The position numbers and the translations under genes are program-made. Below are positions 1-34,938 of a stretch of 34,938 nt of DNA, one piece after another. Under the pieces are notes generated by a model. It was given only the letters and a program-made list of their open reading frames with translations. It made no database searches and had not been told where the DNA came from. This DNA comes from an uncultured Mycoplasmatota bacterium (GTDB lineage Bacteria > Bacillota_I > Bacilli_A > RF39 > UBA660). How positions within the stretch are numbered: position 1 is the stretch's first letter; every line of letters starts with the position of its first letter. Location of the stretch: NCBI GenBank assembly GCA_946530475.1, contig CAMNAC010000005.1, positions 1 to 34,938 on the forward strand, in the 5' to 3' direction.

Positions 1-623
1 CGATTAAAAATGGAGAATTTAAAATTGTAACAACGGGTGATCCAAATTCTGATTCCGCAAAAGGATTGAAAGCAGGAACTTCGATCGTAATTGAAAATGG
101 AAGTTATACCATTGATGCAACAGATGATGGAATTCATTCCAATGGAGATATCACTATAAATGGTGGAACAATTACTGTTACAAGTGATGATGATGCAGTT
201 CATGCAGATGGAAAAGTGGAAGTAAATGGTGGTACATTTACCCTTGATGCTCATGAAGGACTAGAAGCAACCTATGTTAAAATTACTGATGGGACTGTAA
301 ATATTGATGCAACAGATGATGGAATCAATGCAGGAAATAAATCAAATCAATATGAGACAACAATTGAAATAACTGGAGGTTCTATTAGCATTAATATGGC
401 TAGTGGTGATACAGATGGAATTGATTCCAATGGGAATTTATATATTACTGGAGGAACGATTAATATCAATGCACAATCACCATTTGATTATGATGGAGAA
501 GGAAAATTTACCGGTGGAACTTTAATTGTCAATGGACAAGAAGTGACCAGTCTTACCAATCAAATGATGGGAGGCGGAATGCCAGGAGGCATGAATGGTA
601 TGCCAGGTGGTTTTCGAAGATAG
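1..623 (+). CDS. Carbohydrate-binding beta-helix protein (Cthe_2159-like), 5' end missing
   Basis: The reading frame is already open at the left edge (codons begin at base 3), so only the C-terminal part, about 206 residues, is present. It is made of short repeats of the type GGT-[IVFL]-x-[IV], with alternating D/N-rich turns such as DATDDGI and SDDDAVHADG. This is the pattern of a right-handed parallel beta-helix. The C-terminus is a low-complexity Met/Gly tail (MMGGGMPGGMNGMPGG), which I know from the Cthe_2159-type carbohydrate-binding family of Firmicutes (DUF4353). Members are usually secreted or surface-attached and bind acidic polysaccharide; that role is inferred from the family. The signal peptide would lie outside the window. 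An internal TTG at 66 is not a credible start because the repeats continue upstream of it. An intrinsic terminator follows directly. Confidence 0.75.
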   Translation, partial: IKNGEFKIVTTGDPNSDSAKGLKAGTSIVIENGSYTIDATDDGIHSNGDITINGGTITVTSDDDAVHADGKVEVNGGTFTLDAHEGLEATYVKITDGTVNIDATDDGINAGNKSNQYETTIEITGGSISINMASGDTDGIDSNGNLYITGGTININAQSPFDYDGEGKFTGGTLIVNGQEVTSLTNQMMGGGMPGGMNGMPGGFRR

Positions 624-647
624 ACGAATAAAAATTCGTCTTTTTTT
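622..647 (+). terminator. Intrinsic terminator after the beta-helix gene
   Basis: An 8-bp stem AGACGAAT/ATTCGTCT (622-629 with 634-641), loop AAAA, followed by a run of T to 647. It begins inside the stop codon of the upstream gene. Confidence 0.85.
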
Positions 648-694
648 GTAGGAGAAAAAAAGAAAATCCTCTATCATTCTATTGGAGGGATTCT

Positions 695-2896
695 ATGGAT
701 TATTTGGATCATTTATTTGATGGTATTGATGATTCGATTCATTTAGATAAAGAACAAAAAGAAGCAATCTTGTGTGAAGATGACAAGGTTATGGTTGTTG
801 CAGGTGCAGGAAGCGGAAAAACAACAACGATGGCAGCAAAAATAAAATACTTAGTGGAACAAAAAAATATCCCGCCTAATGAAATATTATTAATTTCTTA
901 TACGAATAAAGCAGTCTTAGAGTTAAAAGAACGAATTCAAAAGGAATTTCATCTAGACGTAGAAATTATGACTTTTCATAAACTAGGATATGAAATTTTA
1001 AAAAAGCTAGGTTTTCATGGAAACATTTTATCTCATTCGGATGAATTATTAAAACAAATTTTTTTTAATCTATTGAGTCATGATGAGAACTTTCAAAAAA
1101 AAGTCTTTGAATATTTTTTATATGAATCCAATTATCCAAAGGTAAAAAAAATTACTTATTGGAGTTTAAAAGGAAGATTATATCAGTATCAAAAAAAAGA
1201 ATTAAAAGAATTTGAAAATTATCATTTAACATTATTAAAAGAGGTAATGTTTCAAAAAGAAGAAGCTGAAATAGCAAATCAATTATTTTTCAAAAATATT
1301 ACTTATTATTATCGAAAAGAATACCCTTTTAATCATTCTTATATACCTGATTTTACAATTGAAAACAATGGAAAAATATATTATTTGGAACTATTTCCAC
1401 AAAAGGAAAGTATAAAAGATTGGATCCTATTAGAAAGAAAAAAAAGAATCATTCGTAAAATTCATGAAAAATATCAGACTACTTTATTAGAATTAGAATT
1501 AAAAGGGAATTATTTATCCACTTTTTCTGCTCTATTAAAAAATCATAATATATCAGAAAAGCCAAAAACAAAAAAAGAAATATTTGATGCAATTCAATCA
1601 TTAAAACAGGATATGATTTATAAAGAATTAGTTAAAAACGTAATTTCATATATTCATAATTATCGGATAAATGGATGTAAGAAACAAAAATCAAATCAGA
1701 AAAAACAGTTATTTTTAGAGATTACTAAAATCATTTATGAAAACTATCAATTGAAGTTGATACAAAATAATTGGATTGATTTTGAAGATATGATTCAAAA
1801 GTCCTATGAACGATTAAAAGATAATAATCCATTTCATTTTCAATATATTATTGTTGATGAATATCAAGATATTTCGAAAAAAAGATATGATTTTTTAGTG
1901 AGACTTGTAACTACTAATCAATCAAAATTAACTGTAGTAGGGGATGATTTTCAATCTATTTTTTCCTTTGCAGGGTCTGATATTTCTTACTTTTTTCAGT
2001 TTCAAAAAGGAAATACGAAAGTATTAAATATTACAAATACATACCGAAATAGTCAAACTTTGATTGAAGAAGCAGGAAAATTTGTCATGAAGAATAAAAG
2101 ACAATGGAAGAAGAATCTTCATTCGGATAAAAAATTAGAAAATCCTATTCGAGTTTATTATTATAAAGATCCTAAAAAATGTTTCAAAAAAGTATTAGAA
2201 CAATTAGTAAAAGAGTATGGAGAAGATTTGAATATAGTGTTATTAGGGAGATTTCATTTTGATTTAAAAGAGTATCTTAATTATCCGTTATTATTTTTAG
2301 AAAATGGGAAACTAAAGTCCAATACTTTTCCACAGATTACATTTACTTTTTTAACTGTTCATGCTTCCAAAGGATTGGGTTTTCCACATGTTATTCTTTT
2401 AAATGCGAAACAAGGAATATATGGGTTTCCTTCTTTAAAAGATTATCCCATGGAATTAGAAGATGTGATGATAAAAGATGATAGTTACCCTTTTGCAGAA
2501 GAAAGAAGATTATTTTATGTTGCATTAACCAGAACAAAGAACACTGTTTCTATTTTATGTCCTTTTGATTCTGTTTCACCTTTTGTATTAGAATTAGATC
2601 ATAAAAAGGAATATTTTTTAGAAAAAATTACTTCTTATCAGAACCCTGAATGTCCAAATTGTGGATATCCTTTGATTCGAAATTATTGGAATTCGAAAGG
2701 AATTGAACCTTTATACGAATGTGTGAACCATAGAAAAAAATGTGGATTTCAAACAAATCATTTGAAATATCGAATACCAATTCAATCCTGTAAAAAATGC
2801 CAAAACGGGTATTTAATTGTAAAGGAAAATAAAGAGTCAGTTTTGTTACAATGTACCAACTGTGATAATCATTTTCTGATTCAAAAAAAGACTTAG
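695..2896 (+). CDS. UvrD/Rep superfamily 1 DNA helicase, helicase IV-like, with C-terminal zinc ribbons
   Basis: A 733-residue superfamily 1 helicase. Visible motifs in order: Q-motif region around Q21; Walker A GAGSGKTT at about 37-44; Walker B VDEYQD near 388; motif III GDDFQSIFSFAG near 415; motif V TVHASKGLGFPHV near 555; motif VI RRLFYVALTRTK near 603. Inserted in domain 1A is a nuclease-like segment with P218-D219 and E232, as in E. coli helicase IV relatives. The lysine expected two residues after the glutamate is replaced (E-L-F), so nuclease activity is unlikely. The C-terminus has two CxxC pairs (first at C653/C656), suggesting topoisomerase-like zinc ribbons. ATP-driven 3'-5' DNA unwinding in repair is the family role. 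The start is chosen for GGAGGGA eight bases upstream. The stop overlaps the convergent neighbour by four bases. Confidence 0.85.
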   Translation: MDYLDHLFDGIDDSIHLDKEQKEAILCEDDKVMVVAGAGSGKTTTMAAKIKYLVEQKNIPPNEILLISYTNKAVLELKERIQKEFHLDVEIMTFHKLGYEILKKLGFHGNILSHSDELLKQIFFNLLSHDENFQKKVFEYFLYESNYPKVKKITYWSLKGRLYQYQKKELKEFENYHLTLLKEVMFQKEEAEIANQLFFKNITYYYRKEYPFNHSYIPDFTIENNGKIYYLELFPQKESIKDWILLERKKRIIRKIHEKYQTTLLELELKGNYLSTFSALLKNHNISEKPKTKKEIFDAIQSLKQDMIYKELVKNVISYIHNYRINGCKKQKSNQKKQLFLEITKIIYENYQLKLIQNNWIDFEDMIQKSYERLKDNNPFHFQYIIVDEYQDISKKRYDFLVRLVTTNQSKLTVVGDDFQSIFSFAGSDISYFFQFQKGNTKVLNITNTYRNSQTLIEEAGKFVMKNKRQWKKNLHSDKKLENPIRVYYYKDPKKCFKKVLEQLVKEYGEDLNIVLLGRFHFDLKEYLNYPLLFLENGKLKSNTFPQITFTFLTVHASKGLGFPHVILLNAKQGIYGFPSLKDYPMELEDVMIKDDSYPFAEERRLFYVALTRTKNTVSILCPFDSVSPFVLELDHKKEYFLEKITSYQNPECPNCGYPLIRNYWNSKGIEPLYECVNHRKKCGFQTNHLKYRIPIQSCKKCQNGYLIVKENKESVLLQCTNCDNHFLIQKKT

Positions 2897-3474
2897 GATT
2901 TTTGTTCTAAGTCTTCTTGCTCTTGTAAAAATTTTTGTATTTGTTTAAAGTTGATTTCATAAGTTAAAGTTAAGTTTTCTAAGTCTTCGATTCTTTTTTT
3001 TAATTGTTCATTTTCTTCACATTCTTTTTCATATAGTACTTGATAATTTGTTTTCTTTTGAGGAGTGGTAGGAACTCTTTTTGCTTCTTTTAAAGAAGGA
3101 AACTGAGGTTCTTCAAAGTCCTTAATAAAATAAGGAAGATTTTCTTTACTTAAACTTAATAGTTTATAGTCACTAATAATGACTCCTTTTAATTTTTTAA
3201 AATCCAAATCATGAATATCCATCTCTTTTTCTTCTTTCGTAGAATATCCAATCATTCGTAAGTATTGATAGATATCAACCCATTCAGAATCTAATATTTT
3301 AATCGAAATTTTATTTCTTAGTTTCGTTACATAAATACTAATTCTTCCGTTTTCTAGTGGTTTATCTAAATAGCAATAAACAAAATATTCTTGCCCTTGA
3401 TATTCAAAATAACGAATAATCGAAACATATTCTGCTTTTTTATGAATAGGATCTAGTATTTTCACTTTTTCCAT
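2893..3474 (-). CDS. Conserved hypothetical protein with C-terminal coiled coil
   Basis: I do not recognise this 193-residue protein. The N-terminal half alternates short hydrophobic strands (IIRYFEYQGQEYFVYCYL) in a way reminiscent of the small DUF1292-type fold, but this is only a resemblance. The last 50 residues are Lys/Glu-rich with leucines at heptad spacing and probably form a coiled coil. There is no signal peptide or membrane segment. Two starts are possible: 3492 and 3474. I prefer 3474 because AGTGATACT precedes it, one base different from the GGTGATACT used by two other genes here, and because the promoter upstream (TTGAAA-16-TATAAA) predicts transcription starting at about 3492, leaving no leader for the first ATG. 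It is convergent with the helicase gene. Confidence 0.65.
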   Translation of the reverse strand: MEKVKILDPIHKKAEYVSIIRYFEYQGQEYFVYCYLDKPLENGRISIYVTKLRNKISIKILDSEWVDIYQYLRMIGYSTKEEKEMDIHDLDFKKLKGVIISDYKLLSLSKENLPYFIKDFEEPQFPSLKEAKRVPTTPQKKTNYQVLYEKECEENEQLKKRIEDLENLTLTYEINFKQIQKFLQEQEDLEQKS

Positions 3475-3498
3475 AGTATCACTATCTTTCATATATAT

Positions 3499-3526
3499 TT
3501 TATAATAAAGTTAGTATGTATTTCAA
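3499..3526 (-). promoter_or_regulatory. SigA-type promoter of the 3474 gene
   Basis: On the minus strand TTGAAA (3526-3521), a 16-base spacer, then TATAAA (3504-3499). The predicted transcription start, near 3492, falls on the first ATG of the frame. This supports the second ATG at 3474 as the start, or else leaderless translation from 3492. Confidence 0.55.
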
Positions 3527-3584
3527 GTTTTTTAGTGAAATTCCTTTCAAAATAAGATATAATGAAATTTGAAGTGAGGAATAC

Positions 3585-4883
3585 ATGTTAAAAAAGTCAA
3601 TTAGTTCTATCTTTTATTTTATAGTAGCGCTTTTCTTTATCATCTTAGGATTCTTTTTAATTTTTTCTTCAGAAAGTACTATGAAAACGATTTTAATGAT
3701 TCTTTCAATAGGAATGATTGTAGTTGCTTTCCTACGCTTTTTTGTGACTTTTTTTCAAAAGAAAAATCGAAATGGAATATGGATTCGCAGTTTTTTAGAA
3801 TTGATTTTTGGATTTTATTTGACCTTTCATATTGATAAAACAATTGACGTCATTACAGTTTTATTTGGCTTTTATCTTTTGTGTCATGCTTTTTTACACT
3901 ATATGAATCACTATCTTTATCAATTAGACCGAATTCCTAATCGTCTTGGAATTTTAATCAATGGATTGATCGATATGATATTTGGGTTTTGTTTGATTTT
4001 TAATCCTGATCAAAACTTAAAGTATGCCGCAATTGTGATTGGTATTTATTTTATTTTCTATGGACTTATGAATTTTAATGACTTCTTATCAGAGATAGTA
4101 CCTAAGAAATATCAAAATCGATTTAAAAATAAAATTCGAATTCCACTCCCTATTATTTTTACTTTTCTTATCCCTCAACAATTATTAAATTCCATTAATG
4201 ATTCTTTAAAAACCAAACAGGATTCTAGTATTTTATCCATGAAAAAAGAAAAAGGAAAAACAGATTTATCGGTATTTATTCATCTTGCGAAAACAGGAAG
4301 TGCTTCCTTTGGACATGTAGATCTTTCTTATAAAGGAAAAATCTATTCTTACGCCAATTATGATAAGCATTCTAGAAGATTTATGGATGCTGTAGGAGAT
4401 GGAGTTATTGCGGTCTGTAATAAGAAAAAGTATATTGAATATATGACGACAAAAAAAGGACGCTATTTAGTAGAGTTTGGAATTTCTTTATCAGATAAGC
4501 AAAAAGAAAAAGTAGAAAAAAAGATTGAAGAATTAATTCATTGGAATACGATTCCTTATGAACCAGATTTACAACTAGCCGATAAAGGAATGATTCCTAG
4601 AGAAGAATTTAAAGATATGGCGAGTGAGTTATATAAATATGCCAATGCAAAATTTTATAAAATTATGAAAGGAAAACACAAAACATATTTTGTATTTAAA
4701 ACAAATTGTGTAGTAGTAGTGGAGTCTGTATTAGGAAGTTTAGGAACTTTTCTTCCGCAAAACGGGATTATTTCTCCTGGAACTTATTATGATTATTTAA
4801 ATAATGAGTTTATGAAGAAAAATAGTAAAGTTATTTCTAGAAAAATCTATACAAAGGAAAGTTTAAGAGGGAAACAAGAATAG
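3585..4883 (+). CDS. DUF308/HdeD-like membrane protein fused to a putative permuted papain-like domain
   Basis: A 432-residue protein in two parts. Residues 1 to about 165 hold about six hydrophobic helices with basic loops, like the HdeD/DUF308 membrane family. Residues from about 225 onward form a soluble domain with a conserved-looking GHVDLSY motif (H244) and FKTNCVVVVES (C375). A His ahead of a Cys, each in a hydrophobic strand or helix context, is the order seen in circularly permuted papain-like (YiiX/LRAT/NlpC-P60-type) hydrolases, which cleave amide or acyl bonds in peptidoglycan or lipids. That assignment is inference; the substrate is unknown. The soluble domain follows the last membrane helix, and its side of the membrane cannot be settled from sequence alone. 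The start ATG has GTGAGGA upstream, and a -10 TATAAT lies at 3558-3563. The gene is monocistronic. Confidence 0.6.
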   Translation: MLKKSISSIFYFIVALFFIILGFFLIFSSESTMKTILMILSIGMIVVAFLRFFVTFFQKKNRNGIWIRSFLELIFGFYLTFHIDKTIDVITVLFGFYLLCHAFLHYMNHYLYQLDRIPNRLGILINGLIDMIFGFCLIFNPDQNLKYAAIVIGIYFIFYGLMNFNDFLSEIVPKKYQNRFKNKIRIPLPIIFTFLIPQQLLNSINDSLKTKQDSSILSMKKEKGKTDLSVFIHLAKTGSASFGHVDLSYKGKIYSYANYDKHSRRFMDAVGDGVIAVCNKKKYIEYMTTKKGRYLVEFGISLSDKQKEKVEKKIEELIHWNTIPYEPDLQLADKGMIPREEFKDMASELYKYANAKFYKIMKGKHKTYFVFKTNCVVVVESVLGSLGTFLPQNGIISPGTYYDYLNNEFMKKNSKVISRKIYTKESLRGKQE

Positions 4884-4897
4884 TTTTTCTCTTTTTT
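4866..4897 (+). terminator. Terminator overlapping the end of the DUF308-like gene
   Basis: A ten-pair stem with two G-U pairs, AGAGGGAAAC (4866-4875) with GTTTTTCTCT (4883-4892), followed by six T. It includes the stop codon. Confidence 0.55.
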
Positions 4898-4920
4898 GTT
4901 CAAAAAATAGGAAAAAACAC

Positions 4921-4949
4921 TTGTCAAAATGCATAAAATAATGTATACT
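4921..4949 (+). promoter_or_regulatory. Promoter of the Leu-Ser-fMet-Asp-Phe tRNA operon
   Basis: TTGTCA (4921-4926), a 17-base spacer, TATACT (4944-4949) with TG immediately before it. The same hexamers and spacing recur at 6579-6607. Confidence 0.85.
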
Positions 4950-4975
4950 TTTAATTGTTCGAATTAGTTTTAGAT

Positions 4976-5064
4976 GCCTGAGTGGCGGAATTGGTAGACG
5001 CACAGGACTTAAAATCCTGCGAAGGTCACACTTCATGCCGGTTCAAGTCCGGCCTTAGGCACCA
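4976..5064 (+). tRNA. tRNA-Leu (UAA)
   Basis: A class II tRNA with a long variable arm. Acceptor GCCTGAG pairs with CTTAGGC; anticodon loop CTTAAAA gives UAA; T-arm GCCGG-TTCAAGT-CCGGC; CCA is encoded. Confidence 0.97.
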
Positions 5065-5071
5065 TTCTTTT

Positions 5072-5163
5072 GGAGGAATACCCAAGTTGGTTGAAGGGAC
5101 TGGTCTTGAAAACCAGCAGGTCGTGCAAGCGGCGCTAGGGTTCGAATCCCTATTCCTCCGCCA
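5072..5163 (+). tRNA. tRNA-Ser (UGA)
   Basis: A class II tRNA. Acceptor GGAGGAA pairs with TTCCTCC; anticodon loop CTTGAAA gives UGA; discriminator G; long variable arm; CCA encoded. Confidence 0.97.
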
Positions 5164-5177
5164 TTTTATTTTTATAT

Positions 5178-5254
<77 letters not shown>

Positions 5255-5257
5255 TAT

Positions 5258-5333
5258 GGTTCCGTGGTGTAGCGGTTATCACGTCTGCCTGTCACGCAGA
5301 AGATCGCGAGTTCGATTCTCGTCGGAACCGCCA
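5258..5333 (+). tRNA. tRNA-Asp (GUC)
   Basis: Acceptor GGTTCCG pairs with CGGAACC; anticodon loop CTGTCAC gives GUC; discriminator G; CCA encoded. Confidence 0.97.
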
Positions 5334-5341
5334 TTTTTTTT

Positions 5342-5417
5342 GGCTCTGTAGCTCAGTCGGTAGAGCAAGGGACTGAAAATCCCTGTGTCGATGGTTCGAT
5401 TCCATTCGGAGCCACCA
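5342..5417 (+). tRNA. tRNA-Phe (GAA)
   Basis: Acceptor GGCTCTG pairs with CGGAGCC (one G-U); anticodon loop CTGAAAA gives GAA; CCA encoded. It is the last gene of the first tRNA operon and a terminator follows. Confidence 0.97.
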
Positions 5418-5426
5418 TTCGAGATT

Positions 5427-5447
5427 AAGAACATTTTGTTCTTTTTT
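5427..5447 (+). terminator. Terminator of the first tRNA operon
   Basis: Stem AAGAACA/TGTTCTT (5427-5433 with 5437-5443), three-base loop, T-run to 5447. Confidence 0.8.
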
Positions 5448-5471
5448 ATTTATAAAAAGTGAATGAAATGA

Positions 5472-5500
5472 TTGACTTCTATTATAATTTGTGGTACCAT
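5472..5500 (+). promoter_or_regulatory. Promoter of the Arg-Pro tRNA pair
   Basis: TTGACT (5472-5477), 17 bases, TACCAT (5495-5500). A TATAAT at 5483-5488 is nearer consensus but has no good -35 at the right distance. Confidence 0.6.
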
Positions 5501-5523
5501 TTAAATTGTCTTGAAGTGGACAT

Positions 5524-5600
5524 GCGCCCTTAGCTCAATTGGATAGAGTGTTTGACTACGGATCAAAAGGTTAGGGGTTCGACTCCCTTAGGGCGCACCA
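5524..5600 (+). tRNA. tRNA-Arg (ACG, read as ICG)
   Basis: Acceptor GCGCCCT pairs with AGGGCGC; anticodon loop CTACGGA gives ACG, normally deaminated to ICG by TadA; CCA encoded. Confidence 0.97.
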
Positions 5601-5605
5601 TAAAT

Positions 5606-5682
5606 CGGGAAATAGCACAACTTGGTAGTGCACGTGGTTTGGGACCATGAGGTTGCAGGTTCAAATCCTGTTTTCCCGACCA
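5606..5682 (+). tRNA. tRNA-Pro (UGG)
   Basis: Acceptor CGGGAAA pairs with TTTCCCG; anticodon loop TTTGGGA gives UGG; CCA encoded. It lies five bases after tRNA-Arg, so the two are cotranscribed. Confidence 0.97.
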
Positions 5683-5692
5683 TTTTGATAAG

Positions 5693-5725
5693 AAATAACA
5701 TCTCAAAAAATGAGGTGTTATTTTT
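5693..5725 (+). terminator. Terminator of the Arg-Pro tRNA unit
   Basis: A 12-pair stem, AAATAACATCTC (5693-5704) with GAGGTGTTATTT (5712-5723, one G-U), then T. Confidence 0.85.
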
Positions 5726-5753
5726 ATGCCTTTAAAACGTAAAAAATAGAAAT

Positions 5754-5779
5754 AAAAAGGGGTTAATCCCCTTTTTTTT
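5754..5779. terminator. Bidirectional terminator between tRNA-Pro and the methyltransferase
   Basis: Stem AAAAAGGGG/CCCCTTTTT (5754-5762 with 5768-5776) with U-runs on both strands. On the minus strand it contains the methyltransferase stop codon. Confidence 0.8.
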
Positions 5780-6536
5780 GTAAAATATCCAAAATATGTC
5801 TAGATGCTCCTAGTAACTCTTTTCTTTCGCAAGTTTCTAAATGATATTGAAAAAAATGTTGAAAGGTTTCTTCATCCATTTGATTGATTTCTTTTTTTAA
5901 ATATTCTGTAGGACCATCTTGAGCAATGATAGAAATTCTTTTTAAAAAAGTTTCTTCTTTTAATTGATCAATTTCTTCAATTCTTACAAAAGAATATAAA
6001 TCATTTGGTTTTGATAATACATGAAATGAAGAATCTAATTTGTTTTCTTTTAAAACCTTTTTAATAAAGTTTTCCCGAAAAGCATGCGTGATAACTGCAT
6101 ATTCATTCATACAGTAACTAATAAAAATGTAACCATTCTTTTTTGTAACACGTTTAGCTTCTTCTAAAGCTTTTTTCTTTTCTTCAAAAGATATCAAGTG
6201 ATACATTGGACCAAATAAAAGAACAATGTCAAAAGATTGATCTTCAAATTTGGATAGATCCAATGCATTACCCAAAACTGCCTTTATATTTTTTTTCTCA
6301 ATTTCTTTTAAGTTATGTTTTACAAGTTCTAATGCAGTAACGTCATATCCTTTTTCTTGAAAATAGAAAGAGTATTTTCCGGTCCCCGCACCAACATCAA
6401 GAATTTTATCTCCTTTCTTAAGATATTTTTCAATATAGTGTATCGCTGTTAAGAATTCTACTCTTCCATGCCTTGTATTTAAACGTTTTTCTTCATTAAA
6501 CTTGTTGTAATATTGTATTAATTCTTTTTCATTCAT
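5763..6536 (-). CDS. Class I SAM-dependent methyltransferase
   Basis: A 257-residue Rossmann-fold methyltransferase. The SAM-binding motif I is ILDVGAGTGKYSFYF (about 44-58). A later acidic loop (ALE) and a motif IV-like stretch, QSFDIVLLFGPMYHL, complete the methyltransferase-11/25 pattern. The small-molecule or other substrate cannot be told. The gene is alone between tRNA clusters. Its promoter is remarkable: on the minus strand TTGAAA, 17 bases, TGTTATAAT, then exactly six bases and the ATG. There is no Shine-Dalgarno site, so the transcript probably begins with the start codon (leaderless). The next in-frame ATG lies well inside the conserved region, so a later start is unlikely. Confidence 0.85.
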   Translation of the reverse strand: MNEKELIQYYNKFNEEKRLNTRHGRVEFLTAIHYIEKYLKKGDKILDVGAGTGKYSFYFQEKGYDVTALELVKHNLKEIEKKNIKAVLGNALDLSKFEDQSFDIVLLFGPMYHLISFEEKKKALEEAKRVTKKNGYIFISYCMNEYAVITHAFRENFIKKVLKENKLDSSFHVLSKPNDLYSFVRIEEIDQLKEETFLKRISIIAQDGPTEYLKKEINQMDEETFQHFFQYHLETCERKELLGASRHILDILQKKGD

Positions 6537-6542
6537 GGAATG

Positions 6543-6571
6543 ATTATAACATTTTTTTGATTTTTTTTCAA
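6543..6571 (-). promoter_or_regulatory. Promoter of the methyltransferase gene, predicting a leaderless mRNA
   Basis: Minus strand TTGAAA (6571-6566), 17-base spacer, extended -10 TGT-TATAAT (hexamer 6548-6543). Six bases separate the hexamer from the ATG at 6536, placing +1 on the A of the start codon. Confidence 0.75.
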
Positions 6572-6578
6572 AAAATAC

Positions 6579-6607
6579 TTGTCAAATTTAAAAAAATAGT
6601 GTATACT
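6579..6607 (+). promoter_or_regulatory. Strong promoter of the non-coding RNA locus
   Basis: TTGTCA (6579-6584), 17 bases, TATACT (6602-6607) with TG before it. These are the same hexamers and spacing as the tRNA operon promoter at 4921. No protein gene lies downstream before the terminator at 6947-6972, so a stable RNA is the likely product. Confidence 0.8.
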
Positions 6608-6644
6608 TGACCTAGTTAGTAGAAAAGTAAATAAAATTATGAGA

Positions 6645-6751
6645 TAGAAACATTCTTAGTAATGGTTGAATCTTTTGATTCTTCCGTTATGAGTGTTTCT
6701 AGTATCATATGACTTTTATTTCTATAACGAATATCATAGAAACACTTTTTT
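6645..6751 (+). promoter_or_regulatory. Two-state attenuator: antiterminator against terminator
   Basis: Segment GAGTGTTTCTA (6691-6701) can pair with upstream TAGAAACATTC (6645-6655), giving a long hairpin with inner stems TAATGG/CCGTTA and GAATC/GATTC. Alternatively AGTGTTTCTA pairs perfectly over 10 bp with TAGAAACACT (6737-6746), which is followed by six T and is therefore a terminator. The two folds exclude each other, as in a riboswitch or protein-controlled leader. The signal is unknown. Confidence 0.55.
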
Positions 6752-6946
6752 AGTAATGGTTATAATGGCCTGCATTAAGTTGTGGGCGCTAATCGTGAAA
6801 GAATTGATGTAGTGATTAGTAGAGATAGGAATAAAATACTATTTACAATCAAGATATTAACTATTGTGCGCAATGTGGGCCTTGATAACAGATCTTTAGG
6901 AAAAGCTGTCACTTTGATAATTGATCTGTACGAATCCACACGAAGG

Positions 6947-6972
6947 ATGTTCTTTGACAGAGAACATTTTTT
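6947..6972 (+). terminator. Terminator of the non-coding RNA
   Basis: Stem ATGTTCT/AGAACAT (6947-6953 with 6961-6967), seven-base loop, six T. Two G-U pairs can lengthen the stem. Confidence 0.8.
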
Positions 6973-6995
6973 GTTGGAAAAATTGAAAAAAAGTG

Positions 6996-7024
6996 TTGAT
7001 TTCCTTTTTATTTTATGTTATTAT
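6996..7024 (+). promoter_or_regulatory. Promoter of tRNA-Ala
   Basis: TTGATT (6996-7001), 17 bases, TGT-TATTAT (hexamer 7019-7024), an extended -10. Confidence 0.7.
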
Positions 7025-7057
7025 GAATATGCATTCCGAAAAGGGAGGCAGCAAAAT

Positions 7058-7134
7058 GGGGGATTAGCTCAGTTGGCTAGAGCATCTGCCCTGCACGCAG
7101 AGGGTCGCGGGTTCGAGTCCCATATCCTCCACCA
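7058..7134 (+). tRNA. tRNA-Ala (UGC)
   Basis: Acceptor GGGGGAT pairs with ATCCTCC and contains the G3-U70 pair recognised by alanyl-tRNA synthetase. Anticodon loop CCTGCAC gives UGC; CCA encoded. The T-stem GCGGG/CCCAT has a C-A opposition at 50-64. Confidence 0.97.
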
Positions 7135-7144
7135 TTTTGATAAT

Positions 7145-7170
7145 AACCGTTGAATATCAACGGTTTTTTT
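7145..7170 (+). terminator. Terminator of tRNA-Ala
   Basis: Stem AACCGTTGA/TCAACGGTT (7145-7153 with 7157-7165), loop ATA, T-run to 7170. Confidence 0.9.
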
Positions 7171-7192
7171 GTTCTCTTACGAATAAAAGGCA

Positions 7193-7217
7193 TAAAAAAA
7201 ATGCCCATAATGAGCAT
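7193..7217 (-). terminator. Terminator of the minus-strand tRNA operon
   Basis: On the minus strand ATGCTC-ATTAT-GGGCAT (7217-7201) followed by a run of T (7201-7194). It lies just downstream of tRNA-Lys. Confidence 0.75.
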
Positions 7218-7229
7218 AAATTCAAAAGA

Positions 7230-7305
7230 TGGTGTCCTGTAGCAGATTCGAACTGCTGACCCTTTGATTAAAAGTCAAATGCTCTACCGACTGAGCTAAC
7301 AGGAC
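7230..7305 (-). tRNA. tRNA-Lys (UUU)
   Basis: Acceptor GTCCTGT pairs with ACAGGAC; anticodon stem-loop TTTGA-CTTTTAA-TCAAA gives UUU; CCA encoded. Last gene of the minus-strand tRNA operon. Confidence 0.97.
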
Positions 7306-7314
7306 ATTAAAAGA

Positions 7315-7390
7315 TGGCTGCCTCGGCTAGATTCGAACTAGCGCAATGCCACAGTCAAAGTGTGGTGCCTTACCACTTGGCTACGAGGCA
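7315..7390 (-). tRNA. tRNA-Gln (UUG)
   Basis: Acceptor TGCCTCG pairs with CGAGGCA; anticodon stem-loop CCACA-CTTTGAC-TGTGG gives UUG; discriminator G; CCA encoded. Confidence 0.97.
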
Positions 7391-7402
7391 ATCTAATTAA
7401 AG

Positions 7403-7486
7403 TGGTGGAGGGGAATGGATTTGAACCATTGAACCCGAAGGAACAGATTTACAGTCTGCCGCGTTTGACCACTTCGCTACCCCTCC
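7403..7486 (-). tRNA. tRNA-Tyr (GUA)
   Basis: A class II tRNA with a long variable arm. Acceptor GGAGGGG pairs with CCCCTCC; anticodon stem-loop CAGA-CTGTAAA-TCTG gives GUA; CCA encoded. Confidence 0.97.
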
Positions 7487-7491
7487 AAAAA

Positions 7492-7567
<76 letters not shown>

Positions 7568-7573
7568 ATAATC

Positions 7574-7650
7574 TGGTGGGGGATATAGGACTCGAACCTA
7601 TGACCCCCTGCTTGTAGGGCAGATGCTCTAACCAACTGAGCTAATCCCCC
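7574..7650 (-). tRNA. tRNA-Val (UAC)
   Basis: Acceptor GGGGGAT pairs with ATCCCCC; anticodon loop CCTACAA gives UAC; CCA encoded. First gene of the minus-strand operon Val-Thr-Tyr-Gln-Lys. Confidence 0.97.
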
Positions 7651-7669
7651 AGACCTTCAGACGTATTTA

Positions 7670-7698
7670 ACTATAACATTTATATCATTCTTTGTCAA
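7670..7698 (-). promoter_or_regulatory. Promoter of the Val-Thr-Tyr-Gln-Lys tRNA operon
   Basis: Minus strand TTGACA (7698-7693), 17 bases, TGT-TATAGT (hexamer 7675-7670): near-consensus with an extended -10. Confidence 0.9.
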
Positions 7699-7709
7699 TA
7701 AAAAAACTT

Positions 7710-8063
7710 TCAATTTTTTGATTTTTTTAAATTTTCTTCAATCCATATTGGCAATTTGTACGCTAAAGTTTTGAAACCTAGACTAGTTTCTTGTATTTTT
7801 CTTTTTCTATGATACCCTTTTTTATAGGGAATATCCTTAATACTTAATTTTAAGTGACTTGTTTCTTCATCCACCTCTAGAATTTTTACATAAATAATGT
7901 CGCCTATATTTACAAAATCAGTAATATTTTTTACAAATCCGTGTGATATTTCGGATATATGAATTAAGCCACTGTAATAATTATCAAATGTTAAAAACAC
8001 TCCGTATGATTCTATTCCAGTAACAGTCCCTTTAACGATTGACCCTTTTTCAAATTTTGTCAC
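7710..8063 (-). CDS. S1-domain RNA-binding protein (YugI/CvfD-like)
   Basis: A 117-residue protein consisting of one S1 RNA-binding domain (residues about 3-75; GSIVKGTVTGIESYGVFLTF, then GLIHISEIS) and a basic tail (KKGYHRKRK). Stand-alone S1 proteins of this size in Firmicutes (general stress protein 13, YugI/CvfD) associate with ribosomes and affect translation or RNA stability; the role here is inferred. The start is GTG at 8063, preceded by GAGGTG with six bases between; a TTG-initiated extension upstream would begin inside the promoter. The -10 TGTTATAAT (8090-8082) puts the transcription start at about 8075, the first base of the Shine-Dalgarno site. It is divergent from the NifU-like gene and ends with TGA. 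Confidence 0.85.
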   Translation of the reverse strand: MTKFEKGSIVKGTVTGIESYGVFLTFDNYYSGLIHISEISHGFVKNITDFVNIGDIIYVKILEVDEETSHLKLSIKDIPYKKGYHRKRKIQETSLGFKTLAYKLPIWIEENLKKSKN

Positions 8064-8081
8064 CGTTAACACCTCAACCCA

Positions 8082-8090
8082 ATTATAACA
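8082..8090 (-). promoter_or_regulatory. Extended -10 promoter of the S1-domain gene
   Basis: Minus strand TGT-TATAAT; no good -35 is visible. Six bases further the transcript would start with GAGGTG, the ribosome-binding site. Confidence 0.65.
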
Positions 8091-8113
8091 CAATTTTTAT
8101 AAAAGAAAAAGTA

Positions 8114-8142
8114 TTTACTCAAAAATAAAAGTATTGTATAAT
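8114..8142 (+). promoter_or_regulatory. Promoter of the NifU-like gene
   Basis: TTTACT (8114-8119), 17 bases, TATAAT (8137-8142). Six bases later comes AGGTGAT (8149-8155), so the mRNA should begin at the ribosome-binding site. Confidence 0.75.
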
Positions 8143-8159
8143 AACCGCAGGTGATGGAA

Positions 8160-8390
8160 ATGAAAGCAGAAGAAAAGATTATAGAAATCATTGATAAACT
8201 AAAACCGTTTTTAATAAATGATGGTGGAAATGTGGAATTTGTAAAATATGAAGACCATAAAGTATATATTAAAATGATGGGAGCTTGTGCGAATTGTTAT
8301 ATGCTTGATCTTACTTTAAAAGATGGGATAGAAGCAGCTATTCAAGAAGAAGTTCCTGAAGTAGAAGAAGTGATCAATCTTTTGGACTAA
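8160..8390 (+). CDS. NifU C-terminal-domain Fe-S scaffold protein
   Basis: A 76-residue protein with the NifU-type C-terminal fold: FLINDGGNVEFV near the N-terminus and the cluster-binding pair GACANC (C43, C46). Proteins of this length (YutI/Nfu type) carry a 4Fe-4S cluster between subunits and pass it to target enzymes; here possible clients in the window are ferredoxin, RlmD and MutY. Starts at 8151 (GTG) and 8154 (ATG) are also in frame, but AGGTGAT at 8149-8155 is positioned for 8160 and overlaps the others. The stop overlaps the end of the convergent neighbour by 17 bases. Confidence 0.92.
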   Translation: MKAEEKIIEIIDKLKPFLINDGGNVEFVKYEDHKVYIKMMGACANCYMLDLTLKDGIEAAIQEEVPEVEEVINLLD

Positions 8391-9285
8391 GCCAAGAGAT
8401 TGTTGGAATAGAAACTTTACTTTTGATAAAAAGGTAAAGTTTTTTTAATAGGATTTCATATTCTTTGTTTTTATTAATTATAAATTGAATAGAATGTTCT
8501 TCTTTTCCATCTAACAATATCTCTTCAAATAAATCAAAGTAATAGGTAGGAAACAGCATTCGGATAAAAAATAAAATCCATTCTTCTTTTGTTAAAGTAG
8601 TATAAGATAAATAAAGGATGATCTCATCTAAAACAAATGGATTTGTATAAAACTTTGATTTAAAATATTCCGCTACTTCTCTAACTCTTGTATCAAAAAT
8701 AAAATTTAAAGGATTATAATAATCAGTAATAGTATCGTAATAGTGAATTCTTCTCCTAGAAAGGGTGATTGGATATTTATTAAAAGCTACTTGATTTAAC
8801 AAAGAAATTGCATTTTCTGCAAGTCCTACATAATAAGGAAAACTTTCAAAAATGAGGGGATACTTTTTACCAAATTGACTCCATTGATATTCAAAATAGT
8901 CTATTTTTTCGCACCACATTTCATACCAGTGATTTCTACTTAGTTCTTCAATCGGATAGAGAAATCTAGATTGGATGGAATAGGAAGATATAAGGGATAG
9001 ACTAATAAGCTCTTTGCTTGTAGTAGAAAGTTTTAGTAAGAGGTAGGGTGTTTCATGGATGACAGTAATAAACTCATTTTTTATATTTGGTATAATTTCA
9101 TGACACTTACAACGTCTTTTTTTTAATTCTTGTATTACGGTATTGATTAATTGAATGTATGATTCAGAAAAGAATGTTGGAATTAAGCAATAATTTTGCG
9201 TGTTGCTTTGAAAGTGATATTGATTCTTTTTTTGTACAAAATGTGTGCATTCTATTCGATAGTAAAATAAAATCGCATTGATCAT
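8374..9285 (-). CDS. Conserved protein, possibly related to CotS/YutH-type spore-coat proteins
   Basis: A 303-residue soluble protein with no signal peptide. I cannot name it with confidence. The segment SRRRIHYYDTITDYYNPL followed by FDTRVREVAEYFK (about residues 176-212) resembles the region of the CotS/YutH kinase-like spore-coat family where the catalytic loop sits, with the catalytic residues apparently replaced. A Trp/Tyr-rich helix (NHWYEMWCEKIDYFEYQW) precedes it. The -10 region CATAAAAT (9309-9302, minus strand) matches the mother-cell SigE -10 consensus CATACAHT at seven of eight bases, and the gene has GGGTGAT upstream of ATG 9285. These two hints point to sporulation but neither is proof. 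It is convergent with the NifU-like gene. Confidence 0.4.
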   Translation of the reverse strand: MINAILFYYRIECTHFVQKKNQYHFQSNTQNYCLIPTFFSESYIQLINTVIQELKKRRCKCHEIIPNIKNEFITVIHETPYLLLKLSTTSKELISLSLISSYSIQSRFLYPIEELSRNHWYEMWCEKIDYFEYQWSQFGKKYPLIFESFPYYVGLAENAISLLNQVAFNKYPITLSRRRIHYYDTITDYYNPLNFIFDTRVREVAEYFKSKFYTNPFVLDEIILYLSYTTLTKEEWILFFIRMLFPTYYFDLFEEILLDGKEEHSIQFIINKNKEYEILLKKLYLFIKSKVSIPTISWLSPKD

Positions 9286-9301
9286 TTTATCACCCTATTT
9301 C

Positions 9302-9309
9302 ATTTTATG
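9302..9309 (-). promoter_or_regulatory. Possible SigE-like -10 element of the 9285 gene
   Basis: Minus strand CATAAAAT, then six bases and GGGTGAT. No KMATATT-like -35 is present at the standard distance, so this is tentative. TAAAAT could also serve SigA. Confidence 0.35.
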
Positions 9310-9377
9310 ATAATAAGGTTTAATTTTTCTTATTTCATAAAGTTTTTATAAAACAATAAAATAAAGTAGGTGGGATT

Positions 9378-9581
9378 ATGCTTCGAGTTTTTCTTTTTTT
9401 GATTGGATTTGGTCTATCTGTAATTGGATTTGTTTATATCATTAGTTATTTGAATTTATTAACAATTGGGTATAATTTTGGGGAATATGTTCAATTTATA
9501 ATTAGACAAGTAGAATGTCTATTTGCATTCATTGGCATTGGGTTGATTTTAATTGCCATCTATTTACCGGGGGAAAAATAA
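9378..9581 (+). CDS. Small two-helix membrane protein of unknown function
   Basis: A 67-residue protein with two hydrophobic segments (about 3-27 and 44-63) joined by a polar loop, and a short C-terminal tail PGEK. AGGTGGG lies six bases before the ATG. The stop is one base ahead of the next ATG, so it is translated in an operon with the UPF0736-like gene. I do not recognise the family. Confidence 0.65.
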   Translation: MLRVFLFLIGFGLSVIGFVYIISYLNLLTIGYNFGEYVQFIIRQVECLFAFIGIGLILIAIYLPGEK

Positions 9582-9582
9582 T

Positions 9583-10221
9583 ATGAATGAAATCTATGAT
9601 ATATTAGTGAATTGGAATACTAATCTTTTTGAATTTTATGAATGGAATTTGAATGATGAAATTACACATATTAGAAAAGTTCCAATTATGAAAGTAACAA
9701 GTCAAGTATTAAGGGATTTATTTTCCAAAAAAGTATTGGTATCAAAAGAGTTTTTAAATAAGATTTTTCACAAGTGTGAATCTTATTCAAAAAAAAGGAA
9801 AGAACAAAATTACGTTTCTTTATTTAGTGATGGGAAAACAGTATTAGCAGTTCAATTTGATGAAGAAGGAAAGAGCATTTTAAAAAGTCGTTTATTACTA
9901 GATGAAGAAGAGGAGATATTAGAGTTAGCAGTAAGAATGAAGGAAGATGATTTTTCATATAAGATTCTGGAATCTGAGAAACAAAGGACACAGACAAGGT
10001 ATGAATTAGAATTAGAATTGTATTTAAAAAAAGAATTATTTGAGCTTCAAAAAAAGGAGAATCTTCCGAAACTGGAATACTTATTTTATGATTGTTATGA
10101 TGCAAAAGAAAGAAGCAAAGAAGAAATGTTGCTAAGACTAAGGAACGATTTATTGAGTCATAAGACAAAGGTAATAAAAAAAATGGAAGAGTTTTTTAAG
10201 AAAACCTCTTTTAATAAATAA
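9583..10221 (+). CDS. UPF0736 (DUF3603, YjbA-like) protein
   Basis: A 212-residue cytosolic protein. The N-terminus ILVNWNTNLFEFYEWN, then KVPIMKVTSQVLRDL, and later VSLFSDGKTVLAVQFD with KSRLLLDEEEEI follow the order of motifs I remember for B. subtilis YjbA (UPF0736/DUF3603), whose function is unknown. The second half is rich in Glu/Lys and probably helical. The start at 9583 is preceded by GGGGGA in the end of the small membrane-protein gene; an upstream in-frame TTG at 9553 would overlap that gene deeply and lacks support. Confidence 0.7.
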   Translation: MNEIYDILVNWNTNLFEFYEWNLNDEITHIRKVPIMKVTSQVLRDLFSKKVLVSKEFLNKIFHKCESYSKKRKEQNYVSLFSDGKTVLAVQFDEEGKSILKSRLLLDEEEEILELAVRMKEDDFSYKILESEKQRTQTRYELELELYLKKELFELQKKENLPKLEYLFYDCYDAKERSKEEMLLRLRNDLLSHKTKVIKKMEEFFKKTSFNK

Positions 10222-10252
10222 GGTAGAATGTTATACTGATAATAGGTGAAGT

Positions 10253-10888
10253 ATGGATAGTATTTATGAAATTATTGATGAAAACAAAAAAAATCATAGT
10301 AGAGTAGTCACAAAAATTGAAAAATCAAATTCGAAATATCTTGTAAAAGAAGTCATTTATGAAAAAGAAAAAGAAAGTACTACTTTTCATTTTTGGTATG
10401 ATCAAAACGGAAGAATGACAAGTATTTCTACAAGGAAAAGCAGTATCCCATTTGTTCATAGAACTGACTTTTTTGATTCTTATGATGGGAATATTTATTA
10501 TGCAATCATAGAAAAGGATTTAAGAGAATCTGAATTATCCTTTCTCTATTGTAATTTAATGAAACGGAATGGAACTCCAATTTATGAATATGAAAAATAT
10601 GAATGGCAAGAAATTCATCACTTACATCCAATTCCTGAACATCTCATTCATACAGAAACCTATCACAAAATGAAAGAACACTGGAAAAAAAAGAAATTTG
10701 TTTTAAAACAAAGAAATCAAGAATCTGTGTTTTCTTCTGAAACTTTTTTTGCTTCTTTTGACGAATTTTTAGAAATGAAAGTAATTGAATATGCAAAAAA
10801 AATGAATGCGAAAGAAAAACTGATTACTGATTCTATGACATTGGTAAAAAAACTTGACAAAAACATTCAAATTGCGTATGATAATTAA
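10253..10888 (+). CDS. Conserved hypothetical protein
   Basis: I do not recognise this 211-residue soluble protein. The first half looks like a beta-rich domain (TTFHFWYDQNGRMTSIST), and the second half is basic and helical, with His-rich stretches (HHLHPIPEHLIHTETYH). A TATACT (10232-10237) with TG upstream is followed after six bases by AGGTGA and ATG 10253, giving a leader of nine bases. The promoter for the asnS leader lies inside its last codons. Confidence 0.6.
   Translation: MDSIYEIIDENKKNHSRVVTKIEKSNSKYLVKEVIYEKEKESTTFHFWYDQNGRMTSISTRKSSIPFVHRTDFFDSYDGNIYYAIIEKDLRESELSFLYCNLMKRNGTPIYEYEKYEWQEIHHLHPIPEHLIHTETYHKMKEHWKKKKFVLKQRNQESVFSSETFFASFDEFLEMKVIEYAKKMNAKEKLITDSMTLVKKLDKNIQIAYDN
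10854..10882 (+). promoter_or_regulatory. Promoter of the asnS T-box transcript
   Basis: TTGACA (10854-10859), 17 bases, TATGAT (10877-10882). It lies inside the 3' end of the preceding coding region. The transcript would start at about 10889, just after that gene's stop codon. Confidence 0.85.
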
Positions 10889-11107
10889 AGAAAAACAAAG
10901 AAGCAGAGAGTACTATTTTTCCTTAATTTTAAGCGAGTTAGGTATGGTGTGAGCTAACATTAAGTAAATAGGAAAAACACTGTGGAGTTGCTTATCTGAA
11001 ATAAGTAGGATAATGCCGGTAAAATCCGTTATTCAATGAAGATCATAAAGTTATGATAAATTAAGGTGGTACCGCGATTTTCGCCCTTAGTCTCATAACT
11101 TTTTTTG
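10889..11107 (+). promoter_or_regulatory. T-box leader controlling asnS
   Basis: The diagnostic T-box sequence AAGGTGGTACCGCG is at 11063-11076. A stem I begins at AGAGAGTA (about 10904). In its 3' strand an AAC (10956-10958) is a candidate Asn specifier codon. The terminator form pairs AAGTTATGA (11048-11056) with TCATAACTT (11093-11101) and ends in a T-run. Uncharged tRNA-Asn would pair with the specifier and the TGGT bulge to favour the antiterminator and allow asnS transcription when asparagine or its charging is low. The exact specifier is my reading and needs structural alignment. Confidence 0.92.
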
Positions 11108-11125
11108 TTAGAAAGAAGGAATTAT

Positions 11126-12514
11126 ATGAAAGTAATAGACGTGAAAGATATTTATGAACAAATTGATGAATTAATGGAAAAGGAAGTCATGGTTCAAGGT
11201 TGGATAAGAAATCATAGGAAACAAAAAGAATTTGGATTTATTGACTTTAATGATGGAACCTCTTTTCAAACCATTCAAATTGTATATGATAATAAGGTAA
11301 AAAACTTTGATGAAATCCAAAAAATAAGAGTAGGTTCTTCTATTGAAGTAAAAGGAAAAGTAGTACAATCACCTGCAAAAGGACAAGCGTTTGAAATTCA
11401 ATTAAAGTCTTTGAAATTATTAGGAGATAGTCCAGAAGATTACCCTATTCAACCAAAAAGACACACAAGAGAATTCTTAAGAGAACTTGCTTATTTAAGA
11501 CCAAGAACCAATTTGTTTGGAGCAGTATTTCGTGTAAGAAGTGTAACCGCTATGGCAATCCATGAATATTTTCAGTCACATAATTATGTCTATGTACATA
11601 CGCCACTTATCACAACAGCAGATTGTGAAGGCTCTGATCAGATGTTTAAAATTACCACTTTAGATATGAATCATTTACCAAAGTGTGAGGATGGAACTGT
11701 TGACATGAGCAAAGATTTATTTGGAAAACTAGCATTTGTGACAGGAACTGGACAATTACATGGAGAAGCTTTCGCACTAGCGTATAAGAAAATTTATACC
11801 TTTGGGCCAACTTTCCGAACTGAAAACTCGAATACAAAAACACATGCGAATGAATTCTGGATGATTGAACCAGAAATCGCTTTTTGCGATTTAGAAGGTT
11901 TGATGGATATTGAAGAAGAAATGTTAAAATATGTGGTTAATTATGTATTGGAAAAATGTCCAAATGAAATTAATTTCTTTGATTCATTTGTAGAAAAAGG
12001 ATTGAAAGAAAAACTTACAAAATTAGTAAAATCAAAGTTTACTAGAATTTCACATCATGACGTGGTAGATATCTTAAATAAATCTGGAAACAAATGGGAA
12101 TTTACTCCAACTTATGAAGATGATATTGCGAAAGAACACGAAAAATACATTACTGAGTATTTTAATGGTCCTGTGTTTATTACCAACTGGCCAAAAGATA
12201 TTAAAGCTTGGTATATGAAAACAAATGAAGATGGAAAAACAGTTGCTGCAGTAGATCTTGAAGTACCAGGTGCAGGAGAATTAATGGGAGGTAGTCAAAG
12301 AGAAGAAGACTATGACAAATTAATTGCTCGTATGAAGGAAATGAATGTAGATGAATCTACGGTTGATTGGTTCTGTAATTTAAGAAAATATGGTGGATGT
12401 TATCATTCTGGTTTCGGTATGGGATTTGAAAGATTATTAATTTATTTGACTGGAGTTGAGAATATCAGAGATGTTATTCCATTTCCAAGAACACCAGGGA
12501 ACTGTGATTATTAA
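11126..12514 (+). CDS. asnS: Asparaginyl-tRNA synthetase
   Basis: A 462-residue class IIb synthetase that attaches Asn to tRNA-Asn. Residues 1-110 form the OB-fold anticodon-binding domain (VQGWIRNHRKQKEFGFIDF). The catalytic core has GSDQMFKITT, motif 2 TFRTENSNT with HANEFWMIEPE, and motif 3 GFGMGFERLLIYLTG. The full length is intact. The start at 11126 follows AAGGA; a TTG at 11105 lies in the leader terminator's U-run and is not used. It is controlled by the T-box leader directly upstream and ends at an intrinsic terminator. Confidence 0.97.
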   Translation: MKVIDVKDIYEQIDELMEKEVMVQGWIRNHRKQKEFGFIDFNDGTSFQTIQIVYDNKVKNFDEIQKIRVGSSIEVKGKVVQSPAKGQAFEIQLKSLKLLGDSPEDYPIQPKRHTREFLRELAYLRPRTNLFGAVFRVRSVTAMAIHEYFQSHNYVYVHTPLITTADCEGSDQMFKITTLDMNHLPKCEDGTVDMSKDLFGKLAFVTGTGQLHGEAFALAYKKIYTFGPTFRTENSNTKTHANEFWMIEPEIAFCDLEGLMDIEEEMLKYVVNYVLEKCPNEINFFDSFVEKGLKEKLTKLVKSKFTRISHHDVVDILNKSGNKWEFTPTYEDDIAKEHEKYITEYFNGPVFITNWPKDIKAWYMKTNEDGKTVAAVDLEVPGAGELMGGSQREEDYDKLIARMKEMNVDESTVDWFCNLRKYGGCYHSGFGMGFERLLIYLTGVENIRDVIPFPRTPGNCDY

Positions 12515-12538
12515 AAAGGAATTAGTTCCTTTTTTTTT
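12513..12538 (+). terminator. Terminator of asnS
   Basis: Stem AAAAAGGAA/TTCCTTTTT (12513-12521 with 12526-12534), loop TTAG, then T. The stop codon overlaps the stem. Confidence 0.8.
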
Positions 12539-12567
12539 GTATAGTTTGATAGAAACAATCCATATTA
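12539..12567 (+). promoter_or_regulatory. Possible forespore (SigG-like) promoter of the lipoprotein gene
   Basis: GTATA (12539-12543), 17 bases, CATATTA (12561-12567). This fits the B. subtilis SigG pattern GHATR / CATXHTA with a spacer one base shorter than usual. The same CATATTA precedes the GerA-family gene. A SigA reading (TATTAT or TATAAA) has no good -35. Confidence 0.45.
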
Positions 12568-12581
12568 TAAATGGTGATACT

Positions 12582-13124
12582 ATGAAAAAAATAATTTGGA
12601 TTTCATGTTTTCTTCTTTTATTAACAGGATGTGATTTTGGAAAAGAAATGGTAAACACTCCAACAAAACAGGTAGAACTTTTTTTAATGAAATATCAGAT
12701 GGTAGATGAAGATATCATGAAGGATTTAAATTATGTTGTTGCAGAAGAAGAATTATTTAATACAAAGCAAAGAGAGGCTTATAAAGAAATTATGAAAAAC
12801 CATTTTAAAAATTTATCCTATGAAATCAAAGATGAAAGAATTGATAAAGATCAAGCAGTTGTAACTGCAGAAGTAAAAGTAAACAACCATGCAAGTGTAT
12901 TAGAACAAGCAGAAAAGTATTCTCAAAAAAACGAATCTGAATTCTATGATGAGAATGGAGAGTTTTCGCTTTCCAAATATACAGACTATCGATTAGAAAA
13001 ACTAAAACAATCAAAAGAAAGAGTTACTTATACTATTGATTTCACGTTAACAAAAGATGGAAAAGAATGGAAATTAGATCCTTTATCTTCTGAAAACCAG
13101 AAAAAAATAAATGGTATTTATTAA
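12582..13124 (+). CDS. Lipoprotein of unknown function
   Basis: A 180-residue exported lipoprotein: basic N-terminus, hydrophobic core and lipobox LLTGC (Cys at about 17). The mature part begins with NTPTKQVELFLMKYQ, followed by alternating helix and strand segments (SYEIKDERIDKDQAVVTAEV) that resemble an NTF2/DUF4878-type fold; I recognise the general type but not a function. The start is ATG 12582 with GGTGATAC upstream, the same ribosome-binding sequence as the GerA-family gene. A longer frame opening at 12456 lies inside asnS and is not used. The possible SigG-like promoter suggests forespore expression, which is inference. Confidence 0.75.
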   Translation: MKKIIWISCFLLLLTGCDFGKEMVNTPTKQVELFLMKYQMVDEDIMKDLNYVVAEEELFNTKQREAYKEIMKNHFKNLSYEIKDERIDKDQAVVTAEVKVNNHASVLEQAEKYSQKNESEFYDENGEFSLSKYTDYRLEKLKQSKERVTYTIDFTLTKDGKEWKLDPLSSENQKKINGIY

Positions 13125-13149
13125 AACTTTACTTAGTAAAGTTTTTTTT
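13123..13149 (+). terminator. Terminator of the lipoprotein gene
   Basis: Stem AAAACTTTAC/GTAAAGTTTT (13123-13132 with 13136-13145), loop TTA, T-run to 13149. Confidence 0.9.
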
Positions 13150-13150
13150 A

Positions 13151-13178
13151 TTGCCTTTTTAAAAAAAAGACATATAGT
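13151..13178 (+). promoter_or_regulatory. Probable promoter of feoAB
   Basis: TTGCCT (13151-13156), 16 bases, TATAGT (13173-13178). A second TATAGT overlaps at 13178-13183. I see no clear Fur box. Confidence 0.5.
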
Positions 13179-13204
13179 ATAGTAGATTAAAATAAGGAGG
13201 ATTT

Positions 13205-13438
13205 ATGAATTTAAGCGAATTAGAAATTGGAGAAAAAGGAATTATTTCAAAGATAGAATTAGAAGGAATGATGAAAAGAAGAATACTAGATTTGGGTTTT
13301 ATAAAAGGGACAAAAGTAGAGTGTGTGTTAAAAAGCCCATTAAAAGATCTTAAAGCTTATTTGATAAGAGGAAGTGTTTTTGCATTGAGGAAAGAAGAGG
13401 CTGAAAAAATAGAGATTCGAGTGAATCATTATGCATAA
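13205..13438 (+). CDS. feoA: Ferrous iron transport protein A
   Basis: A 77-residue SH3-like FeoA protein: LSELEIGEKGIISKI, then RRILDLGFIKGTKVECVLKS and the C-terminal strand GSVFALRKEEAEKIEI. FeoA is cytosolic and supports FeoB-dependent Fe2+ uptake. A strong AAGGAGG precedes the ATG. The last eight bases overlap the start of feoB, so translation is coupled. No feoC is present. Confidence 0.93.
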   Translation: MNLSELEIGEKGIISKIELEGMMKRRILDLGFIKGTKVECVLKSPLKDLKAYLIRGSVFALRKEEAEKIEIRVNHYA

Positions 13439-15470
13439 ATACAAGATTGCATTAGCAGGAAATCCAAATGTAGGAAAAAGTACTGTTTTTAATGCTTTAA
13501 CAGGACTTCATCAGCATACAGGAAATTGGCCAGGAAAGACAGTGGAAAATGCAGTGGGAAGTTTTTTTTATCATGATAATGAATATACAATTTATGATTT
13601 ACCGGGAACCTATTCCTTACTATCTCATTCAGAAGAAGAGGAAATTGCTAGAAATTTTCTTTGCTTTGAAAAACCAGAATTGGTAATTGTCGTATGTGAT
13701 GCAACTTCCTTAGAAAGGAATCTTTCTTTTGTATTACAAGTAAAAGAAATTCATTCCAATGTTCTTGTTTGTGTCAATTTATTAGATGAAGCAAAAAAGA
13801 AAAAAATTGAAATCAATCTTTCTAAATTGTCCGAATTATTAAATACTCCAGTTGTTGGTATTTCTGCAAGAAAAAAAGAAGGATTTGATGAATTATTAAA
13901 TACCATTGAATCATTATGTTTGACACCAAATGAAGAGTATTTCGAATTGTCCTATGGAAAAGAAATTGAATATGCAGTTTCCATTATCGAAAATGAGTGG
14001 AATCAATATTATGATAAATATAAAAGGTCTCATTATTTTTGTCTTCAATTATTAGATGATACAGAATTAAAACATACTATATATGAAAAATATCCAATAC
14101 CTAATATCGAAAAAGCTGTTCAAAAAGCGAAAGGATATCTTTTTTTAAAAAAAATAGATTGGAAAGAAATCATAGCAGAGCAATTCATAAAAAATTCAGA
14201 AATGATTTCAAAAGAAGTAATTACTTATAAAAAAGGTAATATATTTGAAAAAGAAAAAAAGCTTGATCAAATTCTAACAAGCAAAAAATATGGATTTCCT
14301 ATCATGATTTTATTATTAATTTTAATTTTTTGGATTACGATAGAATTCGCAAATATACCATCTAATCTTTTATTCTCTTTTTTTCAAATACTAGGAGAAT
14401 ATCTTTCAAAAAGTCTTTCCTTTTTACCAAGATGGCTTCATGAGTTACTTTTTTCAGGAATTTATAAAACTTTAACATGGGTTGTATCTGTTATGTTACC
14501 ACCTATGGCTATTTTTTTCCCTCTTTTTACATTATTAGAAGATTTTGGATATTTACCAAGAATTGCATTTAACTTAGATTATTATTTTCAAAAATGTAAG
14601 GCTTGTGGAAAACAGGCACTGACTATGTGTATGGGATTTGGATGTAATGCAGTAGGGGTAACAGGAGCAAGAATAATTGATTCAAAAAGGGAACGACTTA
14701 TGGCAATCATTACCAATGTGTTTGTACCTTGTAATGGAAGATTTCCAACAATTGTTGCTTTGATTACGATGTTTTTTGTGGGATTTTCAAATGATTTTTT
14801 CTCTTCCATTTATAGTACATTTTTACTTTGCATTGTGATCTTACTTGGTGTTTTTTTGACTTTTTTCATATCTTTTATTTTGTCAAAAACAGTTTTAAAA
14901 GGAATTCCATCTTCTTTTACGTTAGAACTTCCTCATTACCGAAGTCCACAATATAAAAAAGTATTGATTCGTTCTATTCTGGACCGCACTTTATTTGTAC
15001 TTGGAAGAGCAGTTGTTGTTGCGATACCAGCGGGTCTTATTATTTGGCTATTTGCTAATTTCAAAATAGGTAATAATAGCCTACTAATTCATGTTTCCAA
15101 TTTTATAGATCCTTTTGGGAAATTAATAGGACTAGATGGAATTATACTCCTATCTTTCCTTTTGGGATTCCCGGCTAATGAAATTGTTTTTCCGATTATG
15201 ATTATGGCTTATATGCAAACAGGATCGATTGCAGAGTTTTCTGATTTGAGTATGTTGAAAGAACTTCTCATAAAGAATGGATGGACTTCTATAACTGCAG
15301 TTTGTACGATTTTGTTTTGTTTGGTTCATTTTCCTTGTTCTACTACATTACTTACTATTAAAAAGGAGACTGGAAGTTTTAAATGGACGATGCTTAGTTT
15401 TTTGATACCAACGTTATGTGGAGTTCTTTTATGTTTCATAACATCTTCTTTCTTAAGACTTTTTTCATAG
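13431..15470 (+). CDS. feoB: Ferrous iron transporter B
   Basis: A 679-residue Fe2+ permease with an N-terminal G domain. Motifs: G1 GNPNVGKST (10-18), switch region HTGNWPGKTVE, G3 DLPGTYS, G4 NLLD, G5 SARKKEG. A helical insert follows, then a membrane domain with the conserved Cys-containing gate segments GFGCNAVGVTGARI and NVFVPCNGRFP, and a late helix LLGFPANEIVFPIMI. Length and motif order are those of an intact family member. It moves Fe2+ into the cell across the cytoplasmic membrane. The start lies within the end of feoA. No clear terminator is visible after it. Confidence 0.97.
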   Translation: MHKYKIALAGNPNVGKSTVFNALTGLHQHTGNWPGKTVENAVGSFFYHDNEYTIYDLPGTYSLLSHSEEEEIARNFLCFEKPELVIVVCDATSLERNLSFVLQVKEIHSNVLVCVNLLDEAKKKKIEINLSKLSELLNTPVVGISARKKEGFDELLNTIESLCLTPNEEYFELSYGKEIEYAVSIIENEWNQYYDKYKRSHYFCLQLLDDTELKHTIYEKYPIPNIEKAVQKAKGYLFLKKIDWKEIIAEQFIKNSEMISKEVITYKKGNIFEKEKKLDQILTSKKYGFPIMILLLILIFWITIEFANIPSNLLFSFFQILGEYLSKSLSFLPRWLHELLFSGIYKTLTWVVSVMLPPMAIFFPLFTLLEDFGYLPRIAFNLDYYFQKCKACGKQALTMCMGFGCNAVGVTGARIIDSKRERLMAIITNVFVPCNGRFPTIVALITMFFVGFSNDFFSSIYSTFLLCIVILLGVFLTFFISFILSKTVLKGIPSSFTLELPHYRSPQYKKVLIRSILDRTLFVLGRAVVVAIPAGLIIWLFANFKIGNNSLLIHVSNFIDPFGKLIGLDGIILLSFLLGFPANEIVFPIMIMAYMQTGSIAEFSDLSMLKELLIKNGWTSITAVCTILFCLVHFPCSTTLLTIKKETGSFKWTMLSFLIPTLCGVLLCFITSSFLRLFS

Positions 15471-15521
15471 ACATTCTTTCGAAAATTTGGTATCCTTAAT
15501 ATAGAACAAGGATGTGAGATT

Positions 15522-16571
15522 ATGGATTCAACTGCATTATCAAATACTTGTCCTGCTTGTGGAGCAAAGATTACATTTAATCCAAAACTTCAAAAGTGGG
15601 ATTGTGAATTCTGTGGATCTAAATTTACATTGGAAGAGATGCAGAAGGCGAAGAATGCTTCAAGCAAAGAAGCCAATATTAAAACATTACCTAAAAGTAA
15701 CAAAAAAATAGATGCTTTTCGATGTGAAAACTGTGGAGCAGAAATTGTCGCAGATGAAAATACAGTAGCGACATTTTGTGTTTATTGTGGAAGTACCGCA
15801 ATCTTAAAAGCAAAAATAGATGAAGGGGTTTCTCCTACATTAATTATTCCGTTCAAAAAAGTGAAAGAAGATGCAGTAGAAGCATTCAAAAAAGTCGTTA
15901 TGAAGCCACTTACTCCAAGAGCATTTAAGAGTTCTGAAAACATTGAAAAAATTACAGGAGTTTATATTCCATTTTGGGCCCATGATATTGTAGGAGATGG
16001 AAAAATGGATTTTTCCGCAAAGGATATTAGAACGTGGTATTCAGGAGATTATATGAATACGGAAACAAGAATTTATAATGTGACAGTAGAAGGACATTAT
16101 GAATTTGATAAAGTATTATCAGACGCATCTTCAAGATTTGATGATGATTTAATGGATTCTTTAGAACCTTTTGATTTTAATGATTTAGTAGATTATAATC
16201 ACGCATACTTATCTGGATTCTTTGCAGAAAAATATGATGTAGAACAAGAAAAAGGTTATGAAAGAGCAAGACAAAGAGTAGTGAATAGCTCCATAGATTT
16301 AGCAAAATCGAAAGTCGGACATCAAACGAGTACTGTTTCTAATAATTCAGTAAGTTTAAAAAATGAAAATTGTTACTGCATTATGTTACCAGTGTGGATG
16401 GTGAATATTACATACAAAGGAAAAATGCATACATTTGCGATGAATGGAGACACTGGAAAAATTGTTGGAAATATTCCAATTGGTGTTAAAGAAACAGTTT
16501 TATGGAGTATTGGTTTATTTATTCTATTTTTTGCGCTTTGTTTTGCGATAGTATATTTTGGAGGGATTTAA
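15522..16571 (+). CDS. YdjG-like zinc-ribbon membrane protein
   Basis: A 349-residue protein with two N-terminal zinc ribbons: CPAC/CEFC (C10, C13, C28, C31) and CENC/CVYC (C68, C71, C86, C89). A long conserved middle domain (FKSSENIEKITGVYIPFW and relatives) follows, then one C-terminal hydrophobic helix (about 326-347), so it is tail-anchored with the zinc ribbons probably cytosolic. The TFIIB-type ribbon, TPM-domain and SPFH-domain order of this and the next two genes matches B. subtilis ydjG-ydjH-ydjI. There those genes sit behind the pspA-like ydjF under SigW control. ATG 15522 has GGATGTGAG upstream. The stop shares one base with the next start (TAATG). Confidence 0.8.
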   Translation: MDSTALSNTCPACGAKITFNPKLQKWDCEFCGSKFTLEEMQKAKNASSKEANIKTLPKSNKKIDAFRCENCGAEIVADENTVATFCVYCGSTAILKAKIDEGVSPTLIIPFKKVKEDAVEAFKKVVMKPLTPRAFKSSENIEKITGVYIPFWAHDIVGDGKMDFSAKDIRTWYSGDYMNTETRIYNVTVEGHYEFDKVLSDASSRFDDDLMDSLEPFDFNDLVDYNHAYLSGFFAEKYDVEQEKGYERARQRVVNSSIDLAKSKVGHQTSTVSNNSVSLKNENCYCIMLPVWMVNITYKGKMHTFAMNGDTGKIVGNIPIGVKETVLWSIGLFILFFALCFAIVYFGGI

Positions 16572-17485
16572 TGAAAAAGATTGTTACAGGAATCGTAGTA
16601 TTTTTCATAGGAATACTTCCAATATTTGCTTCTACCAATACCTATGAAAGAACGGAAGAAGATTATAGAGTTCCAAATGATGTTATTGTTACAGAGGAAA
16701 GAATTCCTTATATTATGACAACTCCATCTGTAAATGCTGAAGAAAAAATTTACGATTTTGCAGATTTATTTACTGATGAAGAAGAAAGAGCACTATATCA
16801 AGAAATGCAATCATTTATTTCAAAGGATCAAACAGACCTTGTCTTAGTAACCATTAATGAAAATCCTAAATATAAAGAACTTAGAATCTATGATAAAGAT
16901 CAAGCGGATATGGTTTATGCAGATGATTTTTATGATTACAATGATTTCGGATATGCAAATACAAGAGATGGTTTACTGATTTTAATTGATATGGATAATC
17001 GATATGTATATATATCTGGTAGTGGAGAATCAAGATTTATTTTTACAGATGAGAAAATTCCACATATTACAGATAGTATTTCTTCTTATCTAAGTTCAAA
17101 ATCTTATAAAAATGGAATTAGTAAAATGATTGTAACATTAGATGAATATTATCACTTAGGTACAAAAAGTGATAGAGGATATCGAATTGATAAGAATGGA
17201 AAATTAGTTCGTGATTATCATTTTCTAATCCTTTCCTTTATTTCTTTTGTATGTACTTCTGTTGTGATGCTAATTCTATACTTTAAAAATAAAATGGTTA
17301 GAAAAGCAACTTCAGGAAGAAATTATTTGAATGAAGAGAAAACAAATTTGACAAAAACAAAAGATCAATTTGTAAATGTTTTTGTAACCAGAACCAGAGT
17401 TCATAGTGATTCTTCTTCCGGTGGCGGAGGAGGCCACAGCGGTAGTAGTGGATTTAGTCACAGTGGAGGTGGAAGTCATTTCTAA
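16571..17485 (+). CDS. YdjH-like TPM-domain membrane protein
   Basis: A 304-residue protein: signal peptide (1 to about 20, ending PIFA), a TPM/DUF1517-type domain (IYDFADLFTDEEERALYQEM to about residue 195, with GLLILIDMDNRYVYISGSG), a membrane helix at about 219-240, then a cytosolic tail ending in Gly/Ser/His repeats (SGGGGGHSGSSGFSHSGGG). That tail is typical of TPM proteins of this group. GGAGGGA lies in the end of the preceding gene and ATG 16571 overlaps its stop, so the two are translationally coupled. The TPM domain faces outward by topology. Function is membrane-stress related by analogy with ydjH. Confidence 0.85.
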   Translation: MKKIVTGIVVFFIGILPIFASTNTYERTEEDYRVPNDVIVTEERIPYIMTTPSVNAEEKIYDFADLFTDEEERALYQEMQSFISKDQTDLVLVTINENPKYKELRIYDKDQADMVYADDFYDYNDFGYANTRDGLLILIDMDNRYVYISGSGESRFIFTDEKIPHITDSISSYLSSKSYKNGISKMIVTLDEYYHLGTKSDRGYRIDKNGKLVRDYHFLILSFISFVCTSVVMLILYFKNKMVRKATSGRNYLNEEKTNLTKTKDQFVNVFVTRTRVHSDSSSGGGGGHSGSSGFSHSGGGSHF

Positions 17486-17491
17486 TTATTC

Positions 17492-17520
17492 TTGAAAAAG
17501 AATTTAAAATGTGAGATAAT
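17492..17520 (+). promoter_or_regulatory. Promoter of the ydjI-like gene
   Basis: TTGAAA (17492-17497), 17 bases, GATAAT (17515-17520). The leader of about 45 bases contains a small hairpin AGGGA/TCCCT (17533-17550). The SPFH gene can therefore be expressed separately from the two genes before it. Confidence 0.65.
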
Positions 17521-17571
17521 AAAAGCGTAATAAGGGATGATTAAGTCCCTAGAAAGAAAAGAGGTAGAAAT

Positions 17572-18720
17572 ATGGGTTTAATTAGAGCCGCAGTAGGTGC
17601 TGTTGGAAGCACATTACATGATCAATGGAAAGATTTTATCCGTTGTGAAGATTTAGGTCAAGACATTTTAATGAAGAAAGTAACGACATCAAATGGAATT
17701 ATTTCGAAGGATAGTGCAATTATTGTTGCACCTGGACAAATTGCAGTCATCTATGATAGTGGAAAAATATTAGATGCAACTGCAGAAGATGGAACATATA
17801 CTTTTGATGCATCTTCATCTCCAACTTTCTTTGCTGGACAATTTGGACCAGTGTTTAAAGAAATGTGGAATCGTTTTGTATACAATGGAAAACCTGCAAA
17901 AGAACAAGCAGTATTCTATTTGAATGCAAAAGAAATCATGGATAACAAATTTGGAACACCTGCACCAATTCCTTTTCAAGATTGGTCACATCCAATTCCA
18001 AATCAAATGACAAATTCTATTACACCACTTAGTGTAAATGTTAAATGTTTTGGAAAGTATACATTTAAAATTGCAGATCCATCATTATTCATGAGCCAAG
18101 TAGCAGGAACTGCTGATGAATTCCGTAAAGATAGTTTAGTAGAACAAATGAGAAGTGAAGTTATTGGAGCATTCCAAAATGTATGTAATGCATTAGGAAA
18201 TTCCCAAAACAAAGTTCCAGTATTAGAACTTCCAAGTAATACAGGAAAAATCAAACAACTTATGGATGAACAAGTATTTGATCAACCTATTCGTAATAGG
18301 GGATTAAACATTGTAGGATTCGTTGTAGAATCTGTTACTCTTGATGATGAATCACAATCTAAAATTGATAACTATGAACTTTCTTCAAACAGCTTTATGC
18401 AAAAAGGTACTCTTACAGGAGCTTATGCAAATGCTGTTCAAGATGCTGCCAAAAATGCAAATGGAGCTGCAAATGGATTCATGGGTATTGGTATGATGAA
18501 CATGGCATCTGGAGGAATGGTTGGAGGTGCTGTTACTGGACCTCAAAATCTAGAAGGAGCAACTACAACATTAGATCCATATGCACAAAATGTACAACCA
18601 CAACAAGTAGCAGTAGCGCAAGCACCTGCAGGAGAAGCAACCGCTTTCTGCCCACAATGTGGAAAACCTGTTGGAGCAACTAATTTCTGCGGAAACTGTG
18701 GAGCAAAATTAGGAGAATAA
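17572..18720 (+). CDS. YdjI-like SPFH-domain protein with C-terminal zinc ribbon
   Basis: A 382-residue protein. Residues about 20-240 form an SPFH/band-7-like domain (DSAIIVAPGQIAVIYDSGKI; the relatives are annotated as virion core protein-like or YdjI). A Gly/Ala/Met-rich linker follows (GFMGIGMMNMASGGMVGGA), then a C-terminal zinc ribbon FCPQCGKP with FCGNCGAKLG. There is no transmembrane helix, so it is probably a peripheral membrane scaffold that assembles with the YdjG/YdjH-like proteins upstream. AGAGGTAG precedes the ATG. A terminator follows immediately. Unlike in B. subtilis, no pspA-like gene adjoins the set. Confidence 0.85.
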   Translation: MGLIRAAVGAVGSTLHDQWKDFIRCEDLGQDILMKKVTTSNGIISKDSAIIVAPGQIAVIYDSGKILDATAEDGTYTFDASSSPTFFAGQFGPVFKEMWNRFVYNGKPAKEQAVFYLNAKEIMDNKFGTPAPIPFQDWSHPIPNQMTNSITPLSVNVKCFGKYTFKIADPSLFMSQVAGTADEFRKDSLVEQMRSEVIGAFQNVCNALGNSQNKVPVLELPSNTGKIKQLMDEQVFDQPIRNRGLNIVGFVVESVTLDDESQSKIDNYELSSNSFMQKGTLTGAYANAVQDAAKNANGAANGFMGIGMMNMASGGMVGGAVTGPQNLEGATTTLDPYAQNVQPQQVAVAQAPAGEATAFCPQCGKPVGATNFCGNCGAKLGE

Positions 18721-18728
18721 TAATGCTT

Positions 18729-18754
18729 AAAAAGTAGACAAAGTCTACTTTTTT
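18729..18754 (+). terminator. Terminator of the ydjI-like gene
   Basis: An 11-pair stem AAAAAGTAGAC/GTCTACTTTTT (18729-18739 with 18743-18753), loop AAA, T-run. Confidence 0.9.
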
Positions 18755-18784
18755 ATTTGCACAAAATCGAAGAATTGAAAAAAT

Positions 18785-18815
18785 TGATATTATCATAATT
18801 TCTAATTCATATATT
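18785..18815 (+). promoter_or_regulatory. Possible SigE-like promoter of dacB-spmAB
   Basis: TGATATT (18785-18791) and CATATATT (18808-18815) resemble the B. subtilis SigE elements KMATATT and CATACAHT, one base off each. The spacer is 16 where 14 is usual. In B. subtilis the dacB operon is transcribed by SigE, which agrees. Confidence 0.4.
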
Positions 18816-18830
18816 GATATAGGTGAATTT

Positions 18831-19919
18831 ATGAAAAGAATATGGATAATTATAATGGTTATACTATTGTTACCATTTCCTGTAAAAGCATTCTCTTCTT
18901 CTGCAACTTCCACTGTTTTAATGGACATGGATAGTCATCGAGTACTCTATTCAAATAATCGAAATCAAGTAAGAAGTGTCGCTTCCATTTCTAAAATAAT
19001 GACCGCAATTCTTGCAGTAGAAAGTGGGAAACTAGAAGAGGAAGTTGAAATAGGGGAGGAAATTCTAAAAGCGTATGGGTCTGCTATTTATATCAAAGTA
19101 GGAGAACATATGAAATTAAAAGATCTTGTGTATGGGCTTATGCTTAGAAGTGGAAATGATGCGGCTCTTGCAATTGCGAATTATGTTGGAGGAAGCGTAG
19201 AAAGATTTGTTCTCATGATGAATGAAAAAGCAAAAGAGATAGGAATGTCCAATACAACTTTCCATAATCCAAGTGGATTGGATGAAACAGACAAGGGAAA
19301 TCTGTCTACAGCTTATGACATGGCTCTTTTAACTTCTTATGCAATGAAAAATGCGGAATATAAAGAAATTGTAAAAACAAAAAAACATAGTGTAAAAACA
19401 GATTGTAACTATTATATTTGGCACAATAAAAATAAAATGTTATCGATATATCCATATTCTACTGGTGGTAAAACAGGATATACAGAAATCGCCAAAAGAA
19501 CTCTTGTCAGTACAGCCTCTAAAAACGGTTTAAATCTAGTTGCTGTGACATTAAATGATGGAAATGATTGGAATGATCATAAAAACCTTATGGAAGAAGC
19601 TTATGAAACTTATACTAATTATCCGATTTTAAAAAAGGGAGAAATTATAATTGATGAAGAAACTCATTATCTAAATGAAACACTATATATTAAGAATGAT
19701 GTTACTTATCCAATCAAAGAAACGGAAAAAAATATGATTTCTATCAAATATGAATTAGAAAAGAAAAAAGACTATAATAACCATGATTCTATTGGGAAAG
19801 TAATGATTTATTTCGGCGATGAACTGATAAAAGAAGAGCCAGTTTATATTCAAAAAGCGAAAGAAAAGAAGGAACCTTTTCTAAAAAAGTTAAAGAAATG
19901 GTTTGATTCCTTATGGTAA
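18831..19919 (+). CDS. dacB: D-alanyl-D-alanine carboxypeptidase, DacB-like
   Basis: A 362-residue penicillin-binding protein 5-type DD-carboxypeptidase. Signal peptide 1-20 (ending PVKA). Active-site motifs: SISK (S52, K55), SGN (S107-N109) and KTG (214-216). The C-terminal part matches the PBP5 beta domain and ends in a basic amphipathic stretch that may hold the protein to the membrane. It removes the terminal D-Ala of peptidoglycan stem peptides. The order carboxypeptidase-spmA-spmB-rluB is that of the B. subtilis dacB locus, where DacB lowers cross-linking of the spore cortex, so I call it DacB rather than DacA or DacF. The start has AGGTGA nine bases upstream. Confidence 0.88.
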   Translation: MKRIWIIIMVILLLPFPVKAFSSSATSTVLMDMDSHRVLYSNNRNQVRSVASISKIMTAILAVESGKLEEEVEIGEEILKAYGSAIYIKVGEHMKLKDLVYGLMLRSGNDAALAIANYVGGSVERFVLMMNEKAKEIGMSNTTFHNPSGLDETDKGNLSTAYDMALLTSYAMKNAEYKEIVKTKKHSVKTDCNYYIWHNKNKMLSIYPYSTGGKTGYTEIAKRTLVSTASKNGLNLVAVTLNDGNDWNDHKNLMEEAYETYTNYPILKKGEIIIDEETHYLNETLYIKNDVTYPIKETEKNMISIKYELEKKKDYNNHDSIGKVMIYFGDELIKEEPVYIQKAKEKKEPFLKKLKKWFDSLW

Positions 19920-20503
19920 ATATGATATGGGGATGTTTTATTATAATTGGAATTCTTTCCTTTTTTATACAAGGTGATTTTTCTTTATTAAATGAAACAA
20001 TATTAAAAAGTACCAAAAATGCATTTGATTTGACCATTCAATTATTTCCAATGATGGCATTATGGTTGGGTATCATGAAAATTGCATCTTCCTCTGGATT
20101 GCTTCAAAAATTAAGTCATTTATTGTATCCATTATTATCGAAACTATTTCCAGAAATCCCTAAAAATGATGAATCTTTTTCCTTTATTGCTTCTAATATC
20201 ATTGCAAATTTATTTGGATTAGGGAATGCAGCAACACCATTTGGGCTTAAAGCAATGAAGTCTTTGCAAACGATCAATAAAAAGAAAGATACCGCTTCTA
20301 GAAGCATGATTACTTTTTTAGCGATTAATACAAGTGGTTTAACGATGATACCCACTACAATCATTTCCATGCGTCTTATGTATGGGAGCAAACATCCTAC
20401 TGAGATTGTATTTGCTTGTATTTTCGCGACAGCTTGCTCTACTATAGCTGCTCTATTATTAGATCGATATTATGCAAAAAAGGAGGAAAAAAAGTGCAGA
20501 TAA
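19913..20503 (+). CDS. spmA: Spore maturation protein A
   Basis: A 196-residue integral membrane protein of the nucleoside-recognition (Gate) family. Hydrophobic helices include GCFIIIGILSFFIQ near the N-terminus and TMIPTTIISMRLMYG later. The motif NLFGLGNAATPFGLKAMK (about residues 99-116) is characteristic of SpmA. In B. subtilis SpmA and SpmB are needed for normal spore-core dehydration. The first ATG (19913) overlaps the dacB stop by seven bases; ATG 19922 is an alternative start. Neither has a clear ribosome-binding site, so translation is probably coupled to dacB. Confidence 0.92.
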   Translation: MVNMIWGCFIIIGILSFFIQGDFSLLNETILKSTKNAFDLTIQLFPMMALWLGIMKIASSSGLLQKLSHLLYPLLSKLFPEIPKNDESFSFIASNIIANLFGLGNAATPFGLKAMKSLQTINKKKDTASRSMITFLAINTSGLTMIPTTIISMRLMYGSKHPTEIVFACIFATACSTIAALLLDRYYAKKEEKKCR

Positions 20504-21000
20504 TATCCAGTTTTCTACTTCCTTTTTTGATTTTAGTCGTTATTTTTTATGGAATTATAAAAAAAGTTCCGATTTATGATGTTTTTATAGAAGGAGCAAA
20601 AGAATCCTATGAAATGATTCTAAGTTTATTTCCTTGTATGCTAGGAATGACTTTAGGAGTAAATTTATTGCTAAAAGGAAATTTGATTTCTTTTTTGTTA
20701 TCTTATCTTTCTTTTCTTCCGATTCCAAAAGAAGTCATTCCAATGACATTACTACGTTCTATTTCAGGAAGTACAACACTTGCATTTATGAATCACCTTT
20801 TTGAATTATATGGACCAGATAGTTTAATTGGAAGACTTGCATCTGTAATTCAAGGATCGACAGATACTACTATTTATATTTTAACTTTGTATTTTGGAAG
20901 TATTGGAATAAAGAAAACAAAGTATGCACTTAAAGTAGGACTTTTTGCAGATTTGATTGGAATCATCGCAAGTGTTATTGCAGTAGAGTTGTTTTTTTAA
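20494..21000 (+). CDS. spmB: Spore maturation protein B
   Basis: A 168-residue membrane protein of the same Gate family as SpmA. It carries KVPIYDVFIEGAKESYEM near the N-terminus and LLRSISGSTTLAFM later, with PDSLIGRLASVIQGSTDTT, the SpmB signature region. The start is GTG 20494, placed eight bases after AAGGAGG (20480-20486); the upstream extension in the same frame overlaps spmA without support. It overlaps the spmA stop by ten bases. It acts with SpmA in spore maturation. Confidence 0.92.
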   Translation: MQIISSFLLPFLILVVIFYGIIKKVPIYDVFIEGAKESYEMILSLFPCMLGMTLGVNLLLKGNLISFLLSYLSFLPIPKEVIPMTLLRSISGSTTLAFMNHLFELYGPDSLIGRLASVIQGSTDTTIYILTLYFGSIGIKKTKYALKVGLFADLIGIIASVIAVELFF

Positions 21001-21017
21001 AAGTAATTTTGTATAAT
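20989..21017 (+). promoter_or_regulatory. Promoter of rluB
   Basis: TTGTTT (20989-20994, in the end of spmB), 17 bases, TATAAT (21012-21017). Six bases later AGGTGAT begins, so the mRNA should start at the ribosome-binding site. Confidence 0.7.
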
Positions 21018-21034
21018 AAATCCAGGTGATTTTT

Positions 21035-21757
21035 ATGGAACGTTTACAAAAATTAATCGCACAGTCTGGTTATTGCTCAAGAAGAAAAGCGGAAGAAGAA
21101 ATTCAAAAAGGACATGTTACTGTAAATGGAGAAATTGTAAGAGAAATGGGAGTTCAAGTATCTTCAAGTGATCAAGTTATGATTAACGGAATTCTATTAA
21201 AAAAAGAGGAAAAAGAATATATTTTATTAAATAAACCAAGAGGAGTCGTTACTACAACAAGTGATGACAAGCATAGAAAAACAGTATTGGATTTGATTGA
21301 TACCAATAAAAGATTATATCCAGTAGGTAGATTAGACTATGATACGACAGGAATCTTACTTCTTACAAATGATGGAGAATTATCGAATTTGATGATGCAT
21401 CCGAAAAATCAAATTGACAAAGTATATATCGCTAAAGTAGATGGAATTCTTACAGGGGAAGCAATCAATTCTTTAAAAAAAGGTATCGTTTTAGATGGAA
21501 AGAAAACCGCACCTGCAAAAGTCAAAATTCGAAAGAAAGATTTGAAAAAGAAAACTTGTATGGTAGAACTAACCATCCATGAAGGAAGAAATCATCAAGT
21601 AAAAAGAATGTTTGAAGCAGTAGGATATCGTGTGGAAAAACTAAAAAGAGAACGTATTTCTTTTCTTGATTTAAAAGGATTAAATTCAGGTGAATACCGT
21701 TACTTAAATCCCAAAGAAGTAAAAAAATTATACTTTGAATTACAAAAGAACGATTAA
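21035..21757 (+). CDS. rluB: 23S rRNA pseudouridine synthase, RsuA/RluB family
   Basis: A 240-residue protein: N-terminal S4 RNA-binding domain (about 1-60; MERLQKLIAQSGYCSRRKAE), then the catalytic domain with LNKPRGVVTT and the RsuA-family motif GRLDYDTTGILLLTNDG in which D101 is the catalytic Asp. RluB converts U2605 of 23S rRNA (E. coli numbering) to pseudouridine; the neighbourhood (B. subtilis ypuL/rluB after spmB) favours RluB over RsuA or RluF. AGGTGAT precedes ATG 21035; a GTG at 21026 in the same frame lies inside that site. It has its own promoter and ends at a terminator that includes its stop codon. Confidence 0.92.
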   Translation: MERLQKLIAQSGYCSRRKAEEEIQKGHVTVNGEIVREMGVQVSSSDQVMINGILLKKEEKEYILLNKPRGVVTTTSDDKHRKTVLDLIDTNKRLYPVGRLDYDTTGILLLTNDGELSNLMMHPKNQIDKVYIAKVDGILTGEAINSLKKGIVLDGKKTAPAKVKIRKKDLKKKTCMVELTIHEGRNHQVKRMFEAVGYRVEKLKRERISFLDLKGLNSGEYRYLNPKEVKKLYFELQKND

Positions 21758-21770
21758 GTTCTTTTATTTT
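21744..21770 (+). terminator. Terminator of rluB
   Basis: Stem AAAAGAAC/GTTCTTTT (21744-21751 with 21758-21765), loop of six containing the stop codon, then T-rich sequence. Confidence 0.75.
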
Positions 21771-21798
21771 GTATAAGAATAAAAACTCGTGTTACAAT
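21769..21798 (+). promoter_or_regulatory. Promoter of the phosphoesterase gene
   Basis: TTGTAT (21769-21774), 18 bases, TGT-TACAAT (hexamer 21793-21798). After six bases AGGTGAT begins at 21805. Confidence 0.6.
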
Positions 21799-21814
21799 AT
21801 CATTAGGTGATTCT

Positions 21815-22864
21815 ATGAACTATTATTATTTATTGGAATTTATAATTTATGTATTATTAACACTTTGCTTGACATATCAAGTAATGAAAAAATCATTTTT
21901 TAGTGACAAAAAAATGTCGATTGTTGTGTCAATCCTTTTTTCATTCTTTTTGATGCTTCTTTTTCCACTGGATTTTTTTAACGCATCCATTTCTTTAGGT
22001 GTTTTTCTTATTCTTTGGATTTTCTTTGATTTGTTATTAAAGAAAAAAATAGATTCCAGATTGATATTAGGAATCAGTTCTATCATTTGTTTTACATTTT
22101 TAGGATATGCCTATTATTGTAAAAATCATGTTATAGAGACACATTATAGAATAAAAACAGATAAAGAAATTGGAGAATCCTCTTTTCGTATTGCACAAAT
22201 CTCCGATAGTCATATAGGATTTTCTATGTCTAGTACTCGTTTTTTAAAATATATAAATAAGATTAATCAAGCACATCCAGATGTAGTCGTTATTACAGGG
22301 GATTTTGTAGATGATGATACTTCCAAAAAAGAAATGGAAAAAGCATCTTATGCCTTAAGTAAACTTAAAACAAAGTATGGAGTTTATTATGTTTATGGAA
22401 ATCATGATAGAGGGTATCATCAGTATCGAGATTTTAATGAAGAGGAGTTAAGAAAAGAACTGGGAAAAAATGGAGTAATAGTTTTACAAGATGAGGTTAT
22501 CCAATTGACAGATTATATTACATTGATTGGAAGGGAAGATCAAAGATATCCTAGAAAAGAAATAGAAGAACTTGTTAAAGAAGTTGATCCAGATTCTTTT
22601 CAAATTGTTTTAAATCATCAACCTACCGATTATGAAAACGAAAGTAAGTCAAATGTAGATTTGGTCCTATCAGGGCATACACATGGTGGACAGTTTTTTC
22701 CAATAGGACAAATGAGTGTATTACTAGGAATCAATGATAGTTACAAAGGAATAAAAACTATTCAAAATACCACTTTCATTGTAAATACAGGTTTAAGCGA
22801 TTGGGGATTCCAATTTAAAACAGGTACTTTTTCGGAATATGGGATTATTGATATTACAAATTAA
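21815..22864 (+). CDS. Membrane-anchored metallophosphoesterase (YkuE-like)
   Basis: A 349-residue protein. The first 105 residues hold three to four hydrophobic helices. A calcineurin-like phosphoesterase domain follows, with all metal-ligand blocks: QISDSHIG, GDFVDDD, YGNHD, LNHQP and SGHTHGGQF. The di-metal active site is complete. The nearest known type is the YkuE/YpbG group of Firmicutes membrane phosphoesterases; the substrate is unknown (lipid or cell-wall phosphodiesters are possible). AGGTGAT precedes ATG 21815. The terminator after it is shared with the convergent gene. Confidence 0.88.
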   Translation: MNYYYLLEFIIYVLLTLCLTYQVMKKSFFSDKKMSIVVSILFSFFLMLLFPLDFFNASISLGVFLILWIFFDLLLKKKIDSRLILGISSIICFTFLGYAYYCKNHVIETHYRIKTDKEIGESSFRIAQISDSHIGFSMSSTRFLKYINKINQAHPDVVVITGDFVDDDTSKKEMEKASYALSKLKTKYGVYYVYGNHDRGYHQYRDFNEEELRKELGKNGVIVLQDEVIQLTDYITLIGREDQRYPRKEIEELVKEVDPDSFQIVLNHQPTDYENESKSNVDLVLSGHTHGGQFFPIGQMSVLLGINDSYKGIKTIQNTTFIVNTGLSDWGFQFKTGTFSEYGIIDITN

Positions 22865-22890
22865 AAAGAAGAGTAAAGACTCTTCTTTTT
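22863..22890. terminator. Bidirectional terminator between convergent genes
   Basis: A 12-pair stem AAAAAGAAGAGT/ACTCTTCTTTTT (22863-22874 with 22879-22890), loop AAAG. It serves the phosphoesterase gene (+) and the Tim44-like gene (-). Confidence 0.9.
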
Positions 22891-23581
22891 AGTATTTTAA
22901 TTCTGATTTTTTTTCAACGGAACATAAAACCCAATTTTCTGTGTCCACTTGTTCAAAAGTCACATGATATAGGCATTCTAAAAAAGATTGCTTTTCCGAT
23001 AAATTTAATGCTTTTTGAGTCTCCATATTGACCTGATATTTTTTACATATCATTTGAAATTTTAGTTCTATCATTTGAGGGGCATGATCAGTCTGCTTTA
23101 AATTTAGTACATGTCCTTCTCTTAATTTTACATTTTCAATTACTAATGTTCTTTTTTGCATGTTTAATGTGTTTATTTTATCGAAATACATTTGATATAC
23201 TTTTGGACTTGTTTTTTGCTTTAGATAATCCAAATCTTTTTTCGAAACGGCATCTAAAAAATTAGAAAACTCTTTAAAAAAGTAATTCACTGATTCGAAA
23301 CGATCAAACTCGTTTCGTTCTTTTTGTTCCGTTGGTTTGAATAAATCATGTTCTCTTTCTTTTTGCTCTAAGAAAAAAGAATAAAGTACAAGAATTGGAT
23401 AAATCCCTGGCAAAAAAATGATTCCCAAAAGCGTAAGAATAATGTCTCTCAATCGAAAAGTACTGACACCATATTTTTGAATTTGTTTTTGACGAAGAAA
23501 CAATATCAAAGCAAGAGAAATCATGTCAAAAATGATGAAAAAAGCAGCATATTCCTGTGCGAATTTAATTACTATTTTCAT
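22889..23581 (-). CDS. Membrane protein with Tim44-like C-terminal domain
   Basis: A 230-residue protein with two hydrophobic helices in the first 80 residues (IIFDMISLALILFL and LLGIIFLPGIYPILVLY). A soluble domain follows in which FLDAVSKKDLDYLKQKTSPK and LVIENVKLREGHVL resemble the Tim44/MRPL45 (NTF2-like) fold. Tim44-like domains bind membranes or partner proteins; the function here is unknown. The ATG at 23581 lies inside the end of the ferredoxin gene (17 bases of overlap), so expression depends on ferredoxin translation. No separate ribosome-binding site is visible. Confidence 0.6.
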   Translation of the reverse strand: MKIVIKFAQEYAAFFIIFDMISLALILFLRQKQIQKYGVSTFRLRDIILTLLGIIFLPGIYPILVLYSFFLEQKEREHDLFKPTEQKERNEFDRFESVNYFFKEFSNFLDAVSKKDLDYLKQKTSPKVYQMYFDKINTLNMQKRTLVIENVKLREGHVLNLKQTDHAPQMIELKFQMICKKYQVNMETQKALNLSEKQSFLECLYHVTFEQVDTENWVLCSVEKKSELKY

Positions 23582-23786
23582 TTTCTAATGTAATCGCACT
23601 TACAGGACATCCCTCTAGTGCATCCATTGCTTCATTTAATTCTTCTTCATTTAAATTATCTTTTTCTTTTTTTCCTTCGATTGTTTCTGCTAATCCATCT
23701 TCTCCAAATTGAAAAGTAGAAGGTGCAACTGCTGTGCAAGCACCACAACCGATACAAACATTTTTGTTTACTTCAAATTTTTCCAT
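23565..23786 (-). CDS. fer: Ferredoxin [4Fe-4S], single-cluster type
   Basis: A 73-residue electron carrier of the B. subtilis Fer type. Cluster ligands are CIGCGAC (C11, C14, C17) plus the remote Cys in GCPVSAI (about C59). An acidic surface (EDGLAETIEGKKEKDNLNEE) fits docking to oxidoreductases. A good AGGAGG precedes the ATG and a near-consensus promoter lies upstream. It is the first gene of a two-gene operon with the Tim44-like membrane protein. Confidence 0.95.
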   Translation of the reverse strand: MEKFEVNKNVCIGCGACTAVAPSTFQFGEDGLAETIEGKKEKDNLNEEELNEAMDALEGCPVSAITLENENSN

Positions 23787-23804
23787 AACTTACCTCCTAA
23801 ATTT

Positions 23805-23833
23805 ATTATAAAAAAAATCATTTTAAAAAGCAA
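23805..23833 (-). promoter_or_regulatory. Promoter of the ferredoxin operon
   Basis: Minus strand TTGCTT (23833-23828), 17 bases, TATAAT (23810-23805). The leader is short, with AGGAGG near its 5' end. Confidence 0.75.
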
Positions 23834-23842
23834 TACAAAGAG

Positions 23843-23871
23843 TTTTCAAAAGTGTAAAATTGTGATATTAT
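23843..23871 (+). promoter_or_regulatory. Probable promoter of the tail-anchored protein gene
   Basis: TTTTCA (23843-23848), 17 bases, TGA-TATTAT (hexamer 23866-23871, extended -10). Confidence 0.5.
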
Positions 23872-23891
23872 TATGATAGCGGGGTGATGGT

Positions 23892-24656
23892 ATGCCGACT
23901 AGAATGGAACGATATTATAATTCTGAAACAGAAGGTAGAAGAACTTCTAGAAATGAAGACTTATATAAGTCAATTTATGATGAAACGGATTATTCTAATA
24001 TTGAAGCTGTCACTTCATTGGGAGAAGCAAATGAAATTAATATTTCCAAATTAAAAGAAATGTTAAAAAGTAGAGAAGAATATCAAAAGGAGAAAGATAT
24101 TCGAAACATTGTAAAAAGAGAGAAAAAAGTGGAGATACCTGTCCTTGAAGAAGAAAAAGATCGTACTTATGATATAAGGGATGTTTTAACAAAAGCAAAG
24201 ACAGAAAGAACGGATGACCATAAGAGTCGAAGTTTAAAAAATACGCAATATGATATTTTAAAAAATATTCATATAGATTCAAATTATGAAGAACTAGAAA
24301 AAGAAAACAAAGAATTAAAAGAATTGATTCATACCATTACGAGTACTAGTATGGTAAAAAAGGTAACTGATGCCGACTTAGATTTATTTGAAGATTTGAA
24401 ATCAGAAGATGGAACAATGGTAGGAAATCCAGAAATTGAAGAGTACGTAAAGCAAGAAAAAGAAGATACAAAAGAATTAATGGATCAATCTTTCTTCACT
24501 TCAAGCCTTGGAATTAATGAAACAGATTTTCAAGATTATGAAGAAAAAAAGAATGCAAGAAAAGAAAAAACAAAAAAAATATTTTTCATTCTATTTATCA
24601 TAATTTTATTAGCAGTGATTGCATTTGGAGTTTATTATTTTTTCATAAGAAAATAA
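23892..24656 (+). CDS. Tail-anchored, charge-rich protein of unknown function
   Basis: A 254-residue protein with no signal peptide. The first 225 residues are highly charged (Lys/Glu/Asp), with a predicted coiled-coil stretch (YEELEKENKELKELIHTI, about 135-152). The last 22 residues before the terminal Arg-Lys are a single hydrophobic helix (FILFIIILLAVIAFGVYYFF), giving a C-terminal anchor with the bulk in the cytosol. The N-terminus (PTRMERYYNS) is basic. I do not know the family. The shape suggests a scaffold or division- or envelope-associated adaptor, which is only a guess. GGGGTGAT precedes the ATG. Confidence 0.7.
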   Translation: MPTRMERYYNSETEGRRTSRNEDLYKSIYDETDYSNIEAVTSLGEANEINISKLKEMLKSREEYQKEKDIRNIVKREKKVEIPVLEEEKDRTYDIRDVLTKAKTERTDDHKSRSLKNTQYDILKNIHIDSNYEELEKENKELKELIHTITSTSMVKKVTDADLDLFEDLKSEDGTMVGNPEIEEYVKQEKEDTKELMDQSFFTSSLGINETDFQDYEEKKNARKEKTKKIFFILFIIILLAVIAFGVYYFFIRK

Positions 24657-24682
24657 AGATAATATTATCTTTATTTTTTTTT
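24651..24682. terminator. Terminator between the tail-anchored gene and gerA
   Basis: A perfect 26-base palindrome (24651-24676; arms of 13, AAATAAAGATAAT and its complement) followed by T. The plus-strand stop codon lies inside. On the minus strand the U-run is shorter, so termination of gerA here is less certain. Confidence 0.7.
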
Positions 24683-26092
24683 GATTTTATCTTTTGGCTT
24701 TAGGTAACCAGGCCTATTTGTATCATTTTTTTTTGAAACTCTTATCCATAATTTCTTTACTTCTTCTTTTTGAAAAGGATATATTGGACTCAAGTATGGA
24801 ATATCTAAAGATTTCAAATGCATTAAGTGAAATAATAAAACAATAAATATTACAAAGACACCTATTAAACCTTGACAAGCTGCTCCTACTAAAAAAAGAT
24901 ATCTCCAAATACGAAGCGCATATACAAAATCGATATCAGAGAATAACAAGCCACTGATAGCGGTGATGGCAGTTATAATGACTGCAATACTGGAAACAAG
25001 CCCTGCGGATACTGCGGCATCCCCTAATACAAGCGCTCCTACCACTCCAATAGATGTCCCCATTTTATTTGGAATTCGAATATCGCTTTCTCTTAAAATT
25101 TCAAAAACGGTTACTAGCAAAAAGATTTCTAAAAATGCTGAAACAAAGAGTCCTTCTCTTTGAACAGTGAGTGTTTCATAGATGCTTTTTGATATGAGAT
25201 TTTTATTAAAGGTAATAATCGATACATAAATTGCAGGAGTTAAAAGTGTGATGAAAAAACAAAGAATTCTAAGAACTCTTGTAAAAGAACTATTAATAGG
25301 GCTCAAGTATTCATCTTCTGTATTATGAAGATAGTCAATAAAAAGCCCTGGAATAATAAGTGCAATTGGAGAATTGTCAACTAAAATTATAAACTTACCT
25401 TCTAACAAAGCCATTGATACTAAATCAGGCCTTTCTGTACTTAAGATAGTGGGGAAAGCTGTTTTCCAAGTACTTAAGAATTCTTTTATAGTACTACTAT
25501 CTAATATCGAATCAATATCAATATTATTCAGTTTTTTTTCAATTTGCTTTCTTTTTTTTTCATCAATTAAGTCTTTTAAATAAGAAAGTATTACTTTTGT
25601 CTTGGTTCTTCTTCCAATCACAAATTCTTGAAAACTAAGATTGGTATCTTTAATTCTTTTTCGAATGAGTCCCATATTCAGCAGAATATTTTCAGTAAAA
25701 CTATCTTTTGGACCACGTAATACTACTTCATTGTTGGAACTTTCAATTCCTCTATTTAAAGAGTTTTTTGTTTCAATTCCAATCGCATTTTGTTCTCCTT
25801 CTATAAAAATAATCGTGAATCCATTTTGTAGATAAAAAATGATTTCTTTCATGTCAGAAATTGTTTTTAATTTGTTGTTTGGAATGGTATTTTTTAAAGA
25901 AGAGAAGAGATTTGAATAATCAAATTTTGTGATTTCTTTCATAAAAAAATCACTTATTTTATCATCACTACATAGACTTTCTAATAATACATAGGATATT
26001 TTCTTTTGAATGGTTCGAACATAAAAATCACTAGAACATTGAAACACTTTTTTTAAAGTTTGAATGTTTTCTTCTAAATTTTTAGAAATCAT
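24671..26092 (-). CDS. GerA-family spore germination protein
   Basis: A 473-residue protein of the GerA/SpoVAF family (A subunit of germinant receptors). The N-terminal cytosolic domain contains SSNNEVVLRGPKDSFTENI and the region KVILSYLKDLID. The membrane domain has about five helices, beginning SSFTRVLRILCFFITLLTPA and including IPNKMGTSIGVVGALVLGD. In spores these proteins sit in the inner membrane and, with B and C subunits, sense nutrients and open ion channels. No gerB or gerC gene adjoins, so it may be a SpoVAF-like or orphan subunit. GGGTGATAC precedes the ATG, and the CATATTA element upstream suggests forespore transcription. It is convergent with the tail-anchored protein gene. Confidence 0.9.
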   Translation of the reverse strand: MISKNLEENIQTLKKVFQCSSDFYVRTIQKKISYVLLESLCSDDKISDFFMKEITKFDYSNLFSSLKNTIPNNKLKTISDMKEIIFYLQNGFTIIFIEGEQNAIGIETKNSLNRGIESSNNEVVLRGPKDSFTENILLNMGLIRKRIKDTNLSFQEFVIGRRTKTKVILSYLKDLIDEKKRKQIEKKLNNIDIDSILDSSTIKEFLSTWKTAFPTILSTERPDLVSMALLEGKFIILVDNSPIALIIPGLFIDYLHNTEDEYLSPINSSFTRVLRILCFFITLLTPAIYVSIITFNKNLISKSIYETLTVQREGLFVSAFLEIFLLVTVFEILRESDIRIPNKMGTSIGVVGALVLGDAAVSAGLVSSIAVIITAITAISGLLFSDIDFVYALRIWRYLFLVGAACQGLIGVFVIFIVLLFHLMHLKSLDIPYLSPIYPFQKEEVKKLWIRVSKKNDTNRPGYLKPKDKIKKK

Positions 26093-26108
26093 AGTATCAC
26101 CCTAGTAG

Positions 26109-26137
26109 TAATATGGTTTTTCTTTATAAAAATATGA
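26109..26137 (-). promoter_or_regulatory. Possible forespore (SigG-like) promoter of the GerA-family gene
   Basis: Minus strand TCATA (26137-26133), 17 bases, CATATTA (26115-26109). The -10 fits the SigG pattern CATXHTA; the -35 lacks the expected leading G. After six bases GGGTGAT begins. Confidence 0.45.
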
Positions 26138-26188
26138 GCATCTATTTTCTTTTTTTGATATACTAGTATTAGAAATGAGAAGGTTTAT

Positions 26189-27418
26189 ATGAAAGTAAAA
26201 ATAGAAAAATTAGATCATCAAGGAAGAGGAATTGCAAGAAGTGAGGGACTTACTATTTTTGTAGAAAATGCTCTTCCAGAAGAAGTGGTAGAAATAGAAC
26301 TTACAAAAACAAAAAAGAAAATAGCAGAAGCACGTGTAATCAAATGGATTCAAAAAAGTAAAAATCGAGTTCTTCCTAAATGTCCATATTATGATAAATG
26401 TGGGGGATGTCATTTGATGCATCTAAATATAGAAGAGCAAAATTTTTATAAGGAACAAAAAATAAAAGAAATTTTAACACGATATGGAGAAGTACAAGAA
26501 GAAAGAATTAAAACTTTAATAAAGAATGAAACTCCATATTATTACAGAAATAAAGCCACCTTTCAAGTGAAAGAACAGTTGGGATTTTATCAAAAGAAAA
26601 GTTACGATATTGTATCAATTGATTCCTGTTTGATTGTGCACCCTAAAATTAATGAAATTCTTGCTTATTTAAAAAAATTATCCCTCAAAAATATTACACA
26701 AATTATAGTAAAATCAAGTGATAATGGTGAATATTCGATGGTTGTAATGGAAACGAACGGAAATGTTTCAAAAAAGAGTATTCAACAAGTATTAGAGGGC
26801 CATGTTACAACTTTAATCATTAATCAGGAAGTTGTTTTTGGAGATGGAGTAATTTATGAAAAAATGAAAGATAAAGTTTTTCAAATCTCTCCAAAGAGTT
26901 TTTTCCAGGTGAACACTAAAATGGCAGTAAAACTGTATGAGAAAGTATTAGAATATGCCTCTTTAACTGGAAAAGAAATAGTATATGACCTTTATTGTGG
27001 AACTGGTACAATCGGAATATTTTTGAGTGATAAAGCAAAAGAGGTAATTGGAATTGAAGTAAATGAAGATGCTATTTTAAATGCAAACCACAATAAAGAA
27101 ATCAATCAAGCAAGTAATGTAACCTTCTATGGTGGAGATGTATCTAAAAAAATAGATGAATTAAATCAAAAACCTGATGTAATTGTTGTAGATCCTCCAA
27201 GAGCAGGATTAGATATTCATACCATTCAAATGCTAAAGAAATTAAATTCTAAGCGAATAATTTATGTTTCTTGTGATCCTATGACTTTGGCAAGAGACTT
27301 AAAACTTTTGCAAGAAAACTATGAAATAAAAGAAGTAACTCCATTCGATCTTTTTACTCACACCTATCATGTGGAAAATGTTTGTTTACTTGAAAGGAAA
27401 TTACTATGGGTTTTATAA
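26189..27418 (+). CDS. rlmD: 23S rRNA (uracil-5-)-methyltransferase RlmD/RumA family
   Basis: A 409-residue protein: N-terminal TRAM domain (about 1-55), a 4Fe-4S site made of C65, C71, C74 (KCPYYDKCGGC) and C147 with the same spacing as E. coli RlmD, then a SAM-dependent methyltransferase domain. That domain contains FFQVNTKMA, YDLYCGTGTIG, VDPPRAGLD and the catalytic YVSCDP (C362), followed by the base-proximal VENVCLLE. It makes 5-methyluridine in 23S rRNA; the exact position (747 or 1939) cannot be told. The Fe-S ligands are intact. Its stop overlaps the alkD start by 13 bases. Confidence 0.93.
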   Translation: MKVKIEKLDHQGRGIARSEGLTIFVENALPEEVVEIELTKTKKKIAEARVIKWIQKSKNRVLPKCPYYDKCGGCHLMHLNIEEQNFYKEQKIKEILTRYGEVQEERIKTLIKNETPYYYRNKATFQVKEQLGFYQKKSYDIVSIDSCLIVHPKINEILAYLKKLSLKNITQIIVKSSDNGEYSMVVMETNGNVSKKSIQQVLEGHVTTLIINQEVVFGDGVIYEKMKDKVFQISPKSFFQVNTKMAVKLYEKVLEYASLTGKEIVYDLYCGTGTIGIFLSDKAKEVIGIEVNEDAILNANHNKEINQASNVTFYGGDVSKKIDELNQKPDVIVVDPPRAGLDIHTIQMLKKLNSKRIIYVSCDPMTLARDLKLLQENYEIKEVTPFDLFTHTYHVENVCLLERKLLWVL

Positions 27419-28083
27419 AAGAAGAACTATTAAAATTACAAGATTTAAAATATCGGGATTTTCAAGCAAAATTAATCCCAACAATTGATTTCAATCATGT
27501 AATAGGAGTTCGCACTCCAAATCTTAAAAAACTTGCAAAAAGAATGGTAAAAGAAAAAAGCTATGAACCATTTCTAAAAGAACTACCTCATATGTACTTT
27601 GATGAAAATCAGCTTCATGCTTTTATCATTTCAGAAATGAAAGATTATGATACCTGTATATCTTATCTCGATGATTTTTTACCTTACGTAGATAATTGGG
27701 CAACTTGTGACCAAATGTCTCCTAGAATATTTATAAAACATCATAGTGAATTATTAGAACATATAAAAAAGTGGTTGAAATCAAAAGAAACTTATACCAT
27801 TCGTTTTGGAATCAAGATGCTAATGCAACATTTTTTAGATGAAGATTTCAAAGAAGATTATTTAAGATGGGTAGCTAACATTCATTCGGAAGAATACTAT
27901 GTAAATATGATGATAGCTTGGTTTTTCGCAACGTCTTTATCGAAACAATATGCTTCTACTATTTCTTATTTGAAAGAACAAAAACTTGATAGTTGGGTTC
28001 ATAATAAAACCATTCAAAAAGCAGTAGAAAGTTATAGGATTACCGAAGAGCAAAAAGTATACTTGAAAAGTTTAAAAAAGTAA
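27406..28083 (+). CDS. AlkD-like DNA alkylation repair protein
   Basis: A 225-residue all-helical HEAT-like-repeat protein of the DNA alkylation repair (AlkC/AlkD) family. Recognisable stretches: DFNHVIGVRTPNLKKLAKRM, YVDNWATCDQMSP (the family's conserved DNW motif) and TIRFGIKMLMQHFL. AlkD glycosylases remove N3- and N7-alkylated purines. AAGGAAA at the end of rlmD serves ATG 27406, so translation is coupled. It is followed by DUF1294 and mutY, making a small RNA-modification and repair operon. Confidence 0.85.
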   Translation: MGFIKEELLKLQDLKYRDFQAKLIPTIDFNHVIGVRTPNLKKLAKRMVKEKSYEPFLKELPHMYFDENQLHAFIISEMKDYDTCISYLDDFLPYVDNWATCDQMSPRIFIKHHSELLEHIKKWLKSKETYTIRFGIKMLMQHFLDEDFKEDYLRWVANIHSEEYYVNMMIAWFFATSLSKQYASTISYLKEQKLDSWVHNKTIQKAVESYRITEEQKVYLKSLKK

Positions 28084-28114
28084 TCAATAAAGCATAAAAT
28101 AGAAAGGCGAAAAA

Positions 28115-28378
28115 ATGAAATCAGATTTTATAATTTTTCTTTTTCTTTTTAATAGTTTTACATGTTTTCTTTGCTTTTATGATAAGTGGTGTAGTATTCA
28201 TAAAAAAAGGAGAATTCAAGAAAAAACATTTTTTCTTCTCTCTATTTTAGGAGGAAGTATAGGGTTACTGATCGGAATGTATTTATTTCATCATAAAACA
28301 AAAAAGAATCCATTTCGTTATGGGATTCCTTTACTCATTCTTATTCAGTTTGTTATAATGGGATTGGTGTTTTTATGA
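28115..28378 (+). CDS. DUF1294 membrane protein
   Basis: An 87-residue protein with three hydrophobic helices and the DUF1294 pattern: CFYDKW, then FFLLSILGGSIGLLIGMYLF and HHKTKKNPFRYGIP. Function unknown. The ATG has GAAAGGCG upstream. The stop TGA overlaps the mutY start as ATGA, so the two are translationally coupled. Confidence 0.85.
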   Translation: MKSDFIIFLFLFNSFTCFLCFYDKWCSIHKKRRIQEKTFFLLSILGGSIGLLIGMYLFHHKTKKNPFRYGIPLLILIQFVIMGLVFL

Positions 28379-29427
28379 AAGAATTAGAACAAATAATAGA
28401 ACCATTATTAGAATGGTTTCAAAAGAATAAACGTAGTCTTCCTTGGAGAAGTGATCCAACTCCTTATCATGTATGGATTAGTGAGATTATGCTTCAACAA
28501 ACTAGAGTAGAAGCAGTGAAAGAATATTACAAACGTTTTTTAAATCGTTTACCTGATATTCCTTCTCTTGCACAAGTAGAAGAAAAGGAATTGTTAAAAT
28601 TATGGGAAGGATTAGGATATTATAATCGAGCTAGAAATTTAAAAAAAGCTGCAATTATGATAGAAGAAAAGTATCAAGGAATCATTCCAAATTCTTATGA
28701 AGAATTAATGACACTTCCTGGAATTGGAAGTTATACGGCCGGCGCGATTTCTTCTATTGCATACAAGGAAAAAGTTCCAGCAGTAGATGGAAATGTATTA
28801 AGGGTTTTGATGAGAATCCTTGGTTGTAAAAAGAATATTGATGAACCAAAGACAAAAAAATGGTTAGAAGAGGAATTAAGGAATATTATGCCAAAGGATG
28901 CCTCTTCCTTTAATCAAGCACTTATGGAAATAGGGGCATTGGTATGTGTACCTAATGGAGAACCACATTGTGATTATTGTCCATTAAAAAAACAATGTGA
29001 GGCTTATCAAAAAGAGTTGATTTCAGAAATTCCTGTTCGAAAAGAAAAGAAAAAAAGAAAAATAGAAAAGAAAACAATTTTAATTTTTTATTCAAAAGGA
29101 AAGGTAGCAATTCAAAAAAGAAAAGAAAAAGGGCTTCTTGCTGGGTTGTATGAGTTTCCTAATGAAGATCGATATTTTACCAAAAAGGAGTTATTACAAT
29201 ATTTAAAAGAGAAAAGAATAGAAGCAATTAAAATAAAGGAATTAGAAGAAGCAAAACATATATTTTCACATATAGAGTGGCATATGAAAGCTTACCAGAT
29301 ACAATTAGATGATTTTTCTGTTTTAGGAGAATATTTGTGGGCAGATCTTAAGGATTTGAATAATGAATATGCAATACCATCTGCTTTTTCAACTTATTTA
29401 GAACTTGTAAAAGAAAAAATAGAATAA
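28375..29427 (+). CDS. mutY: Adenine DNA glycosylase MutY
   Basis: A 350-residue base-excision repair glycosylase that removes A mispaired with 8-oxoguanine. The catalytic residues fall at the same numbers as in E. coli: E37 (ISEIMLQQTRV) and D138 (VPAVDGNVLR). The helix-hairpin-helix is LPGIGSYTAGA (114-124). The 4Fe-4S ligands are C-x6-C-x2-C-x5-C in CVPNGEPHCDYCPLKKQC. A C-terminal NUDIX-like domain (LLAGLYEFPNE; later HIFSHIEWHMKAY) recognises 8-oxoG. It is complete. The start overlaps the preceding stop by four bases. Only a weak A/U hairpin is seen after it. Confidence 0.96.
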   Translation: MKELEQIIEPLLEWFQKNKRSLPWRSDPTPYHVWISEIMLQQTRVEAVKEYYKRFLNRLPDIPSLAQVEEKELLKLWEGLGYYNRARNLKKAAIMIEEKYQGIIPNSYEELMTLPGIGSYTAGAISSIAYKEKVPAVDGNVLRVLMRILGCKKNIDEPKTKKWLEEELRNIMPKDASSFNQALMEIGALVCVPNGEPHCDYCPLKKQCEAYQKELISEIPVRKEKKKRKIEKKTILIFYSKGKVAIQKRKEKGLLAGLYEFPNEDRYFTKKELLQYLKEKRIEAIKIKELEEAKHIFSHIEWHMKAYQIQLDDFSVLGEYLWADLKDLNNEYAIPSAFSTYLELVKEKIE

Positions 29428-29450
29428 ATCTTTTCTTTTTTTTTTAAAAT

Positions 29451-29459
29451 TGTTATAAT
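29451..29459 (+). promoter_or_regulatory. Extended -10 promoter of the 29483 gene
   Basis: TGT-TATAAT with no good -35. The predicted leader is short and contains GAAGGTAGGG. Confidence 0.6.
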
Positions 29460-29482
29460 GAAAATTAGAAGGTAGGGTTTAT

Positions 29483-30433
29483 ATGAAGGATGTTATATTG
29501 GAATATGAAAATGGAACTTTTATTCCCGCAACTGTTATTTGTTGTTTTAAGATTAATACAAATGACAAACGATATACATTCTATAGTTTAGGGGAAAAAG
29601 AAGGGGACCTTGAAAAAGTTTATGTTGGGGAACAATTAAAAATTAAGAATGAATTATTTATTGGACCAATATTAAAAGAAGATTTTGAAGAATTTCAAAA
29701 ATTACTTCAAGCGATGGTTCATTTGAATATAGCAAATGATGCAAGATATGAAACAAGATTATTTACCTTAGAAGGGAAAAAAATTAGAGTACAATCTCTT
29801 TCTGCAATCAAATTAAAGAAAGAAGTTATGGAAAAGTATTTTGAGCCCATTGGAGAAGCAATAGAAGAAGAACCAGAAGAAATCGTAATCAAAAAGAAAA
29901 AACCAGTATTTTTTATAAAACTTATTGTTATCTTAGTAATTCTTTTTCTAGTGGTATTCTTTGGAACTCCATTTGTAGTAAATTTAATTACAGAAAGATC
30001 GAAGAAAAGCGCATTTCAAGATCAGGCAATCAATGTTGTACAAGCGATGGAATATCGTGTTGTGTCTAAAATTGTTTTGAATCCAGATTATTATGAAGAT
30101 GTCGATTTATCAAAAGATTCATTAGGCCTTGTCTTTCCAAATACTATTAAAGGTCACGTTATTTCTTTAGGGGAAGGTAAAACCGCACTTGAAATGACAG
30201 ATGGTACATTCTGTGCAAGAAAAGAAGTGACAGATGATACACCGATTGTTACAAAACTTGGAAAAGAAACCTGTGATGGAGAAACATTATCCAAAAAATA
30301 TCAGCCAAAAGAAAACCCTAAAAGAGAAGATACAATTATTGAACAAGAAGAAAGCGAAGCTTCTTCTAACAAAAAAGAGACTGATTCTATAGGATCCGAT
30401 GAAGAATTCGAAGAGTTATTAAATGGATTATAA
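29483..30433 (+). CDS. Single-pass membrane protein of unknown function
   Basis: A 316-residue protein. Residues 1-115 are a soluble cytosolic domain. A Lys-rich stretch (IVIKKKKP) precedes one long hydrophobic helix (about 141-168; LIVILVILFLVVFFG). The outer domain starts RSKKSAFQDQAINVVQAMEY, goes through a beta-rich part with two Cys (GTFCARKEV and ETCDG) and ends in an acidic Ser-rich tail. The region after the helix looks like the helix-plus-beta head of a type II secretion pseudopilin, but no prepilin cleavage site is present. This is a resemblance only. The gene is alone, with a terminator after it. Confidence 0.65.
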   Translation: MKDVILEYENGTFIPATVICCFKINTNDKRYTFYSLGEKEGDLEKVYVGEQLKIKNELFIGPILKEDFEEFQKLLQAMVHLNIANDARYETRLFTLEGKKIRVQSLSAIKLKKEVMEKYFEPIGEAIEEEPEEIVIKKKKPVFFIKLIVILVILFLVVFFGTPFVVNLITERSKKSAFQDQAINVVQAMEYRVVSKIVLNPDYYEDVDLSKDSLGLVFPNTIKGHVISLGEGKTALEMTDGTFCARKEVTDDTPIVTKLGKETCDGETLSKKYQPKENPKREDTIIEQEESEASSNKKETDSIGSDEEFEELLNGL

Positions 30434-30464
30434 GATTGATTTTTGATCAATCTTTTTCTTTTTT
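30432..30464 (+). terminator. Terminator of the 29483 gene
   Basis: Stem AAGATTGAT/ATCAATCTT (30432-30440 with 30446-30454), five-base loop, then T-rich sequence. Confidence 0.85.
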
Positions 30465-30525
30465 GATTAAAGTGACAAAATATTTAACATAATAGGCATA
30501 GAATGATTATGAAAGGATGATTTCT

Positions 30526-32844
30526 ATGTTTAGCAATTTTACAGAAGAAACCCAAAAAATATTAAATCAAGCAAAACAGGAAATGAAGGCATTGAGGCAT
30601 CCCTATGTCGGAAGTGAGCATCTATTACTTTCCATTCTAAAAGAAGAAAATCCAATAAGTGAAAAGTTAAAAGAATACGGACTAACTTATGATAGCTTTA
30701 GAGAAGAACTTATTGAAATAGTGGGAATAGGGAAAGAAGAAAGCGCTTGGTTTTTATTTACGCCTTTATTAAAAAGAGTCATTGAAAATGCCATTTTAGA
30801 TAGTAAAGAAAATAATAAAGGAGAAGTGACAGTTGAACATTTATTTTCTGCCTTATTAGAAGAAGGAGAAGGTGTCGCGATAAGGATATTACTCAGTATG
30901 AATATTGATGTAGATGAGTTGTACGGAGAATTTTCTTATCATTTAATAGATAGTAATCGATACAGAAACAAGCGAAAACTTCTCATTGATGAATTAGGAA
31001 TTGATCTTACAAAAAAAGCCATGAATGGAGAGTTGGATCCTGTTATTGGAAGGGAAGAAGAAGTAAAACGGGTATTAGAAATTTTAAGTAGAAGAACAAA
31101 GAATAATCCAATTTTAATTGGAGAAGCAGGCGTTGGAAAAACTGCAATCGTAGAAGAACTGGCACGTATGATATCAAATGGGGAAGTTCCGATGCCTTTA
31201 AGGAATAAAAGAATTATTTCTCTTGATATGGCAACTACTGTTGCGGGAACAAAATATAGAGGCGAATTTGAAGAAAGAATGCAGAAAATATTAAAAGAAA
31301 TAGAAGAAAACGAGGATATTATCTTATTTATTGATGAAATTCATACTTTAGTAGGAGCTGGAGGAGCAGAAGGAGCAATTGATGCATCAAATATTTTTAA
31401 ACCAGCTCTTTCTCGTGGAAAATTAAGATTGATAGGGGCGACTACTACGGAAGAGTATAAAAAATTTATTGAATCAGATCGTGCGTTAGAACGTCGATTT
31501 CAAAAAGTGGTAATCGAACCTCCTACTAAGCAAGTTTTAAAAAAAATCTTAATGAAATTAAAAAGTATTTATGAAAAATACCATGGGGTCGAATTACCAG
31601 AAGAATTAATTGATTTGATTATGGAATTGTCTAGTAAATATATTTATGATAGAAATGAACCAGATCGCTCAATTGATTTATTAGACGAAGTATGTGCAAG
31701 TGTAAGTTTAGAAGAAACAAAAGAATTAAAAGAGTACCGTAAATTAAATCGATTACTAAAAGAAAAAATGAAAGAAAAAAACAAAGCTTTAATAAATCAA
31801 GATTTTGAACAAGCAAAAAAAGAAAAGGAAAAAGAAAACGAAATTTTAAATCATATGAATGAATTAGAATTAAGTTTTTATAAAAAAGAGAAAAAGAAAG
31901 TTACGAAAGAAGATTTGGCACATTTAATACATTTTAAAACAGGAATTCCTGTATATGAAATATTGGGAGAAAACCAAGAAATGATTCATTCTATGAAAGA
32001 GTTTTTAAAAGAGAACATCATCGGTCAGGAAAAGGTTATTTCCTCTCTTATTAAGACAGCTCAAAAAATAAAACTAGGATTATCTGAAAAAAGATGCTTT
32101 TCCTATTTGTTTTGTGGACCTTCTGGGGTGGGAAAAACAGAACTTGCAATTTTATTTGGAGAACAATTAGTAGGAAAAGAAAATGTAATTCGGTTAGATA
32201 TGAGTGAATATAGAGAACCTCATACCATTTCTAAAATAGTGGGAGCACCTCCTGGTTATGTAGGATACAGTGATCATCATCATGTCCTTGAAGAAGTCAG
32301 AAATAAACCGTATTCTGTTATTATATTAGATGAAATCGAAAAAGCACATAAAGATGTATTAAACCTTTTTTTACAAGTGTTAGAAACTGGTTTTATGAAA
32401 GATTCTAGCGGAAGAAAAATATCATTTGAACATTCTATTATTCTTATGACATCAAATATAGGATATTTTGAAAACCATATGGGATATCAAAAGAAACAGG
32501 AAAAACAAATCGAACATAGCTTAAAAGATTATTTTAGTATTCCTTTTCTAAATAGATTGGATTCTATTTTCTATTTTCAGAAATTAACGGAAAAAGAGAT
32601 TAGAAAAATATTAGAATTAAAGATAAATGATTTTAAAAAGCAATATGAAAAGAAAGGAATTCAAATAAGAATATCTAAGAATGCAATATCGGAATTAATT
32701 TCCTTTTCTGAATATGAAGTCTTTGGGGCAAGAAAACTAGACAAACTGATAAAAGAGTATTATGAAAATGTTGTAATAGAAGCAATATTAAAAAATCAAA
32801 AACATGTTTTGATATCTTCTATTCAAACAGAAGTTTCCTCATAA
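30526..32844 (+). CDS. clpC: ClpC-like AAA+ unfoldase
   Basis: A 772-residue Hsp100 ATPase. The N domain (1-145) has two Clp repeats (VGSEHLLLSILKEEN; VTVEHLFSALLEEGEG). AAA1: GEAGVGKT (199-206), ILFIDEIHTL. A short M-domain-like coiled coil follows (KEKMKEKNKALINQDFEQAK). AAA2: GPSGVGKT (531-538), ILDEIEKAHKD, NRLDSIF. At the place of the ClpP-docking VGF loop the sequence reads M652-G-Y, a conservative variant, so ClpP binding is plausible but not certain. It unfolds proteins for ClpP degradation. ATG 30526 has AAAGGATG upstream; an ATG at 30517 lies inside that site. CtsR, McsA and McsB genes are absent here and no tandem CtsR site is visible. Confidence 0.88.
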   Translation: MFSNFTEETQKILNQAKQEMKALRHPYVGSEHLLLSILKEENPISEKLKEYGLTYDSFREELIEIVGIGKEESAWFLFTPLLKRVIENAILDSKENNKGEVTVEHLFSALLEEGEGVAIRILLSMNIDVDELYGEFSYHLIDSNRYRNKRKLLIDELGIDLTKKAMNGELDPVIGREEEVKRVLEILSRRTKNNPILIGEAGVGKTAIVEELARMISNGEVPMPLRNKRIISLDMATTVAGTKYRGEFEERMQKILKEIEENEDIILFIDEIHTLVGAGGAEGAIDASNIFKPALSRGKLRLIGATTTEEYKKFIESDRALERRFQKVVIEPPTKQVLKKILMKLKSIYEKYHGVELPEELIDLIMELSSKYIYDRNEPDRSIDLLDEVCASVSLEETKELKEYRKLNRLLKEKMKEKNKALINQDFEQAKKEKEKENEILNHMNELELSFYKKEKKKVTKEDLAHLIHFKTGIPVYEILGENQEMIHSMKEFLKENIIGQEKVISSLIKTAQKIKLGLSEKRCFSYLFCGPSGVGKTELAILFGEQLVGKENVIRLDMSEYREPHTISKIVGAPPGYVGYSDHHHVLEEVRNKPYSVIILDEIEKAHKDVLNLFLQVLETGFMKDSSGRKISFEHSIILMTSNIGYFENHMGYQKKQEKQIEHSLKDYFSIPFLNRLDSIFYFQKLTEKEIRKILELKINDFKKQYEKKGIQIRISKNAISELISFSEYEVFGARKLDKLIKEYYENVVIEAILKNQKHVLISSIQTEVSS

Positions 32845-32857
32845 GTACGTAAATATG

Positions 32858-32890
32858 AGTAAGAAATCTTACAAATTTCTTACTTTTTTT
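32858..32890 (+). terminator. Terminator of the clpC-like gene
   Basis: Stem AGTAAGAAAT/ATTTCTTACT (32858-32867 with 32875-32884), seven-base loop, T-run. Confidence 0.9.
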
Positions 32891-32910
32891 GGTTCAAAAA
32901 TCAAAATATG

Positions 32911-32919
32911 TGCTATAAT
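32911..32919 (+). promoter_or_regulatory. Extended -10 promoter of the 33028 operon
   Basis: TGC-TATAAT; a TTGGTT lies 19 bases upstream. This gives a leader of about 100 bases, long for this window. A second TATAAT at 32985-32990 could be an alternative. Confidence 0.5.
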
Positions 32920-33027
32920 AGGAAATAAGATGTGAAAATCATCACCACTAGTCATAATCCAAGATACATTTTTATTATTCAGTTTATAATAGAAAGGGTC
33001 TAAGTTTACTTAGAAGGTAACATAATT

Positions 33028-33567
33028 ATGATCGAACAGATTGAAGTTAGTCTACAAAATAACGAAAATTTAACCGATGATTTAAAAGGAGATCTATTTG
33101 AATTGATTTTGGTATTCCAAAAACAATTTCCAGATATTCGCCTTAAAAATTTAAATGAAAGATTAAAAACATTAAGAATTGAAAAAGCAAATCGATTTGT
33201 ACAACCAACTGTTTTAAAATATTTACCACAACAAAATGTGTTAAGCATCAATACGGTGGAACTTATGAAAGACCATGATGGAAAACATTTAATGATGTTT
33301 GCTCTTCTTCAAATGATTACCGCAAATGGCGTTAACACAGGTTTTGATGTAGATCATCAATTTGAAGCATTAAACAATGGATATACAGAACTTCTTGCAA
33401 ATCATTTAGTAGGAAATAGCAGTGAGCATCTCTATTATGCCAACGAATTCTTATATGCGAACATTATAGGAACGATTGTTGGAACAGAGAAAATGCAAGA
33501 AGCATATTTCTATAATAAGCCGACATCTATTATCAAATCTCTAGAGGAAGCGGGGGTAAATCTATAA
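33028..33567 (+). CDS. Unknown protein resembling a degenerate metallopeptidase
   Basis: A 179-residue soluble protein. The segment LNNGYTELLANHLVG (about 115-129) followed by YANEFLYANIIGTIVGTEKMQEAYF looks like the conserved [NL]-x-G-x-TE-xLa ... E ... IG-x-E block found downstream of HExxH in some gluzincin-like peptidases. In the expected position of HExxH this protein has KHLMMFALLQMI, so the zinc motif is missing. It may be a non-catalytic relative; I have no function for it. Start 33028 has GAAGGTAA upstream. The stop is one base before the next gene's ATG, so the two form an operon. Confidence 0.55.
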   Translation: MIEQIEVSLQNNENLTDDLKGDLFELILVFQKQFPDIRLKNLNERLKTLRIEKANRFVQPTVLKYLPQQNVLSINTVELMKDHDGKHLMMFALLQMITANGVNTGFDVDHQFEALNNGYTELLANHLVGNSSEHLYYANEFLYANIIGTIVGTEKMQEAYFYNKPTSIIKSLEEAGVNL

Positions 33568-33568
33568 T

Positions 33569-33844
33569 ATGGGGAAGTCTTTTAGTGAATTAAACAAAGA
33601 AATGAATGCATATTGTACAATGCCAACAAATGATCCTAGAGTGAAAGGGGCTATTGAACAAATGCAATTAGGAATATGTTCTGCTTTAGGAAGTGCTGAA
33701 TTAACTTCCAATCAAAAAGAAAGCATCACTTCTTATGTGTCATGCTTTGGATTAGAGTCTGGGGTTACTATGTCGCCTGAAGTGAATGCTGCGATGGAAA
33801 CAATCGGTCGTTCTATTCAAAATGATAATGTAAAAACATTATAG
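33569..33844 (+). CDS. Small unknown protein, second gene of the 33028 operon
   Basis: A 91-residue soluble protein with no recognised motif and two Cys (NAYCTM, LGICSA) plus a third (VSCFG). Predicted mostly helical. It starts one base after the preceding stop, with a G-rich stretch (CGGGGGT) upstream, and ends in an intrinsic terminator. Tight coupling suggests that it works with its neighbour. Confidence 0.6.
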   Translation: MGKSFSELNKEMNAYCTMPTNDPRVKGAIEQMQLGICSALGSAELTSNQKESITSYVSCFGLESGVTMSPEVNAAMETIGRSIQNDNVKTL

Positions 33845-33865
33845 GAAGGGAAACTTCCTTTTTTT
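33843..33865 (+). terminator. Terminator of the 33028 operon
   Basis: Stem AGGAAG/CTTCCT (33843-33848 with 33854-33859), loop GGAAA, T-run to 33865. The stop codon overlaps the stem. Confidence 0.85.
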
Positions 33866-33887
33866 ATGAAAAAGTTCTAAAAAAAAG

Positions 33888-33915
33888 TTGACAAACATAA
33901 AATAAATGGTATAAT
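33888..33915 (+). promoter_or_regulatory. Promoter of the infC-rpmI-rplT operon
   Basis: TTGACA (33888-33893), 16 bases, TGG-TATAAT (hexamer 33910-33915). Both hexamers are consensus and the -10 is extended. Predicted start about 33922. Confidence 0.93.
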
Positions 33916-33921
33916 CATTGT

Positions 33922-34051
33922 GTAATTGAAAAGGAAAGCAGTGTATCCACACTCACCTGATGACCATAGTCATGGGTATATGCCATTATTGATTGAATAT
34001 GGGATAATTGTGGATACGAGTGTATTCACTTTTTTATTGGAGGTGTCACAT
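33922..34051 (+). promoter_or_regulatory. L20-type autoregulatory leader with attenuator
   Basis: In Firmicutes the leader of infC-rpmI-rplT is bound by ribosomal protein L20, which promotes premature termination. Here GTGGATAC (34010-34017) can pair with upstream GTATCCAC (33943-33950), or with GTATTCAC (34022-34029) to form an eight-pair stem with a GAGT loop followed by six T, a terminator. The two pairings exclude each other, giving a clear antiterminator/terminator switch. That L20 is the ligand is inferred from the operon. An open TTG frame running through this leader into infC is not the real start. Confidence 0.85.
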
Positions 34052-34588
34052 ATCGCAAGTAAAGAGAGAGATTTGTTTATCAATGAACAAATACGTGCTA
34101 AAGAAGTAATGGTTATTGGACCAAATGGGGAGCAACTTGGAATTAAACCGTTAAAAGATGCTTTAACATTAGCTAGTTATGCAGGGTTTGATCTTGTATT
34201 AATTAGTCCAAATGCTACTCCACAAGTATGTAAAATTATGGACTATAATAAGTTCAAGTATGAAAACAAGAAGAAACAGAAAGAAAATATGAAACGCCAA
34301 AGAGAAAACAACTTAGATGTAAAAGAATATCGTTTTTCTGTAACAATCGATGTTCATGACTTTGATACAAGAGTTCGTAATGCGAAAAAATACTTGGAAA
34401 AAGGTCATAAAATCAAAGCTTCTGTAAAGTTCAAAGGAAGAGAAATGGCTCATACAGAACTTGGAAAAGACGTACTCGTTCGATTTGCGGAAGCATTAAG
34501 TGATGTTTCTATGATTGAACAAGCTCCAGCGATGGAAGGCGAGAGTCGTTTTATGAATATGTTGCTCGCACCGAAAAAAGAAAAATAG
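34052..34588 (+). CDS. infC: Translation initiation factor IF-3, start codon ATC
   Basis: A 178-residue IF-3. N-domain: ERDLFINEQIRAKEVMVIGP, then GFDLVLISPNATPQVCKIMD. Lys-rich linker (KYENKKKQKENMKRQRE). C-domain: KEYRFSVTIDVHDFDTRVRN and KFKGREMAHTELG. It binds the 30S subunit, checks the start codon and prevents subunit joining. The best start is the rare ATC at 34052, eight bases after GGAGG (34039-34043). In-frame GTG 34043 overlaps the Shine-Dalgarno site itself and TTG 34037 lies at or before it. infC genes of many bacteria use ATT, ATC or ATA so that IF-3 limits its own synthesis, which agrees. Confidence 0.95.
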   Translation: MASKERDLFINEQIRAKEVMVIGPNGEQLGIKPLKDALTLASYAGFDLVLISPNATPQVCKIMDYNKFKYENKKKQKENMKRQRENNLDVKEYRFSVTIDVHDFDTRVRNAKKYLEKGHKIKASVKFKGREMAHTELGKDVLVRFAEALSDVSMIEQAPAMEGESRFMNMLLAPKKEK

Positions 34589-34597
34589 GAGGAAATT

Positions 34598-34786
34598 ATG
34601 CCAAAATTAAAAACACACAAAGGTACTAAAAAAGTAGCCAAAGTTCGTCCAGGAGGAACTGTTAAAATTGGACATCCTGGTACAAGACACAATACAGGAA
34701 AGAAAAATGCTGCTTCAAATAGAGCAGGAAGAAAAGCATCTACAATGAGTAGTGCAGATATCAAAAGATTAAAAAACATAATGTAA
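34598..34786 (+). CDS. rpmI: 50S ribosomal protein L35
   Basis: A 62-residue highly basic protein: N-terminus [20 protein letters not shown], then [17 protein letters not shown] and a helix ending IKRLKNIM. Usual family length is 64 to 66. AGGAGG lies six bases before the ATG, and the gene begins ten bases after infC. Part of the 50S subunit. Confidence 0.96.
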
Positions 34787-34802
34787 TGAAGGAGGAAACA
34801 AA

Positions 34803-34938
34803 ATGGCAAGAGTAAAAGGTGGAACAATCCATCATGCAAGAAGAAAAAAGGTTTTAAAACAAGCCAAAGGATATTTTGGAAGTAAACATAGACTATATAA
34901 GACTGCAAATGAACAAGTAATGCATTCATTAAAATATG
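34803..34938 (+). CDS. rplT: 50S ribosomal protein L20, 3' end outside the window
   Basis: The first 45 codons are present: [20 protein letters not shown], then [20 protein letters not shown]. This basic N-terminal extension binds 23S rRNA early in 50S assembly. GGAGG lies six bases upstream. L20 is also the probable repressor of this operon through the leader at 33922-34051. Confidence 0.96.

Follow-up and report, generated by a model that had tools for sequence, protein, structure and literature searches.

A SigG-type promoter marks a probable new spore-formation lipoprotein gene in the bacterial order RF39

The stretch of DNA analyzed here (the window, 34,938 nucleotides) is a contig of a 904-kb genome, 78% complete, from an uncultured Mycoplasmatota gut bacterium of the order RF39, for which we sampled 192 relatives, all of a single family. 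The named orthologous loci come from metagenome genomes labeled 'Mollicutes', 'Tenericutes' or Bacilli, many of them from animal guts, and include Candidatus Coprosoma, a member of the order RF39 (PMC8035907), the link by which the analysis assigns the window to this order. RF39 has been predicted to be a mixture of spore-formers and non-spore-formers, its sporulation, like that of related 'Mollicutes-like' gut Bacilli, being so far predicted from gene lists (PMC10868615). The features of the window considered below are as follows:

12513..12538 (+): intrinsic terminator of asnS, read from the sequence (RNA fold -6.8 kcal/mol, z -1.9)
12538..12543 (+): SigG-type -35 element TGTATA, read from the sequence
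12561..12567 (+): SigG-type -10 element CATATTA after a 17-base spacer (sequence; 16.7 bits with the spoVAC model)
12573..12578 (+): ribosome-binding site GGTGAT, of ordinary type
12582..13124 (+): lipoprotein gene, 180 aa, with lipobox LTGC (C17) and an NTF2-like domain (sequence; AlphaFold2 model)
13123..13150 (+): intrinsic terminator after the lipoprotein gene (RNA fold -6.9 kcal/mol, z -3.5, then a T-run)
13205..18720 (+): feoA, feoB, zinc-ribbon, TPM-domain and SPFH genes, between the lipoprotein gene and dacB (Pfam)
18831..19919 (+): dacB-like D-Ala-D-Ala carboxypeptidase gene, cortex peptidoglycan (Peptidase_S11, E 2.8e-64; PBP5_C)
19913..20503 (+): gene for a spmA-like Gate-domain protein (PF07670, E 1.4e-12)
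20416..21000 (+): gene for a spmB-like protein, assigned by gene order
24671..26092 (-): gerA, GerA-A germinant receptor subunit (PF03323, E 4.4e-142)
26109..26137 (-): SigG-like gerA promoter TCATA-17-CATATTA, read from the sequence (only 5.0 bits)

The product of the gene at 12582 has the LTGC lipobox of a lipoprotein, its Cys17 being invariant in 65 sequences, and LPAM_1 matches 33 of the 65 orthologues. No Pfam or NCBIfam family matches the window protein, DUF5105 included; 7/65 orthologues touch the DUF5105 model (best E 3.3e-6) and 16/65 the NTF2-like SnoaL_2 model. An AlphaFold2 model from the 65 sequences (pLDDT 90.2) predicts an alpha+beta, NTF2-like fold, for which Foldseek ranks YcdA of B. 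subtilis, also a lipoprotein, first among solved structures (4r4g; E 2.6e-4, TM-score 0.40), with penicillin-binding proteins and NTF2-like folds as weaker matches below it; a sequence search of the PDB returned nothing real. The NTPTKxVE segment is conserved at nearly 100%, in part artificially, since it served as the search pattern for the collection. Some orthologues (L239, L241, L244, L249, L251 and L252) carry an additional tail of 30–60 residues in which D, N and T abound. Close family members turned up here in RF39 alone. More distant relatives, at the level of the class, exist in other Bacilli (f6, f11, f13 and f19); they have neither the promoter nor dacB neighbors, and we therefore group them with the rest of a wide superfamily of lipoproteins. 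We found no description of the gene in any SigG regulon.

The dacB-spmA-spmB-rluB cluster of the window lies 5.7 kb downstream of the lipoprotein gene, past feoAB and the TPM/SPFH genes. Across 80 loci, a dacB-like gene is found downstream on the same strand in 46, within 500 bp in 33, and is usually followed by spmA and spmB. At seven of them (L197, L199, L208, L209, L219, L231 and L243), asnS, the lipoprotein gene and dacB lie within 70 bp of each other and the feo/TPM/SPFH block does not intervene, so this block is probably a later insertion. We considered a lipoprotein-dacB operon and doubt it: a terminator and a SigE-like -10 (CATAnnnTT-like) upstream of dacB often separate the two genes, which are thus probably distinct transcription units active in different cells. 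As dacB is under SigE (mother-cell) control in B. subtilis, adjacency is no proof of joint function. Judged from its sequence, the lipoprotein gene of the window is a monocistronic unit with its own terminator. The spmB-like gene, found in the dacB-spmA-spmB-rluB order, has no Pfam match, which may explain the reduced or missing spmB reported for RF39 (PMC10868615).

The first-pass annotation had noticed GTATA-17-CATATTA upstream of the lipoprotein gene, and the elements read as claimed (12539-12543 and 12561-12567, plus strand), 14 bases ahead of the start codon (ATG at 12582), the T-run of the asnS terminator directly adjoining the -35 element. The companion promoter proposed for gerA is also in place, with TCATA (26137-26133), 17 bases and CATATTA (26115-26109) on the minus strand, 16 bases before the ATG at 26092, but taken individually it is a poor match, reaching 5.0 bits under the spoVAC model owing to the missing G in its -35. 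The GerA group nevertheless shares the same -10, 18 of 30 members scoring above 99% of shuffles. The identity of GGTGATACTATG at both gene starts is real; as a sign of shared regulation it was dropped, since the window contains 13 instances of GGTGA with an ATG close behind and GGTGATACTATG is an ordinary Shine-Dalgarno region. Leaders are very short (upstream regions L197-L276 and L167-L196), the -10 mostly ending 14–19 bases before the start codon, so that the transcription start would fall right at the ribosome-binding site or ahead of it.

The window gerA is apparently a GerA-A orphan, the next gene being on the opposite strand. In relatives gerAC lies ~100 bp downstream of gerA, and no GerAC was found in this genome, which is 78% complete. 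The window also encodes a homologue of the YutH-like spore coat kinase (8374-9285, minus strand; TIGR02905, E 1.2e-17, below the curated cut-off).

Promoter classes were compared using upstream regions from the same order: spoVAC, SASP and gerA for SigG, spoIIR for SigF and spoIVA for SigE, the sigma factor of each being established in B. subtilis. Two-block EM models were used, and the spoVAC model never saw lipoprotein sequences; the EM models for SASP and for a mixed set of sigma genes converged on the Shine-Dalgarno region and were left unused. We obtained GTATA-17-CATAATA for spoVAC, tGAATA-18-CAtTAT for spoIIR and CATAnnnTT for spoIVA, and read GTATn-17-CAnnCTA for SASP by eye and pattern (24 sequences at spacer 17). 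The 80 lipoprotein orthologues yield a model of their own, tGTATA-17-CAnAATA, in which GTATA is conserved at 88–99% and the terminal A of the -10 at 99%, with a spacer of 17 bases in 60 sequences and 18 in 8. With the spoVAC model, the window promoter scores 16.7 bits, 99% of shuffles staying below 7.9, and 64/80 orthologues exceed 8 bits vs 2/231 other genes at the same loci, one of the two being spmB-like. The lipoprotein promoter has the -35 GHATR, the spacer of about 17–18 bases and the -10 CATnnTA with a conserved downstream A of SigG promoters; in C. difficile, this final A tells SigG from SigF promoters (PMC3789822). The SigE-type -10 CATAnnnTT, as at spoIVA, was not found at the lipoprotein orthologues, and none of the 80 exceeds 8 bits with the spoIVA model. 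What had been proposed as a SigG/SigF class is narrowed by these sequence comparisons to SigG, the architecture being like that of spoVAC and SASP and unlike that of spoIIR (SigF) and spoIVA (SigE).

At most RF39 SASP genes (L073-L100), another conserved element, AAATTACCA, precedes the -35 by ~20 bases; it is absent at the lipoprotein gene and is possibly the site of a SpoVT- or RsfA-like regulator. The RF39 SigF-type promoters (spoIIR, L133-L162) read TGAATA-18-CAnTAT and are without GGNNANANT, the -10 of B. subtilis SigF-type promoters. These models give the order RF39 a promoter grammar for SigF, SigE and SigG that can be tested.

The genome encodes homologues of sigF, sigE, sigG and sigK. 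The sigG gene (L318) has the SigG model NF006071 as its best match, with E values of 2e-108 and 4e-104 for the SigG models, ahead of 2.5e-80 for SigF, at scores below the curated cut-offs, as in every genome of the sample. Lipoprotein orthologues are present in 159/193 genomes of the order sample, namely 159/183 with sporulation sigma factors vs 0/10 without (Fisher p 8e-9), the latter being genomes with one or no match to the spore-sigma model; judged by its score, such a single match is probably the general sigma factor. Counted by genus, the gene is absent from 5/5 all-negative genera and present in 71/79 others (p 4.2e-5), both p-values being optimistic because related genomes are not independent. 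One genus alone, g22, shows the contrast of presence and absence internally, and some genomes lacking both the spore sigma factors and the lipoprotein are as large as 1.4 Mb. As 24 of the 183 sigma-positive genomes are without the gene, it is not essential in all of them. The two findings that the first-pass annotation named as refuting its reading, a genome devoid of sigG/sigF and a lipoprotein common in non-sporulating relatives, were both looked for, and the data contradict both.

The late-forespore promoter type and the absence from all ten sampled relatives without sporulation sigma factors lead us to read the lipoprotein as a spore protein, as the first-pass annotation had suggested it could be, and the previously unannotated gene as a very probable new spore-formation gene of the RF39 lineage. 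On this evidence, together with the gene neighborhood and the predicted fold, we consider it likely that the gene encodes a SigG-controlled lipoprotein of the inner forespore membrane that helps to build or condition the cortex or germ-cell wall. RNA polymerase with SigG would transcribe the gene in the forespore after engulfment, starting from TGTATA-17-CATATTA and yielding a monocistronic RNA whose leader is very short. The protein would cross the inner forespore membrane, receive a lipid at Cys17 and stay anchored to the outer face of that membrane, in the intermembrane space in which germ-cell wall and cortex form. We infer a structural role in this assembly, the NTF2-like domain being a putative binding or scaffold module rather than an enzyme; the most likely partner would be the DacB/SpmA/SpmB cortex system, encoded adjacently in many relatives. 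Tentatively, RF39 bacteria may have co-opted an NTF2-like lipoprotein to serve in the forespore as a factor for cortex or germ-wall assembly that is specific to this lineage. Neither B. subtilis nor C. difficile would have an equivalent of this spore-envelope component, which would act from the forespore side by binding DacB/SpmAB or precursors of peptidoglycan; we hold this somewhat less probable than its opposite. Since no Pfam or NCBIfam family covers the protein, standard family lists are blind to this probable spore gene, which could mark those RF39 genomes that make spores.

The main rival keeps SigG control and the inner-membrane site and assigns the lipoprotein to germination, where it would assist the germinant receptor in the manner of GerD or GerAC. 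GerD and GerAC are SigG lipoproteins that act in germination, and gerA has the same promoter -10. The conserved neighbors are however dacB-spmA-spmB and no ger genes, and the NTF2-like fold differs from the helical fold reported for GerD. GerAC moreover forms a separate family in 46/60 genomes and is common in those carrying the lipoprotein, which rules out the lipoprotein as its replacement. We judge a germination role rather unlikely, and a cortex or germ-wall role the better reading.

Control by SigF, or by SigF and SigG jointly, with expression beginning before engulfment is complete, appears improbable. The SigF and SigG motifs do overlap and 19/80 orthologues score above 8 bits with the model trained on spoIIR, but this model fits poorly (2/80 above 12 bits), the orthologues do not have the SigF-type combination of an 18-base spacing with CAtTAT, and their 17-base spacer, near-invariant downstream A and agreement with the spoVAC model point to SigG. 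An ordinary SigA promoter driving a vegetative lipoprotein is more improbable still: CATAAT is one base from TATAAT and thus resembles a SigA -10, and other Bacilli have weak relatives of the protein family that lack the promoter, yet GTATA is conserved where SigA needs TTGACA, -10 variants such as CACAATA and CAAACTA break the SigA hexamer, and the sampled genomes without spore sigma factors are without the gene. A chance motif devoid of regulatory meaning, suggested by its frequency in this genome being no higher than in the reversed control (2 matches vs 2 for RTATA-16..18-CATATTA, 4 vs 3 for TRTATR-16/17-CAYANTA), is refuted by the orthologue comparison, the promoter keeping its position in dozens of orthologues only 40–50% identical in protein, and deserves practically no credence.

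Among known systems, lipoproteins of the YcdA/DUF5105 type share the succession of a lipobox and an NTF2-like domain; the deposited YcdA chain has 322 aa vs 180 aa here, the TM-score is only 0.40, and none of the titles and abstracts found presents YcdA as a spore gene. GerD, of about the same size as the 180-aa lipoprotein, and GerAC are likewise forespore (SigG) lipoproteins expected on the inner spore membrane. They differ in having no sequence match to the lipoprotein, whose neighborhood is cortex-related and in whose order GerAC exists separately; no GerD family was among the Pfam/NCBIfam matches, and the lipoprotein model is alpha+beta. The conserved neighbors are those of the dacB-spmA-spmB cortex operon, on one strand and in the B. 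subtilis order, dacB-spmA-spmB-rluB, with rluB after spmB. No such lipoprotein is known to head the B. subtilis operon, whose dacB is SigE-controlled, and in RF39 a terminator usually sets the lipoprotein gene apart. In promoter design, the gene resembles those of the SigG regulon (spoVA, ssp, gerA), with which it shares the GTATA/GHATR -35, the 17-base spacer, the CATnnTA/CATAATA -10 with its conserved final A and the short leader.
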